Shown here one piece after another: positions 1 to 64,000 of a stretch of 64,000 bases of DNA. A model generated the notes under the pieces. That model did not search any database. It saw only the letters and a program-made list of their open reading frames with translations, and had not been told where the DNA came from. The stretch covers positions 1 to 64,000 of the forward strand of contig JAAZVY010000002.1 of the NCBI GenBank assembly GCA_018623195.1. The letters are read 5' to 3'. How positions within the stretch are numbered: position 1 is the first letter of the stretch; each line of letters opens with the position of its first letter. The stretch is from Flavobacteriaceae bacterium. Its GTDB lineage: Bacteria; Bacteroidota; Bacteroidia; Flavobacteriales; Flavobacteriaceae. The position numbers and the translations under genes were made by a program.

Positions 1-762
1 GATACGCATATTCATCTTTATGCCGATGATTTTGCGCATGATTTGCCTGCTCTTGTAGCTGAGGCCGAAAAGCGGGTGACTCCCCGCTTTTTTTTGCCGG
101 CTATTGACTCTGAATTCTCAGCAGCCATGGATCAGGTTCTTGAGGCCTACCCGGATCGGGTGCATTTAATGGCTGGATTACATCCGACACATGTCAAAGA
201 AAATGTAGAGGTTGAACTTCAACATGTTAAGGAGCGCCTGGATAGTATTGACGCCGTTGCAGTGGGTGAAATTGGCATTGATCTCTATTGGGATGACAGC
301 TTTAAAGAGGCTCAAATCTATGCTTTTGAGAAGCAGATGGTCTGGGCGAGTGAGCGCAACTTGCCAATTGTTATTCATTGCCGTGATGCTTTTAATGAAG
401 TATTTGAGTCTGTCGAGCGAATGAAGAATCAAGGGCATACGATTACAGGTATTTTACACTGTTTCACGGGTAATCTTGAACAGGCTAAGCATGCAATCTC
501 TCTCGGTCTCCACTTGGGGATTGGAGGTGTCGCCACCTTTAAGAATGGTAAAATTGACACCTTTTTATCACAAATAGGTCTAGAACATATAGTGCTAGAG
601 ACCGATGGGCCTTATCTCGCTCCTGTTCCACACAGAGGAAAGCGAAATGAACCGGCCTATCTTAGGCTAATTGCTGACCGAGTAGCGGATATTTATCAGA
701 TTTCAACTGAAGAGTTGGCGAAGATTACCTCGTCGAATTCACTTCGTATCTTCAAAAGGTAA
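1..762 (+). CDS. tatD: TatD family metal-dependent hydrolase (5' end missing)
   Basis: Metal-dependent DNase-type hydrolase with an amidohydrolase-like TIM barrel. The reading frame is open to base 1 and begins inside the family's first metal motif (DTHIHL), so the TTG at 43 in the ORF track is not the start; only a few N-terminal residues lie outside the window. Further family motifs follow in order: GLHPTH, the catalytic-glutamate segment EIGID, IHCRD, LHCFTG and ETDGPYLAP, all with the expected metal ligands. The visible 253 residues are close to the usual length of about 255-265. The stop codon shares one base with the ATG of the asparaginase gene, so the two are probably cotranscribed and translationally coupled. 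Family is certain; the in vivo substrate (DNA repair, turnover or other) is not given by the sequence. Confidence 0.93.
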   Translation, partial: DTHIHLYADDFAHDLPALVAEAEKRVTPRFFLPAIDSEFSAAMDQVLEAYPDRVHLMAGLHPTHVKENVEVELQHVKERLDSIDAVAVGEIGIDLYWDDSFKEAQIYAFEKQMVWASERNLPIVIHCRDAFNEVFESVERMKNQGHTITGILHCFTGNLEQAKHAISLGLHLGIGGVATFKNGKIDTFLSQIGLEHIVLETDGPYLAPVPHRGKRNEPAYLRLIADRVADIYQISTEELAKITSSNSLRIFKR

Positions 763-1793
763 TGAGGCCAAAGATTCTACTTATTTATACGGGTGGTACA
801 ATTGGGATGCGCAGGCACCCAGATACGGGTAGCCTTGCACCATTAAATTTCGACCGTTTACTAGACCGGGTAGGAGAGCTACGTCAACTCGATTGTGATA
901 TTCACCATGTTAGTGTTGCCGCTCCTAAAGATAGTTCAGAAATAGAATCTGCGGATTGGATCGAAATCCAAGATTTGGTTCTTATCAATGAAGCCGATTA
1001 CGATGGGTTTGTAGTTCTTCATGGATCGGATACCATGAGTTACTCAGCCTCAGCCCTAAGTTTTTTGCTTTTAGGCTTAAATAAACCTGTAGTTTTTACG
1101 GGCTCCCAGTTACCCATAGGGGATCTTAGAACCGATGCGAAGGAGAATTTAATTACCTCTGTGCAAATAGCGAGTTTAAGGAATGCGAATAATGAGCCTA
1201 TATTAAAAGAGGTTGGATTGTATTTCGAGTACAAATTATATCGTGCGAATCGCAGTATTAAGTTAAGTGCTGAGCATTTCGAGGCTTTTAGCTCTCCAAA
1301 CATGCAACCCTTAATTACTGCTGGAGTACACCTTGATTACGACACTCGAAATTTTATCCAAACAAAAGCCATTCCGAGTATTCGCTCACTGGCTCATATC
1401 CCTGCGTCTGTATACCTATTAAAGTTGCATCCGAATATGTCTGAATGGGCTTTTCGCTTAGTTGAGCAAGCAGATGGCATTAAGACGGTTGTGCTCGAAA
1501 CCTTTGGTGCAGGCAATGCGATGAAATCTAAGGAGCTGGTACGAATGCTCCAATATTGTCAAGAGAAATCTATTACTGTTGTTAATTGTACACAATGTGC
1601 TAAGGGCTCTGTTTCTATGGGTATGTATGAGGCAAGTAATGATTTTAAAAAGTTTGGTGTGCTAGACGGAGGAGATATGACTACTGAAGCTACACTTGCT
1701 AAGGCGATGGTTTTAGGTGCCTTAAATTGGGACGTCGTAGAATTTAGAAAAACACTCATTTCCCCATTATGTGGTGAAATTTCTAGAAATTAA
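762..1793 (+). CDS. ansA: Type I (cytoplasmic-type) L-asparaginase
   Basis: Hydrolyses L-asparagine to aspartate and ammonia. The 343-residue protein shows the two catalytic threonine motifs of the asparaginase/glutaminase family: TGGTIGM at residues 10-16 and HGSDTM at 87-92 (Ser replaces the more common Thr at the third position), followed by FTGSQLP. No signal peptide is visible, which fits the cytoplasmic type I group rather than the periplasmic type II enzymes. The ATG overlaps the last base of the tatD stop codon, so it is the second gene of that unit. The 115 bases after it hold the start region of the exbB-like operon; I see no clear hairpin terminator there. Confidence 0.92.
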   Translation: MRPKILLIYTGGTIGMRRHPDTGSLAPLNFDRLLDRVGELRQLDCDIHHVSVAAPKDSSEIESADWIEIQDLVLINEADYDGFVVLHGSDTMSYSASALSFLLLGLNKPVVFTGSQLPIGDLRTDAKENLITSVQIASLRNANNEPILKEVGLYFEYKLYRANRSIKLSAEHFEAFSSPNMQPLITAGVHLDYDTRNFIQTKAIPSIRSLAHIPASVYLLKLHPNMSEWAFRLVEQADGIKTVVLETFGAGNAMKSKELVRMLQYCQEKSITVVNCTQCAKGSVSMGMYEASNDFKKFGVLDGGDMTTEATLAKAMVLGALNWDVVEFRKTLISPLCGEISRN

Positions 1794-1908
1794 CGCATCC
1801 AATTTTTTTACGTCTGTTATTTTTTGTTTCTTGGTCATCGCTTCTAAAAGAGCAAAACATTATTTTTTATCTTTAACTCGTTAACTAACAAATTTTAAGT
1901 CAAAAAAA

Positions 1909-2637
1909 ATGAAAAAAATATCGTTAACCTTAGCTACTGCTGGAATGTTCATCTTAGGTTCAGCTTCTGCTTCTGCAGCTGTTCTACAAGAAGAGGCTGC
2001 TGCTTCTAAAGGATTTACTCAAGTGCTTAAAGAGCAGTTTATCCAAGGGGGTCCTGCCTTCATGGGTATCGTACTTCTTTGTCTTATCTTAGGACTTGCT
2101 GTTGCCATCGAGCGTATCATTTACCTAAATATGGCTACAACTAACACTACTGCACTTAAAGAGAGTGTTGAGGAGGCTTTAGCTTCAGGTGGAGTTGAAG
2201 AGGCAAAAAATGTTTGCCGTGAGACTGCTGGTCCTGTTGCTTCAATTTACTACCAAGGTTTAGAGCGTTCAGGCGAAGGTCTTGAGGCTGCTGAGAAAGC
2301 GGTTGTTTCTTATGGTGGAGTTCAAATGGGACAACTTGAGAAAAATGTTTCTTGGTTATCACTTTTCATCGCGATTGCACCGATGCTTGGATTCATGGGT
2401 ACGGTAATCGGTATGATTCAGGCTTTCCAAAAGATTGCTGCTGTAGGTAACCTATCAGCTTCACTTATTGCAGGTGATATCCAGGTAGCACTTTTAACTA
2501 CTGTATTCGGTCTTATTACTGCGATTATCCTTCAGATTTTCTACAACTACATTATTGCAAAAATTGATGCGATTGTAAATGATATGGAAGATTCTTCTAT
2601 CTCATTAATCGACATGCTTGCCGCTTCTAAGAAGTAA
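1909..2637 (+). CDS. exbB: MotA/TolQ/ExbB proton channel family protein
   Basis: Inner-membrane proton-channel subunit that, with ExbD-type partners, uses the proton motive force to energise TonB-dependent outer-membrane transport or a related machine. The 242 residues start with a signal-like segment (about 1-24, ending ASASAA), then a first membrane helix (about 48-73), a long cytoplasmic stretch, and two helices near 148-172 and 186-214. The helix with APMLGFMGTVIGMI is the family hallmark. It is followed at 27 bases by a small membrane-protein gene and then two exbD-like genes, all on the same strand. The symbol exbB is by family; a TolQ or dedicated motor role cannot be excluded. A cleavable signal ahead of the first helix is common in Bacteroidota members. 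Confidence 0.88.
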   Translation: MKKISLTLATAGMFILGSASASAAVLQEEAAASKGFTQVLKEQFIQGGPAFMGIVLLCLILGLAVAIERIIYLNMATTNTTALKESVEEALASGGVEEAKNVCRETAGPVASIYYQGLERSGEGLEAAEKAVVSYGGVQMGQLEKNVSWLSLFIAIAPMLGFMGTVIGMIQAFQKIAAVGNLSASLIAGDIQVALLTTVFGLITAIILQIFYNYIIAKIDAIVNDMEDSSISLIDMLAASKK

Positions 2638-2664
2638 TTTGTAGAACGTATAAAATCTTAAGTC

Positions 2665-3111
2665 ATGCACAAAATCATTAAAATAGTTCTAATCGTCCTA
2701 GGGGTGCTTTCAGCGATCCTTTGGTACAGCCTACCAGCTTCGGATATGCCGCCAAGCCAGGCGATTGAGAGCCTTCCAATGGATCTTATGTTTAAGATCG
2801 TATTCCTATTATTGTTAATTGCTACTGCTGCTTCTGTATTCTTTGGATTAAAGAAGACTTTTACTTCAGAAGGTGGTCTTAAGCGAGTTCTTAAAACTCT
2901 TGCATTCGCTGGAGTACTTACGCTCGTTGGTTACCTAATGGCAGGTGGAGAAGAAGCTGTTGTTGAGGCAGTTCAAACAGAAAGAGGATTAACTACAACC
3001 GTAGGTACGGTAAAAACTATTGGTACACTGCTAAACATCTTCTTCGGAATGGTGCTTATTGCGATCGTACTTATGGTAATCCCTGGCCTAAAGCGTTTAA
3101 CCGGAAGATAA
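2665..3111 (+). CDS. Small multi-spanning membrane protein between exbB and exbD genes
   Basis: I do not recognise a named family. The 148-residue protein is mostly hydrophobic, with about four predicted membrane helices (near residues 4-22, 43-64, 78-95 and 121-143) joined by short loops; there is no obvious catalytic motif and no cysteine. It sits 27 bases after the exbB-like gene and 12 bases before the first exbD-like gene, so it almost certainly belongs to the same transcript. A structural or accessory subunit of the ExbB/ExbD motor is a reasonable inference from position alone. The gene is real by length, operon packing and codon use like its neighbours. Confidence 0.8.
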   Translation: MHKIIKIVLIVLGVLSAILWYSLPASDMPPSQAIESLPMDLMFKIVFLLLLIATAASVFFGLKKTFTSEGGLKRVLKTLAFAGVLTLVGYLMAGGEEAVVEAVQTERGLTTTVGTVKTIGTLLNIFFGMVLIAIVLMVIPGLKRLTGR

Positions 3112-3123
3112 AAATTCAGAGAT

Positions 3124-3744
3124 ATGCCAAGAAGAAAAGGAGCACCAGAGGTTAATGCCGGCTCTATGGCGGATATCGCATTCTTGCTACTCATCTTTTT
3201 CCTAGTAACTACTACTATCGAAACAGATGCTGGACTCGACCGAATGCTTCCGCCGATTGAACCGCCTGACACCGATGTTGTAATTAAGCAAAAGAATATC
3301 TTCACCGTAAGTATCAATAAGTCGGGTCAACTTTTAGTTGAAGAAGAGCTTATGAACTTAGAAGATCTTAGAGATGCGGCTATTGCATTCTTAGATAACG
3401 GTGGAGCACCTGCAGGTTCACCTGAGTATTGTAACTATTGTCAAGGAAAGCGCGACGCATCTTCATCAGATAATCCTCAAAAGGCGATTATCTCCCTGAA
3501 GAACGATCGTGAAACGGCTTACAAGACCTACATTACTGTTCAAAATGAATTAGTTGGTGCTTATAACGACCTTAGAAACCGTGAGTCTCGTCGTTTATAC
3601 AATAGAGACTTTACAGAGATGGAGAGTGAATACCTAAATCCTGAAACCCCTTCTAGTGTTCGTGACGAACTCAAGGAGAAAGTTCAGCGCATTCAAGAGC
3701 TATTTCCTCAAAAATTATCTGAGGCTGAAACCAGTAAAATTTAA
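3124..3744 (+). CDS. exbD: ExbD/TolR family biopolymer transport protein (first copy)
   Basis: ExbD-type subunit with one N-terminal membrane helix and a periplasmic domain. The helix near residues 18-37 carries the conserved membrane-embedded aspartate in the context SMADIAFLLLIFFLV, the proton-translocation residue of the family. At 206 residues it is longer than classical ExbD (about 140), because of an inserted segment around residues 95-150 that contains a CNYC pair and a charged, probably helical stretch. The inserted CxxC could bind metal or form a disulfide in the periplasm, but this is speculation. It lies between the small membrane protein and a second exbD-like gene, 18 bases apart. 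Confidence 0.9.
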   Translation: MPRRKGAPEVNAGSMADIAFLLLIFFLVTTTIETDAGLDRMLPPIEPPDTDVVIKQKNIFTVSINKSGQLLVEEELMNLEDLRDAAIAFLDNGGAPAGSPEYCNYCQGKRDASSSDNPQKAIISLKNDRETAYKTYITVQNELVGAYNDLRNRESRRLYNRDFTEMESEYLNPETPSSVRDELKEKVQRIQELFPQKLSEAETSKI

Positions 3745-3762
3745 TTTTAAGAATTAGAGATC

Positions 3763-4245
3763 ATGTCAAAATTTGCCAAGAAAAAAGATGGGGATTTGCC
3801 AGCGGTATCGACAGCTTCGCTACCTGATATCGTATTCATGCTACTCTTTTTCTTTATGACGGTTACTACTATGAAGGATAGTTCACTACTTGTAGAGAAT
3901 GTTCTTCCTAATGCCGATCAGATTAAGAAACTCGAGAAAAAGGATCGTGTGATTTATATCTACGCTGGTAAGCCAACCCAAGAGTATGTAAAGACTTTCG
4001 GTGAGGAGCCTAAGATTCAGTTGAACGATAAGTTCGCGAATGTTAGTGAGGTAGGTTCTTATGTTTTAGCAGAAAGAGCTACCAAACCACAAGAACTTCA
4101 GAATGTACTTACTACGGCTCTTAAAGTCGATAAAAATGCCTCTATGGGTATTGTTATGGATATTAAGCAAGAGCTTAGAAAAGTAAATGCGCTGAAAGTA
4201 AACTATACTACTTATGAGGGTAATGCCTTCAACAACATTCAGTAG
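3763..4245 (+). CDS. exbD: ExbD/TolR family biopolymer transport protein (second copy)
   Basis: Second ExbD-type subunit, 160 residues, closer to the usual length. The membrane helix around residues 20-40 contains the conserved aspartate in the context LPDIVFMLLFFFM. The rest is a periplasmic domain with alternating strands and helices. Two different exbD genes after one exbB-like gene is a frequent arrangement in Bacteroidota, and the two proteins probably form a mixed dimer inside the ExbB pentamer. It is the last gene of the operon; a strong hairpin terminator follows 20 bases after the stop codon. Confidence 0.9.
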   Translation: MSKFAKKKDGDLPAVSTASLPDIVFMLLFFFMTVTTMKDSSLLVENVLPNADQIKKLEKKDRVIYIYAGKPTQEYVKTFGEEPKIQLNDKFANVSEVGSYVLAERATKPQELQNVLTTALKVDKNASMGIVMDIKQELRKVNALKVNYTTYEGNAFNNIQ

Positions 4246-4265
4246 ATAGTTCCTCTATATTATTT

Positions 4266-4292
4266 AAAAAGGCCTCCATTGGAGGCCTTTTT
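4266..4292. terminator. Bidirectional rho-independent terminator between exbD and rpoN
   Basis: A perfect 12-bp stem (AAAAAGGCCTCC pairing with GGAGGCCTTTTT) closes a 3-base loop and is flanked by A and T runs on either side. It lies between the ends of two convergent genes, exbD and rpoN, and should stop transcription from both directions. Confidence 0.9.
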
Positions 4293-4294
4293 TA

Positions 4295-5740
4295 TTATAA
4301 ACTTTTTCGCAAACGCGCTACGGGCAGGTCTAGTTGTTCTCGATACTTTGCGACGGTTCGTCTTGCTACTTTATATCCTTTTTCTTTAAGTAGTTTGCCT
4401 AATTTCTCATCGGTAAGTGGCTTGCTTTTGTCTTCTGATTCTATTAGTTCTTTTAAAATAGATTTAATTTCCCTGGTAGACACGCTTTCTCCTTCTTCGT
4501 TAGTCATTGCCTCCGAGAAGTAGCTTTTTACAAGTTGAGTCCCATACGGAGTGTCTATGTACTTGCTATTGGCTACGCGCGATATGGTTGAAATATCAAG
4601 ACCGGTTAGTTCTGCTATATCTCTTAAAATCATCGGTTTTAAATCTCTTTCGTCCCCACTTAGAAAATATGCGGTTTGATAATTGACGATCGCCTGAAGA
4701 GTTACGATAAGGGTTTGTTGTCGTTGTCTAATTGCGTCAATGAACCACTTGGCTGCATCCAATTTTTGTTTTACAAACTGTACGGCCTCCTTTTGCGTTG
4801 GGTTACTTCCTCCTTGTTTATAGGTCTCAAAAAGTTCTTTGTAAGAACGTGAGAGGTGAAGTTCTGGTGCATTTCTGGCGTTGATTTGTAGGTCGATTTG
4901 ATCGTCTTCAATCCTCAAAATAAAGTCAGGTACAACCTGGCGATTTATTCGAAGTCCTGTTGAAAAGCCTCCTCCAGGTTTAGGATTAAGTCTTTCAATT
5001 TTTGCAATCGCTGTTTTTAAAGCGTCTTCATCGATTTTGTGTTTTTGTAGGATTTTATCGAAGTGCTTTTTCGAAAACAAGTCGAAACTTTCGTCAATGA
5101 TTTCGATAGCCAAATCGCGTGAGGCACTTCTTGTTTGACGTTTTAATTGTAGGCTAAGGCATTCTGCTATATCTCTTGCTCCGATCCCTGCTGGGTCTAA
5201 TTGTTGCACGGTAACCAGAGCCTCCTTAAGTTGGTCTTCATTTATGAATAGGCCCACACTAAATGCGAGGTCGTCGATAATATCTTCTAATGGTCTTCTG
5301 AGGTAACCACTTTCATCTAGACTTCCAACGAGATATTCTGAGATTAGATATTGCTCAGGTTCTAGATTAAAGGTGGATAACTGCTCGATTAAAAAACCAT
5401 AGAAGGTCTGTCCGGCAGCATAGGGTGTTTGATTTTCATCTTCAGCTGGGGAACTTGATAGACTCGTTTTATAATCTGGGGTATCGTCATCACTGAGATA
5501 TTCTTCAATATTGATTTCCTCAGATTGATCCTCCTCGGTCGATTCAAAATCGTCATTCGTCTCGATTTCGAAGGGGTCTTCAGATTCCTCCTTGCCTGTT
5601 TCTAAGGCAGGGTTTTCTTCAATCTCTTGCTTAATACGTTCCTCAAATGCTTGAGTGGGCAGCTGAATTAACTTCATCAGCTGAATCTGCTGTGGTGACA
5701 GCTTTTGACTTAGCTTTAATTGAAGATGCTGCTTTAACAT
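4295..5740 (-). CDS. rpoN: RNA polymerase sigma-54 factor
   Basis: Alternative sigma factor that recognises -24/-12 promoters and needs an AAA+ activator. The 481 residues have the family layout: a glutamine- and leucine-rich region I at the N-terminus (LSPQQIQLMKLIQLP), an acidic region II (about 55-110), the core-binding domain, a helix-turn-helix (near LTGLDISTISRVANSKY) and the C-terminal RpoN box ARRTVAKYRE at about 459-468, which reads the -24 element. It starts 3 bases after asnS ends, so the two are cotranscribed. No sigma-54 activator gene occurs in this window. Confidence 0.96.
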   Translation of the reverse strand: MLKQHLQLKLSQKLSPQQIQLMKLIQLPTQAFEERIKQEIEENPALETGKEESEDPFEIETNDDFESTEEDQSEEINIEEYLSDDDTPDYKTSLSSSPAEDENQTPYAAGQTFYGFLIEQLSTFNLEPEQYLISEYLVGSLDESGYLRRPLEDIIDDLAFSVGLFINEDQLKEALVTVQQLDPAGIGARDIAECLSLQLKRQTRSASRDLAIEIIDESFDLFSKKHFDKILQKHKIDEDALKTAIAKIERLNPKPGGGFSTGLRINRQVVPDFILRIEDDQIDLQINARNAPELHLSRSYKELFETYKQGGSNPTQKEAVQFVKQKLDAAKWFIDAIRQRQQTLIVTLQAIVNYQTAYFLSGDERDLKPMILRDIAELTGLDISTISRVANSKYIDTPYGTQLVKSYFSEAMTNEEGESVSTREIKSILKELIESEDKSKPLTDEKLGKLLKEKGYKVARRTVAKYREQLDLPVARLRKSL

Positions 5741-5743
5741 GTC

Positions 5744-7177
5744 TTAAAATTCGGCGTTCTGAGGTGTGCGTGGGTAAGGTATGACATCGCGGATATTTCC
5801 CATACCCGTAGCAAATAATACGAGTCTTTCGAATCCCAAACCAAAACCGCTGTGAACCGCTGATCCAAAGCGTCTTAGATCGAGATACCAATAAAGTTCT
5901 TCTTCATCGATACCTAGAACTTCCATTTTCTTTTTCAGAACATCAAGGCGCTCTTCACGTTGTGATCCACCAACGATCTCTCCAATACCTGGGAAAAGTA
6001 CATCCATGGCTCTTACGGTCTTCTCATCGTCATTTAAACGCATATAGAAGGCTTTGATATTGGCTGGATAATTGTAAAGGATTACAGGTGCGTTAAAATG
6101 CTTTTCAACAAGGTATCTTTCGTGTTCACTCTGCAAATCGATACCCCACTCATCAACAGGGTATTGAAAACGCTTCTTTTTATTCGCTTTGGAATTTCTT
6201 AGCACCTCAATAGCTTCAGTATAACTTACTCTCTTGAATTCGTTGTCGACAACAAAACGAAGTTTTTCGATAAGAGGCATTGGGCTTCTTTCGTTCTGAG
6301 GTTTGGTTTTTTCTTCGTCTAATAATCTGTTTTCAAGAAATTCTAGATCTTCTTTACAGTGCTCAAGCACATAACGAATGGTGTATTTAATGAAGTCCTC
6401 TGCGAGTTCCATGTTGTCTTCGAGATCGTAAAAGGCCATTTCTGGTTCGATCATCCAAAACTCTGCAAGGTGTCTTGAGGTATTTGAATTCTCTGCTCTA
6501 AAGGTTGGACCGAAGGTGTAGATCTTACCGAGCCCCATAGCATAAGTTTCTCCTTCAAGCTGCCCAGAAACAGTAAGATTCGTTTCTTTTCCGAAAAAGT
6601 CCTCCTTGTAGTCGATAGTTCCTTCTTCGTTGAGTGGTGGATTCTTTGGGTCTAAGGTTGAAACTCTGAACATTTCCCCAGCCCCCTCAGCATCTGATCC
6701 CGTGATAATAGGGGTATGCATATAGAAGAATCCTTGCTCGTTAAAATATTGATGAACAGCAAATGCTAGTTTCGAACGAACACGCATAATCGCAGAAAAG
6801 GTATTCGTTCTGATTCGTAGGTGCGCTTTTTCACGAAGAAATTCTAAACTGTGTTTCTTCGGTTGAATCGGATATTGATCGGGGTCAGAAGACCCCAGTA
6901 TTTCAAAAGTCTTTACTTGTACCTCAACCCTCTGACCTCTTCCTTGGCTTTCTTCTAATCTTCCGATTAATTTTAGGCAAGCGCCGGTATTAATTTCTTT
7001 TAGAAGTTTTTCATCGGTATTTTCAAAATCAATAACACACTGAAGATTTTGTAAAGTAGAACCATCGTTAATGGCTATAAAGCGGTTGCTTCTAAAGGTT
7101 CTTACCCATCCCATTACAATCACCTCATTTCCTATTTGAGGGTCTTCAAGTAGTGATTTGATCGTTGCTGTCTTCAT
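5744..7177 (-). CDS. asnS: Asparaginyl-tRNA synthetase
   Basis: Charges tRNA-Asn with asparagine in the cytoplasm. The 477-residue protein has an N-terminal OB-fold anticodon-binding domain (about 15-110, beginning VIVMGWVRTFRSNRF) and a class II catalytic domain. Motif 2 appears as FRAENSNTSRHLAEF and motif 3 as GFGLGFERLVLF. The length and the EFWMIEPEMAF segment fit AsnRS rather than AspRS. It lies 45 bases after the RND transporter gene and 3 bases before rpoN, so it is probably part of a long minus-strand operon pyrH-frr-RND-asnS-rpoN. Confidence 0.96.
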   Translation of the reverse strand: MKTATIKSLLEDPQIGNEVIVMGWVRTFRSNRFIAINDGSTLQNLQCVIDFENTDEKLLKEINTGACLKLIGRLEESQGRGQRVEVQVKTFEILGSSDPDQYPIQPKKHSLEFLREKAHLRIRTNTFSAIMRVRSKLAFAVHQYFNEQGFFYMHTPIITGSDAEGAGEMFRVSTLDPKNPPLNEEGTIDYKEDFFGKETNLTVSGQLEGETYAMGLGKIYTFGPTFRAENSNTSRHLAEFWMIEPEMAFYDLEDNMELAEDFIKYTIRYVLEHCKEDLEFLENRLLDEEKTKPQNERSPMPLIEKLRFVVDNEFKRVSYTEAIEVLRNSKANKKKRFQYPVDEWGIDLQSEHERYLVEKHFNAPVILYNYPANIKAFYMRLNDDEKTVRAMDVLFPGIGEIVGGSQREERLDVLKKKMEVLGIDEEELYWYLDLRRFGSAVHSGFGLGFERLVLFATGMGNIRDVIPYPRTPQNAEF

Positions 7178-7222
7178 TTTCTTATTTGTATATAGTAAAG
7201 ATACTTGTTCTTAAGTGGACCT

Positions 7223-9616
7223 CTAAGCTTCTGCCTCTACATCTTTAGGTAGAATGTCGATTTTAGGCTGCTTAAGTACTCGGTTATTCGCAATATTTCT
7301 TTCTAGCGACAGTAAAAGACATGGTAATAAAACAAGATTAGCAAGCATAGCGAATAGGAGGGTAGCGGATATCAATCCTCCTAGAGCCTTGGTGCCGCCG
7401 TAATTACTGATCATAAATACTGAGAACCCGAAAAACAATACAATCGAGGTATAAAACATGCTTACGCCAGTTTCTTTAAGAGCGGCATAAACAGACTTCT
7501 TGATTTGCCAGTTATTTTGCACTAATTCTTGTCGATATTTAGCCAAGAAGTGGATCGTGTCATCGACTGAAATTCCAAATGCAATACTGAAGATAAGGAT
7601 AGTCGAGGGTTTGATGGGAACTCCAATGAATCCCATAATACCGGCGGTAATAATTAACGGTAATAAATTAGGAACTAGAGAGATAACAATCATCTGGAAA
7701 GACCTAAAAAGATAGGCCATAAGCAGTGAAATTAATACGACTGCTAGGAATAAGGATAGTACTAAATTGTTTACGAGGTATCGTGTGCCCTTTAAATAGA
7801 GCAAGGCCTTTCCTGTTAGCGCCACATCATACCGTTCTTTTGGGAAGATTTTTTCTATCGATTTATTCAAATCCTCTTCAATTTCTTCCATACGACTTGT
7901 CTTTACATCCTTCATCATGAGTGAAAGTCGGATGCGTCTATTTTCGCTATCGACCATTGAGCTCGTAAGATCTGCTTCGCCGCTTAAAGCCGTATTTGCT
8001 GCATCTAGGATAAAATTGCGTTCTTGTCTTGTGGGCAACTGGTAATATTTTCGAAGTCCCTTGTAATAAGCTTGTTTTGCGTACTTAAAGAGGTTGCTGA
8101 TCGATAAGGGAGTCGACAGTTCAGGGTTTTCTCCAATTTCTTCAGACAGCTTTTCAACCCTAGATAGAGTAGCCCCAGATAGGGCACCATTTTCTTTTCC
8201 GGTATCTACCAGTATCTCTACCGGTAAGATTCCGTTAAAATCTTTTTCATAGAAGAGAATGTCTTCATAAAAATCGGTGTTCTTCGGTAGGTCTTCAATT
8301 CTACTACCCGTTATTTCAATTTGATAAATGCCAATGATACTTAATACGAGTACAACCACCGAGGTAATGTAAACGGTAATTCGATGCTCTCGAACAATAT
8401 TTTCCATGGTTTTTACAAATAGGTCAATCCATGGAGTGTTAAGGTGCTGCAGGTGTTTGTTTTTAGGCAGCGACATGTAACTGTAAATGATAGGAATAAT
8501 CAATAGAGAGAGTACGAATATCCCAATAATGTTGATTGAGGCAACAATACCGAATTCTCGAAGTAGACTGCTGCTTAATATAATAAAGGTGGCGAACCCT
8601 GAGGCTGTAGTTAAATTGGTCATTAGGGTCGCATTCCCTACTTTAGAAATTACACGGATCAGTGATCGTGCCTGATTTCCATGCTTCTTTACTTCTTGCT
8701 GATATTTGTTAATAAGGAAAATACAGTTCGGGATTCCGATTACAATAATTAAAGGGGGTATAAGTGCCGTTAAGATGGTTATTTCGAAACCTAATAAACC
8801 GATAATACCAAAGGACCAGCTTACTCCAATTAGCACAACCACCATAGAAATGAAAGTTGCTCTGTAGCTTCTAAAGAAAAAGAAAAAGATGAGAGCGGTA
8901 ACTAGTAAGGCTCCGATAACAAACAGAATCATTTCCTTTTTTAGAGTCTCTGCATTTCTAGTTTTGATATAAGGCATTCCAGAAATTTTCGCATCGGCTC
9001 CAGAAGCTCTTTCAAAGTTCTCCACGAGACTTTTGAATTCATTAAGAATGAACTCGCTTCGAACTTTGGTGTTGACCACATCGGGGTCCATGAATGCTAT
9101 AGTACGAATTGCCCTACTATTTGGGTCATAAATAAGGTTTTCGTAAAAAGGGAGACGTTCAAATAAATGATAGAGTTTAGATTTGGCATTTTCGTCACTC
9201 AGCGCCTCTCGTGGATTAAATGATTGTGCTTCGAGCTGATTACCCGAGCGAACGATCTCTTCAATATTGTCTAAGGATACAACATAAACAATTTCGGGGG
9301 CAGCTTCTAATTGTTTGCTAAGTCTATTCCAAGCGTTAAAGGAATTAGCCGTAAAGAGATCCCTGCCTTCTACCGCAATTAAAATGGCGTTGTCTTCTGC
9401 ACCAAATACATCGGTAAATTGAGTGTATTTAATGATCTCTGGGTGATCGGTGGGTAATACCGAGGTTTCCTCATTAGAGAATTTGACATGTCTCCATTGA
9501 GAAACAAAAAACGCAGTAAGTAGTATTAAACCAGCAATCCACCAAACGCGATTTCTCAAAATGATTCGCGCCACAAAAGGCCAAAAGCCTTCAAAAAATG
9601 TTGCTAGTTTCCCCAT
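7223..9616 (-). CDS. RND/MMPL superfamily transporter (HAE3-like)
   Basis: Large inner-membrane protein of 797 residues with two repeats, each holding one membrane helix, a periplasmic domain and a bundle of five helices, as in the MMPL/HAE3 branch of the RND superfamily. The segment GISVDDTIHFLAKYRQE in the second half is typical of the conserved charged residues in helix 10-11 of this branch. Proteins of this branch move lipids, hopanoids or other hydrophobic compounds; the substrate here is unknown. The gene starts 6 bases after frr ends, so it is probably cotranscribed with pyrH-frr. Length of about 800 is standard; no truncation is visible. Confidence 0.88.
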   Translation of the reverse strand: MGKLATFFEGFWPFVARIILRNRVWWIAGLILLTAFFVSQWRHVKFSNEETSVLPTDHPEIIKYTQFTDVFGAEDNAILIAVEGRDLFTANSFNAWNRLSKQLEAAPEIVYVVSLDNIEEIVRSGNQLEAQSFNPREALSDENAKSKLYHLFERLPFYENLIYDPNSRAIRTIAFMDPDVVNTKVRSEFILNEFKSLVENFERASGADAKISGMPYIKTRNAETLKKEMILFVIGALLVTALIFFFFFRSYRATFISMVVVLIGVSWSFGIIGLLGFEITILTALIPPLIIVIGIPNCIFLINKYQQEVKKHGNQARSLIRVISKVGNATLMTNLTTASGFATFIILSSSLLREFGIVASINIIGIFVLSLLIIPIIYSYMSLPKNKHLQHLNTPWIDLFVKTMENIVREHRITVYITSVVVLVLSIIGIYQIEITGSRIEDLPKNTDFYEDILFYEKDFNGILPVEILVDTGKENGALSGATLSRVEKLSEEIGENPELSTPLSISNLFKYAKQAYYKGLRKYYQLPTRQERNFILDAANTALSGEADLTSSMVDSENRRIRLSLMMKDVKTSRMEEIEEDLNKSIEKIFPKERYDVALTGKALLYLKGTRYLVNNLVLSLFLAVVLISLLMAYLFRSFQMIVISLVPNLLPLIITAGIMGFIGVPIKPSTILIFSIAFGISVDDTIHFLAKYRQELVQNNWQIKKSVYAALKETGVSMFYTSIVLFFGFSVFMISNYGGTKALGGLISATLLFAMLANLVLLPCLLLSLERNIANNRVLKQPKIDILPKDVEAEA

Positions 9617-9622
9617 GCTGGG

Positions 9623-10177
9623 TTATACCTTCATGATCTCTGCCTCTTTCACGCTAAGGGCGCTTTCGACCTTCGCAATAAACTTGTCAGTGAGTTCTTG
9701 CACATCTGACTCGGTATTTTTTAACAGGTCTTCAGAGATTTCTAATTTCTTTAACTCCTTATTGGCTTCTTGACGTGCAGAGCGGATACCAATTTTTGCA
9801 TCTTCTGACTCTGCTTTCGCCTGTTTCGCGAGGTCTCTACGACGTTCCTCAGTTAGCGGCGGAACGTTAATGATGATAATGTCTCCATTGTTCATCGGAT
9901 TGAACCCCAGGTTCGAATTGATAATCGATTTTTCAATTTCACCGAGTAGGTTCTTCTCCCAAGGCTGAACAACTAACGTTCTCGCGTCTGGAGTATTGAC
10001 ATTCGCTACCTGTGAAAGAGGAGTTTGAGCTCCATAGTAGTCGACAGTGACTGAAGAAAGCATTACTGGGTTGGCCTTACCCGCTCTAATTTTGATAAAT
10101 GCTTTTTCAAGGTGAGTAATAGAGGCAGTCATTTGCTCTTCTGCCATATCTAAAATCATCTGTATCTCTTCGTTCAT
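9623..10177 (-). CDS. frr: Ribosome recycling factor
   Basis: Splits post-termination ribosomes together with EF-G. I use the ATG that gives MNEEIQMILD and 184 residues, matching the family length of about 185; the ORF-track start adds 12 residues that overlap the upstream pyrH gene and have no family counterpart. Family segments visible are KIRAGKANP, TVDYYGAQTPLSQVANV, VQPWEKNLLGEIEKSI, NDG-like NNGDIIIINVPPLTEERR and the C-terminal helix EVQ-type stretch. It lies 4 bases after pyrH, the widely conserved gene pair. Confidence 0.97.
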   Translation of the reverse strand: MNEEIQMILDMAEEQMTASITHLEKAFIKIRAGKANPVMLSSVTVDYYGAQTPLSQVANVNTPDARTLVVQPWEKNLLGEIEKSIINSNLGFNPMNNGDIIIINVPPLTEERRRDLAKQAKAESEDAKIGIRSARQEANKELKKLEISEDLLKNTESDVQELTDKFIAKVESALSVKEAEIMKV

Positions 10178-10181
10178 AGTC

Positions 10182-10889
10182 TTATAAATTAACAACGGTA
10201 CCCACGTCTTCACCAGTGACTACCTTCATTAGGTTTCCTTCTTTATTCATATCAAAAACAACGATTGGAAGCTCATTTTCTTGACTCAGCGTGAAGGCGG
10301 TGGTATCCATTACCTTTAGGCCTTTTCTCAAAACGTCCTCAAATGTTATTTCGTTATATCGTGTTGCGTTTTGGTCTTTTTCAGGGTCAGCACTGTAAAT
10401 ACCGTCAACTCGGGTTCCTTTCAGGATCACGTCTGCTTTAATCTCAATAGCTCTTAATACTGCAGCCGAATCGGTGGTGAAGTATGGGTTTCCTGTACCA
10501 CCACCAAAGATCACTACTCTTCCTTTTTCTAGGTGACGCATGGCTCGTCTTCGAATGAATGGCTCCGCAACTTCATCGATTTTGATTGCGGTTTGAACAC
10601 GTGTCTCGATCCCTTCGTTTTCTAGACTACTCTGCAGAGCGAGTGCATTAATTACTGTCGCTAGCATTCCCATGTGATCCCCTTGTACACGGTCAACTCC
10701 TTTGCTCGAACCTGATAGACCCCTGAAGATATTACCTCCACCGATAACGATGGCAACCTCAACCCCCTTATCTACGACGGCTTTGATTTCTTCTGCGTAT
10801 TCTTTTAAACGATCTGGGTCAATACCGTATTGCTGGTTTCCCATCAGAGCTTCTCCGCTCAATTTTAGTAGGATTCTTTGGTAGCGCAT
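10182..10889 (-). CDS. pyrH: UMP kinase
   Basis: Phosphorylates UMP to UDP with ATP in pyrimidine nucleotide synthesis. The 235 residues carry the amino-acid-kinase fold signatures [10 protein letters not shown] (near 7-16), [11 protein letters not shown] (near 47-57), and [15 protein letters not shown]. Length is standard (about 235-240). It is the first gene of the pyrH-frr-RND-asnS-rpoN minus-strand group and is separated from tsf upstream by a clear terminator and a promoter-like -7 element. Confidence 0.97.
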
Positions 10890-10908
10890 GAGTATAAGAT
10901 TCTAGCGG

Positions 10909-10916
10909 CAAAAATA
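10909..10916 (-). promoter_or_regulatory. Promoter-like -7 element upstream of pyrH
   Basis: On the minus strand the sequence TATTTTTG fits the Bacteroidota -7 consensus TAnnTTTG and lies 20 bases before the pyrH ATG, just after the tsf terminator. I do not see a good TTTG at the usual -33 position because the terminator hairpin lies there. Confidence 0.4.
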
Positions 10917-10921
10917 AACAA

Positions 10922-10950
10922 AAAAGCCATCCTTATTGAGGATGGCTTTT
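10922..10950 (-). terminator. Rho-independent terminator after tsf
   Basis: The stem AAAGCCATCCT pairs with AGGATGGCTTT around a 5-base loop and is followed on the minus strand by a T run. It ends the rpsB-tsf transcript before pyrH. Confidence 0.88.
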
Positions 10951-10970
10951 GCTTTATCGGTGAATTAGGA

Positions 10971-11795
10971 TTATCCTAATGCTACTCTTTTGAAACCAGT
11001 AACTGTTAATGAAGCGTCAACTGATTTAACATAAGCAGCAACACTCTGCTTGTTATCCTTGATAAAATCTTGGTTAACTAGTGTGTTATCCTTAAAGAAT
11101 CGGCCTAGTTTACCTTTAGCGATCTTATCTAGCATCTCCTCAGGTTTACCTTCTTGACGAAGTTGATCTTTAGCGATTTCAATTTCTTTATCAATCGTTT
11201 CTTGATCTACACCAGCCTCATCAAGTGCAACAGGGTTCATAGCTGCTGCTTGCATTGCTACATTCTTAGCAGCCTCTTCAGCACCTTCTACATTCGCAGA
11301 AAGACCAACAATCGTAGCGATTTTGTTACCAGCGTGGATGTAAGAACCGATGAATGGAGCTTCTAAAGTTTCGTAGCTTCCGATTTCTAGTTTCTCACCG
11401 ATTACTCCAGTTTGCTCGATTAGCTTGTCAGCAACGGTTAGTGCTCCCATAGAAGAAGCAAGAAGCTCTTCTTTTGAATTTGTGTTTAATGCAATTGCTG
11501 CGATTTCGTTTGCTAAATCTACAAACGAGTCGTTTTTAGCAACGAAGTCTGTTTCACAGTTAAGAGTGATGGCAACAGCTTTGTTCTTAGCATCGTTAAC
11601 TAATGCGATAGCAGCTCCTTCAGTCGATTCGCGATCAGCACGATTGGCAGCAACTTTTTGTCCTTTTTTACGAAGGATCTCAATCGCTTTATCAAAATCA
11701 CCTTCAGCTTCAACTAGGGCTTTTTTACAGTCCATCATTCCGGCTCCGGTAGTTTTACGCAGTTGATTTACGTCTGCAGCAGAAATTTTGCTCAT
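10971..11795 (-). CDS. tsf: Elongation factor Ts
   Basis: Nucleotide exchange factor for EF-Tu. The 274 residues begin with a UBA-like domain (VNQLRKTTGAGMMDCKKAL) and continue with the EF-Tu-binding core, where the signature TDFVAKNDSF is present. Length matches the family in Bacteroidota (about 270-320). It follows rpsB on the same strand with a 76-base gap, the near-universal rpsB-tsf order. Confidence 0.97.
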   Translation of the reverse strand: MSKISAADVNQLRKTTGAGMMDCKKALVEAEGDFDKAIEILRKKGQKVAANRADRESTEGAAIALVNDAKNKAVAITLNCETDFVAKNDSFVDLANEIAAIALNTNSKEELLASSMGALTVADKLIEQTGVIGEKLEIGSYETLEAPFIGSYIHAGNKIATIVGLSANVEGAEEAAKNVAMQAAAMNPVALDEAGVDQETIDKEIEIAKDQLRQEGKPEEMLDKIAKGKLGRFFKDNTLVNQDFIKDNKQSVAAYVKSVDASLTVTGFKRVALG

Positions 11796-11871
11796 TTCAA
11801 TTTTATTAAAGATGGGTAGTAAAGTTCGCTGAATTTACCTGACCCAAGGTTAAGATAATGTTGTACTTAAA

Positions 11872-12666
11872 TTATTTTGTTTCTTCAGTTGCGTCTGAAG
11901 CATTTTTAGCCTCTTCAACGACAGCTGCGTTGGTGATTTCTTGTTCTAGATCACCTTCGCTTTTGTCCTGTTTCTCAGCTTTACGAGCATTTAAACCTTC
12001 GGCAATCGCTTCAGTAGCTGAAGTCATAATTACCTCGATAGATTTTCCAGCATCGTCATTCGCAGGAATTACGAAATCGATAGGTCTTGGATCGCAGTTG
12101 GTATCCACCATTGCGAAGATCGGAATATTCAGTTTTAAAGCCTCTTTAACCGCGATGTGCTCGCGCATTACGTCAACTACAAAAAGAGCTCCTGGTAGAC
12201 GTGTCATGTCAGAGATTGAACCTAAGTTCTTCTCTAGTTTCGCGCGTAAACGATCTACTTGAAGTTTTTCTTTCTTAGAAAGCGTGTTGAATGTACCGTC
12301 TTTTTTCATTCGGTCGATAGCACTCATTTTCTTTACCGCTTTACGGATAGTAACGAAGTTCGTTAACATACCACCTGGCCAACGCTCAGTGATGTATGGC
12401 ATACCTACTGCACCCGCTTTTTCGGCAACGATGCCTTTGGCTTGTTTTTTAGTAGCTACGAAAAGAATTTTACGACCTGAAGCAGCAATTTTTTTTAATG
12501 CTTCGTTAGCCTCTTCTAACTTGGCAGCAGTTTTGTAAAGGTTGATTACGTGAATCCCATTACGCTCCATGTAGATGTAAGGAGCCATGTTTGGATTCCA
12601 TTTGCGAGTTAGGTGTCCAAAGTGTACACCAGCATCTAAAAGATGTTTAACGTCAGTTTTTGACAT
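11872..12666 (-). CDS. rpsB: 30S ribosomal protein S2
   Basis: Small-subunit ribosomal protein. The 264 residues contain the S2 signatures LLDAGVHFGHLTRKWNPNM near the N-terminus and PGALFVVDVMREHIAVKEA with NIPIFAMVDTNCDP in the second half. The C-terminus has an acidic, low-complexity tail of about 35 residues, as is common in this phylum. The gene is the first of the rpsB-tsf pair and is separated from rpsI by 132 bases that hold the rpsI terminator and presumably the rpsB promoter, which I could not place with confidence. Confidence 0.97.
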   Translation of the reverse strand: MSKTDVKHLLDAGVHFGHLTRKWNPNMAPYIYMERNGIHVINLYKTAAKLEEANEALKKIAASGRKILFVATKKQAKGIVAEKAGAVGMPYITERWPGGMLTNFVTIRKAVKKMSAIDRMKKDGTFNTLSKKEKLQVDRLRAKLEKNLGSISDMTRLPGALFVVDVMREHIAVKEALKLNIPIFAMVDTNCDPRPIDFVIPANDDAGKSIEVIMTSATEAIAEGLNARKAEKQDKSEGDLEQEITNAAVVEEAKNASDATEETK

Positions 12667-12770
12667 GATTACATTTAGTTTACGTTCTGATTTAGCAATA
12701 ATTCAGTGGTTGAAAATTTTCGCGCCTGAAGTATTTAGATGCTAAACTAAACAGGGTTATACAAAAAAAT

Positions 12771-12794
12771 AAAAAGGAACAATTGTTCCTTTTT
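12771..12794 (-). terminator. Rho-independent terminator after rpsI
   Basis: A perfect 24-base palindrome (AAAAAGGAACAA and its complement) lies 5 bases after the rpsI stop codon and is followed on the minus strand by further T-rich sequence. It ends the rplM-rpsI transcript. Confidence 0.85.
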
Positions 12795-12798
12795 GGTA

Positions 12799-13185
12799 TT
12801 AACGTTTCGAGAATTGGAATTTCTTTCTCGCTTTCTTTTGTCCGAATTTCTTTCTTTCTACCATTCTTGGGTCTCTAGTTAGAAGTCCTTCTGGTTTTAA
12901 AGAAGCTCTGAATTCTGTGTCAATTTCACATAGCGCTCTAGAGATTGCTAAACGAACTGCTTCAGCTTGACCGGTGATTCCACCTCCGAATACGTTTACT
13001 TTAACGTCGTATTTACCAACAGTTTCGGTAAGTTCGAATGGCTGATTCACTTTATACTGAAGTGGAGCAGTTGAAAAATAGTTTTCTAAGTCGCGCTTGT
13101 TTACAGTTACTTTTCCAGAACCTTCGCTAAGATAAACTCTAGCAACAGCGGTTTTTCTTCTTCCAATCTTGTGTACTACTGACAT
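12799..13185 (-). CDS. rpsI: 30S ribosomal protein S9
   Basis: Small-subunit ribosomal protein of 128 residues, the usual length. It shows the S9 segments [12 protein letters not shown] near the N-terminus, [19 protein letters not shown] in the middle, and the basic C-terminal tail that reaches toward the P-site tRNA ([26 protein letters not shown], quoted in part in the family). It lies 6 bases after rplM, the conserved rplM-rpsI pair. Confidence 0.97.
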
Positions 13186-13191
13186 GTACTA

Positions 13192-13647
13192 CTATTTAAG
13201 GTCGTTAAGATTAATTGGTGTTGGCTTCTGAGCCTCTTGACCGTGCTCGCTGCCAGCATATACTCTAAGGTTTCTGAATAATTCAGCACCTAATTTGTTC
13301 TTTGGAAGCATTCCTTTTACAGCGTTTTCAATGATACGCTCTGGATGCTTAACAAATAATTCTTTAGTAGTTACTGAACGCTGACCTCCTGGGTAACCAG
13401 TGTGTCTTAAGTACTCTTTATCGGTCGCTTTATTACCTTTTAGTACTACTTTTTCAGCATTGATAATTACAACGTTATCACCACAATCAACGTGAGGGGT
13501 GAAATCAGTTTTGTATTTACCACGAATGATTTTAGCTACTTTAGAAGCAAGACGACCTAAAACTTCGCCTTCTGCATCTACTAAAACCCACTGTTTATTG
13601 ACGGTCGACGCGTTTGCCGAAATCGTCTTGTAACTTAATGTATCCAC
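13192..13647 (-). CDS. rplM: 50S ribosomal protein L13
   Basis: Large-subunit ribosomal protein of 151 residues with the family segments [31 protein letters not shown] and [17 protein letters not shown] followed by LRVYAGSEH. First gene of the rplM-rpsI transcript; a well-formed promoter of the Bacteroidota type lies 45-75 bases upstream, between rplM and the end of polA. Confidence 0.97.
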
Positions 13648-13691
13648 TACTTTAAACTATTTAATATCTGCTCGTTAGATATAACGGGCTG

Positions 13692-13722
13692 CAAATGTAC
13701 AATTATTCAATAGAATTCCAAA
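13692..13722 (-). promoter_or_regulatory. Promoter of rplM-rpsI
   Basis: On the minus strand TTTG is followed after 19 bases by TACATTTG, an exact match to the -33/-7 promoter consensus of Bacteroidota (TTTG, about 19 nt, TAnnTTTG). The predicted transcript would have a leader of roughly 40 bases before the rplM ATG. Confidence 0.78.
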
Positions 13723-13750
13723 TACTTGAAACTAAGATTTTTTAGTGAGT

Positions 13751-16522
13751 CTAATGAGCCTCTAACCAGTTGGTTCCCCATCCGATATCTACTTTTAATT
13801 TGACAGCAAGTTTGAAGGCATTTTCCATTCGCTCTGTGATTAGTTTTTTTAATTCCTCAACTTCGTTTTTGTGTGCGTCGAACACCAATTCATCATGTAC
13901 CTGTAATAACATTCTGCTTTTCATTTTTTTCTCCTCTAGTTCGACATGAATGTCAATCATTGCTTTTTTTATGATGTCCGCTGCTGAACCTTGAATAGGG
14001 GCATTGATAGCATTTCGCTCGGCTGCTGATCTTACAATCGCATTGGAAGACTGTATTCCCGCTAAATATCTTTTTCTACCCATTACAGTGCTTACATAAC
14101 CTTCTTCTCTTGCATGTGCAACTTGATCGGCAATGAAAGAGGTGAGTTTTGGATAGGTTCTGTAGTATAATTCAATGAGTTCTTTTGATTCGCTTCTAGA
14201 AAGATTAGTTTGATTGCTCAACCCGAATGCAGATACTCCATATAAAATTCCGAAGTTGACGGTCTTGGCTTGGCTTCGTTGCTCTCTAGTGACTGCATCG
14301 ATAGAAACGTTAAAGACTCTTGAAGCTGTGTCAGCATGAATGTCTTGACCTGATTCAAATGCCGCCATCATAGTGTCTTCTTCGCTGAGGGCTGCTATGA
14401 TTCGGAGTTCGATTTGGGAATAATCTGCTGCCAGTAAAATATGATCCTCATCTTTAGCGATGAACGCTTGTCTGATTCTTCGTCCCTGTGCCGTGCGTAT
14501 GGGGATGTTTTGTAAGTTAGGATTTACACTGCTCAGCCTACCCGTTGCGGCTACCGTTTGCATGAATTCTGTGTGAACTCTTTGCGTGTTCGGATTAACC
14601 TGTTGGGGGAGCGCATCGACATAGGTACTTTTCAGTTTTGTTAAGCTTCGATAGGCCAAAATATCTTTGGCGATTTGATGCTCCTTTGCCAATTCGGTGA
14701 GTATATCTTCTCCGGTAGCGTACTGTCCGGTTTTGGTCTTTTTAGGTTTTTTCGAGAGTTGAAGATTTTCGAATAATACGATACCGAGTTGTTTGGGGGA
14801 TCCAATATTAAAGGTTTCTCCGGCTTGCTCGTAGATCTGATTCTCGAGCTTCTCAATTTCACTTGAAAATTCAGAATTCAGTTCAGATAAATAGGGAGTA
14901 TCCAGGCGTATTCCATTTAGTTCCATTTGTGCTAATACTCGAAGCAGTGGAATTTCGATTTCTTCAAAAAGTACTTTTAAGTTGTCCTTTTGAAGCTCTA
15001 ACTTAAAATGATGGTATAGTTGTAGTCCGATATCTGCGTCTTCACACAAGACTTTGATTTTAGTTTCTTCGGGCCATTCGCTAAAGGTTCCTTTCGGGTG
15101 TAACTCTAGTCTTTTTCCCAGATACGTTTCGCTCAGAACTCTTCGATCATGCCTCATGTCGGGGTTAATCAGGTAATGGGCTAGCAAGGTGTCAAAAAGA
15201 TCTCCATTTAAATCGATCCCTTCGCGAATGAGACTTTTCAGTGCTGTTTTTAATTCCTGACCAATGAATTTTTTATTGGATGCGAAAATCGATTTAAGTT
15301 TTTCTAGCTTAAGTTCTCGCTCCTCTGACAGATCGAGATAGTATCCTTTCTGTAACTCCCATGAGAATCCGATCGCTATGATTTGAGGTTCGAACCCGTC
15401 AATATCATCGTAAGAAAAGCTCAAGCTGATCTCGTCTTTGGTTTCTAAAACTTTAATGAATCGACTAAAAGTTCCTGGGCTATTAATTACCTGATAAAAC
15501 GAGGATTCACTCGGTACCTTCGATTCATCTGAAGCTCGATTGGTGTCGAAAAGAGAAAATTGACCTGAACCTGGAACAGCCGTTTTTTCTTCTTTGACGG
15601 GTGCTGAGGTATTTTCTTCATCTGAACCGCTCTTTGAGAAGGTTTTGATAAACTGGTCTTTCATTCGACGAAACTCGAGGACCTCAAAGAGTTGAGTTAC
15701 CTTTTCAATATCTGGTTCAGATAGTTCAAAGCTTGTTGGGTCAAAGTGTACATCACAATCGATCTTGATAGTCGCTAACTTTTTTGATAGCAACCCAAGT
15801 TCTGCATTCTCTTCAATACGTTCTTTAAGTTTTCCTTTTAATTCTTGGGTATTCTTCAGTAGATTTTCTAGACTGCCATACTGCTCGATAAGTTTCTTTG
15901 CAGTTTTATCTCCCACACCGGGAAAACCAGGAATATTGTCACTGGCGTCACCCATCATGCCGAGATAGTCAATCACTTGCTTGGGTTCTTTCACGCCGAA
16001 TCGTTCTTGAATCTCTGGTATACCCCAGATTTCAATATCACCACCACCTCGCGCCGGGCGATACATGAAAATATTTTCACTAACCAGCTGTCCAAAGTCT
16101 TTGTCCGGAGTAACCATGTAAACCGTGAAATCTTCTTTCTCGGCTTGTTTTGAAAGGGTACCGATTAAATCATCTGCCTCGTAGCCCTCCTTTACAATCA
16201 CAGGGATGTGCATCGCCTGTAAAAGGGCCTCAATGTGAGGAACAGCAAATTTGATTGCTTCAGGAGTACTTTCTCTATTTGCTTTATAATCTTCGAATAG
16301 CTCGGTCCTTTCTACACTACCGCCTTTATCGAAACAAACCGCCAGATATTCAGGGTTTTCTTTTCGAATCAGATCAAGAAGGGAATTCATAAAACCCATA
16401 ACCGCTGAGGTGTCTTCACCCTTTGAATTGATTCGAGGATTTTTAATCAGGGCGTAGTAACCTCTAAATATTAGTGCGTAGGCATCGACAAGAAATAAAC
16501 GTTTGTTGGGTGTATTCGACAT
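13751..16522 (-). CDS. polA: DNA polymerase I, proofreading site lost
   Basis: Repair and Okazaki-fragment polymerase of 923 residues with three domains in the usual order. The 5' nuclease domain (about 1-295) keeps its acidic site residues (FLVDAYALIFRG, YEADDLIG, DASDNIPG). The polymerase domain (about 540-923) has motif A (LLAADYSQIELR) and motif C (LLQVHDELVFD). In the 3'-5' exonuclease-like domain (about 343-510) the motif I Asp-x-Glu is missing (ISLSFSYDD stands where FAFDTET is usual) and the motif II Asn and Asp are also replaced (GQELKTAL); only the motif III aspartate region (CEDAD) remains. Proofreading is therefore probably absent. A linker at 296-340 holds QFSLF (321-325), which looks like a sliding-clamp-binding motif. 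Confidence 0.95.
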   Translation of the reverse strand: MSNTPNKRLFLVDAYALIFRGYYALIKNPRINSKGEDTSAVMGFMNSLLDLIRKENPEYLAVCFDKGGSVERTELFEDYKANRESTPEAIKFAVPHIEALLQAMHIPVIVKEGYEADDLIGTLSKQAEKEDFTVYMVTPDKDFGQLVSENIFMYRPARGGGDIEIWGIPEIQERFGVKEPKQVIDYLGMMGDASDNIPGFPGVGDKTAKKLIEQYGSLENLLKNTQELKGKLKERIEENAELGLLSKKLATIKIDCDVHFDPTSFELSEPDIEKVTQLFEVLEFRRMKDQFIKTFSKSGSDEENTSAPVKEEKTAVPGSGQFSLFDTNRASDESKVPSESSFYQVINSPGTFSRFIKVLETKDEISLSFSYDDIDGFEPQIIAIGFSWELQKGYYLDLSEERELKLEKLKSIFASNKKFIGQELKTALKSLIREGIDLNGDLFDTLLAHYLINPDMRHDRRVLSETYLGKRLELHPKGTFSEWPEETKIKVLCEDADIGLQLYHHFKLELQKDNLKVLFEEIEIPLLRVLAQMELNGIRLDTPYLSELNSEFSSEIEKLENQIYEQAGETFNIGSPKQLGIVLFENLQLSKKPKKTKTGQYATGEDILTELAKEHQIAKDILAYRSLTKLKSTYVDALPQQVNPNTQRVHTEFMQTVAATGRLSSVNPNLQNIPIRTAQGRRIRQAFIAKDEDHILLAADYSQIELRIIAALSEEDTMMAAFESGQDIHADTASRVFNVSIDAVTREQRSQAKTVNFGILYGVSAFGLSNQTNLSRSESKELIELYYRTYPKLTSFIADQVAHAREEGYVSTVMGRKRYLAGIQSSNAIVRSAAERNAINAPIQGSAADIIKKAMIDIHVELEEKKMKSRMLLQVHDELVFDAHKNEVEELKKLITERMENAFKLAVKLKVDIGWGTNWLEAH

Positions 16523-16589
16523 GTTTTACTGAAATAAAAACGAGAAAGCAAGATAACCGATTTTAATGGTACCCGGCCTCTTTTAGCTG

Positions 16590-16597
16590 TATTTTTG
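16590..16597 (+). promoter_or_regulatory. Promoter-like -7 element upstream of the metallophosphoesterase gene
   Basis: TATTTTTG fits the TAnnTTTG consensus and lies 18 bases before the chosen ATG at 16616. No convincing TTTG was found at the -33 position. Confidence 0.4.
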
Positions 16598-16615
16598 CCA
16601 AACACAATATCGTAC

Positions 16616-17830
16616 ATGGGCTATTTTGCATTTGTTTTTACCACCCTCTATTTAGGGCTTTCAATCTATCTTTTTTATCACTTGAGAAGAATGAAAATCT
16701 CAAAGGGATTGTTTTGGTCCTTGATTGTATTTTTTTCGAGCAGTTTTTTGTTAGGAGCTGTTGCGAATTGGATAGAAATTCCACTTTCAAAGGTGACCGA
16801 ATCGTGGTTTAGAGCGTTCGTCTTTGCCTGTTTTGTAGCTCTTTTGATGAGCACACCCATTTTCTTTTTAAGAGATGTCGTTAGTGGAGTTAAAAAAGGC
16901 TACATCCGACTCACATCTAAAGAAGAGACTTCGGTAAAAGCTTTTCGATCGCGCCGAGATTTCTTGTCTTCTGCAGCCGTTACAGTCGGAGCGGTACCCT
17001 TTACCTCCTTACTTGCGGGTATTGGTGGTAAATACAACTATAAAATTCACAATTACGAATTGACTTTCTCCAACCTTCCCGAAGCTTTTAACGGCTTTAA
17101 GGTGGTGCAACTATCTGATTTACACCTAGGAAGTTTTGATGATTTGGATGCGGTTGCTGAAGGTTTAGATTTGGTCAATGAGCAGCAGCCCGATTTATTA
17201 CTGTTTACGGGTGACATGGTTAATAATAAATCCTTCGAAGCCGATCCTTTTGTTTCGATGCTTGGAAGGCTTCAGGCTTCGTATGGTAAATACAGTGTCT
17301 TGGGAAATCATGATTACGCCACTTATAATGATGATTTCGATTCTGAACAGGCGCGTGCGGATGTTGAGCGTTTGATCGGTCTTCAAGAGCAGATGGGCTT
17401 TAGAAACTTGAGAAATGAATCGATTAAAATCACCTCTGGAGATGATTACTTTCAACTTGTTGGGGTAGAGAACTGGGGAACAGGACGGTTTTTAAAGGCC
17501 GGTGATTTGAACAGAGCTTCGAAGGGATTGAATCCAGATGTATTCACGCTACTTATGTCTCACGATCCGTCCCATTGGGAGGCTGAGGTCATTGGTCACA
17601 ACCATCGTTTCGATTTAACGCTTAGCGGACATACTCATGGATTTCAATATGGTATCGAAGTAGCAGGCTTACAATGGAGCCCTTCGAAATTTCGTTATCC
17701 ACAGTGGGCGGGTATGTATGAAAAGAATGAACGGTTAATTAATGTTAACAGAGGTTTTGGATTTTTAGGTTACCCAGGAAGGTTTGGAATATGGCCTGAG
17801 ATTACCGTAATAACCTTAAAATCTGCATAG
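16616..17830 (+). CDS. Membrane-anchored metallophosphoesterase
   Basis: Calcineurin-like phosphoesterase of 404 residues. Three membrane helices near the N-terminus (about 2-25, 33-58, 65-90) are followed by a further hydrophobic stretch after RSRRDFLSSAAV that resembles a twin-arginine-like or anchoring segment, then the catalytic domain. Metal-site motifs occur in order: DLHLG, GDMVNN, GNHDY, SHDP and GHTHG, so the enzyme should be active. I moved the start from the TTG in the ORF track to the ATG 21 bases downstream, which lies just after a promoter-like element. Proteins of this layout (YkuE-like) are proposed to act on phosphorylated lipids or nucleotides; the substrate here is unknown. 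Confidence 0.87.
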   Translation: MGYFAFVFTTLYLGLSIYLFYHLRRMKISKGLFWSLIVFFSSSFLLGAVANWIEIPLSKVTESWFRAFVFACFVALLMSTPIFFLRDVVSGVKKGYIRLTSKEETSVKAFRSRRDFLSSAAVTVGAVPFTSLLAGIGGKYNYKIHNYELTFSNLPEAFNGFKVVQLSDLHLGSFDDLDAVAEGLDLVNEQQPDLLLFTGDMVNNKSFEADPFVSMLGRLQASYGKYSVLGNHDYATYNDDFDSEQARADVERLIGLQEQMGFRNLRNESIKITSGDDYFQLVGVENWGTGRFLKAGDLNRASKGLNPDVFTLLMSHDPSHWEAEVIGHNHRFDLTLSGHTHGFQYGIEVAGLQWSPSKFRYPQWAGMYEKNERLINVNRGFGFLGYPGRFGIWPEITVITLKSA

Positions 17831-17883
17831 AAGAAGATTAGAATTTGCAATTTTACTAACTTGCAACTCCAATTAAACCTGAT

Positions 17884-18180
17884 ATGTCAAAATTTGGCGA
17901 GCTTATAGACCTAAGTGTCCCGGTGTTATTTAACTTCTACGCAGAGTGGAACGATGATTCTGTTGCCATGACTCCCGTGCTCAACGATGTTGCAGCCGCA
18001 TCGGGTGACCGCGCAAAGGTGATTAAAATTGATGTCGACAAGAATCAAGAATTAGCTCAAGCGCTTCGCATTAAAAGTTTACCTACCCTGGTTATTTATA
18101 AGCGAGGTGAAATGGTGTGGCGACAGAGCGGAGAGTTAGATGCTAATACGCTTCTTGGTATTCTAAACGAATACGTTTAA
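17884..18180 (+). CDS. Thioredoxin-fold protein without cysteines
   Basis: A 98-residue protein with the thioredoxin fold: the FNFYAEWNDDS segment aligns with the FWAxWCGPC active-site region and SLPTLVIYKRGE carries the conserved cis-proline. The CxxC pair is replaced by NDDS, and the protein contains no cysteine at all, so it cannot be a thiol oxidoreductase. A protein-binding, chaperone or regulatory role is more likely. The gene follows the metallophosphoesterase by 53 bases on the same strand, and its last 4 bases overlap the end of the convergent DUF2723 gene. No signal peptide is visible, so it is probably cytoplasmic. Confidence 0.85.
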   Translation: MSKFGELIDLSVPVLFNFYAEWNDDSVAMTPVLNDVAAASGDRAKVIKIDVDKNQELAQALRIKSLPTLVIYKRGEMVWRQSGELDANTLLGILNEYV

Positions 18181-21100
18181 TTCACTAAATAGTCTCCAGA
18201 GCTTTCGAGTACTTCAATTAGCTGTTCTAATTGAGTATTAAATTCGTCGGTATACGGGTCGATAAATTCGTTGTCTCCCATATCACTTGATATATCGATT
18301 ACTCTTCTGCAAGCTTCTAGGTCTCTGTATATTTCCTCGATTCTGAGGTAACTTTCGTCTGCATCCAAACTCGCATAATACCTTAGGCGATCCAAGTAAA
18401 TAGCCAGTAGTTCTTTACTCAGTTCCTGTGCTTTTTCGTCTTTTTGAATACTGTAATATCCTTGAATAAAAGGTTCGACGAAGGTGTAGAATTTAAAGGT
18501 CTTAAGAGGCATTTTAGTGACACCCAGGTCTAATACTTTTTCTGCCATTTCGATGCTATCCTCAACAATAAGTTGCTCGGCCAATCGTGCAAGATTACTT
18601 CTAAAGGTAATTCCTTGTGCTCTGGTTTGAGTGTCGATATAGATAGATTCATCTCCGCTGTTTCCCCAATCCCAGCTCATAACGATGTCATACATGAGTT
18701 GGCTGTCTATTCTTCCAATATCGAATCCTCCGTTATCGGGTGTAAGGATAGGTACTAGTTTGAACACAAGGCCATCGAGTTGAAGATAATCTTTCATGTA
18801 TAGGTATTCGGCAGAATCTAAACTTCCGCCAGAGAAATAGATCGGTCTTGACCAATCATTGGTGTTTAGAATATCTAGCATCAGTAACCGGTTCTTAGCC
18901 AGGGCCGATTGTGGAAGATCAATATCGATATAGTCAACGATAAGCTCTGAGTCCTGAGGTTTGACGATTCCGCTTTTGAGAACCGCTTCTTTATTCACAG
19001 GCACTCTGATTTTATGTGTTGGATAATAAACTATATCTAACTGCTCAGGTTCAAATTGACTCATGTCTGCTCCTTGTTTTTCTAGGAGGTAGCTGATCTT
19101 TGTTTCTTTTCGATTACTGCTTACCCAATCCATGAAATCAGCCAATAACCAGCGCTCCTCTTGAATTTCAGGGACCGGTTGATAGTACAGTAAATCTCTT
19201 GTTCCGTAACGATACTTTTGATGGGTTAGCTGTGATGGAATAGGGCTACTTTCATAAGCCTGACGCTTCATTTGATCGATGTACCAGTCAGTAGCTAGAA
19301 GGCTTGAGTTTACGATTCGAACATCGGTACGGTAACCTTCAATTTCTTGAAGATACCATAGAGGGAAGGTGTCATTATCTCCGATGGTAAATAGCAAAGC
19401 GTCCTTATCTTCTATACAAGAGTCTAAATAGGCTTTTGCGGTAGCTCGGGCAGTATAGCGATTCGATCGGTCGTGGTCATCCCAATTCTCAAAAGCCATA
19501 AGTAGGGGGATGAACATTAGGATACTTCCCAGTGCTAGCTGCTTTTGCGTTTGCGGTACAATACCTCTTAATTTCTCAAAGACCGCATAAGCGCCAAGTC
19601 CTATCCAAATACAGAAAATGAAGAAGGATCCAACGAGCGAATAATCTCTTTCTCGTGGTTGAAATAGGGTTGGATTCGTATAGAATTGAATGGCTAAACC
19701 GGTAAACACGAAGAAAACCAGTAACGACCAAAAAGATTTCCAGTCTCGTTTGGCGTGAAAATAGACTCCGATTAACCCTAGAATTAAGGGTAGAAAGTAA
19801 TAGGTGTTACGAGCTTTGTTCTCTTTTAAATCTTTAGGCAGATCGTTTTGATTACCCAGACGAACACTGTCGATAAACGGTATTCCACTCAACCATTCAC
19901 CTTGTGCATTAAAACGTCCCTGTTCGTCAGAGGCTCTACCTGCAAAATTCCACATGAAATACCTCCAATACATGTACCCAAACTGAAAATCGAATAGGTA
20001 GGTAAGGTTTTGTGCGATCGTCGGAGGCTTAATTTCAATATAGTCAGAGAAGTTCTTCAAGAAGTCTAGGTATTGTTCTGTCTCAATTTCTCCTTCAGCA
20101 CTCCTTGTTTTAAATTCATTTACTGCCTTTCTCAGTTCGGTATTGCCTAAGTATTCGGGTCTAATAGAAAAGTCTAATCGACCGTAAAACTTCATGTAGT
20201 TTTCGGCCGAAGATGGGCTCCACATTCTCGGGAGAAGTCCAATATGATTTGGATTGGGTCCTTGAATAGCACCCTTGTAGTTGTTTACAATTTCATAGCG
20301 ACCCAGCTTGTGATTCTTTTCGTATTTGGGTTTTCCGTCCTGGTCTGGGCCAGCCTCAGCGAAATAATCTGAGTAGTACGAACCATAAAAAGGACTTTCT
20401 GGGGCCGGATATTGCTCGCGGTTATAATAAGCCAGAAGCGCTCTAGCATCTTCAGGATTATTTTCATTTACCACCGTGCCTGCATTAGCTCGTATAGGTA
20501 GCATTAGCCAGGTAGAGAGACCTAAAAAGAAAAAGAATACGCTGTGTGTAAGTAAAGACCATAACGGGCTATTTGCTTTATTCGAGCGCTTAATGGCATA
20601 CAGGAATCCCGCAGTCAAAACAATACCGAGAAAAATACTTCCTGAGTTAAAGGGTAATCCTATACTGTTTACCATAAAGATTTCTACCGCTCCAAATAGC
20701 TTTAATATATAGGTAAGAGAAAATTTAAATACCAAAAATAGAAGGGCTATCACGCTGACATGAGCGACGATAAAGTTTTTAACCGTAATCTGATGATACT
20801 TCTTGAAATAGTAGAGTAGACCAATCGATGGAATCGCTAGGAATCCCATGAATTGAATTCCAAAGACCAATCCGACAACGAAACTTATAAGCAACACCCA
20901 TCGATCCGCCTTTTGGTCTTTTAGTTCATCGGTCCATCGAATTCCTAAATAAAGTAAGAGGGCCATCATTAGACTTGCCATGGCATAAACTTCAGTTTCA
21001 ACGGCGTTAAACCAAAAGCTGTCTGAGAAACAAAGGGCGAGTGCTCCGATCGTGCTCGCTGTTACCAGTTTTAATTCTTCAGCTGATGTTTCAGAATTTC

Positions 21101-21428
21101 CGATGATTCTTCGAATTAATCGATGAATGATTTGGTAGGTAAGTAAAATGGTGAGCGCGCTAGAAAGTACCGATACCGAGTTGACCATGAGTGCTATTCT
21201 TTCTGGGTCACCAAAGGCGAAAAGCGCCGCAAAGGCTCCAATGATTTGAAAAAGGGGGGCTCCAGGAGGGTGACCTACCTGTAATTTTGCGGAGGTAGCG
21301 ATGTATTCCCCGGCATCCCAAAAGCTAACAGTGGGTTCAACCGTAAGCCCATAAGTTAAAAGAGCAACCGTAAATACTAGCCATGCACCTATATTTTGAT
21401 AGCTCATTTTCTTGATAATTTCCCTCAT
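18177..21428 (-). CDS. DUF2723 / glycosyltransferase family 117 membrane protein
   Basis: Membrane protein of 1,083 residues. The N-terminal half has about a dozen membrane helices and the segments SFWDAGEYIATSAKL and VGHPPGAPLF, which are typical of DUF2723 proteins of Bacteroidota and resemble the catalytic loop region of GT-C glycosyltransferases. The C-terminal half is soluble, contains IGDNDTFPLWYLQE, and ends in helical-repeat-like sequence. A role in transferring sugars to proteins or lipids at the outer face of the inner membrane is assigned to the family, without a defined acceptor here. The start could also be the ATG 7 codons downstream (MSYQN). Its 3' end overlaps the convergent thioredoxin-fold gene by 4 bases. 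Confidence 0.87.
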   Translation of the reverse strand: MREIIKKMSYQNIGAWLVFTVALLTYGLTVEPTVSFWDAGEYIATSAKLQVGHPPGAPLFQIIGAFAALFAFGDPERIALMVNSVSVLSSALTILLTYQIIHRLIRRIIGNSETSAEELKLVTASTIGALALCFSDSFWFNAVETEVYAMASLMMALLLYLGIRWTDELKDQKADRWVLLISFVVGLVFGIQFMGFLAIPSIGLLYYFKKYHQITVKNFIVAHVSVIALLFLVFKFSLTYILKLFGAVEIFMVNSIGLPFNSGSIFLGIVLTAGFLYAIKRSNKANSPLWSLLTHSVFFFFLGLSTWLMLPIRANAGTVVNENNPEDARALLAYYNREQYPAPESPFYGSYYSDYFAEAGPDQDGKPKYEKNHKLGRYEIVNNYKGAIQGPNPNHIGLLPRMWSPSSAENYMKFYGRLDFSIRPEYLGNTELRKAVNEFKTRSAEGEIETEQYLDFLKNFSDYIEIKPPTIAQNLTYLFDFQFGYMYWRYFMWNFAGRASDEQGRFNAQGEWLSGIPFIDSVRLGNQNDLPKDLKENKARNTYYFLPLILGLIGVYFHAKRDWKSFWSLLVFFVFTGLAIQFYTNPTLFQPRERDYSLVGSFFIFCIWIGLGAYAVFEKLRGIVPQTQKQLALGSILMFIPLLMAFENWDDHDRSNRYTARATAKAYLDSCIEDKDALLFTIGDNDTFPLWYLQEIEGYRTDVRIVNSSLLATDWYIDQMKRQAYESSPIPSQLTHQKYRYGTRDLLYYQPVPEIQEERWLLADFMDWVSSNRKETKISYLLEKQGADMSQFEPEQLDIVYYPTHKIRVPVNKEAVLKSGIVKPQDSELIVDYIDIDLPQSALAKNRLLMLDILNTNDWSRPIYFSGGSLDSAEYLYMKDYLQLDGLVFKLVPILTPDNGGFDIGRIDSQLMYDIVMSWDWGNSGDESIYIDTQTRAQGITFRSNLARLAEQLIVEDSIEMAEKVLDLGVTKMPLKTFKFYTFVEPFIQGYYSIQKDEKAQELSKELLAIYLDRLRYYASLDADESYLRIEEIYRDLEACRRVIDISSDMGDNEFIDPYTDEFNTQLEQLIEVLESSGDYLVN

Positions 21429-21473
21429 CGTAAAAATCTTTTTGGAACGAACACGAAATTACCATTTTTAATT

Positions 21474-21503
21474 TTTGCTAATTCTAAGAATATTCTAAAT
21501 TTG
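21474..21503 (+). promoter_or_regulatory. Promoter of the tRNA-Gln gene
   Basis: TTTG at 21474 and TAAATTTG at 21496-21503 are separated by 18 bases and match the Bacteroidota -33/-7 consensus. The predicted transcription start is about 10 bases upstream of the tRNA. Confidence 0.75.
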
Positions 21504-21520
21504 CACCCTCGATTGAGTCT

Positions 21521-21595
21521 TGGCCTATGGTGTAATTGGTAACACAGCTGATTTTGGTTCAGTCGTTCAAGGTTCGAGTCCTTGTAGGCCAACCA
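21521..21595 (+). tRNA. tRNA-Gln (anticodon TTG), CCA encoded
   Basis: The sequence folds as a cloverleaf: acceptor stem TGGCCTA with TAGGCCA, D-stem GTGT with ACAC, anticodon stem GCTGA with TCAGT (one G-T pair), anticodon loop TTTTGGT with anticodon TTG, and the T-loop GTTCGAGTC. The discriminator A and a genomically encoded CCA end the gene. The anticodon reads CAA and, by wobble, CAG. It stands alone with its own promoter and is followed by a strong terminator before rimP. Confidence 0.95.
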
Positions 21596-21636
21596 ACTTT
21601 CTTCAAGCCTAGCTTGAACGTTTAGTAAAAGACATG

Positions 21637-21664
21637 AAGAGGGGACATTAGTCCCCTCTTTTAT
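21637..21664 (+). terminator. Rho-independent terminator between tRNA-Gln and rimP
   Basis: A perfect 10-bp stem (AAGAGGGGAC with GTCCCCTCTT) closes a 4-base loop and runs into a T stretch. It lies only 9 bases before the rimP ATG, so the rimP operon may depend on read-through from the tRNA promoter or on a promoter I cannot see. A smaller hairpin (TTCAAGC, 3-base loop, GCTTGAA) at 21602-21618 precedes it. Confidence 0.85.
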
Positions 21665-21672
21665 TAGGTAGT

Positions 21673-22137
21673 ATGGAATTTAAAGAACAGGTATTAACGC
21701 TTCTAAATCAAGCCTTTGAGAAAAGGCAAGATCTCTTTTTGATCGATTTTTCAATGGATGCCAAGAGCCACATTGAAATTATTATCGATGGGGACAAAGG
21801 GGTAAGTATTAGTGACTGTGTAGAGATTTCTAGAGCTGTCGAGCATCAATTAGATCGTGAAGTTCATGATTTCTCGTTGAGCGTTCAGTCTTCTGGGGCT
21901 ACTGCGCCACTTAAGATGGCACGTCAATATCCGCAGCATAAGGGTAGAACACTGAAGGTGAAATCTGAGGGTTCTGAATTTAAGGGTAAACTTATCGAGG
22001 TAACAGATAATGAAATTACCCTGGAATGGAGCGAAAGAGTCCCTAAAGAGATTGGTAAAGGAAAACAAACGGTGGTTCGAAAAGAAACCATTGCATATAA
22101 TACTATTGATCAAGCACAAATTGTGTTAACGTTTTAA
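21673..22137 (+). CDS. rimP: Ribosome maturation factor RimP
   Basis: Assists late assembly of the 30S subunit. The 154-residue protein has the two-domain layout: an N-terminal alpha/beta domain (about 1-75, with VSISDCVEISRAVEHQLD and FSLSVQSSGATAPL) and a C-terminal SH3-like barrel (about 85-154, GRTLKVKSEGSEFKGKL). Length is standard. It is the first gene of the conserved rimP-nusA-infB operon, 9 bases before nusA. The ATG follows closely on a terminator hairpin. Confidence 0.93.
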   Translation: MEFKEQVLTLLNQAFEKRQDLFLIDFSMDAKSHIEIIIDGDKGVSISDCVEISRAVEHQLDREVHDFSLSVQSSGATAPLKMARQYPQHKGRTLKVKSEGSEFKGKLIEVTDNEITLEWSERVPKEIGKGKQTVVRKETIAYNTIDQAQIVLTF

Positions 22138-22146
22138 TCGCTAATT

Positions 22147-23379
22147 ATGGAGAATTTAGCACTTATTGAGTCGTTTTCTGAATTCAAAGACGACAAGTTC
22201 ATCGACAGAGTAACCCTTATGGCTATTCTTGAAGAAGTGTTCAGAAATGCTTTAAAAAGAAAGTTTGGTTCGGATGATAACTTTGATATCATCATCAACC
22301 CTGATAAAGGAGATTTAGAGATTTGGAGAAATCGAATCGTAGTTGAGGATGATATGGTCGAGGATGAGAATGAACAAATTTCGTTGTCTGAAGCGCGTAA
22401 AATAGAGCCTGACTTTGAGGTAGGTGAGGACGTGTCTGAAGAGGTGAAGCTTATTGATCTTGGAAGACGTTCGATCTTAGCACTTCGCCAAAATCTAGTT
22501 GCTAGGATTCAAGAGCACGATAATACTACTATCTACAAACAATTCAAGGATCTTGAAGGTGAGATTTACACTGCTGAGGTGCACCATATTCGCCATAAAG
22601 CGGTCATCTTATTGGATGATGAAGGAAATGAGATCATTCTTCCGAAGGATCGTCAAATCCCTTCTGACTTCTTCAGAAAAGGGGATAATGTTCGAGGAAT
22701 TATCGAGAGTGTTGAGCTGAAAGGAGTAAAACCTGCAATTATTTTGTCTAGAACTTCACCGAAGTTCTTAGAGCAGCTCTTTCATCAAGAGATTCCCGAG
22801 GTTTTTGATGGTTTGATTACCATTAAAAAAGTAGTTCGTATCCCTGGAGAAAAGGCGAAAGTGGCAGTAGATTCTTATGACGATCGTATTGATCCAGTAG
22901 GTGCATGCGTTGGAATGAAAGGTTCTCGTATTCACGGTATTGTAAGAGAGCTAGGAAATGAAAATATCGATGTAATTAATTGGACTAATAATAAGCAACT
23001 GCTTGTCACACGTGCATTAAGCCCAGCCCGTGTAAGCTCGGTTAAGCTGAATGATGAAGATATGACTGCTCAGGTTTATCTGAAGCCTGAAGAGGTTTCT
23101 AAAGCGATTGGACGCAGTGGTCATAACATTAGGCTAGCTGGTCAACTTACCGGCTACGAAATCGACGTGTTTAGAGAAGGCGTTGAAGAAGATGTTGAGT
23201 TAACTGAATTCTCTGATGAAATCGATGCATGGATCATTCAAGAATTCAAGAAGATTGGTCTTGATACGGCTAGAAGTGTATTAGAATTAGATATTGAGGA
23301 TCTTATTAAACGCACCGACCTTGAAGAGGAGACTGTTCAAGAAGTTGTTAAAATACTAAAAGCAGAGTTTGAGGACTAA
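22147..23379 (+). CDS. nusA: Transcription termination/antitermination factor NusA
   Basis: Binds RNA polymerase and nascent RNA and modulates pausing, termination and antitermination. The 410 residues hold the N-terminal polymerase-binding domain (about 1-130), an S1 domain (about 135-200), and two KH domains (around CVGMKGSRIHGIVRELGNENIDV and AIGRSGHNIRLAGQL). The acidic C-terminal repeats found in E. coli NusA are missing, leaving a shorter helix-hairpin-helix-like end (GLDTARSVLELDIEDL), a normal state in Bacteroidota. Second gene of rimP-nusA-infB. Confidence 0.96.
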   Translation: MENLALIESFSEFKDDKFIDRVTLMAILEEVFRNALKRKFGSDDNFDIIINPDKGDLEIWRNRIVVEDDMVEDENEQISLSEARKIEPDFEVGEDVSEEVKLIDLGRRSILALRQNLVARIQEHDNTTIYKQFKDLEGEIYTAEVHHIRHKAVILLDDEGNEIILPKDRQIPSDFFRKGDNVRGIIESVELKGVKPAIILSRTSPKFLEQLFHQEIPEVFDGLITIKKVVRIPGEKAKVAVDSYDDRIDPVGACVGMKGSRIHGIVRELGNENIDVINWTNNKQLLVTRALSPARVSSVKLNDEDMTAQVYLKPEEVSKAIGRSGHNIRLAGQLTGYEIDVFREGVEEDVELTEFSDEIDAWIIQEFKKIGLDTARSVLELDIEDLIKRTDLEEETVQEVVKILKAEFED

Positions 23380-23384
23380 CCTCT

Positions 23385-23392
23385 TATATTTG
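23385..23392 (+). promoter_or_regulatory. Promoter-like -7 element between nusA and infB
   Basis: TATATTTG fits TAnnTTTG and lies 35 bases before the infB ATG. A TTTG at 23368 is only 13 bases upstream, shorter than the usual spacing, so this may be a weak internal promoter for infB or chance. Confidence 0.3.
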
Positions 23393-23427
23393 TAAATCCG
23401 ACCCCTAAAAAGGTAATAGCATTATTT

Positions 23428-26100
23428 ATGTCTGAAGAAAAGACCATTAGAATTAATAAAGTACTCCGAGAACTTAATATTTCTCTCGATCGTGCTGTGG
23501 AGCATTTGAAGGAGAAGGGACATGAGATCGAAGCTCGTCCTACTACCAAAATTAGTACTGTGGAGTACCAAGTTTTGCTTGATGAGTTTCAGACGGATAT
23601 GTCTAAAAAAGTTGCTTCTATCGAGGTAGGGGAGGAGAAGAGAAAAGAAAAAGAAGCGCTACTTCAGCAAATTGAGAAAGAGCAGGAGGAGAAGAAGGCA
23701 ATCAAAGAAAAGGAGCCAACTGTTATTAGAGGAAAAGCTTCGCTATCTGGCCCTAAAACGGTAGGTAAGATTGATTTAAATCCGAAGGCAGAAGAGGTTA
23801 AAGAACCTGAGAAGGTTGAAGAAAAGGAAAAAGCATCCCTTGCAGAAGAGGTTAAAGAACCTGCAAAAGAAGAGCAACCGGTTGAGGTAAAAAAAGTTGC
23901 AGCTGCTGAAGCTCTCAAGGAAGCCCCTAAGAAAGAGGAGGTTAAAGAAGAAAAGCCTACTACAGAAGCAGAGGGTGATCAAATTAAAACCCAATACCAG
24001 ACTTTATCAGGTCCAAAGATCGTTGGTGCCAAGATTGATCTGACTCAGTTTGAAAAGAAAAAGAAGCCTGCTGAAGCTAATGCTGAAAATGATCGAAAGC
24101 GTAAGCGTAAGAGAATTGTTAGCGATAAGAATACGCACAAAGGGGGAAATAAAAAAGGAGGAAGAAATCAACCTCAAGTTCAACGTGCCGAACCTACTGA
24201 GGAAGAGGTTCAAAGACAGGTTCGCGAAACCTTAGAAAAGCTTCAAGGAAAGTCTTCTAAAGGGAAAGGGGCGCGTTATAGAAAAGAAAAGAGAGATCTT
24301 CACGAGCAACAAAGAGAGCGCGAACAAGAACAGCAAGAGCTTGAAAGCAAGGTGCTCAAAGTGACAGAGTTTGTTACGGTCAATGAAGTTGCTACTATGA
24401 TGGATGTGTCTTCAACCCAAGTGATTTCTGCATGTATGTCGTTAGGAATCATGGTTACCATGAATCAGAGATTAGATGCTGAAACCTTAACGATCGTTGC
24501 TGATGAATTTGGCTATCAGGTGGAGTTTATGCAAGCTGAGCTTGAAGAGACAGTCATAGAGGAAATTACAGATAGTGAAGATGATCTTCAGCCTAGAGCA
24601 CCAATTGTTACGGTAATGGGGCACGTAGATCATGGTAAAACCTCGTTACTTGACTATATCAGAAAAGAGAATGTAATCGCTGGTGAAAGTGGGGGAATTA
24701 CCCAACACATAGGTGCCTACGGTGTAACTCTTGAAAGCGGTCAGAAAATATCGTTTTTAGACACTCCTGGTCACGAAGCCTTTACGGCGATGCGTGCTAG
24801 AGGTGCACAGGTTACAGATATCGCAATTATCGTTGTTGCGGCAGATGATGATATTATGCCTCAGACGAAAGAAGCTATTGCTCACGCGCAAGCTGCTGGA
24901 GTGCCTATGGTATTTGCGATTAACAAAATAGATCGTCCAACCGCTAATCCGGATAAGATTAAAGAAGGCCTTGCTGCCATGAATCTCTTGGTAGAAGATT
25001 GGGGTGGTAAAATTCAATCTCATGATATCTCGGCTAAAACAGGTCAGGGGGTTAATGAACTTCTTGAAAAGGTTCTTTTAGAGGCTGAACTTTTAGAGTT
25101 GAAGGCTAATCCGAATCGCGAGGCTTCGGGTACAGTGGTCGAGGCTTTCCTTGACAAGGGTAGAGGTTATGTGTCCACTATTCTTGTACAAAATGGAACT
25201 CTTCGAATCGGAGATTATGTTTTAGCGGGAACTTCAAGTGGTAAAATACGCGCCATGCAAGATGAGCGTGGCAAGAACATTAAAGAGGCAGGTCCTGCTA
25301 CACCGATATCAATCCTAGGACTCGATGGAGCTCCCCAGGCTGGTGATCGTTTTAATGTGCTAATTGATGAGCGTGAAGCTAAGCAAATTGCTCAGAAGCG
25401 ATCTCAATTACAAAGAGAGCAGAGTGTTCGAGCTCAGCGTCAGCTTACTTTAGATGAGATTGGTAGACGTATTGCAGTTGGTGATTTCCAAGAACTTAAT
25501 ATTATCCTTAAAGGGGATGTAGATGGTTCAGTGGAGGCTTTAACTGATTCGTTCCAGAAACTTTCAACTGAGGAAATTCAAGTCAACATCATCCACAAAG
25601 GTGTTGGTGCGATTACCGAGTCTGATGTGTTACTTGCAAGTGCTTCATCAGCGGTAGTGATCGGATTTAACGTGCGACCTATGGCAAACGCCCGTACCGT
25701 TGCTGAGAAGGAAGAAGTTGACATCCGTACCTACTCAATTATCTACGATGCTATTGATGATATCAAGAAGGCAATGGAGGGTATGTTGAGTCCTGAAATG
25801 AAAGAAGAAGTTACCGGTACTGCAGAAATTCGTGAAACCTTTAAGATTTCTAAGATTGGAACCATTGCAGGCTGTATGGTTCTTTCAGGTAAAATCTTCA
25901 GAAATTCCAAGATTCGTATCATTCGTGATGGTGTTGTAACCTTCGATGGTGAACTCGCTTCGCTTAAACGATTCAAAGACGATGTTAAAGAAGTTTCAAA
26001 GGGTTATGATTGTGGACTTCAGGTCAAGAATTACAACGATATTAGAGTCGACGACCAGATAGAAGCTTACCAAGAAGTGGCGGTACAGAAAAAACTTTAA
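23428..26100 (+). CDS. infB: Translation initiation factor IF-2
   Basis: GTPase that places initiator tRNA on the 30S subunit. The 890 residues start with a short IF2N module ([20 protein letters not shown]), followed by a long, charged, low-complexity region (about 70-300) containing repeats, then a second IF2N-like module (about 312-370) and the GTPase core with G1 GHVDHGKT (about 397), G3 DTPGHEAF and G4 NKID. The C-terminal domains end at about 890. Two copies of an LSGPK-x-VG-KIDL motif flank the low-complexity part. The gene's last 4 bases overlap the convergent SPOR-like gene. Confidence 0.97.
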
Positions 26101-26504
26101 TTGTTTTTTCCGGGTTCTAGAATCATGATCCCTCTAAAAAAAGGACGAAGCCTCTTAGAGGCTTTTTCTGTTTCTAGACGTGTTCTAAAGTGCTCTAAGC
26201 GAAGACGATAGGTAGGCGAATTAAAAGACAGTTTCAGAGGGTGTTTTTGATGAAAAATCGTATCCTCAGCAAATAGAGTGTTGTAGCGTTCTTTTAAATT
26301 CTCCATCTCGGTAAGTGAGCCGAAACCTAATTGAATTTGGTAGTCACCCTTCTCAACCTTCATTAGTCTATAAATATCACTCAATTGTGAGATGCTGACT
26401 TCTGTGAATGGAACAGAGTCTAAACTTAATTCTTTCACTTGGGAATAACTGATCGAAGTCATTAAAAGACTAGTAATAAGACAGTTAAATATTTTATTTT
26501 TCAT
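26097..26504 (-). CDS. Secreted SPOR-like domain protein
   Basis: A 135-residue protein with an N-terminal signal peptide (about 1-21, ending SISYSQ). The rest resembles a single divergent SPOR (peptidoglycan-binding) domain: [21 protein letters not shown] matches the first strand and helix, and [21 protein letters not shown] matches the second strand and helix that in SPOR domains often reads like YRVRVGPF. It is probably periplasmic. The gene is convergent with infB and overlaps it by 4 bases, without a terminator between them. The SPOR assignment is by eye and moderate. Confidence 0.72.
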
Positions 26505-26558
26505 TGCTTAATTGCTGTTTGCTCTGTTGCCTTCGCAAGGTAATCAATTCCTTTAGGA

Positions 26559-26586
26559 CAAAAATATTATTTAGAACGATTACAAA
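26559..26586 (-). promoter_or_regulatory. Candidate promoter of the SPOR-like gene
   Basis: On the minus strand TTTG and TATTTTTG are separated by 16 bases, slightly short of the usual 18-19. The -7 element lies about 55 bases upstream of the ATG. Confidence 0.42.
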
Positions 26587-26631
26587 TTACAAGAACCTCA
26601 AACTTAACTTTTTTAATACCCCCTTCAGTAT

Positions 26632-26639
26632 TATTTTTG
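26632..26639 (+). promoter_or_regulatory. Candidate -7 element upstream of the actA operon
   Basis: TATTTTTG at 26632 fits TAnnTTTG; a second identical octamer occurs at 26678-26685, 14 bases before the actA ATG. Neither has a clear TTTG at the ideal distance, so which one is used cannot be decided from sequence. The start region of a long respiratory operon is the expected place for a promoter. Confidence 0.4.
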
Positions 26640-26699
26640 TGGCAATTTGAGATGATTATGCCGTTGTAGAATGCGGTTATTTTTGCATAATTAAGCTAT

Positions 26700-28013
26700 A
26701 TGAAAGGATTTCCTAACCTCCTAAAACAAGCTCTTTTCTCATTAGTGCTTGTTGTTAGTGCTACTTCTCTCTCTTTTGGGCAAGATGGTGGTGACCCGGC
26801 CAAGGGTAAACAATTGTTCAATCAAAATTGTGCTGCTTGTCACGCGCTAAACCGTAAAATGACAGGTCCTGCTTTAGCAAACGTTGAATCGCGATTGGCT
26901 GAAGATGAAGGTCTTGATCGTGATTGGTTGTATGCGTGGATTAAAAACAGTTCTGGGGTTATTAATTCTGGAGACGATTACGCCAATCGTATTTATAACG
27001 AGTACAATAAAGCGGCAATGACTGCTTTCCCCACCTTATCGAATGAGGATATAGATAATATTTTAGCATACACGGCAGCTCCTCCACCCGCTCCCGTTGT
27101 TCCTGCTGCTACCGCTACTGCAGCAGCTGCTTCTTCTGAAGGAAATGGTGCAAATAGTGATTTAGTTCTTGCGGTTCTATCCTTTGTTTTACTTGTTCTA
27201 GTAGCAATGCTTGTTTTAGTTAATCGAACACTACGTCAAATTGCGGTTGCTAATGGTATTGATGTTGAAAAGGAAAAAGTGCAACGTTTACCGCTATGGA
27301 AGGCTTTTGCGCAAAATCAATTTTTAGTATTTGTTTCGGTTGTAATTCTCCTTTTAAGTAGTGCCTATTTTGCTTATGCATATATGATGCAGGTAGGTAT
27401 CGATCAAGGATATGCTCCAGTTCAACCCATCCATTATTCACATAAGATTCACGCTGGAGATAATAAAATTGAATGTACTTACTGCCACAGTTCTGCTAGA
27501 GTTTCTAAGCATTCGGGAATTCCTTCGTTAAACGTTTGTATGAATTGTCACAAGTCGATCTATGAGTACACGGGTAATCCTGAAGGTCCTTCTGCTGAAG
27601 ATCTAGCAAATGGTTACACGAATGAATTCTATACTGGTGAAATTAAGAAGCTGTACAAGGCCGTAGGTTGGGACGAAGAAAATCAACGTTACACCGGAGA
27701 GAGCTATCCTGTAGAATGGGTTCGTATTCACAATCTCCCAGACTTTGTTTACTTCAACCACTCTCAGCACTACAGTGTTGCTGGTGTTGAATGTCAAACT
27801 TGTCACGGTCCAGTTGAAGAAATGGAAGTAATGTATCAATATGCACCGCTGACTATGGGATGGTGTATCAATTGTCACCGTGAAACTAACGTTCAACTTA
27901 CTTCGAATCCTTATTACGAAAAGATTCACGAAGAATTGTCTAAAAAATATGGGGTCGATGAGCTAACTGCAGCTCAAATGGGTGGCCTTGAATGTGGTAA
28001 GTGCCACTATTAA
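26700..28013 (+). CDS. actA: Alternative complex III multiheme cytochrome c subunit ActA
   Basis: Electron-transfer subunit of alternative complex III, which oxidises quinol and passes electrons to cytochrome oxidase. After a signal peptide (about 1-28), a monoheme cytochrome c domain (CAACH at 44-48) is linked by an Ala/Pro-rich stretch to two membrane helices (about 158-180 and 206-230) and then a multiheme domain with CTYCH, CMNCH, CQTCH, CINCH and the C-terminal CGKCH. I count six CxxCH motifs in total; the classical ActA has five, so the N-terminal domain is an added unit. The gene starts the operon actABCDEF-coxBA, and actB begins 19 bases after its end. Confidence 0.9.
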   Translation: MKGFPNLLKQALFSLVLVVSATSLSFGQDGGDPAKGKQLFNQNCAACHALNRKMTGPALANVESRLAEDEGLDRDWLYAWIKNSSGVINSGDDYANRIYNEYNKAAMTAFPTLSNEDIDNILAYTAAPPPAPVVPAATATAAAASSEGNGANSDLVLAVLSFVLLVLVAMLVLVNRTLRQIAVANGIDVEKEKVQRLPLWKAFAQNQFLVFVSVVILLLSSAYFAYAYMMQVGIDQGYAPVQPIHYSHKIHAGDNKIECTYCHSSARVSKHSGIPSLNVCMNCHKSIYEYTGNPEGPSAEDLANGYTNEFYTGEIKKLYKAVGWDEENQRYTGESYPVEWVRIHNLPDFVYFNHSQHYSVAGVECQTCHGPVEEMEVMYQYAPLTMGWCINCHRETNVQLTSNPYYEKIHEELSKKYGVDELTAAQMGGLECGKCHY

Positions 28014-28032
28014 TCTGGAATTCTACAATATT

Positions 28033-31000
28033 ATGGCATCACATAAACAATATTGGAAAAGTGAAGCGGAGCTTACAAACGACCCGGTGGTTGAACAATT
28101 AGCTCAAAACGAATTCACCGAAACCTTACCTGTAAATGATTTCTTTGAACAAGAATCATCATTAAAAGATTCTCAATCGTCACGTAGAGATTTTCTTAAG
28201 TTCTTAGGTTTTAGTACTGCAGCTGCAACACTTGCGGCGTGCGAAGGGCCTGTTAAGAAATCCATTCCTTACGTGATTCAACCAGACGAAATCGTTCCAG
28301 GAGTTGCGAATTATTACGCAACAACGATAGCAGATGGTTATGACTTTGCAAGTGTCTTGGTAAAGACTCGCGAAGGTCGTCCTATTAAGATTGAGAATAA
28401 TGATCGTGCCACTCTTTTCGGAGGGGCTAATGCTCGTGTTCAAGCCTCTGTACTAAACCTTTACGATAAGAATAGATTACAAGGCCCTGAGGCTTCTGGA
28501 TCTGTAATTTCTTGGAGTGATTTGGATGCAGCTGTCATTGCGAGATTAGAAAGTGCTAAGAACTCTGGAAAAAAAGTTTTTGTTCTTTCTGGTACTAAGG
28601 CTAGTCCTTCATACTCAAAAGCTATTGAAGCTTTAAAAGCTAAGTATCCGAATGTTGAGTACCATACCTATGATGCTATTTCATCCGCTTCTGCTCTAGA
28701 TGCTTTTGAAGAGGCCTATGGCGAAAGAGCCCTGGCTGACTATAACCTTTCTTCTGCGGATATCATCGTATCGTTCGATGCTGATTTCTTGGGTGATTGG
28801 CAAGGTGGTGGTTATTCTAAAGGATATGCAAAAAATCGCGTACCGCATCACGGACACATGTCGCATCATGTACAACTAGAGTCGAACATGACTTTAAGTG
28901 GGGCTAACGCTGATAAACGTATACCTCTCACAACGGTAGAGCAAAAGAGAGCACTTGCTGCATTATATAATGCGCTTAAAGGAGTTTCAGCGTCAGAATC
29001 AACTACATCGATTTCTGGTCATGTTAACGCAATGGCTCAAAAGCTTAAAACTGCAGGTTCTAAAGCGGTTGTTCTTTGCGGTATTGATGATAAGGACGCA
29101 CAACTGATCACGCTAGCTATTAATGAATTGCTGAAAAGTGATGCTTTTGATGTTGCCGAGCCAAAATACGTTCGTTCAGCTTCGGCTTCGGTTCTTGAAG
29201 ATATAATTGCTGCCGCTAATAAAAATGAAGTTGCAGCTATCTTAATCGATGGGGTTAACCCACTATACAGTGCTCCTAATGCAGAAGCTTTTTCTTCTGC
29301 CTTGTCGCAAATCGGTTTTTCTGTAACCTCTTCTTTCTCATTAACTGAAACTGCAGCGGCCTCTACTTTTGTTGCATCTGCTTCTCATTTCCTTGAATCA
29401 TGGGGTGATGTTGAGATTAAGAAAGGTCATTATGGAATTACTCAGCCGGTGATTCGAAATCTTTTTGACACTCGTCAATTTGAACAATCATTGCTAGTTT
29501 GGGCAGGAGTTTCTGAAACCTACCATGATTTCATTCAAAAGAATTGGAGAAGTACTGTTTTAAAAGGTAGTTCATGGAGTCAAGCGGTTCAAGATGGAGT
29601 TTTCTACAGCTCTTCTAAAGGATCTCGTAACTTCGGAATTAGCGAAGGTGATTTACAATTGTCTTCGAATAAACTTTCTAATTCATCATCAAATGGTGTT
29701 GAATTAGTTCTTTATGCAAAAACCGGAATGGGTGACGGTCAAATGGCAAACAATCCTTGGTTGCAAGAATTCCCAGATCCTATTTCAAGAGCATCATGGG
29801 ATAATTACCTGACGATCTCTAAGGCTGATGCATTAGCCTACGGTTTTGAAAATATAAATGTTGCTAACGGTGGTCTTGATGGTAGTTATGCTACGCTAAA
29901 GGTTGGTGATGTAACTTTAAATAGAGTTCCTGTTCTTATTCAACCAGGTCAAGCTAAAGGCACGGTTGGTTTAGCACTAGGTTACGGCCGTAAATCGGGT
30001 ATTCAAGAAGAAATGCAAACCGGAGTGAATGCTTACTCACTGTACCTTGGTCAATCTAAAGTACAATCGGTTACCATAGAAAAGGAACGCGGAATGCACG
30101 AATTTGCATGCGTACAGCTGCATAAAACTCTAATGGGCCGTGGTGATATCATCAAAGAAACTACCCTAGAGGATTTTATTAGCAAGCCTTCAGAAGAATG
30201 GAATCCAACTCCAATGGTGTCTTTAGATCACCAAGAAGTTCCAGCTACCTCTGTAGACCTTTGGGAATCATTCGATCGTACCGTAGGTCATCATTTTAAT
30301 CTGTCGATTGATCTAAATGCATGTACAGGATGTGGTGCTTGTGTTATTGCATGTCACGCCGAAAATAATGTACCCGTTGTTGGTAAACATGAAATTAGAG
30401 TATCAAGAGATATGCACTGGTTGCGTATTGATAGATATTATTCTTCAGAGGAAACTTTTGCTCAGGATACTGAGAAGAAAGAGAATCTAGATGGTTTATT
30501 CGGTGATAACGGTAGTCTAAGTGGATTTGGGTCTATGGAAGATCCTTCAGAAAATCCTCAAGTAGCCTTCCAGCCAGTAATGTGTCAGCACTGTAATCAT
30601 GCCCCTTGTGAGACCGTATGTCCTGTTGCTGCTACTTCGCACTCGCGTCAAGGTCAAAACCATATGGCATACAACCGTTGTATTGGTACAAGATATTGTG
30701 CGAATAACTGTCCTTATAAAGTTCGCCGCTTTAACTGGTTCTTATACAACCAAAATGATGAATTTGATTTCCACATGAACAATGACCTTGGTCGTATGGT
30801 TCTAAACCCAGATGTGAATGTTCGTTCTAGAGGGGTGATGGAAAAATGCTCAATGTGTATCCAACGTACCCAGAAAACTATTCTGGATGCTAAAGCTGAA
30901 GGACGCTCAATTAAGGATGGTGAATTCCAGACGGCTTGTTCTGCGGCTTGTGATACAGGGGCTTTAGTGTTTGGTGATATTAACGACAAAGAAAGTCGTG

Positions 31001-31107
31001 TTGCTGAACTTAAAGAAAGTGAGCGCATGTACCATCTATTAGAGCATGTAGGTACTCAGCCTAATGTGTTCTACCATGTCAAAGTAAGAAATACCGAAAA
31101 GGCCTAA
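28033..31107 (+). CDS. actB: Alternative complex III molybdopterin-oxidoreductase-like and Fe-S subunit ActB
   Basis: Large periplasm-facing subunit of 1,024 residues combining a molybdopterin-oxidoreductase-like domain (about 80-720, without cofactor in the studied family members) with a ferredoxin-type domain. I chose the ATG giving MASHKQYW because the ORF-track start overlaps actA. A twin-arginine segment (SRRDFLKFLGF, 50-60) is followed by a lipobox-like LAAC with Cys at 70, suggesting Tat export and lipid anchoring. The Fe-S part holds CTGCGACVIAC, CQHCNHAPCETVCP, CIGTRYCANNCPYK and CSMC...CSAAC, enough for the three 4Fe-4S and one 3Fe-4S clusters known for the family. Second gene of the operon. 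Confidence 0.92.
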   Translation: MASHKQYWKSEAELTNDPVVEQLAQNEFTETLPVNDFFEQESSLKDSQSSRRDFLKFLGFSTAAATLAACEGPVKKSIPYVIQPDEIVPGVANYYATTIADGYDFASVLVKTREGRPIKIENNDRATLFGGANARVQASVLNLYDKNRLQGPEASGSVISWSDLDAAVIARLESAKNSGKKVFVLSGTKASPSYSKAIEALKAKYPNVEYHTYDAISSASALDAFEEAYGERALADYNLSSADIIVSFDADFLGDWQGGGYSKGYAKNRVPHHGHMSHHVQLESNMTLSGANADKRIPLTTVEQKRALAALYNALKGVSASESTTSISGHVNAMAQKLKTAGSKAVVLCGIDDKDAQLITLAINELLKSDAFDVAEPKYVRSASASVLEDIIAAANKNEVAAILIDGVNPLYSAPNAEAFSSALSQIGFSVTSSFSLTETAAASTFVASASHFLESWGDVEIKKGHYGITQPVIRNLFDTRQFEQSLLVWAGVSETYHDFIQKNWRSTVLKGSSWSQAVQDGVFYSSSKGSRNFGISEGDLQLSSNKLSNSSSNGVELVLYAKTGMGDGQMANNPWLQEFPDPISRASWDNYLTISKADALAYGFENINVANGGLDGSYATLKVGDVTLNRVPVLIQPGQAKGTVGLALGYGRKSGIQEEMQTGVNAYSLYLGQSKVQSVTIEKERGMHEFACVQLHKTLMGRGDIIKETTLEDFISKPSEEWNPTPMVSLDHQEVPATSVDLWESFDRTVGHHFNLSIDLNACTGCGACVIACHAENNVPVVGKHEIRVSRDMHWLRIDRYYSSEETFAQDTEKKENLDGLFGDNGSLSGFGSMEDPSENPQVAFQPVMCQHCNHAPCETVCPVAATSHSRQGQNHMAYNRCIGTRYCANNCPYKVRRFNWFLYNQNDEFDFHMNNDLGRMVLNPDVNVRSRGVMEKCSMCIQRTQKTILDAKAEGRSIKDGEFQTACSAACDTGALVFGDINDKESRVAELKESERMYHLLEHVGTQPNVFYHVKVRNTEKA

Positions 31108-31128
31108 TCATTAATAATACAATCTATT

Positions 31129-32598
31129 ATGGCATCGCATTATGAAGCTCCGATACGTAAACCGCTAGTAACTGGCTCAAAGAGTTACAGCGATGTATCG
31201 AATGATATTGCTCGACCTGTTGAGGGAAAGGCAAATAAACAATGGTGGATCGTTTTCTCCATTGCACTTGTAGCCTTTTTATGGGGTTTAGGATCGATTA
31301 TTTACACCGTCGCCACTGGTATCGGTGTTTGGGGTCTAAACAAGACAGTAAACTGGGCTTGGGATATCACCAACTTCGTTTGGTGGGTAGGTATTGGTCA
31401 CGCGGGTACGCTTATTTCTGCGGTACTTCTCCTATTTAGACAGAAGTGGCGTATGGCAATTAACCGTTCTGCCGAAGCGATGACTATTTTCTCGGTAGTT
31501 CAGGCTGGTTTATTCCCAATTATTCACATGGGTAGACCTTGGTTAGCTTTCTGGGTACTGCCAATTCCTAACCAATACGGATCATTATGGGTGAACTTTA
31601 ATTCACCTCTATTATGGGACGTATTTGCGATTTCAACGTATTTATCGGTTTCTCTTGTATTCTGGTGGACAGGATTACTTCCTGACTTCGCAATGATTCG
31701 AGACCGTGCCGTTCGTCCATTCCAAAAGAAAATCTACAGTCTTTTAAGTTTCGGATGGACAGGTAGAGCTAAAGATTGGCAGCGATTTGAAGAGGTTTCA
31801 TTAGTACTTGCAGGTCTTGCAACTCCACTAGTATTATCGGTACACACGATTGTATCGTTTGACTTCGCTACCTCGGTAATTCCTGGATGGCATACCACCA
31901 TTTTCCCACCTTACTTCGTTGCAGGTGCGATTTTCTCTGGTTTTGCAATGGTAAATACGCTACTGATCATCATGCGAAAAGTAGTAGGTTTTGAGGACTA
32001 TATCACGCTTCAACATATCGAACTGATGAACATTGTAATCATGATTACAGGTTCGATTGTTGGTTGTGCTTATATCACAGAGCTTTTCATTGCTTGGTAT
32101 TCGGGAGTAGAGTATGAGCAATACGCCTTCTTAAATCGTGCCACAGGACCTTACGCTTGGGCTTATTGGTCAATGATGACTTGTAATGTGTTCTCTCCAC
32201 AGTTCATGTGGTTCAAAAAATTAAGAACGAGTATTATGTTCTCCTTCTTTATTTCGATTGTGGTAAACATAGGTATGTGGTTTGAGCGTTTCGTGATTAT
32301 CGTTACTTCTCTTCATCGCGATTACCTTCCATCTTCATGGACGATGTTCTCACCAACCTTTGTAGATATTGGAATCTTCATTGGAACGATTGGTTTCTTC
32401 TTTGTCCTATTCCTTTTATACTCAAGAACTTTCCCAGTAATTGCACAGGCAGAGGTTAAGTCTATCTTGAAGTCTTCTGCAGACAACTACAAGGCACTTC
32501 GAGCTGAAGGGAAGCCTTTATATGAAATGCCTCCTAGAGGTAAAGTAACCACTTACGAAGTGGAAGAATCTAACACTAACTCAACCACCGATCACTAA
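31129..32598 (+). CDS. actC: Alternative complex III NrfD-like quinol-binding subunit ActC
   Basis: Polytopic membrane subunit of 489 residues in the NrfD/PsrC family with about ten helices, one of the two quinol-site subunits of alternative complex III. Recognisable segments are WWVGIGHAGTLISAVLLL, IHMGRPWLAFWVLPIPNQ and DYITLQHIELMNIVIM, with conserved His and Asp/Glu residues at the presumed quinol pocket. It begins 21 bases after actB and ends 1 base before actD. Confidence 0.92.
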   Translation: MASHYEAPIRKPLVTGSKSYSDVSNDIARPVEGKANKQWWIVFSIALVAFLWGLGSIIYTVATGIGVWGLNKTVNWAWDITNFVWWVGIGHAGTLISAVLLLFRQKWRMAINRSAEAMTIFSVVQAGLFPIIHMGRPWLAFWVLPIPNQYGSLWVNFNSPLLWDVFAISTYLSVSLVFWWTGLLPDFAMIRDRAVRPFQKKIYSLLSFGWTGRAKDWQRFEEVSLVLAGLATPLVLSVHTIVSFDFATSVIPGWHTTIFPPYFVAGAIFSGFAMVNTLLIIMRKVVGFEDYITLQHIELMNIVIMITGSIVGCAYITELFIAWYSGVEYEQYAFLNRATGPYAWAYWSMMTCNVFSPQFMWFKKLRTSIMFSFFISIVVNIGMWFERFVIIVTSLHRDYLPSSWTMFSPTFVDIGIFIGTIGFFFVLFLLYSRTFPVIAQAEVKSILKSSADNYKALRAEGKPLYEMPPRGKVTTYEVEESNTNSTTDH

Positions 32599-32599
32599 T

Positions 32600-33124
32600 A
32601 TGGCATCAAAAGTTTTTAGAGCGCTTTATACTGATGACGACATTCTTATGAATGCTGTCAAGCAGGTTCGTGGCCAAAAGTATCATATTGAAGAGGTATA
32701 CACTCCTTTTCCAGTACACGGGCTAGATAAAGCCTTAGGTCTTGAAGATAGTCGTATTTCTATGGCTGCCTTCCTATACGGAGTACTAGGTTTAACTGTA
32801 GCGGTGACCATGATGAATTACATCATGATCGAAGACTGGCCACAGGATATCGGAGGTAAGCCGAGCTTTACTTTTTTACAGAATTTACCAGCATTCATTC
32901 CGGTGATGTTTGAGATGACCGTTTTCTTTGCTGCTCACCTTATGGTAATTACCTTTTACTTGAGAAGTCGCATGTGGCCTTTCAAGAAAGCTGAAAACCC
33001 TAATCCTAGAACCACTAGCGATATCTTCTTGATGGAGGTAGCTGTAAAGTCAGAACAGGAAGAGGCATTAACCGAACTTTTACTTGATACCGGGGCCATT
33101 GAGGTTCAGGTTCCTAAAGCTTAA
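32600..33124 (+). CDS. actD: Alternative complex III subunit ActD (DUF3341)
   Basis: A 174-residue protein with an N-terminal soluble part (GQKYHIEEVYTPFPVHGLDKAL, quoted in family form) and two membrane helices at about 52-76 and 95-120, the layout of DUF3341/ActD. The motif YTPFPVHGLD is a hallmark of this family. ActD is a structural subunit without cofactors. It begins one base after the actC stop codon and ends 3 bases before actE. Confidence 0.92.
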   Translation: MASKVFRALYTDDDILMNAVKQVRGQKYHIEEVYTPFPVHGLDKALGLEDSRISMAAFLYGVLGLTVAVTMMNYIMIEDWPQDIGGKPSFTFLQNLPAFIPVMFEMTVFFAAHLMVITFYLRSRMWPFKKAENPNPRTTSDIFLMEVAVKSEQEEALTELLLDTGAIEVQVPKA

Positions 33125-33127
33125 TAC

Positions 33128-33691
33128 ATGAAGTCAGTTTTATCTAAAATTACGCTCATAGCGCTAGCTTTTACTGCGGTGTCTTGCTTCGATAAGAGCA
33201 AGCCTAATTTTCAATATTTTCCTAACATGTATGAGTCAGTGGGTTATGAAACCTACAGCGAGGCATCCATTCTTCCTGAGAATACTGCGGCACTATTACC
33301 TGCTGAAGGAACGGTTCCTAGAGGTTGGTTGCCCTACGAATTTGATAATACCCTTGAAGGTAAGGAACTTGCTAGAGCAGACAAAAGCCCACTTCTTTCT
33401 GAAAACAGAGAAAGTGATCTTGCAAAGGGCAAAGAACTTTACAATGTGTATTGTGCTATTTGCCACGGAACCAAAGGTGATGGTCAAGGTACTTTAGTAA
33501 AACGCGAGAAAATTTTAGGGGTACCTACTTATGCAGATGCTGCTCGTAATATTACTATCGGAAGCACCTATCACACCATTTATTACGGTCTTAATTCAAT
33601 GGGTTCTTACGCAGCTCAGTTAAGTAGTGAAGAAGAAATATGGCAGATTTCTGCTTATGTAATGGAATTAAAAAAGGACCTAACTAAATAA
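33128..33691 (+). CDS. actE: Alternative complex III monoheme cytochrome c lipoprotein ActE
   Basis: Monoheme cytochrome c of 187 residues. The signal sequence ends in a lipobox (TAVSC, Cys about 20), so the mature protein is probably a lipid-anchored periplasmic subunit. The heme site is CAICHG near residue 113, with a candidate axial methionine in LNSMGSYAAQL. In alternative complex III this subunit hands electrons on to the oxidase or a soluble cytochrome. It lies 3 bases after actD and 10 bases before actF. Confidence 0.91.
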   Translation: MKSVLSKITLIALAFTAVSCFDKSKPNFQYFPNMYESVGYETYSEASILPENTAALLPAEGTVPRGWLPYEFDNTLEGKELARADKSPLLSENRESDLAKGKELYNVYCAICHGTKGDGQGTLVKREKILGVPTYADAARNITIGSTYHTIYYGLNSMGSYAAQLSSEEEIWQISAYVMELKKDLTK

Positions 33692-33701
33692 GTAAATTAG
33701 T

Positions 33702-35111
33702 ATGTATCAGTTTTCACAACGATTTAAGATAACTACCCTTATACTTATGGGGTTAGGGCTTCTAGGCCTAGGTTATGGTTTTATGAGTGCTCCTTCAACG
33801 ATTGAGGAGGCTAAAGCTATAATGGCATCTCATGAAGGCGGCCATGGTGAAGAGCACGGAAGTGCTGACCATCCGACTTTAGCTGAAGCTCATCATGGAA
33901 GTGCAGAAGAACATCACGGGTCTAACTCAGAAGCTTCACATTCTGAAGAACATGATGATTCAATGAACCACGATAGTCATGCAGCAGTAGCTGAAGACCA
34001 CGGTTCGTCGCATGACCAGCATGTTTTAGATCAAATGAAAAACAGACCTTGGTCTGCTTTTTATGTAAGTGCATTATTCTCGTTCCTTATCGCTCTAGGA
34101 GTTTTAGCTTTTTACGCTATTAATCGCGCTGCACAAGCGGGTTGGTCTCCACTATTGTTTAGAGTTATGGAGGGTATTACTTCGTATCTTATCCCTGGTG
34201 GTATCATTCTATTTGCTTTCTTTATTTTATCTGGCTTGCATATGAATCACCTGTTCGTTTGGATGGATGCTGATGTGGTGGCTCACGATCAACTCATTCA
34301 AAACAAGAGCGGATATTTAAATACTCCTTTTTTCCTCGTTCGTGCAGCTATTTACATCGGAGGATGGATTGCTTACAGACAATACTCTAGAAAACTTTCT
34401 CTGGCAGAGGAGACTGCTTCAGACCATAAGCCGTTTGTTACTAACTTCAAGTTAGCGGCTGGTTTCTTAGCTTTTTTCTTGGTATCTGAGTCAATGATGT
34501 CTTGGGACTGGATTATGAGTGTTGATCCGCACTGGTTTAGTACACTTTTCGGATGGTATGTATTCGCTAGTTTCTTTGTTTCAGGGATTACTGTAATTGC
34601 CTTATTTACGCTTTACTTAAAGTCTAAAGGACTTCTTGAATCAGTGAACAATTCACACATTCATGACCTTGCAAAGTTCATGTTCGGTATTAGCATCTTT
34701 TGGACATACTTGTGGTTTAGCCAGTTCATGCTGATTTGGTATGCCGATATCCCTGAAGAGGTAACTTATTATGTGATGAGATTTGAGGCCTACAAGGTTC
34801 CTTTCTTAGGTATGTTAGTTCTTAACTTCCTCTTCCCACTTCTAGTGATAATGAGAAGTGATTACAAGCGTATTCCTTGGTTTGTTCAGACTGTGGGTAT
34901 CTTTATTCTTACAGGTCACTACTTTGATTTTTATAATATGATTATGCCAGGTACTGTTGGAGCACATTGGTCTTTCGGTATCCCTGAATTAGGTGGAATT
35001 TTATTCTTTACTGGGTTATTTCTTTACGTTGTTGCTACCGCCCTTACTAAGGTAGCTGTTGAGCCTAAAGGGAATGCACTTTTAGAAGAGAGTAAACATT
35101 TTCACTATTAA
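33702..35111 (+). CDS. actF: Alternative complex III NrfD-like subunit ActF with His-rich insertion
   Basis: Second NrfD-like membrane subunit, 469 residues with about ten helices. After the first helix (about 10-29) there is a hydrophilic segment (residues 44-107) with 15 histidines in 64 residues together with many Ser, Glu and Asp, clearly unlike the rest of the protein. The remaining helices include FILSGLHMNHLFVWM and MSWDWIMSVDPHWFSTLFGWYVF, family-typical segments. Position in the operon (10 bases after actE, 21 before coxB) supports ActF. The His-rich segment may bind copper, zinc or heme; this is inference. Confidence 0.9.
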   Translation: MYQFSQRFKITTLILMGLGLLGLGYGFMSAPSTIEEAKAIMASHEGGHGEEHGSADHPTLAEAHHGSAEEHHGSNSEASHSEEHDDSMNHDSHAAVAEDHGSSHDQHVLDQMKNRPWSAFYVSALFSFLIALGVLAFYAINRAAQAGWSPLLFRVMEGITSYLIPGGIILFAFFILSGLHMNHLFVWMDADVVAHDQLIQNKSGYLNTPFFLVRAAIYIGGWIAYRQYSRKLSLAEETASDHKPFVTNFKLAAGFLAFFLVSESMMSWDWIMSVDPHWFSTLFGWYVFASFFVSGITVIALFTLYLKSKGLLESVNNSHIHDLAKFMFGISIFWTYLWFSQFMLIWYADIPEEVTYYVMRFEAYKVPFLGMLVLNFLFPLLVIMRSDYKRIPWFVQTVGIFILTGHYFDFYNMIMPGTVGAHWSFGIPELGGILFFTGLFLYVVATALTKVAVEPKGNALLEESKHFHY

Positions 35112-35132
35112 TAACGACGTTAGTTAATAAAT

Positions 35133-36200
35133 ATGACAACACCATTAATTCTAGCAGTTTTAGTTCTTGTTGCAATTGCAGTTTGGCAATTAGCTAAGAT
35201 TTTCGAACTATCGCAATTAACAACAGGTAAGAAGTCGGATGCTACTATCGCCGATGATGAGGATAATAAGTACAATGGTTATTTACTATTTGCTTTCCTG
35301 GTTTTCATTTATGGAATCACCATTTTTAGTTTCTCGAAGTATGGAAAAATGGTTCTACCGATGCCTGCTTCAGAACACGGGGTCGATTATGATCGTTTGA
35401 TGTGGATTTCTTTTGCGATTATTTTCGTGGTGCAAACGATCACTCAATTCTTACTTCACTATTTCGGATATAAATACCGTGGTGCTAAAGGTAAAAAGGC
35501 TCTTTTTTATGCCGACAACGATAAGCTAGAGCTTATCTGGACAATTATCCCTGTAATTACCCTTGCAAGTCTTATTTTATATGGTCTTTATTCATGGACC
35601 AATATTATGGATATCAACGAGGAGGGAGATCCTTTAGTTGTAGAGCTTTATGCTCAACAATTCAACTGGACCGCTCGTTACGGGGGTGAGGACAATGTTC
35701 TTGGAGATGCTAGTGCTCGACTTATTGATATTGATAAGGCGAATATCTTGGGTATCGATGAATCTGATCCAAATGCAGTAGACGATATCATCGTTAAAGA
35801 ATTACACTTACCTGTAGGACGTAAGGTTAATTTCTACATGCGTTCTCAGGATGTGCTTCATTCCGCTTACATGCCACACTTTAGAGCACAAATGAACTGT
35901 GTTCCTGGTATGGTTACCCAGTTTTCTTTCACTCCTACAGTTACTACTGAAGAGATGCGTTTGCAACCTGAAATCATCGATAAGGTGAAGAGAACGAATA
36001 AAATTCGTGCTGAACGTGCAGCAGCCGGTGAAGAGAATAGTGATCCTTGGGAATTCGACTATGTTCTTTTATGTAATAAGATTTGTGGTAAGTCTCATTA
36101 CAACATGCAAATGAAAATTATTGTAGAGTCTGAAGAAGATTTTCAGAAATGGTTGGACTCTCAAAAAACCTTTGGAGAAACTGTTATCGCAGTTCCCTAA
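35133..36200 (+). CDS. coxB: Cytochrome c oxidase subunit II
   Basis: Carries the CuA electron-entry site of the heme-copper oxidase. The 355-residue protein has an extra N-terminal helix (about 2-22), then two helices at about 50-70 and 90-112 and a periplasmic cupredoxin domain. The CuA ligands are present in H(S/A)AYMPHF and CNKICGKSHYNMQM near the C-terminus. The cupredoxin domain contains an inserted stretch around residues 185-225 and a charged insertion before the CuA loop. It directly follows actF, as expected for an alternative complex III-oxidase supercomplex operon. Confidence 0.94.
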   Translation: MTTPLILAVLVLVAIAVWQLAKIFELSQLTTGKKSDATIADDEDNKYNGYLLFAFLVFIYGITIFSFSKYGKMVLPMPASEHGVDYDRLMWISFAIIFVVQTITQFLLHYFGYKYRGAKGKKALFYADNDKLELIWTIIPVITLASLILYGLYSWTNIMDINEEGDPLVVELYAQQFNWTARYGGEDNVLGDASARLIDIDKANILGIDESDPNAVDDIIVKELHLPVGRKVNFYMRSQDVLHSAYMPHFRAQMNCVPGMVTQFSFTPTVTTEEMRLQPEIIDKVKRTNKIRAERAAAGEENSDPWEFDYVLLCNKICGKSHYNMQMKIIVESEEDFQKWLDSQKTFGETVIAVP

Positions 36201-36246
36201 ATTTGTAACGAAAAAGAAAATTTAAAAGTTTAAATAAGGTAGTATT

Positions 36247-38037
36247 ATGGCTCACGAGGCAGAACACCATCACAAAGAAACCTTTATCACCAAGTATATC
36301 TTTAGTCAAGATCACAAGATGATCGCTAAACAATACTTGATTACGGGATTAATTATGGGTTTCATAGGAATCGCAATGTCCCTTTTATTCCGAATGCAGT
36401 TAGCATGGCCAGGAGAAGCTTCTCCTGTTTTCAAAGCGCTTCTTGGTAAGTGGGCGCCTGACGGAGTGATGGACGCGGATATTTATCTAGCCTTAGTAAC
36501 GATTCACGGTACCATCATGGTATTCTTTGTACTTACTGCAGGTTTAAGTGGAACGTTCTCGAATCTTCTGATTCCACTTCAGATTGGTGCACGAGATATG
36601 GCATCTGGGTTCCTTAATATGCTTTCTTATTGGTTATTCTTTTTGTCTTGTGCAATCATGCTAGGGTCCTTATTTGCTGAAGCAGGGCCGGCAGCTGCAG
36701 GATGGACGGTTTACCCGCCACTTTCAGCGCTTCCACAAGCTCAACCCGGTTCAGGATTGGGTATGACGATGTGGTTAGTTTCAATGGCGATTTTCATTGC
36801 TTCCTCTCTTTTAGGTTCACTGAATTACATTGTGACGGTTCTCAACCTAAGAACTAAAGGAATGACCATGACACGTCTTCCACTTACGATTTGGGCGTTC
36901 TTTGTTACTGCCATTATCGGAGTAGTTTCTTTCCCAGTACTACTTTCGGCTGCATTATTATTGCTTATGGACCGTAGTTTTGGTACTTCTTTCTTCCTAT
37001 CGGATATCTTTATTCAAGGAGAGGTATTGCACTATCAAGGTGGGTCACCAGTACTTTATGAGCACCTTTTCTGGTTCTTAGGACACCCTGAGGTTTATAT
37101 TGTACTATTACCCGCTTTAGGTATTACTTCAGAAGTAATGTCTACGAACGCTCGTAAACCGATCTTCGGATACCGTGCGATGATAGCTTCTATTTTAGGT
37201 ATCGCTTTCCTTTCGACGATCGTATGGGGTCACCACATGTTCGTTTCAGGGATGAATCCTTTCCTTGGTTCTGTATTCACCTTTACCACACTTCTAATTG
37301 CTATCCCATCAGCGGTTAAGGCGTTCAACTATATCACTACACTTTGGAAGGGTAATCTTCAATTGAATCCTGGTATGCTGTTTTCGATAGGTCTAGTATC
37401 TACTTTCATTACGGGTGGCCTTACAGGAATCATCTTAGGGGATAGTACTCTTGACATTAATGTTCACGATACTTATTTCGTGGTTGCCCACTTCCACCTA
37501 GTAATGGGTATTTCGGCTCTTTATGGTCTATTTGCTGGTGTATACCATTGGTTCCCTAAAATGTTCCACGGTCGCATGATGAATAAGAACCTGGGTTATA
37601 TCCACTTCTGGGTAACTGCCGTTGCTTCTTATGGAGTATTCTTCCCGATGCACTTTGTGGGTATGGCAGGGGTACCAAGAAGGTACTATGAGAACACCGC
37701 ATTCCCAATGTTTGATGAGTTAACCGATGTACAGGTATTAATGACGGTTTTCGCACTTATTGCTGCAGCCGCTCAATTAGTATTCGTATATAACTTCATC
37801 TACAGTATTTTCTATGGTAAGAAGGGCTCGCAAAACCCTTGGAAGTCAAATACACTAGAGTGGACTACTCCATTAGAGCACATTCACGGAAACTGGCCTG
37901 GTGCTATTCCTGAAGTTCATCGTTGGTCATACGACTACAGTAAGACTTATGATGATGGATCATATATCATTGAGGGGCAAGATTTCGTTCCTCAACACAT
38001 TCCTCTTCAACCTAATGAAGAAGAATTGAATCACTAA
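36247..38037 (+). CDS. coxA: Cytochrome c oxidase subunit I
   Basis: Catalytic subunit with heme a and the heme-CuB centre. The 596 residues have the hallmark motifs [15 protein letters not shown] (with the A1-type glutamate and the cross-linked His-Tyr pair), [12 protein letters not shown] for CuB, and [15 protein letters not shown] for the heme ligands. About twelve or more helices are visible. The GHPEV form argues for an A-type oxidase of the A1 group. It is the last gene of actABCDEF-coxBA; a terminator hairpin follows. Subunits III and IV are encoded about 16.6 kb downstream. Confidence 0.96.
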
Positions 38038-38061
38038 GATCAACTCGTTTTATATAAAGGA

Positions 38062-38089
38062 AGCCTTGCAAATGCAGGGCTTTTTTTAT
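38062..38089 (+). terminator. Rho-independent terminator after coxA
   Basis: A 9-bp stem (AAGCCTTGC with GCAGGGCTT, one G-T pair) closes a 4-base loop and is followed by a run of seven T. It ends the respiratory operon and shows that the ORF-track start of ruvB at 38066 is too far upstream. Confidence 0.88.
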
Positions 38090-38122
38090 GAGGATTCCCT
38101 ACCTTTAAATAAAGCTTTGTAT

Positions 38123-39148
38123 ATGAATGAGAACTTAGATGCTACCGGAGCGCATTTCGAAAAAGAAGAATTTGATATCGAGCGTGCTCTAAGGCCTAAG
38201 GGTTTCGATGATTTTGCGGGACAGGAAGCAGTTCTTGAGAATTTAAAAATATTTGTGGAGGCTGCTAACCTTCGAGATGAGGCACTTGACCACACTTTAC
38301 TCCATGGTCCTCCTGGTCTAGGTAAGACTACCCTTGCTCATATTTTAGCGAATGAGTTAGATGTGAATATTAAAATCACCTCGGGTCCAGTTTTAGATAA
38401 ACCCGGTGATTTGGCAGGTCTTCTCACCAATTTAGAGGAGAGAGATGTGTTGTTTATCGATGAGATTCATCGCCTGAGCCCGGTAGTAGAGGAGTATCTA
38501 TATTCTGCTATGGAAGATTACAAGATTGATATTATGATTGAGACAGGGCCAAACGCTCGCTCTGTTCAGATTCATCTAAAGCCATTCACCTTAATTGGAG
38601 CTACCACTCGGTCGGGTCTGTTAACCGCTCCGATGCGTGCGCGATTTGGTATTCAGTCTCGTCTCTCGTATTACAGCACAGAGTTATTATCGACAATTGC
38701 TTTACGTAGTGCTGAAATTTTACGTGTTCCTATGGATGAAAGCGCAGCTATTGAGATCGCTGGAAGAAGTAGGGGTACTCCTAGAATTTGTAATGCCCTA
38801 TTGCGTCGTGTTCGAGATTTTGCACAGATTAAAGGAAATGGAACGATCGATTTAGAGATTGCTCGATTTGGTTTAAAGGCACTCAATGTTGATGCTCATG
38901 GTCTCGATGAGATGGATAATAAAATTCTATCCACACTTATTGATAAGTTTGGTGGAGGCCCGGTTGGTATCAATACTTTAGCTACTGCAGTTTCAGAAAA
39001 TCCTGAAACGCTAGAAGAAGTGTATGAGCCCTTCTTGATTCAAGAAGGTTTTCTGGTTAGAACTCCGAGAGGGCGAGAGGCAACACCTTTAGCGTATGCA
39101 CATTTAGGAAAGACCAAATCTTCAAGCCAGAAGGGACTTTTTGAATAA
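38123..39148 (+). CDS. ruvB: Holliday junction ATP-dependent helicase RuvB
   Basis: AAA+ motor that drives branch migration with RuvA. I place the start at the ATG giving MNENLD (341 residues) because the longer ORF begins inside the coxA terminator. Walker A is [15 protein letters not shown], Walker B is [11 protein letters not shown], the sensor region is [18 protein letters not shown], and the C-terminal winged helix binds DNA ([15 protein letters not shown]). queG follows after 2 bases, so the two are cotranscribed. ruvA lies 5 kb downstream, next to maeB. Confidence 0.96.
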
Positions 39149-39150
39149 GG

Positions 39151-40092
39151 ATGCAAAAGGATGAGAAACTACATAGACGTTCTGTTTTTCTAAAGGAGGC
39201 GGCTCTGCGTCACGGGTTTCTATCTTCTGGTATTGCAAAGGCTGGGTTTCTTGAAGAGGATGCTCCTCGATTAGAGTCCTGGTTAAATAAAGGTTATCAA
39301 GGTCAGATGACCTATATGGAACGCAATTTTGATTTGCGATTGGATCCCACCAAGCTTGTTCCGGGAGCAAAATCGGTTATTTCACTTTTATTTAATTACT
39401 ATCCGTCTGAAACAGTCGCGTTTAAACAAGATCAGTTTAAGATTTCTAAGTATGCCTATGGTAAAGACTATCATGAGGTAATTAAGAAGAAATTGCGGGC
39501 TCTATTTTATGATTTACAGCAAGAATTCGGTGCGATTGAAGGGCGTGTTTTTGTTGACTCTGCTCCAATATTAGAAAAATCCTGGGCGCAAAAATCTGGT
39601 CTTGGATGGGTGGCTAAAAATGCCAATCTAATCAGTAAGCAAAAGGGCTCTTTTTTTTTCTTGGCCGAAATCATTCTCGATTTAGAGTTTGAGTATGATC
39701 ATCCGGTAACCACAGATCACTGCGGAAGTTGTACGGCCTGCATTGATGCGTGCCCTACTCAGGCTATTGTCGCTCCAAATGTAGTTGATGGGTCTAGCTG
39801 TATCTCATACTTCACCATAGAGTTGAAAGAAGCGATTCCGACTAGTTTTAAAGGCCTTTTCGATGATTGGGCGTTTGGTTGTGATACCTGTCAAGATGTT
39901 TGTCCATGGAATCGTTTTTCGAAAAGCCATAGTGAGCCGTTATTTGACCCTCAATCTGAACTATTAAACTTAAGTGCTAAGGACTGGATCGAAATGACCG
40001 AAGAAACCTTTTCAAGGGTGTTTAAAAAATCTGCAGTGAAACGTACCAAGTATGCGGGTTTAAAAAGAAACATCGACTTTTTGAAAAAGTAG
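39151..40092 (+). CDS. queG: Epoxyqueuosine reductase
   Basis: Catalyses the last step of queuosine synthesis in tRNA, reducing epoxyqueuosine with a cobalamin and two 4Fe-4S clusters. The 313 residues hold the N-terminal DUF1730 domain ([25 protein letters not shown]) and the ferredoxin-type cluster motifs [16 protein letters not shown] and [11 protein letters not shown]. Length is standard. The gene starts 2 bases after ruvB. Confidence 0.94.
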
Positions 40093-40119
40093 CTATATTC
40101 ATGGACTAAACGTACAACC

Positions 40120-41838
40120 ATGAATCAATTAAGCACGCTCGATATTGGAGTTATTATCGTCTATCTTATAGGTATTGTTATCTATGGAATTTCTAAATCG
40201 AAAAGAGAAAGTTCAGAGGACTATTTCTTAGGAGGAAGAACAATGACCTGGCCAATTGTCGGAATTGCTCTTTTCTCTGCGAACATTTCGAGCTCCACAT
40301 TAGTGGGTTTAGCCTCTGATGGTTTTCAGACCAATATTAACGTCTACAATTATGAGTGGTATGCTGTAATCGTCTTGATCATATTTTCGGTTTTCTTCTT
40401 GCCTTTTTATCTAAAATCAGGAGTGTATACCATGCCTGAATTTTTAGAGCGTCGTTTTGATAAGCGTTCTAGATATTACTTTTCATTAATTACGGTCATT
40501 GGTAACGTAATGGTGGATACCGCTGCTGCACTGTATGTGGGTTCGATTGTTTTGAAACTACTTTTTCCCGAGTACAGCTCAACAACGATAATTATTCTCT
40601 TAGCGATTGCAGCTGCAGCCTATACTATTCCTGGAGGACTTAACTCAGTAATTCAAACTGAAGTAATTCAGGCGATTCTTTTAATTATAGGATCTTGTTT
40701 AATAACCTACTTTGCCTTTGATCAATTAGGTGGAGGTTGGTCAGCCATGATGGATAGTCTAGACGGAATGTTAGCTGCTGGTCAAATAGACTTTGGGGAT
40801 CGAGCTGCGAACGGTGCCTATATACCCGAGACTGCTCAGGAGGTGTTTAGCGTTGTTCGTCCTGCGAACGATGAGTTTATGCCTTGGTGGGGATTAATTT
40901 CGGGAGTTGCTCTATTAGGGTTTTATTTCTGGGCAAATAACCAGTTTATGGTTCAACGAGTTCTTGGAGCGAAAGATTTACATCACGGTCGTATGGGAGC
41001 GCTCTTTGCAGGGTTTCTTAAACTACCTGTGATTTTCATTATGATTGTTCCTGGGGTTTTGGCCTTGTTACTTTTTAACGATTTAGATATTAGTGGACTT
41101 AATTATCCGCTGGCCAGTGGAGAGATGTGCGCCTCACTGACGGATTGTCCGAACCTTACTTACCCAGTATTATTATTCCAGTTATTGCCAACAGGGGTTC
41201 TAGGTTTGGTGGTAGCAGGATTGTTGGCTGCAATGATGTCTTCAGTGTCAGCTACTTTTAATTCGGCCTCAACCCTAATCACCATGGACTTTGTAAAGCA
41301 ATTCAAGCCAGGATTAGATGGTAAGCAACTAGTGAGAGTAGGCCAGATCACAACATTAGTTTTAGTGGTGTTAGCCTCGCTGTGGGTACCTTTCATTGAA
41401 AAGGTTAGTGACTCTCTATGGGGTTATCTTCAATTGGTGATTGCATTTACCTCACCTCCAGTAGTGGCTACCTTTATTTTAGGTCTTTTCTGGAAAAAAT
41501 CAAACGCAAATGGTGCCTTCTCAAGTCTAATGGTCGGAGGTGCCTTTGCTGTATTTATGATTCTTTCAGCATCCTTTGATTGGTCTCCCTATATTAACGA
41601 TCTGCATTTTTTAGCGAAAGCCAATTTACTATTTGTGATTGCTGTTGTAGTTAACGTTGTAGTCAGTCTAACTTCTGGTAAGGTAGATGAACAAAAAATT
41701 GCTGAGTATACCTATAAGCGATCGTTCTATAACGAAGAAACTGAACAACTGAAAGGGCTTCCTTGGTATAAAAATTACCGCACACTATCGGTGATCTTAC
41801 TCATAATCACTGCGATTTTTGTCGGAATGTTCTGGTAG
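40120..41838 (+). CDS. Sodium/solute symporter (SSS family)
   Basis: Secondary transporter of 572 residues with about 14 membrane helices, in the SLC5/SSS family. The N-terminal segments SSEDYFLGGRTMTWPIVGIALFSANISSSTLVGLA and MPEFLERRFDKRSRYY (quoted in part in the family) and the later FNSASTLITMDFVKQFKP are typical. The family co-transports sugars, inositol, amino acids or other small solutes with sodium; GGRTM and the helix order look closest to the glucose/inositol-like members, but the substrate cannot be read from sequence. It follows queG by 27 bases. Confidence 0.86.
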   Translation: MNQLSTLDIGVIIVYLIGIVIYGISKSKRESSEDYFLGGRTMTWPIVGIALFSANISSSTLVGLASDGFQTNINVYNYEWYAVIVLIIFSVFFLPFYLKSGVYTMPEFLERRFDKRSRYYFSLITVIGNVMVDTAAALYVGSIVLKLLFPEYSSTTIIILLAIAAAAYTIPGGLNSVIQTEVIQAILLIIGSCLITYFAFDQLGGGWSAMMDSLDGMLAAGQIDFGDRAANGAYIPETAQEVFSVVRPANDEFMPWWGLISGVALLGFYFWANNQFMVQRVLGAKDLHHGRMGALFAGFLKLPVIFIMIVPGVLALLLFNDLDISGLNYPLASGEMCASLTDCPNLTYPVLLFQLLPTGVLGLVVAGLLAAMMSSVSATFNSASTLITMDFVKQFKPGLDGKQLVRVGQITTLVLVVLASLWVPFIEKVSDSLWGYLQLVIAFTSPPVVATFILGLFWKKSNANGAFSSLMVGGAFAVFMILSASFDWSPYINDLHFLAKANLLFVIAVVVNVVVSLTSGKVDEQKIAEYTYKRSFYNEETEQLKGLPWYKNYRTLSVILLIITAIFVGMFW

Positions 41839-41881
41839 AGAACAATTCTGTTTTGGCGACATTCCCAGCGAGGGAATCACG

Positions 41882-41889
41882 TATCTTTG
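41882..41889 (+). promoter_or_regulatory. Promoter-like -7 element upstream of maeB
   Basis: TATCTTTG fits TAnnTTTG exactly and lies 18 bases before the maeB ATG. No ideal TTTG is seen 18-19 bases upstream; instead an inverted repeat (ATTCCC, 5-base loop, GGGAAT) at 41861-41877 occupies the spacer, which could be an operator. Confidence 0.5.
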
Positions 41890-41907
41890 ATATACAATTA
41901 GACTGAA

Positions 41908-44181
41908 ATGAGAAACTCAAGACAGCGAAGAGAATCGCTAGTATATCACGCAAAACCACAGCCGGGAAAGATTAAGATTGTCCCGACCAAACCCTACCAA
42001 ACACAGAGAGATTTAGCGATTGCCTACTCTCCTGGAGTCGCTGAGCCTTGTTTGGAAATCGCAGAAACTCCAACAGATGCGTACAAGTATACTGCTAAGG
42101 GAAATATTGTTGCGGTTATTTCAAATGGTACTGCTGTACTTGGTTTAGGTGATATAGGTCCATTGGCTTCAAAGCCTGTGATGGAGGGTAAATGCGTACT
42201 CTTTAAAATATTTGCAGATATCGATGGTATGGATATCGAGGTCGATACTACCGATGTGGATGAGTTTGTAGAGACGGTGAAGCGTATCGCTCCAACTTTT
42301 GGAGGAATCAATCTTGAAGATATCAAGGCGCCAGAGGCCTTTGAGATCGAGCGTAGGTTGAAAGAAGAATTAGATATCCCAGTCATGCACGATGACCAGC
42401 ATGGCACTGCGATTATTTCAGCTGCTGCACTAATTAACGCTCTTGAATTGGCTGAAAAGAATATCGAAGATGTTCGAATTGTGGTAAGTGGGGCAGGAGC
42501 GGCTGCAGTTTCTTGCACTAAACTATACAAAGCCTTTGGTGCTTCTGCAGAGAACATTATTATGCTTGACAGTAAGGGCGTGATTCGCAAGGATCGTGAA
42601 AACCTAAGCGCTTCAAAAGAGGAGTTTGCAACTGCCATTGATGTTCATACCCTTGAAGAAGCGATGGTGAATGCAGACGTTTTTATCGGTTTGTCAATTG
42701 CTGATATTGTAACTCCAGAGATGCTTCAATCGATGGCTGCGAATCCTATTGTATTTGCTATGGCGAATCCAGATCCAGAGATTAACTATGATCTAGCCAT
42801 TCGAACTCGTGAAGATATTATTATGGCTACCGGTCGTTCAGATCACCCGAATCAAGTGAACAATGTCTTAGGATTCCCTTTCATTTTCAGGGGAGCATTA
42901 GATGTTCGCGCTACTAAGATTAATGAAGAAATGAAGATGGCTGCCGTTCGTGCTTTAGCTGATTTGGCAAAAGAACCGGTGCCCGAGCAGGTGAATATTA
43001 CTTACGATATTACTCGATTAGCTTTCGGTAGAGAGTATATTATTCCAAAACCTTTTGATCCAAGGCTTATTTCTAAAATCCCGGTAGAGGTGGCTAAGGC
43101 TGCTATTGCTTCTGGGGTTGCTCAAATTGAAATTACCGACTGGGAGAAGTATGAAGAGGAGCTAATGGCGCGCTCGGGTAATGACAACAAATTTATTCGA
43201 TCACTTCATGATAAAGCTAAGCTCAACCCTAAGCGTGTGGTTTTCGCTGAAGCAGATCAAATTGATGTGCTTAAAGCTGCTCAGTTTGTTTCTGATGAAG
43301 GAATGGCTTACCCAATTCTTTTGGGAGATAAGGAGGTAATTGAAAGCCTTAAAGAGGAATTAGAATTTGACGCTGAGGTTCCAATTATTGATCCATCTGA
43401 TGATGATCAACAGGCTCGTCGAGATGAGTTTGCTAAGCTTTTATGGAGTCGAGGAGAACGCGATGGAGTACAGAGATACAGTGCAGGTGTTCGAATGATG
43501 CATAGAAACTATTTTGGTCCTATGATGGTTCTTTCGGGAGAAGCTGATGCAATGATCTCAGGGTATTCTCGCTCATTCCCTAAGGTGTTGCTTCCGGTAT
43601 TAGAAACGGTGGGTAGAGGCCCTGGAATCAAGAGAGCTGCCACGATGAATATCATGATGACTCCGCGCGGACCATTATTCTTAGCGGATACAGCCATCAA
43701 TGTTAATCCTACCGCCGAAGAGTTAGCTGAGATTGCAGTGATGACTGCAAGAGAAGTTCGTTCTTTCGGATATGAGCCTGTAATGGCAATGCTATCTTAT
43801 TCTAACTACGGTTCTTCAAGTAAACCAGAAGCGAGAAAGGTAAAGAACGCGGTAAAAATCTTGCATAGAGATCATCCAGATTTGATTGTTGATGGAGAGA
43901 TTCAAGCAGATTTCGCACTAAATCCTGAGATGGGTGCCCAAACCTTCCCATTCTCAAAACTGGCCAATCGAAAAGTCAACACCTTAATATTTCCTAACCT
44001 TGATTCTGCCAATATCACATACAAACTGATGAAGGAGCTACACGGTGTAAAATCAATAGGGCCTGTCATGTTAGGTTTAGATAAACCGATCCATATTCTG
44101 CAGTTAGGAGCTAGTGTTGAGGAAATAATCAACATGACTTCTATTGCGGTAACTGACGCTCAACGTGCCACCAAAAAATAA
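41908..44181 (+). CDS. maeB: NADP-dependent malic enzyme with phosphotransacetylase-like C-terminal domain
   Basis: Decarboxylates malate to pyruvate with NADP. The 757 residues combine an N-terminal malic enzyme (about 1-420; AIAYSPGVAEPCL, LEDIKAPEAFEIE, PVMHDDQHGTAI, VVSGAGAAAVSC and FAMANPDPEI) with a C-terminal phosphate acetyltransferase-like domain (about 430-757) that is usually regulatory rather than catalytic. The length equals the family's hybrid type. It is followed at 6 bases by ruvA. Confidence 0.95.
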   Translation: MRNSRQRRESLVYHAKPQPGKIKIVPTKPYQTQRDLAIAYSPGVAEPCLEIAETPTDAYKYTAKGNIVAVISNGTAVLGLGDIGPLASKPVMEGKCVLFKIFADIDGMDIEVDTTDVDEFVETVKRIAPTFGGINLEDIKAPEAFEIERRLKEELDIPVMHDDQHGTAIISAAALINALELAEKNIEDVRIVVSGAGAAAVSCTKLYKAFGASAENIIMLDSKGVIRKDRENLSASKEEFATAIDVHTLEEAMVNADVFIGLSIADIVTPEMLQSMAANPIVFAMANPDPEINYDLAIRTREDIIMATGRSDHPNQVNNVLGFPFIFRGALDVRATKINEEMKMAAVRALADLAKEPVPEQVNITYDITRLAFGREYIIPKPFDPRLISKIPVEVAKAAIASGVAQIEITDWEKYEEELMARSGNDNKFIRSLHDKAKLNPKRVVFAEADQIDVLKAAQFVSDEGMAYPILLGDKEVIESLKEELEFDAEVPIIDPSDDDQQARRDEFAKLLWSRGERDGVQRYSAGVRMMHRNYFGPMMVLSGEADAMISGYSRSFPKVLLPVLETVGRGPGIKRAATMNIMMTPRGPLFLADTAINVNPTAEELAEIAVMTAREVRSFGYEPVMAMLSYSNYGSSSKPEARKVKNAVKILHRDHPDLIVDGEIQADFALNPEMGAQTFPFSKLANRKVNTLIFPNLDSANITYKLMKELHGVKSIGPVMLGLDKPIHILQLGASVEEIINMTSIAVTDAQRATKK

Positions 44182-44187
44182 CCTGTT

Positions 44188-44775
44188 ATGATTAGCCACC
44201 TCAGAGGTCGAATGATAGAAAAAACTCCTACTCATGTAATTCTTGAGTGTAATGGGGTAGGATATCATCTCGAGGTATCGCTTCATACCTTTTCGGGATT
44301 GAGTTCTGAAGAGGAGCAGCTCTTGTACACCCATCTCCAAATCAAGGAGGATAGCCATACGCTATTCGGATTTTTGTCTGAATTTGAACGAGCAGTATTT
44401 CGATTGCTTATTTCGGTAAGTGGAGTTGGGGCGGCAACTGCTAGAACGATGCTTTCATCTTTAAGTCCTTCTGATGTAGTTGGAGCAATTGCATCTGAAC
44501 AAGTAGCCGTTGTGCAGTCGGTTAAAGGAATCGGTGCCAAGACGGCTCAACGAATGATCTTAGAATTAAAAGATAAAGTCTTAGCATTAGAGGGTGCCGA
44601 AGATGTGGTAGCAAATACAACGGTTAAAGGACAAAATGGAGAAGAAGCAATAGCTGCCTTAGAGGTACTTGGCTTCACTCGAAAATCGGTTCAGAAAATT
44701 GTAGATAAGCTCTTAGCTGCAGACTCGCAGATGAGTGTTGAAGATCTTATCAAGAATACGCTAAACGCAATTTAA
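44188..44775 (+). CDS. ruvA: Holliday junction branch migration protein RuvA
   Basis: Tetrameric junction-binding partner of RuvB. The 195 residues have the OB-fold N-terminal domain (LRGRMIEKTPTHVILECNGVGYHLEV), two helix-hairpin-helix motifs (SVSGVGAATARTMLSSL and SVKGIGAKTAQRMILELKDK) and the RuvB-binding C-terminal domain (EEAIAALEVLGFTRKSVQKIV). Length is standard. It lies 6 bases after maeB and 1 base before sprA. Confidence 0.95.
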   Translation: MISHLRGRMIEKTPTHVILECNGVGYHLEVSLHTFSGLSSEEEQLLYTHLQIKEDSHTLFGFLSEFERAVFRLLISVSGVGAATARTMLSSLSPSDVVGAIASEQVAVVQSVKGIGAKTAQRMILELKDKVLALEGAEDVVANTTVKGQNGEEAIAALEVLGFTRKSVQKIVDKLLAADSQMSVEDLIKNTLNAI

Positions 44776-44776
44776 A

Positions 44777-47700
44777 TTGAAGATTAGACTGGATTCAATA
44801 CGGTCTCTTTGTGTCTTGCTCGCGTTTTTCGCCGTTACACTGACTCAGGCACAAAAACTACCAGCATTATCTCCCTTTAGTATCGACCAGATCTATCAGT
44901 ACGATCCGGTAAATAATAGATACGAGTTACTCCCTTCTGTGTCGGGAAAGGTCGTAGGGTATCCTAGGTATTTAAGTTTTACCCAGTACTACGAGGCACT
45001 TCGAGCGCAGATGATTAAGTCTAACTACCAGACCAAAACCGATGCCCTTTCGAAAGTGAATGACACGGTAGCTGACGCACGTGAGGATTTACTTCCCACT
45101 TATTATGTTAATTCTGCCTTTTTTGAATCTATATTCGGCGGTAACACTATCACTGTTGACGCTTCAGGAGGTTTTTCCCTTGATCTAGGTGCTCTTAGTC
45201 AAAAATCAGAAAATCCATCTGTATCTATTCGTAATCAAAGAAGCACCGTTCTTGATATCGATCAGCAATTTGATTTAAATGTGGATGCACAGGTCGGAGA
45301 GCGTTTAAGAGTTCAAGCAAATATGGACTCCCGTTCAAGCTTTGATTTTCAAAATCTTTTCAAAATTGAATATACTCCGAATGAGGATGACCTGATTCGC
45401 AATATCGAGTTTGGTAATGTAAGTATGCCACTCAAAAGCAGTCTGATGACTGGCGCTCAGAATTTATTTGGACTCAAAACTGATTTACAGTTCGGGCGTA
45501 CTTCTGTGACCGCCGTTTATGCAGAACAACGATCTCAACGAAATACGGTCAGTACTCAAAATGGATCAGTCATTAATGAGTTTGAGCTTACCGCTCTCGA
45601 TTATGAGGAAAACACCCACTTTTTCTTAAGTCAACATTTTAGAGATGCTTATGACCTAGCGCTTAAGAACTACCCCTTCATTGCTTCAAATGTTCAGATT
45701 ACCCGTATTGAGGTTTGGGTAACCAATCGATCTCAACAGACTGAGAACGTTCGACAAATTGTAGGTTTTCAAGATCTTGGAGAATACAATCCTGAAAAAG
45801 TTCGGTTTGGGGGTCCTCAGAATTTTTTTCGAGCTACCGAGTCTTTACCCGATAATGAGGCCAACCTTCTTAATCCCGCATGGATAGGTGGTGAAGGTCT
45901 TCCTAGTTCAATAAGAACTGCGGCTGGTGCCGCCTCTGGAATAAGTTTATTAGGTGAGCCTTTAGTAAACGGCCTAGACTATGCTTCTCTAGAAAATGCG
46001 CGAAAATTAGAAGCCGGTTTAGATTACTCGTACCATCGTCAGCTCGGATACTTGTCACTGAATCAACCATTGGCTACTGATGAGGTGCTCGCGGTTGCTT
46101 ATGAATACACTTACAATGGATCTGTTTATACGGTCGGAGAGTTCTCTAACGACAATCAAAGAGATGCCTCCAGTGCACTTGTTGTAAAACTTCTAAAGAG
46201 CAATATTACCCGAGTTGAGGATCCTATTTGGGATTTGATGATGAAGAATATCTATTCGACCGGAGCCTTCGGAATTAGTGCGAATGATTTTGAGTTTCAA
46301 TTACTTTACACCGATCCTAGTCCCCGAAACTTTTTAACGCCGGCAGACCCTTCGGTTCCCTGGCCAGAAGAATTTTCGAATAGTACGCTATTGAAAATTT
46401 TCAACTTAGATCGACTCGATGCTTATCAAAATCGTTCGGAACAAGGGGATGGTTTCTTTGACTTTGTAGATGGTATTACCGTTGATGCTTCGAATGGTAG
46501 AATCATTTTTACCCAGGTAGAGCCGTTTGGTATATACTTGTTTGAACAATTCTCTAGTGATGTTACCGAAGACTACGAGATTGAGGAATCCTATAATGGT
46601 AATCAAAGACAATATGTTTATCGTTCTCTCTATGAATTAACGAAAACAGCTGCCTTACAGCAGGCAGATGCGAATCGCTTTTTACTCAGAGGTTCCTATG
46701 GCGGCAGCACCGCCTCTTCGGGTCAAAAGTTGTCGCTTGGAGTTGCGTTCGCGTTACCCGGCTCCGTTCAGGTGAGTATTGGCGGTAGAGTGCTTACTGA
46801 AGGAGTTGATTACATCGTTGACTACGCAGCGGGTCAGGTGGAGATTCTTGATCCGAGTCTTCAGAATTCTGGTCTTCCGATTGATATTTCGGTTGAAGAT
46901 GCTGGTCAAATCGGGCAGTTAACTCGACGATTCACAGGAGTCGCTATTCAGCATCGCGCCTCTAGTGAACTATCCTTTGGGGGTGCCTTTTTAAATCTTA
47001 GAGAACGACCACTCACTCAGAAGTCTGCTTATGGAATCGAGCCTATTAATAACTCGATGATTGGTGCGAATGTTTCGTTTCGCAAAGAGGTTCCCTGGCT
47101 CACGCGACTCATTAATCAGTGGCCCACTATTGAGACTGAAGCGCCGTCTTCGATTGACTTTTCTGCAGAAATCGCTGCACTCATCCCATCGGCTCCAAAT
47201 AATGCCCAATTCGGTGGCGAAGTAACTACTTATATCGATGATTTTGAGGAGGCCCAACAATTCTTAGATCTTAGAAACCCTTCTGATTGGGTACTGTCGA
47301 GTAATCCTTTTGGTCAGACCGGTATTGAGGCTTCTAGGTCGAGGGCTCGACTGGCATGGTACACCATTGACCCAGTGCTTTATAGCAGGTTAAGACCCTC
47401 AGACATTACTGATGCGATGTTGCAAGAAGATGAAGCGCGTCGAATTTTTATAAGAGAGGTTTATCCCGAAACCGATGTAGTCCAGGGACAATCTGCAGTT
47501 CAGTCTACCTTAGATATCGCCTACTATCCCGATGAGGCAGGACCGTATAATACGGCGTCCGATTTTGGTGCAGTTGCTAACAAATGGGCAGGGACTATGC
47601 GAGCCCTTACCGTTACTGACTTTGAACAGGCAAATATTGAATACTTGCAGTTTTGGATGTTGCATCCGCTCGAACCTTCAGAAGTTGGGGAGGGAGGTAA

Positions 47701-50700
47701 ATTGGTGATTGATCTTGGGAACCTCTCTGAGGATATTCTTCCTGATGGAAGAAAGCAATATGAAAATGGACTTGGAGTTCAAGTGGATCCAACCATCTAT
47801 GGATCGGTACCTTCTAGAAGTGCCCTGATTTACACTTTTGATAGTGATGCGGGTGCTCGAGAACTACAAGATGTCGGATTAGATGGTCTTTCAGATGCTC
47901 AGGAAGGTTTGATTTATACAGGACCAAGTGATGACCCGGCTAGAGATAATTATGTGAATTATTTAGAAGCGCAGGGAAGTATCCCAAATCGTTACAAGTA
48001 TTTCAATAATCCTGAAGGTAATACACCGATTAATCCGACCGATGAGTTAAGAGGTTCTACACTATTACCCGACGTTGAGGATGTCGATCGAGACTTTGCC
48101 ATGAATGTGGTCGAAAGTTATTATCAATATGAACTTCCCATTAATTCGGTAGTAAGCGAATCGATGCCTTACATTACAACGGTTCGAGAAGTTACTTTGG
48201 ACACAGGACGCAAAGTTCGTTGGGTGCAGTATAAGATTCCTCTTCGGGAATACACCCGTGCGGTAGGCGGGATTACCGATTTTAGGTCGATACCTTTTAT
48301 TCGTATGTCCTTACAGGGATTTCAAAGTTCCACCGTTTTACGATTTGCTGCACTTGACCTCATTCAAGGTAGTTGGAGAATCTATGACAAAGAATTAGAT
48401 CCAGAAGCTAACTTACCCGTAAGCCCCTCAACTACCTTTGAATTGGGTGCGGTGAATATTGAAGAAAACAGTAATAGAAATCCTATTCCATACGTTCTTC
48501 CACCAGGGGTTCGACGCGAAGCCTTGAATAATACGAATACGATAGTACGACAAAATGAACAGTCGTTAAGTATGCAGTTTACCGATTTACCATTAGGGGA
48601 CGGAAGAGGAGCTTTTAGACGTGTAAAATTTGATATGCGCCGTTTTGAGAAGCTTAAGCTTTTTGTTCATGCCGAGCGAATAGGAGCTTCAACAGTTCAG
48701 GATAATGATCTAGTGGCTTTTCTCAGAATAGGAACCGATTACAGTTCTAACTACTATCAAATCGAGTGGCCTTTAACCTTTACCAATAATGCCACTCAAG
48801 ACGCAGGACTTATTTGGCCGGATGCGAATGCTCTTGATTTGGATTTAGCACTATTGAGTAGTGTAAAGGCAGAGCAAATTGCCTCCGCAGAGCCCGAGTT
48901 TTCAAAAGTTCTTGAGAATGGAATGACTATTCGTGTAAAAGGGAATCCGTCGATCGGGAATATTACCTCTGCCATGCTTGGGGCCATCAATCGATCATCA
49001 AGCCTACCGGTTTCGGCAGAGCTTTGGTTTAATGAATTGCGTCTAGCAGGAATCAACCATAAAGGAGGCTGGGCGGCAACAGCCAATGCCTCTGTTCAGC
49101 TATCTGATGTAGTTACTTTGGGGGCCGGTTTCTCTAAGACAACGGTAGGTTTCGGAGCTATCGACGGGGCGGTTAATACACGTTCTTTAGATGATACCGA
49201 AAACTTTGATTTCTCGGTACGTACAGATCTCGGACAATTTTTATCTAAGGCCAGTCGATTGAAACTACCATTGAATTATTCGATGGCTTCTACGCGAATT
49301 ACTCCTGAGTATGATCCGGTATATGAGGATATTCGTCTCGAGGACCGTCTTAGTGCCGCGACCAATAACGAGGATAAACGAGCAATTCGAGAGCAGGCCG
49401 AGTCGTATACAGAAGTTTCTAGCCTCGCGCTAAATGGTGTTCGAATAGAACGCAAAGAGGGTAGTAATGTCGATTTCTTCGATCCTGAGAATGTCACGGT
49501 TAATTATAGCCACTCAACTAAATCGCATCGCGATTTTGAAATCTCAGAATCGCTTCAGTCGCAAGCAAGAGCTTCACTCGATTATACGTATACGCCTTCT
49601 ATTTTCTCGTTAACCATGGGAGCCTCTATTGATCGATCACTTAGTGAACAGCGCTTCAGACAAATCTTTATACCCGGTGTAACCCTTCTTGATTTACCCC
49701 TTTTAAGTCAACAAAACTTTAGGTCCGGATGGAACGGTTCGATTAAAGCGAATCCATTCAAATTCTTTAGCACCTCATTTACTGCCACCCAGAATAATAT
49801 CGTTAATCTCGATCTTAATCAAAACCTAGGTTTTAATTCTGTTTGGGAGTCCTTTTTCTCTTGGGGTAAGCCAAATACCTACGCGCAACAACTGCAGCTT
49901 GGACTAGAAATTCCATTCAGTTCATTTAAGCCCCTCGATTTTTTAACTACCCGCTTAGATTACGGAGGCACGCTTAATTGGCAACGAGGTTCTGACGCAC
50001 TCGCTGAGGTTGCGGGTCGACCTTTACATACTGTTCAGACGGCAAGTACTTTGTCGCTCAGTAGCGGCCTTGATTTAAAGTCAGGATTGAAAAAACTGAT
50101 AAAAATTCCCGATGCGATTGGAGCTCAAGTGGCTTTGAATTATTCTGAAACCTCTGGGGTAGTCTTACCAGGTTATTTACCGACGATCAATGATCGGAGT
50201 CTACTTCAATTAGATCCGAAATTACTGCTAGGTTTGGCTTCTTCTGATTTTAGGTTTGAAGCTGCCCGACAAGGATATTTGACAGATTTTGATGGGTTCA
50301 ACACTCCTTTTGTTATCGACGAAAACGAGAATCTTTCTGCAACTGCTAATCTTAGCATCGGTAGCGCTGTTTCTATTGGTCTTAGTTATGATCGAAGAAA
50401 GAGCGATCGTTTTCAAGAGCAGTTCAGAGTGACCCCCTCTGACTTTGGACCAACTTTTCAGTCGTTACTCGCAAACCAGACTGGTAGTTACAGTACTACA
50501 GCCTTTCTACTTTCAACCGCTTTTGATGGCTCAATGGGAGATACGGGGTCAGAGGCTTTTGAACGTTTCAAAGCTTCTAGAATTGAAATGGCTAATCGAT
50601 TAGCTAATGCTTCGGGTATGGATTTGTCGGCTGTTGACTCTGAGGGTTATCCTGTTGCCTACGGAGCCTATCATCCCGAGGTGTTGTTGGGTTCTTTTAT

Positions 50701-51427
50701 TGCTGCCTACTCAGGTAAGTCGATAAGCGAAGTCAGTTTAGGGCCTTTTGAATCTTTCGGTATTCCAAATTGGGACGTTTCAATCAGTGGTTTATTCCCC
50801 GAAGTGTTTAGTCGTTTTGCAATCAATCATGGATATAGAGCTGCCTATAGTATTAATAATTTTCAAAATAACCTCAGTCGAAACGAGGGCTTATTTAACC
50901 TTGAAAATGGAGATTTAAAACCAGAATTACTAATTGGAGCGGTGGTGATGAACGACCAGTTTAACCCACTTATTGGATTCGATTTTGAAACAGAGTCGTT
51001 CTGGCAAATTCGAACAGAATGGCGAAAAGATAGAGCGTTGAATCTAAGTTTTGCCAATAGTTTGCTTACTGAGATTAAAGGTCAAGAATTTGTTCTTGGA
51101 TTAGGAAAGCGTATTACCGATTTACGTTGGAACCCTAAAATTGGAGGCAAGAGAAGACAGTATCGGGGCGATTTAGTGCTTAGGGGAGACGTGTCCTATC
51201 GATCCAATACGACCTTCATAAGAAATCTAGACGAGATCGTCGGGGATCAGATTACTTCTGGTCAACAAAGTTTCTCGGCTCAATTCTCAGCGGATTACGC
51301 TCTGAGTAACACCTTAAATCTTGCTGCCTATTACGATCATAGCTTTTCAAAATTTAGAGTTTCTACCTCGTTTCCACAAACTACTATGCGTACGGGACTC
51401 AGCTTAAAATATCGATTTGGCGAGTAG
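44777..51427 (+). CDS. sprA: Gliding motility / type IX secretion outer-membrane protein SprA (Sov)
   Basis: Very large outer-membrane protein of 2,216 residues, the translocon of the type IX secretion system, also needed for gliding in motile relatives. A signal peptide (MKIRLDSIRSLCVLLAFFAVTLTQAQ in family form, cleavage about 25) is read from a TTG start just one base after the ruvA stop; no ATG gives a signal peptide. The rest is beta-rich with many antiparallel-strand repeats, and ends in aromatic residues (KYRFGE) as in beta-barrels. The order maeB-ruvA-sprA-gcvH is widely conserved in flavobacteria. No other T9SS gene and no cargo with a T9SS C-terminal domain was seen in the window. 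Confidence 0.94.
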   Translation: MKIRLDSIRSLCVLLAFFAVTLTQAQKLPALSPFSIDQIYQYDPVNNRYELLPSVSGKVVGYPRYLSFTQYYEALRAQMIKSNYQTKTDALSKVNDTVADAREDLLPTYYVNSAFFESIFGGNTITVDASGGFSLDLGALSQKSENPSVSIRNQRSTVLDIDQQFDLNVDAQVGERLRVQANMDSRSSFDFQNLFKIEYTPNEDDLIRNIEFGNVSMPLKSSLMTGAQNLFGLKTDLQFGRTSVTAVYAEQRSQRNTVSTQNGSVINEFELTALDYEENTHFFLSQHFRDAYDLALKNYPFIASNVQITRIEVWVTNRSQQTENVRQIVGFQDLGEYNPEKVRFGGPQNFFRATESLPDNEANLLNPAWIGGEGLPSSIRTAAGAASGISLLGEPLVNGLDYASLENARKLEAGLDYSYHRQLGYLSLNQPLATDEVLAVAYEYTYNGSVYTVGEFSNDNQRDASSALVVKLLKSNITRVEDPIWDLMMKNIYSTGAFGISANDFEFQLLYTDPSPRNFLTPADPSVPWPEEFSNSTLLKIFNLDRLDAYQNRSEQGDGFFDFVDGITVDASNGRIIFTQVEPFGIYLFEQFSSDVTEDYEIEESYNGNQRQYVYRSLYELTKTAALQQADANRFLLRGSYGGSTASSGQKLSLGVAFALPGSVQVSIGGRVLTEGVDYIVDYAAGQVEILDPSLQNSGLPIDISVEDAGQIGQLTRRFTGVAIQHRASSELSFGGAFLNLRERPLTQKSAYGIEPINNSMIGANVSFRKEVPWLTRLINQWPTIETEAPSSIDFSAEIAALIPSAPNNAQFGGEVTTYIDDFEEAQQFLDLRNPSDWVLSSNPFGQTGIEASRSRARLAWYTIDPVLYSRLRPSDITDAMLQEDEARRIFIREVYPETDVVQGQSAVQSTLDIAYYPDEAGPYNTASDFGAVANKWAGTMRALTVTDFEQANIEYLQFWMLHPLEPSEVGEGGKLVIDLGNLSEDILPDGRKQYENGLGVQVDPTIYGSVPSRSALIYTFDSDAGARELQDVGLDGLSDAQEGLIYTGPSDDPARDNYVNYLEAQGSIPNRYKYFNNPEGNTPINPTDELRGSTLLPDVEDVDRDFAMNVVESYYQYELPINSVVSESMPYITTVREVTLDTGRKVRWVQYKIPLREYTRAVGGITDFRSIPFIRMSLQGFQSSTVLRFAALDLIQGSWRIYDKELDPEANLPVSPSTTFELGAVNIEENSNRNPIPYVLPPGVRREALNNTNTIVRQNEQSLSMQFTDLPLGDGRGAFRRVKFDMRRFEKLKLFVHAERIGASTVQDNDLVAFLRIGTDYSSNYYQIEWPLTFTNNATQDAGLIWPDANALDLDLALLSSVKAEQIASAEPEFSKVLENGMTIRVKGNPSIGNITSAMLGAINRSSSLPVSAELWFNELRLAGINHKGGWAATANASVQLSDVVTLGAGFSKTTVGFGAIDGAVNTRSLDDTENFDFSVRTDLGQFLSKASRLKLPLNYSMASTRITPEYDPVYEDIRLEDRLSAATNNEDKRAIREQAESYTEVSSLALNGVRIERKEGSNVDFFDPENVTVNYSHSTKSHRDFEISESLQSQARASLDYTYTPSIFSLTMGASIDRSLSEQRFRQIFIPGVTLLDLPLLSQQNFRSGWNGSIKANPFKFFSTSFTATQNNIVNLDLNQNLGFNSVWESFFSWGKPNTYAQQLQLGLEIPFSSFKPLDFLTTRLDYGGTLNWQRGSDALAEVAGRPLHTVQTASTLSLSSGLDLKSGLKKLIKIPDAIGAQVALNYSETSGVVLPGYLPTINDRSLLQLDPKLLLGLASSDFRFEAARQGYLTDFDGFNTPFVIDENENLSATANLSIGSAVSIGLSYDRRKSDRFQEQFRVTPSDFGPTFQSLLANQTGSYSTTAFLLSTAFDGSMGDTGSEAFERFKASRIEMANRLANASGMDLSAVDSEGYPVAYGAYHPEVLLGSFIAAYSGKSISEVSLGPFESFGIPNWDVSISGLFPEVFSRFAINHGYRAAYSINNFQNNLSRNEGLFNLENGDLKPELLIGAVVMNDQFNPLIGFDFETESFWQIRTEWRKDRALNLSFANSLLTEIKGQEFVLGLGKRITDLRWNPKIGGKRRQYRGDLVLRGDVSYRSNTTFIRNLDEIVGDQITSGQQSFSAQFSADYALSNTLNLAAYYDHSFSKFRVSTSFPQTTMRTGLSLKYRFGE

Positions 51428-51446
51428 TTTAAAAGACTCTTTTAAT

Positions 51447-51454
51447 TACCTTTG
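51447..51454 (+). promoter_or_regulatory. Promoter-like -7 element upstream of gcvH
   Basis: TACCTTTG fits TAnnTTTG and lies 27 bases before the gcvH ATG. The upstream -33 position (GTTTA) is a poor match and is part of a short AT-rich hairpin (TTAAAAG, 3-base loop, CTTTTAA) after sprA. Confidence 0.48.
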
Positions 51455-51480
51455 AATCTTATTAATAATCAGAAATTGTT

Positions 51481-51861
51481 ATGAATTTTCCAGAAAACTT
51501 AAAGTATACAAAAGACCATGAGTGGGTGCTTATCGAAGGGAATACAGCAACCGTTGGTATTACTGATTTTGCACAATCTGAACTTGGGGATATTGTTTAT
51601 GTAGAGGTTGAAACGGTAGATGAGACTCTCGATAAAGAAGAGGTTTTCGGCACTGTAGAAGCTGTTAAGACGGTTTCTGACTTATTTCTTCCGTTATCTG
51701 GAACGATTGAATCTTTCAATGAAGAATTAGATCAAAATCCAGAATTAGTAAATAGCGATCCTTATGGAGCGGGATGGATGATCAAAATGAGTATTGATAA
51801 TCTAGACGAGATTGAAGAATTGTTGGATGTCGATGCCTATAAAGCCCTAGTGGGTGCTTAG
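51481..51861 (+). CDS. gcvH: Glycine cleavage system H protein
   Basis: Lipoyl-carrying shuttle protein of the glycine cleavage system. The 126 residues have the family start ([14 protein letters not shown]), the segment [16 protein letters not shown] and the lipoylation site [12 protein letters not shown] with the modified lysine at about 63. The other glycine cleavage genes are not in this window. The last 8 bases overlap the GTG start of the VanZ-like gene. Confidence 0.96.
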
Positions 51862-52267
51862 AATTAAACACCGTTTATTTAATCCGTTTACCGCCGCCTT
51901 TTTGCTTTACGCCATTGGTATTACCGTGCTTAGTTTAGTGCGCATCGACTCGAGTGGTCGATCACTTCTTAGTTTTGAAGGTGCGGACAAATTGGTACAC
52001 TGCCTTTTCTACTTCGGCTTTACTTTTCTTCTGGCTTTAGCCTACAAAGGTTCTTTTGTTATAGCTTTAAATCAGAAGGCACAAGTAATAGTTGCATTGA
52101 TTGCAATGACCTACAGTGGCATCATTGAATTGTTGCAAGGTTTTTTCACTGTCTATCGTTCGGCAGAACTTGGTGATTTTGTTGCCAATTCGGTAGGAGT
52201 CATTTTTGGATTAGTGGCCTTAAAGGTTTTAAATCCTTTTTTTAACAGAATGAAAAACCCGAAATAA
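51854..52267 (+). CDS. VanZ-like family membrane protein
   Basis: A 137-residue membrane protein with four predicted helices (about 11-29, 43-64, 70-90 and 105-125). The segment [23 protein letters not shown] and [13 protein letters not shown] are typical of the VanZ-like family, with the conserved DKxxH near residue 37. The start is GTG inside the gcvH end (8-base overlap), which suggests translational coupling; this gcvH-vanZ order is common in flavobacteria. Function of the family outside teicoplanin resistance is unclear. Confidence 0.82.
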
Positions 52268-52280
52268 TTCGGTGCTTTTT
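52253..52280 (+). terminator. Possible weak terminator after the VanZ-like gene
   Basis: CCGAA and TTCGG pair around a 4-base loop, flanked by an A run and a T run. The stem has only 5 certain pairs and overlaps the stop codon, so this is a tentative call. Confidence 0.3.
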
Positions 52281-52320
52281 CGAATTAATATTTAAATTAG
52301 CCATCATCAAAATTTAGAGT

Positions 52321-53025
52321 ATGGAACCGAAGAAAAGTCCAAAAGCAGATATAGGTCGTAATAGTGGATTGTATTTCGCACTAGGTCTAGCCCTCACAAT
52401 GTTCATCGTGTGGAGAGCCTTAGAGTGGAAGAAATACGATGAGGTAACGAATTATGATATATCTCTAAATGTAGAAGATCAGCTTGATGAAGAGGTGCCA
52501 ATGACCGAACAAATCAAGACTCCACCACCTCCACCACCTCCAGCAGCTCCTGAAGTTATTGAAGTGGTAGAAGATGAGGAAGAGGTTGAAGAAACGATCA
52601 TTGAATCAACCGAAACATCTCAAGAAGAAGAGGTGATTGAAATCGAAGAGGTTGAGGTTGAAGAGGTAGAAGAAGATATTTCAATTCCATTCGCGGTTAT
52701 TGAAGACGTACCTGTATTCCCAGGTTGTGAGGGTGCAAGTGATAAAAAAGCTTGTTTCCAACAGCAAATGCAAAAGCATATTCGCAAGCACTTCAGATAT
52801 CCTGAAATTGCTCAAGAAATGGGTGTTCAGGGTCGTGTGAACGTAATGTTCGTCATTCAAAAAGACGGTTCAATTGGAGGAATTCGAATGAGAGGTCCAG
52901 ACAAAAATCTAGAGGCCGAAGCATTACGTATTATCAACCTGCTTCCAAACATGACACCAGGTAGACAGCGTGGGCGTCCTGTTAAAGTACCATTCAGTAT
53001 TCCAATTACTTTCCGTTTACAGTAG
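52321..53025 (+). CDS. tonB: TonB family energy-transducing protein
   Basis: Links the inner-membrane ExbB/ExbD motor to outer-membrane TonB-dependent transporters. The 234 residues have a membrane helix (about 17-34), a Pro-rich then strongly acidic periplasmic linker (PPPPPPPAAPE followed by Glu/Val repeats, about 60-125) and a C-terminal TonB domain (about 130-234) with IRKHFRYPEIAQEMGVQGRVNV and MRGPDKNLEAEALRIINLLPNMTPGRQRGRPVKV in family form. The cysteine pair CEGASDKKAC just before the domain is typical of Bacteroidota TonB proteins. It stands alone before a strong terminator. Confidence 0.93.
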   Translation: MEPKKSPKADIGRNSGLYFALGLALTMFIVWRALEWKKYDEVTNYDISLNVEDQLDEEVPMTEQIKTPPPPPPPAAPEVIEVVEDEEEVEETIIESTETSQEEEVIEIEEVEVEEVEEDISIPFAVIEDVPVFPGCEGASDKKACFQQQMQKHIRKHFRYPEIAQEMGVQGRVNVMFVIQKDGSIGGIRMRGPDKNLEAEALRIINLLPNMTPGRQRGRPVKVPFSIPITFRLQ

Positions 53026-53044
53026 TAAGGAGAAGAAATTATAC

Positions 53045-53072
53045 AAAACCGGGCTTATTGCCCGGTTTTTTT
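53045..53072 (+). terminator. Rho-independent terminator after the tonB-like gene
   Basis: A 10-bp stem (AAAACCGGGC with GCCCGGTTTT) closes a 5-base loop and runs into a T stretch, directly upstream of the ctaB promoter. Confidence 0.9.
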
Positions 53073-53073
53073 A

Positions 53074-53103
53074 TTTGAAAGCTATTTGTGCATCTTATCT
53101 TTG
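53074..53103 (+). promoter_or_regulatory. Promoter of ctaB
   Basis: TTTG at 53074 and TATCTTTG at 53096-53103 are 18 bases apart, an exact Bacteroidota promoter. The expected transcription start falls within a few bases of the ATG at 53110, so the ctaB mRNA would have almost no leader. Confidence 0.78.
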
Positions 53104-53109
53104 CACTCT

Positions 53110-54003
53110 ATGATTGAAGGGGCGACAACACATCCTACTTCCTTGTTCTGGACAGATCTAAAGGCTTTAACGAAGGTTCGTTTAGCACTTAGCGTGGTGT
53201 TCTCTGCATTGGCGGGCTATCTGTTGGGCGCTGAATCATATAAGGCGCTAGAACTTGTGCTTCTTCTAGTCGGAGGTTTTTCGTTGGTTGCAGCTTCGAA
53301 TGCCTATAACCAAATCATAGAAAAGGATCTAGATGCAAAGATGAATCGTACCAAAGAGCGACCATTACCTACTGGTCGTTTCTCGAATGCCTTGGCCTTG
53401 ATTATTGCCTTTTCACTCACGATTCTAGGAGGGGGATTACTTTATTTTCTGAATTTGAAAACGGCCCTTTTTGGTTTACTCTCGGTAATTCTTTACGCTT
53501 TAGTCTATACTCCGTTAAAAACTAAAACATCATTATCTGTTTTTGTTGGTGCTTTTCCCGGAGCCATACCATTCATGTTGGGTTGGGTTGGTGCTACAGG
53601 CTCTTTCGGAATTGAAGCTGGAACTTTATTTATGATTCAATTTTTTTGGCAGTTTCCTCATTTCTGGGCACTGGCCTGGATGTTAGATGAGGATTATAAA
53701 AAAGGAGGGTTCAAAATGCTTCCAACGGGTGAGAGAGATCAGAGTACCGCGTTTCAAATTATTGTTTACACCTTTTGGACGATTCTAGCATCGATCACTC
53801 CAGCATTTGGATTTACCGGAAAGCTGGTGATTTCAATTCCTGCTGCAATAGCTGTGGGTATTTCGGGCCTTTACATGATGATGCCTGCACTTCAATTGTT
53901 TAATTCTCTAGAGGTGTCTTTTGCTAAAAAATTAATGCTTAGGAGTGTAATATATATTTCATTAATTCAGGTGATCTATGTGATCGATCATCTTATTAGA
54001 TAG
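53110..54003 (+). CDS. ctaB: Protoheme IX farnesyltransferase (heme O synthase)
   Basis: Adds a farnesyl group to heme B to make heme O, the precursor of the heme A used by the oxidase. I use the ATG giving MIEGATTH (297 residues); the ORF-track GTG lies inside the promoter. About nine membrane helices are present. The two Asp-rich substrate motifs are visible as NAYNQIIEKDLDAKMNRTKERPLP and LDEDYKKGGFKMLP in family form, with the UbiA-type NxxxDxxxD. It starts the cluster of subunit III, IV and assembly genes. Confidence 0.94.
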   Translation: MIEGATTHPTSLFWTDLKALTKVRLALSVVFSALAGYLLGAESYKALELVLLLVGGFSLVAASNAYNQIIEKDLDAKMNRTKERPLPTGRFSNALALIIAFSLTILGGGLLYFLNLKTALFGLLSVILYALVYTPLKTKTSLSVFVGAFPGAIPFMLGWVGATGSFGIEAGTLFMIQFFWQFPHFWALAWMLDEDYKKGGFKMLPTGERDQSTAFQIIVYTFWTILASITPAFGFTGKLVISIPAAIAVGISGLYMMMPALQLFNSLEVSFAKKLMLRSVIYISLIQVIYVIDHLIR

Positions 54004-54014
54004 ACCAAAAAATT

Positions 54015-54590
54015 ATGTTAGAACGCACAGAATTTGAAAAGCAACAACGCGCAAAAAAAATGATGCTTTGGTTCGGAATCATCTCCCTAATCATGGGGTT
54101 TGCAGGATGGACAAGCGCCTATATCGTAAGTAGTAAGCGAAAAGATTGGGTGGCCAATATTGAATTGCCTCAGGCCTTTTGGTGGTCAACCGCGGTCATC
54201 GTTTTGAGTAGTCTAACCTATATTCTCTCCCGTCTTGCTCTTAAGGCAGATAAGTTGAAATTATCTTCGAGATGGGCTCTAATTACCCTAGGATTAGGTG
54301 TTTCGTTTGTTTTTATTCAGTTTAATGGATTTAGTCAAATGGTTGCTGCTGGATACTATTTTACGGGACCCACTAGCAGTATTAAGATGTCTTACATTTT
54401 CTTAATCGCTTTTGTCCACCTACTGCATCTATTTGCCGGGCTAATCAGTTTAGGGCTTGTTAATTACAAATTGATACGTTCAAAATATTCATCTGAAAAC
54501 AGATTGGGCTTTGAATTAGGAGAGACGTTCTGGCATTTCCTTGGGGTGCTTTGGGTTTATCTTGTTTTATTTATGTTTTTCGTCAAGTAA
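54015..54590 (+). CDS. Cytochrome c oxidase subunit III-like protein (first copy)
   Basis: A 191-residue membrane protein with five helices (about 14-36, 54-72, 87-110, 122-146, 168-190) of the heme-copper oxidase subunit III fold. SYIFLIAFVHLLHLFAGLISLGLVNYKL and ETFWHFLGVLWVYLVLFMFFVK are typical subunit III segments. It is shorter than mitochondrial-type subunit III, as in bacterial five-helix forms. It lies 11 bases after ctaB and is followed by a second subunit III gene. Confidence 0.88.
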   Translation: MLERTEFEKQQRAKKMMLWFGIISLIMGFAGWTSAYIVSSKRKDWVANIELPQAFWWSTAVIVLSSLTYILSRLALKADKLKLSSRWALITLGLGVSFVFIQFNGFSQMVAAGYYFTGPTSSIKMSYIFLIAFVHLLHLFAGLISLGLVNYKLIRSKYSSENRLGFELGETFWHFLGVLWVYLVLFMFFVK

Positions 54591-54604
54591 ATCGATTCAA
54601 TTAT

Positions 54605-54634
54605 TTTTATAAAATACTCAAAGGTGTACCTTTG
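54605..54634 (+). promoter_or_regulatory. Candidate promoter upstream of the second subunit III gene
   Basis: TACCTTTG at 54627-54634 fits TAnnTTTG. A TTTTTA stretch 17 bases upstream is a near match to the -33 element. It may give extra transcription of the second subunit III and subunit IV genes inside the ctaB operon. Confidence 0.5.
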
Positions 54635-54654
54635 CGACAATTAATGCCAAACTA

Positions 54655-55632
54655 ATGGATACTTCAATTTCAACAGCTAAAGACGAAAACGTTTGGGGTG
54701 GTGGTGATCAACAACCACTAAGAGCGAGTTATGGTAAATTGATGATGTGGTTTTTCATCGTCTCTGATGCCTTAACCTTCTCTGGTTTTCTTGCCGCTTA
54801 CGGTTTTTCTAGATTTAAATTTATCGAGACCTGGCCTATTGCAGATGAGGTTTTTACCCACGTACCATTCTTTCATGGGAACTACCCAATGTATTATGTG
54901 GCCTTCATGACTTTCATTCTGATCATGTCTTCGGTAACTATGGTACTTGCTGTTGATGCTGGTCATCACATGGACCGAAAGAAAGTAACTCTTTATATGC
55001 TTCTTACCATTATTGGAGGAGCTATATTCGTTGGCTCTCAAGCTTGGGAGTGGGCTACTTTTATCAAGGGAGATTTTGGTGCCTTAGAAACTAAGGGAGG
55101 TCGTATTTTACAATTTGTAGATATTGAATCAGGAGAGCGCGTTGCGCTTAGAGATTTCGCCATTGAAAATCCAAACGAAACCGCTGTATACCACGAATCT
55201 TCAAAGGGTATTTGGTTTTTAGAAGGTGATAAGCCTTCAACTTACAGTCTAGAAGAAGTTAAAGCAGGATTCCTTGCTGATGAATCAGTGACGATAAGAA
55301 CTGAGCAAATCATCGAAGGAGAAAAGAATGTACTTTCTCGTGAAGATGCAGTTGCTAAGTTAACTGACGCTGCCATCGTTGTCGAAGGAGCGAATCTTAT
55401 TCGCAATGAATATGGAAGTCGATTATTTGCAGACTTCTTTTTCTTCATCACTGGGTTCCACGGTTTTCACGTTTTATCAGGTGTTGCGATTAACGTGATT
55501 ATTTTCTTCAACGTTCTAATGGGAACTTATGACAGAAGAGGTCACTACGAAATGGTTGAGAAAGTTGGGTTGTATTGGCACTTTGTAGACCTTGTTTGGG
55601 TATTTGTATTCACATTCTTTTATCTGGTATAA
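54655..55632 (+). CDS. ctaE: Cytochrome c oxidase subunit III with a soluble insertion (second copy)
   Basis: A 325-residue subunit III protein. Membrane segments before residue 137 (LMMWFFIVSDALTFSGFLAAYGF, quoted in family form) and after 257 (FFFFITGFHGFHVLSGVAINV and WHFVDLVWVFVFTFFYLV) match the family, including the GFHGFHV motif. Between them residues about 138-256 form a hydrophilic insertion not found in classical subunit III, probably exposed on one side of the membrane. The gene lies 64 bases after the first subunit III gene, with a promoter-like element between them. Confidence 0.9.
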   Translation: MDTSISTAKDENVWGGGDQQPLRASYGKLMMWFFIVSDALTFSGFLAAYGFSRFKFIETWPIADEVFTHVPFFHGNYPMYYVAFMTFILIMSSVTMVLAVDAGHHMDRKKVTLYMLLTIIGGAIFVGSQAWEWATFIKGDFGALETKGGRILQFVDIESGERVALRDFAIENPNETAVYHESSKGIWFLEGDKPSTYSLEEVKAGFLADESVTIRTEQIIEGEKNVLSREDAVAKLTDAAIVVEGANLIRNEYGSRLFADFFFFITGFHGFHVLSGVAINVIIFFNVLMGTYDRRGHYEMVEKVGLYWHFVDLVWVFVFTFFYLV

Positions 55633-55634
55633 TT

Positions 55635-56018
55635 ATGGCACACGAGCACAAACTATCAATTTTTAGAGGGTTAGTAACCTTCAAGAATAACCAGCAAAAG
55701 ATTTGGGGAGTTCTTTTATTTCTCTCTATCGTAACCGCTATAGAGGTTGGATTGGGTATTGTAAAGCCTGAGTTTTTAATGAATACTTCATTCCCTGGAA
55801 TGAAGCCACTTAACTGGATTTTCATTATTCTTACCTTAGTTAAAGCCTACTATATTGCCTGGGACTTTATGCACCTTCGCGATGAAAAGGCGTCGTTAAG
55901 AAGAGTAGTGGTATGGACACCGGTTTTCCTTATTTCTTACTTAGTTACTTTACTTCTTTTTGAAGCAACCTATGTCTATGAAATTTTCAATACAACTTTC
56001 ATGACTTGGAACTTCTAA
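55635..56018 (+). CDS. Cytochrome c oxidase subunit IV-like protein
   Basis: A 127-residue membrane protein with three helices (about 24-44, 56-76 and 90-112), the bacterial subunit IV (COX4_pro/CtaF-like) layout. LVKAYYIAWDFMHLRDEKASLRRVV is the family signature. I use the ATG giving MAHEHKLS because the longer ORF overlaps the previous gene out of frame. It lies 2 bases after the second subunit III gene and is followed by a terminator. Confidence 0.87.
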   Translation: MAHEHKLSIFRGLVTFKNNQQKIWGVLLFLSIVTAIEVGLGIVKPEFLMNTSFPGMKPLNWIFIILTLVKAYYIAWDFMHLRDEKASLRRVVVWTPVFLISYLVTLLLFEATYVYEIFNTTFMTWNF

Positions 56019-56041
56019 GAGTTCGATAAATAATATACTTG

Positions 56042-56076
56042 AGGCGATTACCGATTAGGTGATCGCCTTTTTTTTA
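56042..56076 (+). terminator. Rho-independent terminator after the COX IV-like gene
   Basis: An 11-bp stem (AGGCGATTACC with GGTGATCGCCT, one G-T pair) closes a 5-base loop and is followed by a run of T. It separates the oxidase subunit genes from the SCO-type assembly genes. Confidence 0.9.
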
Positions 56077-56082
56077 TTTTTG
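56075..56082 (+). promoter_or_regulatory. Promoter-like -7 element before the SCO-like genes
   Basis: TATTTTTG fits TAnnTTTG and lies 18 bases before the ATG at 56101, directly after the terminator. The -33 position falls in the terminator stem and is not a good match. Confidence 0.4.
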
Positions 56083-56100
56083 TACTTCAGTTTATCTGCT

Positions 56101-56742
56101 ATGAAAAAACCACTGGTACTAGGTATCTTATTTATTCTACCCTTGGTGATCTATCTTTTCTTCGCCTCAGGGGTGAACCGATTCGGACGTTTACCTGTGT
56201 TGACAGATAGCTTTGCATCAGAAACGGTTTTGTTGTCCTCTGAAAAGGAGGCAATGGATCTTTTTCAGAATAAGATCACTGTACTTTCTTTTCTAGGGGA
56301 AGAGGTGGAGCTAATGAAAGGCTATCTATTTAATTTCAATCAGAAAATTTACAAACGATTTTACGAGTTTAATGACTTTCAAACACTCCTAGTCGCTTAT
56401 CCCAGTCAGAAAGTTGCTGTCGAACAATTGTTGTTAGAGTTGGGCCAAATTACAGACACTAGTCGCTATAAGATTCTTTATCTTGATGAATCCGATTCGA
56501 TACGACTGTTTGATGCCTTAAAGAGCCAAGGAGAATTAAGCTCAGGTAGTTCTCCTCTGGTTTATATTATTGACAAGAATGGTTCGCTCAGAGGAAGAAC
56601 AGATGATGAGGATGAAGGAGTTCTATACGGTTATGATATCAGATCGGTAGCGGTCTTGAATAACAAGATGGAGGATGATGTAAAGGTCTTGCTCGCTGAA
56701 TACCGCCTAGCTTTAAAAAAGAATTATGCCGACCGCAAGTAA
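56101..56742 (+). CDS. Membrane-anchored SCO/thioredoxin-like protein without cysteines
   Basis: A 213-residue protein with one N-terminal membrane helix (about 3-23) and a periplasmic domain that looks like a distant thioredoxin/SCO fold: KITVLSFLGEEVELMKGYL stands where SCO proteins have FFFTTCPTICP, and SPLVYIIDKNGSLRGR resembles the strand after the active site. It has no cysteine, so it cannot bind copper through a CxxxC site or act in thiol exchange. I use the ATG giving MKKPLVLG, since the longer start lies in the terminator. Its end overlaps the start of the true SCO gene, so the two are coupled and may act together in CuA or CuB assembly. Confidence 0.75.
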   Translation: MKKPLVLGILFILPLVIYLFFASGVNRFGRLPVLTDSFASETVLLSSEKEAMDLFQNKITVLSFLGEEVELMKGYLFNFNQKIYKRFYEFNDFQTLLVAYPSQKVAVEQLLLELGQITDTSRYKILYLDESDSIRLFDALKSQGELSSGSSPLVYIIDKNGSLRGRTDDEDEGVLYGYDIRSVAVLNNKMEDDVKVLLAEYRLALKKNYADRK

Positions 56743-57490
56743 ATCGAACAAAAAGACCACCTATTTATGGGTGTCAATCATCGTTTTCATCTTTGGGATA
56801 GTTACTATCCCTAGCTTAGTATCTCGCATAAAAAATGGAACGATCACTGATAACAATCGATTGACTTTAACCCCTGAGGTATTGTATGGTTCTTCGGAAG
56901 AATCTCTTGCTTATTTAATGGGGCCTGATGGTGCCCGTCAAATTCCGGATTTTAGTTTTACAGATCAAAACGGGAATATCTTGTCTCCTGATGATCTAAA
57001 GGGAAAAGTCGTTGTTCTTGACTTTTTCTTCACGACCTGTCCAACTATTTGCCCAATCATGTCTCAGAACATAGCAGAGTTAGCAGATGAGTTTAAAGAT
57101 GACGAGGTTGCTTTTGTATCTATTAGTATTAATCCATTCTATGATACTCCTGAGCGCTTATTGAGTTATCAGAAGAAGTATTTGGCTGATTCCCATTCAT
57201 GGTTCTTGTTAACAGGAGAGCGCGAAGAAATCTATGCGCTCGCTGAACAAGGATTTTTCATGATTGCCCAAGAAGATGAGGCTGCTCCAGGTGGTTTTGA
57301 GCACTCAGGATTATTTGCTCTAATTGATTCAGAGGGATACTTTAGATCTTCTAAGGATGGTTTCGGGAATCCACTGATTTACTATCGCGGAACGATCACT
57401 CGTGAGATGGGGGTTGATTCAGATGGCGAAACTGAACAAATATCTCAGCTAGTGGCTGACATCCATAGTTTATTAAACGAAAAGAAGTAA
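56726..57490 (+). CDS. SCO1/SenC family copper assembly protein
   Basis: Periplasmic membrane-anchored copper chaperone for cytochrome oxidase. The 254 residues have an N-terminal helix (about 10-30) and a thioredoxin-like domain with the copper site CPTICP (in FFFTTCPTICPIMSQ) and a distal histidine (FEHSGLFALID). Length and motif order fit the family. It overlaps the upstream cysteine-free SCO-like gene by 17 bases and is followed after 1 base by the DUF420 gene. Confidence 0.93.
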   Translation: MPTASKSNKKTTYLWVSIIVFIFGIVTIPSLVSRIKNGTITDNNRLTLTPEVLYGSSEESLAYLMGPDGARQIPDFSFTDQNGNILSPDDLKGKVVVLDFFFTTCPTICPIMSQNIAELADEFKDDEVAFVSISINPFYDTPERLLSYQKKYLADSHSWFLLTGEREEIYALAEQGFFMIAQEDEAAPGGFEHSGLFALIDSEGYFRSSKDGFGNPLIYYRGTITREMGVDSDGETEQISQLVADIHSLLNEKK

Positions 57491-57491
57491 T

Positions 57492-58010
57492 ATGAAAGAG
57501 TCTGTAGCAAAGAAGTTAATTACGATTGTCTCTATCGCTGTTCCTGCGGTTGTTGCGATCTTGTTTGGGGTTCGACTACCCGATGTAGAACCTTTAAGTT
57601 TTTTACCACCCATTTATGCTTCAATTAACGGCTTAACTGCGCTTCTCCTCTTAGTAGCACTTTGGTCGATAAAAGCAAAAAAGATTACGCTTCACCAGAA
57701 TATCATGAAGACTTGTATAGCCCTTTCGCTTTCATTTCTTTTGATGTATGTGGCGTATCATATGACTTCAGATTCTACTCCGTTTGGGGGTGAAGGAGTA
57801 ATTAGAACAGTTTATTTTATCCTATTAGTGTCTCATATCCTGTTATCAATAATTATCATTCCCCTTGTATTGCACACTTACTTAAGAGCTTATTTGAAAG
57901 ATTTTCAAGGGCATAAAAAGCTCGCTAGGATTACCTTCCCAATCTGGCTCTATGTGGCAGTTACTGGTGTTGTAGTATACTTAATGATTTCACCCTATTA
58001 TGCCTACTAG
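57492..58010 (+). CDS. DUF420 family membrane protein
   Basis: A 172-residue membrane protein with five helices (about 9-27, 35-56, 65-88, 105-128 and 143-166). KITLHQNIMKTCIALSLSFLLMYVAYH and RTVYFILLVSHILLSI fit the DUF420 family, which is related to cytochrome oxidase assembly factors (CtaM-like) and always sits near oxidase genes. Conserved histidines in the helices (HQ, YH, SH, HTY) may bind heme or copper. It lies 1 base after SCO and overlaps the next small gene by 11 bases. Confidence 0.86.
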   Translation: MKESVAKKLITIVSIAVPAVVAILFGVRLPDVEPLSFLPPIYASINGLTALLLLVALWSIKAKKITLHQNIMKTCIALSLSFLLMYVAYHMTSDSTPFGGEGVIRTVYFILLVSHILLSIIIIPLVLHTYLRAYLKDFQGHKKLARITFPIWLYVAVTGVVVYLMISPYYAY

Positions 58011-58230
58011 AGTAAAATCGCTATTCATTTTTGGATTTTTTCTATTCTTCTTTTCAGAGGTGAGTGCTCAATGTGCTATGTGTCGGGCAGTGCTCGAATC
58101 AGGTACTGACACTTCTGCTGCCGAAGGAATTAATAATGGTATTGTCTACCTTATGGCCATCCCTTACATCCTTGTTGGAGTAGTCTTTTATGCGGTTTAT
58201 AAAAAATTGAGACCCACAAAATACTCTTAA
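58000..58230 (+). CDS. Small secreted or membrane protein with CxxC
   Basis: A 76-residue protein with a signal-like N-terminus (about 6-23, ending SEVSAQ), then CAMC (residues about 25-28) and a membrane helix (about 48-66). The gene overlaps the DUF420 gene by 11 bases, so it belongs to the oxidase assembly operon. The short QCAMC stretch right after the signal cleavage site could bind copper or heme in the periplasm. I know such small proteins next to DUF420 in Bacteroidota but no firm function. Confidence 0.72.
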   Translation: MPTRVKSLFIFGFFLFFFSEVSAQCAMCRAVLESGTDTSAAEGINNGIVYLMAIPYILVGVVFYAVYKKLRPTKYS

Positions 58231-58251
58231 ACACTGCCCTTTTTTAATGAG

Positions 58252-58275
58252 CGCTGTGATTTATAAATCGCAGCG
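58252..58275. promoter_or_regulatory. 24-bp imperfect palindrome upstream of the small regulator gene (candidate operator)
   Basis: The arms CGCTGTGATTTA and TAAATCGCAGCG are inverted repeats with one mismatch that would be a G-T pair in RNA. There is no loop and no T run after it, so it is a better operator than terminator. It lies 62 bases before the start of the winged-helix gene. Confidence 0.45.
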
Positions 58276-58337
58276 AATATAATTTCGTAAACAACTGTAT
58301 ACGAGATAGTTTGCTATTCGTTTTAAAATCATTTACG

Positions 58338-58607
58338 ATGAATAGTATTAAAAATCTACACCGATTAAAGAGATTACACCAACTCATTCGATCTGAATGC
58401 ACGGGTACTCCCTATGAACTTTCTAGACGTCTTCATATCAGCGAGCGTTTGGTTTATCTTTTGGTAGAACAGCTTAGAGACTTTGACGCACTCATTGAAT
58501 ACGATCGATCAAGACAGACCTATTATTACCGCGAATTGTTTGATTTAGAAGTGGATATTTCAGTTCGGGTTTACAATAAAGATCAGATGATTGAATTATA
58601 TCGTTGA
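58338..58607 (+). CDS. Small winged-helix (HTH_11-like) regulator
   Basis: An 89-residue protein. Residues about 3-22 form a first helix (MNSIKNLHRLKRLHQLI), 24-48 a helix-turn-helix (TGTPYELSRRLHISERLVYLLVEQL) and 55-68 a wing-like hairpin (ALIEYDRSRQTYYY), like the DNA-binding part of DeoR/HTH_11 proteins without an effector domain. I use the ATG at 58338; the ORF-track TTG adds nine residues. Such tiny HTH proteins are known to me beside bacteriocin-like peptide genes in flavobacteria. It is probably the local regulator of the peptide locus; the 24-bp palindrome upstream could be its site. Confidence 0.75.
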   Translation: MNSIKNLHRLKRLHQLIRSECTGTPYELSRRLHISERLVYLLVEQLRDFDALIEYDRSRQTYYYRELFDLEVDISVRVYNKDQMIELYR

Positions 58608-58643
58608 TCGATTTGACTGAAAGGTTATTGCATTGTCGGCTTC

Positions 58644-58651
58644 TAGTTTTG
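58644..58651 (+). promoter_or_regulatory. Promoter-like -7 element upstream of the 49-residue peptide gene
   Basis: TAGTTTTG fits TAnnTTTG and lies 11 bases before the peptide ATG at 58663. There is no TTTG at 18-19 bases; the nearest is 28 bases upstream. With the hairpin at 58830 it would define a transcript of about 200 bases. Confidence 0.42.
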
Positions 58652-58662
58652 AAACAAATTCA

Positions 58663-58812
58663 ATGATTATGTACAACACTAAGTTTAAAAAAAGTAAGCA
58701 CATTAAACCGTTAGAACCTCGATTTGAAATGGGTTGGTTCAAAAGCGGTGAAATTAGTACGAGTATTCAATCAGATGGGGATTTCACCGTCACCGGTAAG
58801 ATTCGTTTTTAA
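58663..58812 (+). CDS. 49-residue peptide, possible precursor peptide
   Basis: Too short for the ORF track. The frame reads MIMYNTKFKK and ends GDFTVTGKIRF; a second ATG lies two codons in. It is basic at the N-terminus (five Lys in residues 7-16), polar in the middle, has no cysteine, no double-glycine leader, no signal peptide and no membrane segment. Support for it being real: it fills the gap between the regulator and the secreted protein, has a promoter-like element right before it, ends one base before the next ATG, and is followed by a terminator-like hairpin 17 bases after the stop. A precursor peptide or a small regulator are both possible; I do not recognise a family. Confidence 0.55.
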   Translation: MIMYNTKFKKSKHIKPLEPRFEMGWFKSGEISTSIQSDGDFTVTGKIRF

Positions 58813-58813
58813 T

Positions 58814-59635
58814 ATGTTCGGCGCCTACCAAGCCCTCTTTCGAAGGGGGCTTATTTATATTTTATACTTAGCTAGTTTCTTTATGCTGTATGGTCAATAT
58901 TCAAATTCTATTGAGTTAGAAGAGGTCGAATTGTCGCCTGATAATCTTGTGTTCATGTTGAAATCAATACAAGAATTGCCTCAATCTGAAAGCGTTTCAA
59001 AATTTAGTCACGTGGACTATCGCGAAATATTATCTGCTGGTAGTCATTCGGTTATCACCACTGATAGAAAACTTATTTATCAATTAAATGTAGAACATCC
59101 CCTGAACTATTCGGATGCTTTTGAATCGAACTGGTGGTTAACCGATGAAAAGTGTTCTTACTCTGGAAGATACAAAGGACCGTTTCCTGATTTATCTTTT
59201 GCCGCACGCACTTTTCAATTGAGCTATTTCATAAAATTATTGGAGGATTACTTTGATCGTTTAATTGTATCTAGGGAACCTGATAAACTGGGCTTGAGTT
59301 ATCACTTTAGAGCTGATTCTAATATCTCTCAAATGAATATTTCAGGCTCTTTATTGTTTAATCATGAGAATCAATTATTAGAAATTCAGTTGTTTTTGCG
59401 ATTGAAGCCTGGAAATTCAAATCTGTCCATTGAGAGTTTGCATATAGTGAATACGTATCCTTTTAATGAGAAGTTAAGTCGTCAACAAGCGATGACTACC
59501 TATATTGATGCAAGTAATAAGAGAATTACTCAGTTCCAAGATTTTAGATTTTCTGAGGTCTTGGTCGAAGCTGACCAACTTCAATTGCCAGTGGATCATA
59601 AAAAGGCTCTAAAGCCCTCTTGTTATGAGCCCTGA
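58814..59635 (+). CDS. Secreted protein of unknown family in the peptide locus
   Basis: I do not recognise a family. I use the ATG at 58814 (273 residues) instead of 58724, because it gives a clean signal peptide (two Arg, hydrophobic core LIYILYLASFFMLYG, probable cleavage before QYSNS) and lies one base after the peptide gene's stop. The mature part is mixed alpha/beta with a conserved-looking aromatic core (NWWLTDEKCSYSGRYKGPFPDL) and two cysteines in total (at about 126 and 270). The first codons overlap a terminator-like hairpin. The end overlaps the next gene by 11 bases, so they are coupled. Probably periplasmic or outer-surface; a role in immunity or maturation is only a guess. Confidence 0.7.
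   Translation: MFGAYQALFRRGLIYILYLASFFMLYGQYSNSIELEEVELSPDNLVFMLKSIQELPQSESVSKFSHVDYREILSAGSHSVITTDRKLIYQLNVEHPLNYSDAFESNWWLTDEKCSYSGRYKGPFPDLSFAARTFQLSYFIKLLEDYFDRLIVSREPDKLGLSYHFRADSNISQMNISGSLLFNHENQLLEIQLFLRLKPGNSNLSIESLHIVNTYPFNEKLSRQQAMTTYIDASNKRITQFQDFRFSEVLVEADQLQLPVDHKKALKPSCYEP
58830..58852 (+). terminator. Terminator- or attenuator-like hairpin after the 49-residue peptide gene
   Basis: A 10-bp stem (AAGCCCTCTT with AAGGGGGCTT, one G-T pair) closes a 3-base loop and is followed by an A/T-rich stretch (ATTTATATTTTATA). It lies 17 bases after the peptide stop and inside codons 6-13 of the next gene, so it could end most transcripts while letting some through to the downstream genes. 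Confidence 0.6.
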
Positions 59636-60368
59636 ATTGGTATATGTACTTTCTCATGATAGTTCTAGTCCTTTCTATAAATCTTATGCTAGTTTGTTCA
59701 AAGGCTTTCTGTTGGATAGTATTGATAATCAAGTAATTGAAGATCTTGACATTATCGGTCATTTATTGTTTCAAATGATGATGCATATTGATCGCATCGA
59801 AGATGATCAAGCGAAAGGTATGGATATGGTTATTGCACTTCAAACAGAAGCTGCCAAGAGACTTTCGTATTATTTTCCCATTAACCATTCCTTTTGGATG
59901 CAATACGATCGAATTGCCAAAGAGTTTGCTCAACGCAAAAGACTTGATAGATTATGTCATCAGAGAAGTAGTTGGGTTAATTATGAGACTCTCGCATTAT
60001 CTCGATCAATTTATGCCGAACTAGGTTTAATAGCTCTCTTAGAATTAGGTCTACTTCAAAATCAACGATTTAATACGCTTATTAAGAGTCATAGACAATT
60101 TGTTATTGCCTTTCAGCTTTATGATGATTGTGCTGATTTCTATGAAGATCAGAGTAAGGAACAATTCAATTGGGCAATTCACAAGGCTTCTGCAAAGGGT
60201 ATTCCTCTTGATCAATTCTATCGATCTACGCTTTTTAGTGCACTAATTGATACTGTCGTTGGTCACTTGAATAATGCTGCTGAGTTGATTGAGGAATTGC
60301 CAAGAAGTGAGTATGGCTTGCTTATAAAGAAGATAAGAGACTCGGTGGATTCCCTTTACCAAGTATAA
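59625..60368 (+). CDS. Class I isoprenoid synthase-like helical protein
   Basis: A 247-residue, almost entirely alpha-helical protein without signal peptide. Two Asp-rich motifs are spaced about 110 residues apart: DRIEDDQAKGMD (56-67) and YDDCADFYED (166-175, DDxxD). This pattern resembles the two metal-binding motifs of trans-isoprenyl diphosphate synthases and class I terpene synthases, though the rest is divergent and shorter than the usual 280-350. The gene overlaps the secreted-protein gene by 11 bases and touches the M50 gene (0-base gap), so it belongs to the peptide operon. Prenylation or lipid-precursor synthesis linked to a peptide is a reasonable hypothesis, not shown. Confidence 0.65.
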   Translation: MSPELVYVLSHDSSSPFYKSYASLFKGFLLDSIDNQVIEDLDIIGHLLFQMMMHIDRIEDDQAKGMDMVIALQTEAAKRLSYYFPINHSFWMQYDRIAKEFAQRKRLDRLCHQRSSWVNYETLALSRSIYAELGLIALLELGLLQNQRFNTLIKSHRQFVIAFQLYDDCADFYEDQSKEQFNWAIHKASAKGIPLDQFYRSTLFSALIDTVVGHLNNAAELIEELPRSEYGLLIKKIRDSVDSLYQV

Positions 60369-61463
60369 ATGAATTCAAAATTATTTCATTGCCCTTTGCA
60401 CTTTGAGCTTATTTCAGGTCAAACCTATTTACTTAATGATAAGATTCAATTAGTGAGTTACGAGTTAAGTAAAGAGTTATTTGATCTGTTAACTTACTGT
60501 CGTCTCCCCAGAACCAAAGCAGAACTGATCGACGAATTATCAAAGAAATTGATCTCATCCGAGGAATGCCAAGAATTAATCTTAGAGTTAGATCTACTTA
60601 CAGGTAAAGAACAAAGGATTCGTTCTAAGGTACTTCGTCGAATAAACCATGCTGGTTTACGCGGGATAGATTTAAGGATTAATCGGTGTCAATTTTCTTG
60701 GCTCAATACCTTGAAATTATTTTCAATCGAGGTTATGGTAGGTCTCTGTCTACTTGCTATGCTATCTCTGATGGCTGTTGGAATAGTGTTGGGAAAAAGT
60801 GTCCTTGATACTCCACTGCCATTTTGGGGATTGTTATTAGTTCTGCTTAGTACTCCTATTCATGAATTAGGGCACGCTATGGCCTATAAAAGTCTGGGAG
60901 GAAGCGCTTTTAGTATAGGAGCGGGTTTCTATTTTTTTATTCCGGTTTTATTCGTTGATGTTTCATTAAGCAATTCACTTTCTAGAGCTAGCCGTTTGAA
61001 AATTAGTCTAGCAGGTGTCTATTTCGAATTGATTTGGATTTTGTTTTTACTTGGTTTTGGGTTGGCTTTTCAAATTGATTGGATGTATACAGCGATCCTT
61101 TTGATCGGTATTCAAGCCTTGTGGAATTTGAACCCATTTTTTCGATCAGATGGTTATTGGATTCTCTCTGACTTAACAAATACTCGATGGCTTTCACGAA
61201 GCAGTGCTGAAGAATTAAGGATGTTTATTAAGGCTAATAGACCTTTAAACGGGTTAGTTTTTTATGCGATTACAAGAAGTTTTTTTGTCGCTTATTGTTT
61301 TATTCATCTCATTTATCAATTCTTTTTTGCCGAAAAACGATTGGTTGAGGTCTTGATTGATTTTATTCGATCTCCTTCGATTGATCATTTTTCAGTGACA
61401 CTTATACTGCCTTTTCTGTTTGTAATATCCCTTTTTCGTTATGCTGCAAAGAGATTGCAATGA
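60369..61463 (+). CDS. M50-family membrane metalloprotease with PqqD-like N-terminus
   Basis: A 364-residue protein. Residues about 5-85 look like a PqqD/RRE-type peptide-binding domain (FELISGQTYLLNDKIQLV and SKELFDLLTYCRLPRTKAELIDEL in family form), followed by membrane helices at about 115-140, 150-175, 183-200, 212-235, 240-255 and near the C-terminus. The zinc site HELGH (165-169) and the distant NPFFRSDGYW (255-264), which supplies the Asp ligand, are both intact. Proteins of this layout occur in peptide-natural-product clusters and may cleave, export or protect against a peptide. It begins directly after the isoprenoid synthase-like gene. Confidence 0.82.
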   Translation: MNSKLFHCPLHFELISGQTYLLNDKIQLVSYELSKELFDLLTYCRLPRTKAELIDELSKKLISSEECQELILELDLLTGKEQRIRSKVLRRINHAGLRGIDLRINRCQFSWLNTLKLFSIEVMVGLCLLAMLSLMAVGIVLGKSVLDTPLPFWGLLLVLLSTPIHELGHAMAYKSLGGSAFSIGAGFYFFIPVLFVDVSLSNSLSRASRLKISLAGVYFELIWILFLLGFGLAFQIDWMYTAILLIGIQALWNLNPFFRSDGYWILSDLTNTRWLSRSSAEELRMFIKANRPLNGLVFYAITRSFFVAYCFIHLIYQFFFAEKRLVEVLIDFIRSPSIDHFSVTLILPFLFVISLFRYAAKRLQ

Positions 61464-61500
61464 GCTCGGATATCTTACCCTTCAATTCAAAAACATAACA

Positions 61501-61644
61501 ATGAAAAGAGCTTTATCAATACCTGAAATGAAAAAAGTGAGAGGTGGTTTCTTACCCTTTGTAGTCATCCTAGTTATCGATGCTACACTACTCGGTTTTA
61601 TGAGTGGATATATTTATGAATCTTTTACCAGTGATCACCAATGA
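61501..61644 (+). CDS. Double-glycine-leader peptide (bacteriocin-like precursor)
   Basis: A 47-residue peptide read from the ATG at 61501; the longer ORF-track start overlaps the M50 gene. The leader LSIPEMKKVRGG (residues 5-16) fits the double-glycine consensus LSxxEMxxVxGG exactly at its key positions, so cleavage after Gly16 is expected. The 31-residue core is one strongly hydrophobic helix (FLPFVVILVIDATLLGFMSG) with a GxxxG motif (GFMSG), a feature of class IIb two-peptide bacteriocins, and a polar tail (ESFTSDHQ). It has no cysteine. A C39 peptidase gene of the matching type lies 170 bases downstream. Membrane-active bacteriocin or signalling peptide are the main options. Confidence 0.82.
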   Translation: MKRALSIPEMKKVRGGFLPFVVILVIDATLLGFMSGYIYESFTSDHQ

Positions 61645-61754
61645 TTTTCTCTGCATTAACCAAAAAATCTCTTGAGGTGGGTCTTTTCGAGATTTTCGTT
61701 CAAAGCTTTAAAAGAGGACAAGATTTTTATCATAGAAACTGTAATCATGAATAA
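61641..61754 (+). CDS. 37-residue ORF overlapping the double-glycine peptide gene
   Basis: Too short for the ORF track. Its ATG overlaps the stop of the double-glycine peptide gene in the ATGA form, the classic sign of translational coupling, and its end overlaps the next tiny ORF by 8 bases. The product reads MIFSALTKKSLEVGLFEIF and ends HRNCNHE; it is amphipathic with one cysteine and no leader. A second peptide of a pair or an immunity-related peptide is possible, but there is no family match that I know, and the ORF could be non-coding. Confidence 0.4.
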   Translation: MIFSALTKKSLEVGLFEIFVQSFKRGQDFYHRNCNHE

Positions 61755-61833
61755 AGAATGGCAATATGGGTTAGGTTTTGTAGCAATACTTGCCCTGTTT
61801 ATAATCATTGGAAGATGGGTAGCTACCCATTAA
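61747..61833 (+). CDS. 28-residue single-helix membrane peptide
   Basis: Too short for the ORF track. It reads MNKEWQYGLGFVAILALFI and ends GRWVATH, one membrane helix with charged ends. It overlaps the 37-residue ORF by 8 bases and the C39 peptidase gene by 19 bases in another frame. The chain of overlaps and the clean hydrophobic helix favour a real gene, such as an immunity peptide, leaderless bacteriocin or small subunit of the export machinery. Its function is unknown. Confidence 0.5.
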   Translation: MNKEWQYGLGFVAILALFIIIGRWVATH

Positions 61834-62219
61834 TCTCGGTTAAACAACGATCTTTTTTCGATTGTGGAATAGCTTGCTTAAAAAGCCTATTTCTATACCA
61901 TGGTTGTTTTTTCAGCCTTCCGAGACGACAAAAACGCTTTCGGGGGTATAGTCTTTATGAGCTTTTTAAGTTAGCTGACCAGCAAGGGATGCAAGCGTTT
62001 GTTTATCGATCCTCATCATTTGACGTAGACTGTATTCCTTGTCTGGTTCAATTAAGCTACATGGGGGTCGGACACTACGTTGTTGTATATGGTTACACTG
62101 CGAATAAAATACAGATCATGGACCCATCGGTGGGTCGTATTTATTGGTTGCCTGAAACGAAATTTCAGCGATTGTGGTCGGGATTTTTCTTAGTTCTATC
62201 AGAGAAAAAACCTCTGTAA
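61815..62219 (+). CDS. Standalone C39 peptidase (double-glycine leader protease)
   Basis: A 134-residue protein that is only a C39 papain-like domain. The catalytic Cys is in FDCGIAC (Cys17, with the oxyanion Gln11), the His in GHYVVVYGY (His87) and the Asp in IMDPS (Asp103), so the whole triad is intact. C39 domains usually form the N-terminus of ABC exporters for double-glycine peptides; here no ABC part is attached. I use the ATG giving MGSYPLIS; the ORF-track start overlaps the tiny ORF upstream. The substrate is very likely the double-glycine peptide at 61501. There is no signal peptide, so cleavage should occur on the cytoplasmic side. Confidence 0.85.
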   Translation: MGSYPLISVKQRSFFDCGIACLKSLFLYHGCFFSLPRRQKRFRGYSLYELFKLADQQGMQAFVYRSSSFDVDCIPCLVQLSYMGVGHYVVVYGYTANKIQIMDPSVGRIYWLPETKFQRLWSGFFLVLSEKKPL

Positions 62220-62319
62220 AATCTGTTTTATTGAAATTTTAACGTTTGTGGACAACATAAGCTGTAACAAAGCAGTTTCTTTGTCGTCTAAAGGGGTATA
62301 AACGTAGCTACTCGTATCG

Positions 62320-63021
62320 ATGATAGAAATTAAAGACTTGCATAAGTCATATCAAATGGGCAGTAATTCACTGCATGTCTTAAAAGGAATCAACTTTTCT
62401 GTAGAACAAGGTGAATTAGTGGCAATTATGGGTTCTTCGGGTTCTGGTAAATCGACTTTACTGAACATCTTAGGAATGTTAGATGAAGCTGATTCAGGTT
62501 CTTATACCTTAGATTCTGTACCTATTGTAGACCTTAATGAGACCAAGGCAGCTGAATATCGAAATAAGTTTCTTGGATTTATTTTTCAGTCTTTTAACTT
62601 GATCAACTACAAATCAGCCGTTGAAAATGTTGCTCTTCCATTGTATTATCAAGGTAAATCTAGAAAGGAGCGAAATGCTACAGCACTAGAATATCTTGAT
62701 CGAGTCGGTCTAAAACCCTGGGCAGACCATTTGCCCAGTGAGCTATCAGGAGGTCAAAAGCAGCGTGTAGCTATTGCCCGTGCAATGGCTGCAGACCCTA
62801 AAGTTCTCTTAGCTGATGAGCCCACCGGAGCTTTAGATAGCAAAACTTCTTATGAGGTGATGGACCTCATTCAGAAAATTAATGATGAGGGTAATACCAT
62901 ACTCGTGGTAACTCATGAGGAGGATATCGCTCATATGTGCAAACGAATCGTCTACTTGAAAGACGGCGTGATTGTTGAAGATAAAAAAGTAGACCAAGTA
63001 CGCGCCTCTCAATATGTTTAG
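62320..63021 (+). CDS. ABC transporter ATP-binding protein (MacB/LolD type)
   Basis: ATPase of 233 residues. Walker A is [11 protein letters not shown] (about 38-48), the signature is [14 protein letters not shown], Walker B is [12 protein letters not shown] and the switch histidine is in VVTHE. The length and the QSFNLI segment fit the MacB/LolD group, which works with FtsX-type permeases. Its end overlaps the permease gene by 8 bases. The 100 bases before it contain no gene. Whether it exports the peptide of the neighbouring locus or is an unrelated MacB-type system cannot be decided here. Confidence 0.93.
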
Positions 63022-64000
63022 TAGAGATACCTGGAAAGAGATTTTCGATACCATTCGAAAGAATAAGCTTAGAACCTTTTTGACAGGGTTCACAATGGCC
63101 TTAGGGATTTTTATTGTAGTCATCCTGGTAGGGTTTACCAATGGTTTGCAGAATACCTTTGAAAAATTCTTTGGGGATGATGCCACCAACACCCTGTTTG
63201 TATTTCCAGGAAGAACATCGATGCCCTACAAGGGATACACTTCAAATCGAAGAATTCAATTCGATAATTCAGACTTAAAAGATATCGAGGAAAATTTTGC
63301 AATGTTTCTCGATTATATTACTCCACGTATTACTCGTTCTAGTCTTGTAAGATATAAGGGAGAATCTAATAACTATACGAATAGAGCAGTGGCTCCAGCC
63401 CATCAATTCAGTGAGAAAACGATTATTATGAAAGGTCGTTTTTTAAATGAAAATGACATAAATATCAGAGCGAAGTATGCAGTGATTGGGCGTTTAGTTG
63501 CCAAGGATTTATTTAAAGAGGAAGATCCTATTGGGAAATACATCACTTTGGGCGACAGTGCATTTAAAGTTATTGGTGTGTTTCAAGACGATGGAGGGGA
63601 CAATGAAGAGCGCTTCATTTATATCCCTTATACTACGAGACAACTTATCGAAAAAGGGAATGATAAGATTGAACAGATCATCCTTGGGTTTAACCCTAGT
63701 ATAGGCTATGCTGGTGCTATGGCTCTTGAGAAAAATGTAACTAAACTTCTAAAGGAGAAGAAATTCATTGCAAGAGAAGATCGCAGCGGAATATTCATTC
63801 GAAATATTGCAGATGAACTCAAGCAGAATCAACAATTTGCTCAGGTATTAGGATTTATAGCATTGTTTTTTGCCATTGGTACTATTGTTGCAGGTATCAT
63901 TGGTGTAAGTAATATCATGATTTTTGTGGTAAAGGAGCGCACTAAAGAAATCGGAATTCGAAAAGCTTTAGGAGCGACACCTAGAGTCGTGATTAGTACC
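63014..64000 (+). CDS. ABC transporter permease (MacB/FtsX type), cut by the window end
   Basis: Absent from the ORF track because the frame runs off the window. The ATG overlaps the ATPase gene by 8 bases. The protein begins [20 protein letters not shown] with a first helix (about 20-44), then a MacB-type periplasmic domain (about 45-275; ARNFLxxxD-like [15 protein letters not shown] and [20 protein letters not shown] in family form), then a second helix (about 278-303) and the coupling segment [18 protein letters not shown]. Helices 3 and 4 lie outside. Partner of the ATPase in a mechanotransmission-type transporter of peptides, lipoproteins or drugs. Confidence 0.92.

Follow-up and report, generated by a model that had tools for sequence, protein, structure and literature searches.

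The distal part of the window (the whole stretch of 64,000 nucleotides that was analysed) contains a run of genes on the + strand, which starts with a small winged-helix-type regulator (58338 to 58607; 89 aa; HTH_11, E 0.011). This is followed by a candidate RiPP precursor, here called peptide 1 (58663 to 58812; 49 aa, or 47 aa from the alternative ATG at 58669), a secreted or anchored protein whose sequence has a hydrophobic N-terminus (58814 to 59635; 273 aa), a helical protein that by profile matching is a stand-alone P domain similar to trans-isoprenyl diphosphate synthases (trans-IDS) (59625 to 60368; 247 aa), and an M50 (site-2-type) intramembrane metalloprotease with a PqqD-like N-terminal domain (60369 to 61463; 364 aa; daptide_HExxH). 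Further downstream are a double-glycine peptide (61501 to 61644; 47 aa, with a leader ending in KKVRGG), its 37-aa partner, leaderless in the window, whose gene overlaps that of the double-glycine peptide (61641 to 61754), a 28-aa peptide with a single membrane span read from its sequence (61747 to 61833), and a lone C39 peptidase (61815 to 62219; 134 aa; PF03412, E 5e-19). The open reading frames listed in an earlier note on this DNA were all present on this strand, with short gaps or overlaps between them, and their coordinates were refined. An ABC ATPase and a MacB-type permease (62320 to 64000, + strand), which continue as MacB-MacB-MacA-TolC, lie outside the unit.

The locus is a composite of two modules with different origins. 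Peptide 1, the secreted protein, the helical protein and the M50 protease form module A, a RiPP cassette of the Bacteroidota that recurs in 16 loci from other genera. Module B, comprising the double-glycine peptide, the 37-aa and 28-aa peptides and the lone C39 peptidase, traces back to a two-peptide bacteriocin locus of class IIb-like type. The cassette is intact at one shared chromosomal site in 6 of the 11 genomes of the genus; gene order and content are kept in six congeners and, with a cyclase fused to the helical protein, also in another genus (genome G184, locus L064). This arrangement is not due to chance, and a distribution of homologues that are scattered and never together, which the earlier note had named as the outcome speaking against a common locus, is ruled out by their co-occurrence. 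In three further genomes out of 11 the cassette was excised from the regulator to the C39 peptidase, leaving stubs with different breakpoints: 14 aa of the regulator in G007, about 32 aa of the regulator and the C39 end in G003, and the C39 end only in G005. The downstream ABC/MacB genes are retained wherever the cassette was deleted; therefore, the unit extends from the regulator to the C39 peptidase, and these genes are ruled out as members of it.

The tiny open reading frames are real genes. In fact, two sister species differ from the window almost exclusively by synonymous changes, with synonymous/nonsynonymous counts of 3/0 and 7/1 for peptide 1, 5/0 and 5/3 for the double-glycine peptide, 3/0 and 5/2 for the 37-aa peptide, and 5/1 and 6/2 for the 28-aa peptide. 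The small open reading frames, except that of the 28-aa peptide, are also recognisable in three more distant congeners (54-76% identity).

Peptide 1 consists of a leader ending in IKPLEPRFEMG and a core of 25 residues (WFKSGEISTSIQSDGDFTVTGKIRF), which starts at the sole Trp of the peptide, directly after the leader motif. The family shares the leader motif LExRxEMG, after which a Trp is conserved: in 18 of 21 homologous precursors, as in the window, Trp lies no more than 6 residues past the motif, and the cores are variable, as in the six tandem precursors of locus L070. The M50 protein carries the motifs HELGH (165-169) and DGYW (261-264) and matches daptide_HExxH with an E value of 6.5e-23. 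Every one of the 21 proteins in its family hits the model of the daptide leader peptidase, named after MpaP, which takes the leader off (PMC10036551); the window protein scored 81.5 of 300 bits with the daptide equivalog and 48.4 of 225 bits with the epipeptide one, below both cut-offs. Its PqqD-like N-terminus, proposed from the sequence in the earlier note, gave no Pfam match, yet profile comparison agrees with the proposal (86%, E 4.9e-6). An M50 gene is present in 15 of the 16 loci containing a P domain. These matches suggest that the M50 protein is probably a leader peptidase, and peptide 1 is probably a RiPP precursor, on which both this protease and the isoprenoid-synthase-like protein would act. 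The secreted protein showed a weak, colinear profile match (probability 15%, E 0.0018) to CarboxypepD_reg-like proteins of related loci, and a CarbopepD_reg_2 domain was found in two proteins at the same position (L060 and L030). It probably represents a truncated form of the CarboxypepD_reg-like proteins that occupy this position in related loci.

The regulator, which shares 64-98% identity among congeners, belongs to a family recognised as HTH_11 (E 3.2e-5 in the homologue of locus L127) that precedes the peptides in two-peptide loci of other genera as well. Its constant position as first gene of the locus would fit a ComX-like pheromone, in which case the lipopeptide would be a fixed prenylated signal, perceived by neighbours or feeding back on the small regulator of the locus, and not an antimicrobial. 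Such a role is also consistent with the core of peptide 1, which, unlike the variable cores of L070, is nearly invariant within the genus, under strong purifying selection, and still identifiable in two further genera (W-[FIL]-K-x-G-E-[IV] at the start and K-[VIL]-[RK]-F at the end); moreover, ComX is the classic peptide prenylated by a trans-IDS (PMC5331326). However, the cassette contains neither a histidine kinase nor a receptor, and loci lacking peptide 1 can also begin with a regulator of this family, so that we regard a pheromone as possible but somewhat unlikely. This reading concerns the role of the product, and is compatible with the chemistry proposed below.

In module B, the mature part of the double-glycine peptide (FLPFVVILVIDATLLGFMSGYIYESFTSDHQ) contains a GxxxG motif, with Gly32 and Gly36 invariant, and its leader ends in RGG, KAG or RAG in the window genus. 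With the class IIb model TIGR03949 it reached 13.5 of 21.5 bits and did not pass, as compared to 22.6 bits for the G274 homologue, which passed. The 37-aa peptide has no leader in the window genus, where only the double-glycine peptide carries one; in G184, G340 and G274 a double-glycine leader is found on both peptides. On the basis of these features, the double-glycine peptide is read as one half of a two-peptide pair, the 37-aa peptide being its partner. The 28-aa peptide occupies the position of a small immunity-type protein, a putative assignment by position. That it was fused to the C39 peptidase as a membrane anchor is unsupported, because L064 also has the two apart. In L126 and L127 the C39, membrane and ATPase domains form one protein, as compared to C39 alone in the window, and L064 is intermediate, with a remnant of the membrane domain and no ATPase. 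HlyD is missing from the window locus. Judging from this series, the C39 peptidase is what is left of a peptidase-containing ABC transporter, and the double-glycine and 37-aa peptides belong with it.

The C39 gene is frameshifted in G001 and, considering also the repeated loss of the cassette, module B may be partly in decay. The C39 and two-peptide genes could even be vestigial, with only module A working, as the absence of transporter and HlyD, the leaderless 37-aa peptide, the frameshift and the three deletions in the genus might suggest. However, few genes of the locus are as well conserved as those of the double-glycine and 37-aa peptides (94-100% identity in sisters, 54-67% across the genus), and the C39 peptidase retains its motifs (DCG..C, GHY and MDP) with a dN/dS of 0.09-0.16; a wholly vestigial module B seems to us doubtful.

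The P domain matched true trans-IDS in profile comparison with both Asp motifs aligned (96.2%, E 2.5e-9), as compared to 0.1-0.2% for decoys; L068 (squalene/phytoene-synthase-like), L078 (doubtful), L065 and L067 (fragments), which the searches for P homologues had also returned, were set aside. It scores under the Pfam cut-off and has neither the long N-terminal region ahead of the first Asp motif nor the Arg pair behind the motif. The residues concerned are Asp56 and Asp60 (FARM), Asp167, Asp168 and Asp171 (SARM), and Gln164, just ahead of the second Asp motif. Asp56, 60, 167, 168, 171 and 175 and Trp91 are invariant across the 22 family members, and Gln164 is present in at least 90% of them. 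The first motif of the window protein is DRIED instead of DDxxD, a departure common to its clade, and the second is intact (DDCAD). The predicted fold, of low confidence (pLDDT 41-42 in two predictions), lands on FPP/GGPP synthases and on the Trp prenyltransferase Ord1. In most relatives, the P domain shares one polypeptide with a class II terpene cyclase that is MstE-like: these C domains gave matches to MstE (E 1e-32) as well as to squalene-hopene cyclases, and seven contain DxDD. The window protein ends after the P domain and has no such cyclase domain; its clade is nested among the fused forms in the tree (96/92 support), on a long branch, and no cyclase-domain match was found in the 11 genomes of the genus, a set that included no positive control. 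The window genus has lost the cyclase domain.

Taken together, these features suggest that the P domain is probably a peptide (Trp) prenyltransferase. It might instead have been non-catalytic since the cyclase loss, only holding or delivering peptide 1, and the product would then be an unmodified peptide cleaved by the M50 protease; the missing cyclase, the altered first Asp motif and the long branch go in this direction. Against it, Asp is invariant at positions one and five of the first motif, as is the whole second motif, and dN/dS comes to about 0.2 for the sisters and 0.06 for G004 versus G008, which makes this reading improbable. An ordinary isoprenoid-chain synthase serving another pathway, with an incidental peptide-gene neighbourhood, shares the fold family and was rejected as very improbable, considering that two bona fide trans-IDS are encoded elsewhere in the genome, that the acceptor-site features and a passing Pfam score are absent, and that throughout the phylum the P family is found next to precursor peptides and the M50 protein.

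Peptide prenyltransferases with the isoprenoid-synthase fold are few, the review PMC13290415 giving ComQ, PalQ and the P domain of ChrPC, of which ChrPC alone has the P-C architecture. The earlier note knew of no described system with this combination. This does not hold for its parts, since the pair matches class IIb-like loci and the enzyme core, with the cyclase fused in relatives, matches, as the review presents it, the ChrPC-type prenyltransferase-cyclase RiPPs, a kind first reported in 2024 (Hubrich et al., 2024, Chem 10:3224; via PMC13290415); the combination and the cyclase-less form were not found described in our literature search. As far as the review describes ChrPC-type systems, the likeness covers a trans-IDS-like P domain with first and second Asp motifs and Gln before the second, a core Trp as probable acceptor (by sequence in the window family), and the P-C fusion with an MstE-like C part, shared by the relatives of the window enzyme. 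The differences, within the same description, are a P domain only, a conserved instead of a variable precursor core, and the union with a double-glycine peptide pair and a C39 peptidase. Without the fused cyclase, the window enzyme is therefore a variant and not a PC enzyme. In ComQ/ComX and PalQ/PalX, too, a peptide is prenylated at Trp by a member of the isoprenoid synthase superfamily; however, ComQ has no second Asp motif (PMC10853753), and membership in the ComQXPA type was rejected because DDCAD is intact and the cassette, which has an RRE-type M50 protease, encodes no ComP/ComA-type kinase. MpaP and YydH/LiaK are likewise M50 intramembrane proteases beside a RiPP precursor, and MpaP shares the RRE-type N-terminus, but the M50 cut-offs and the missing modifying enzymes rule out a daptide or epipeptide system. 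With class IIb loci the window shares adjacent small peptides, the GxxxG motif, a double-glycine leader, the C39 domain and a regulator family common to Flavobacteriaceae loci of two-peptide type, and differs in the transporter reduced to C39, the loss of HlyD and the leaderless second peptide.

We consider it likely that the locus makes a Trp-prenylated lipopeptide, the prenylation being predicted, and that it still holds what is left of a two-peptide bacteriocin system, under a single regulator. Peptide 1 would be translated as a leader ending in LEPRFEMG and a 25-residue core opening with its only Trp. The P domain, which has no usual acceptor (IPP) site, would hold an allylic diphosphate, possibly of C10-C20, via Mg2+ at the two Asp motifs, and would pass the prenyl group onto this Trp. 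In the relatives, the fused MstE-like domain probably then cyclises the prenyl group; since the genus lost it, the product should be linear or at most undergo the ring closure at Trp that is seen in ComX, and is most likely a Trp-prenylated, uncyclised lipopeptide. The PqqD-like domain would grip the leader and the M50 protease would cut it off in the membrane at a predicted site, freeing the lipopeptide, which may serve in killing or in signalling. Separately, the C39 peptidase would strip the double-glycine leader from the hydrophobic GxxxG peptide, which would pair with the 37-aa peptide. Considering the loss of the dedicated transporter, export may run through the MacAB-TolC-type operon directly downstream. 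The earlier suggestion of a single locus in which peptides are produced, matured and released, with a step related to isoprenoids, is thus partly supported, and is refined to two modules of different origin.

Tentatively, and with rather low expectation, we put forward a three-peptide system, in which the linear prenyl-Trp lipopeptide, made by the stand-alone P domain and freed by an RRE-guided intramembrane protease, would be jointly active with the C39-processed pair and exported by MacAB-TolC. If true, a prenylated RiPP and a class IIb bacteriocin would here have been naturally fused into one system. A widespread Bacteroidota family is now tied to a recognisable leader (LExRxEMG-W) and an RRE-type M50 protease; therefore, such clusters are easy to find and the route from precursor to lipopeptide can be tested. 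The window genus, in which the terpene cyclase is absent and the transporter is cut to its peptidase, represents a natural experiment that can reveal what the P domain does alone, how an uncyclised prenyl-Trp peptide behaves, and whether it acts jointly with bacteriocin pairs.

Nine ORFs were read on the + strand of the window between 58338 and 62219, as the earlier note had listed them: a regulator, a 49-aa peptide (peptide 1), a secreted protein, a 247-aa helical protein (P domain), an M50 protein, a double-glycine (GG) peptide, a 37-aa partner peptide, a 28-aa peptide and a C39 peptidase. Profile libraries picked up the helical protein, the M50 protein and the C39 peptidase, and the regulator, taken for a winged-helix protein, gave a weak HTH_11 likeness. 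The source is a draft genome of 1.7 Mb. With respect to two sister species (L009, PZPI01000033, 'Bacteroidetes bacterium'; L010, JAHEKV010000001, 'Flavobacteriaceae bacterium Ww593'), whose enzymes are 81-88% identical, changes in the small ORFs are almost all synonymous. Therefore, all of them, including the short peptides and the two tiny ORFs, are genuine genes.

The whole set, C39 included, is intact at one site, flanked by the SCO1/DUF420 genes on one side and an ABC/MacB operon on the other, in six of the 11 genomes of the genus (G000, G009, G010, G001, G004 and G008), which is the co-occurrence that the earlier note had proposed to look for. It was excised at that same site in three others, where 14 regulator residues (G007), about 32 regulator residues followed by the C39 end (G003), or the C39 end only (G005) are left. 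In G002 the regulator is still there, with a peptide 1 that has been shortened; G006 was the one genome that could not be placed. The differing deletion breakpoints imply that the losses were separate events. Where the cassette was lost, its flanks remain, the ABC protein among them (87-99% identical). The functional unit therefore extends from the regulator to C39, with the ABC/MacB-MacB-MacA-TolC operon as a neighbour. A box, (G)AGATAGTTT, kept in the window, congeners and two deletion remnants, lies just 5' of the regulator (58300-58340), sometimes with an inverted partner close to the start codon, and is a possible regulator site. Past C39, the intergenic DNA ahead of the ABC gene (62220-62319) contains a stretch, TGTAACAAA...CTTTGTCGTC, found also in cassette-less genomes, that may be a separate promoter of the ABC/MacB operon.

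The match of the helical protein to polyprenyl synthetases was marginal (E 0.023), with relatives reaching 8e-6. When a profile of 22 relatives was compared to one of 24 true trans-isoprenyl-diphosphate synthases (trans-IDS) from related genomes, the score was 96.2% (E 2.5e-9; unrelated decoy profiles, 0.1-0.2%) with both Asp motifs in register, which bears out the isoprenoid-related identity proposed earlier. Asp56 and Asp60 (positions one and five of the first motif), Asp167, 168, 171 and 175 (second motif) and Trp91 are invariant, and Gln164 nearly so; these are the residues credited, in peptide prenyltransferases of trans-IDS-like type, with binding the donor and recognising Trp (PMC13290415; PMC5331326). 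In the profile alignment, the P family had no counterpart of the true trans-IDS N-terminal region or of the Arg pair past the first motif. A low-confidence P model, given little weight, had FPP/GGPP synthases as top matches and the Trp prenyltransferase Ord1 further down.

Most P relatives are 570-740 aa long and carry an additional C-terminal domain matching MstE and squalene-hopene cyclases (E 1e-32 to 4e-37), with DxDD retained in seven of these domains. This architecture is already known: according to a review, ChrPC joins a trans-IDS-like P domain, which works on an internal Trp, to a cyclase domain that closes the prenyl group into a ring, and the corresponding domain of its sister enzyme NctPC resembles MstE (PMC13290415). 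The comparison made here is with that description. The window clade (P alone) nests in a supported group containing fused forms (96/92), and the search of the 11 genus genomes found no cyclase-domain match. Both observations argue that the genus most likely lost the cyclase, in which case one would expect a prenyl-Trp peptide that is left uncyclised.

P relatives were found in 13 of 400 family genomes and 11 of 396 phylum genomes, counts that include a few weak lookalikes or fragments. Among 16 sound P loci outside the genus, whose neighbourhoods were examined, 15 contain the M50 gene (the exception, L073, is near a contig end), so that the isoprenoid-like and M50 genes do occur together in other Bacteroidota. 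Short ORFs with a common leader, (F)x(V)EELExRFEMG, stand beside the enzymes in 13 of the 16, and tandem precursors (six in L070, two in L062) have like leaders and unrelated cores, a hallmark of RiPP precursors. A Trp follows the leader motif within six residues in 18 of 21 precursors, and peptide 1 has the identical layout (PLEPRFEMG-WFKSGEISTSIQSDGDFTVTGKIRF). In another genus, a precursor with a long Gly/His/Asp/Cys-rich core (L061:8513-8749, +) lies beside a P-only enzyme of 287 aa. Three loci (L071, L075 and L077) have a radical SAM gene 5' of the precursor or P gene together with the fused enzyme, which suggests a second modification.

Of the 21 M50 members, all hit the model for the daptide intramembrane metalloprotease (best 2.3e-40) and 20 hit that for YydH/LiaK, the window protein scoring under the equivalog cut-offs of both. 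The N-terminal 115 residues gave 86% (E 4.9e-6) against PqqD profiles (decoys, 0.2-0.4%), in support of the PqqD-like N-terminus, and HExxH and a downstream Asp-Gly-Tyr-Trp are invariant. MpaP, an RRE-dependent intramembrane peptidase, takes off the daptide leader (PMC10036551). We infer, on good grounds, that the M50 protein is the leader peptidase of peptide 1.

The GG and 37-aa peptides recur in other genera. Loci in G340 and G274 contain an HlyD adaptor, the same regulator family, the GG peptide, its partner and a full C39-membrane-ATPase transporter, whereas the window genus holds a reduced form of such a two-peptide locus, in which C39 is all that is left of the transporter; comparable loci in G411 and G422 gave weaker peptide matches. 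In these transporter loci both peptides have double-glycine leaders, and in G274 one of the pair passes a model for class IIb bacteriocins, its partner the bacteriocin-signal model. G184 (L064) is an intermediate state. It has the regulator, peptide 1, a secreted protein of 370 aa, a P-C fusion, M50, the GG peptide and a partner keeping its own double-glycine leader; C39 and what is left of the membrane domain follow as separate ORFs, with no ATPase. In the window genus, the partner is leaderless and C39 retains its Cys, His and Asp motifs under purifying selection. From this series, the RiPP cassette that runs from peptide 1 to M50 appears to sit within an older bacteriocin-type locus, with that locus's regulator on one side and its peptides on the other. 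The C39 gene of G001 (L027, reverse-complement coordinates 10649-11108) is frameshifted, by sequencing error or early decay. In L126 (reverse-complement coordinates 5460-5669), a truncated GG peptide copy fused to the start of the partner's leader separates the intact pair from the transporter.

The favoured reading is still that the locus makes and matures peptides with an isoprenoid-related step. Gene identities, co-inheritance and selection were computed, whereas the chemistry, the places of cleavage, the export route and the role in the cell are inferred: the P domain would prenylate the Trp of peptide 1, the M50 protein would take the leader off, C39 would separately trim the GG peptide, and the adjoining MacAB-TolC-type operon would perhaps export. 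The earlier note knew of no system with this combination; this does not hold for the parts, as both the enzyme core and the peptide pair belong to known kinds. To our knowledge, the fusion of the two, the cyclase-free P domain and a transporter cut to a lone C39 peptidase are undescribed in the literature searched. As regards biological role, signalling by the peptide 1 product is a serious rival, because the peptide 1 core is strongly conserved over three genera, which suggests a fixed target or receptor. Elsewhere, L070 (8319-9364, +) has its six one-leader precursors, with short unrelated cores (e.g., WVTVRPIDPHLPN, WDCVQPC and WQLEIDELPK), 5' of a fused prenyltransferase-cyclase, and this array is a natural combinatorial library.
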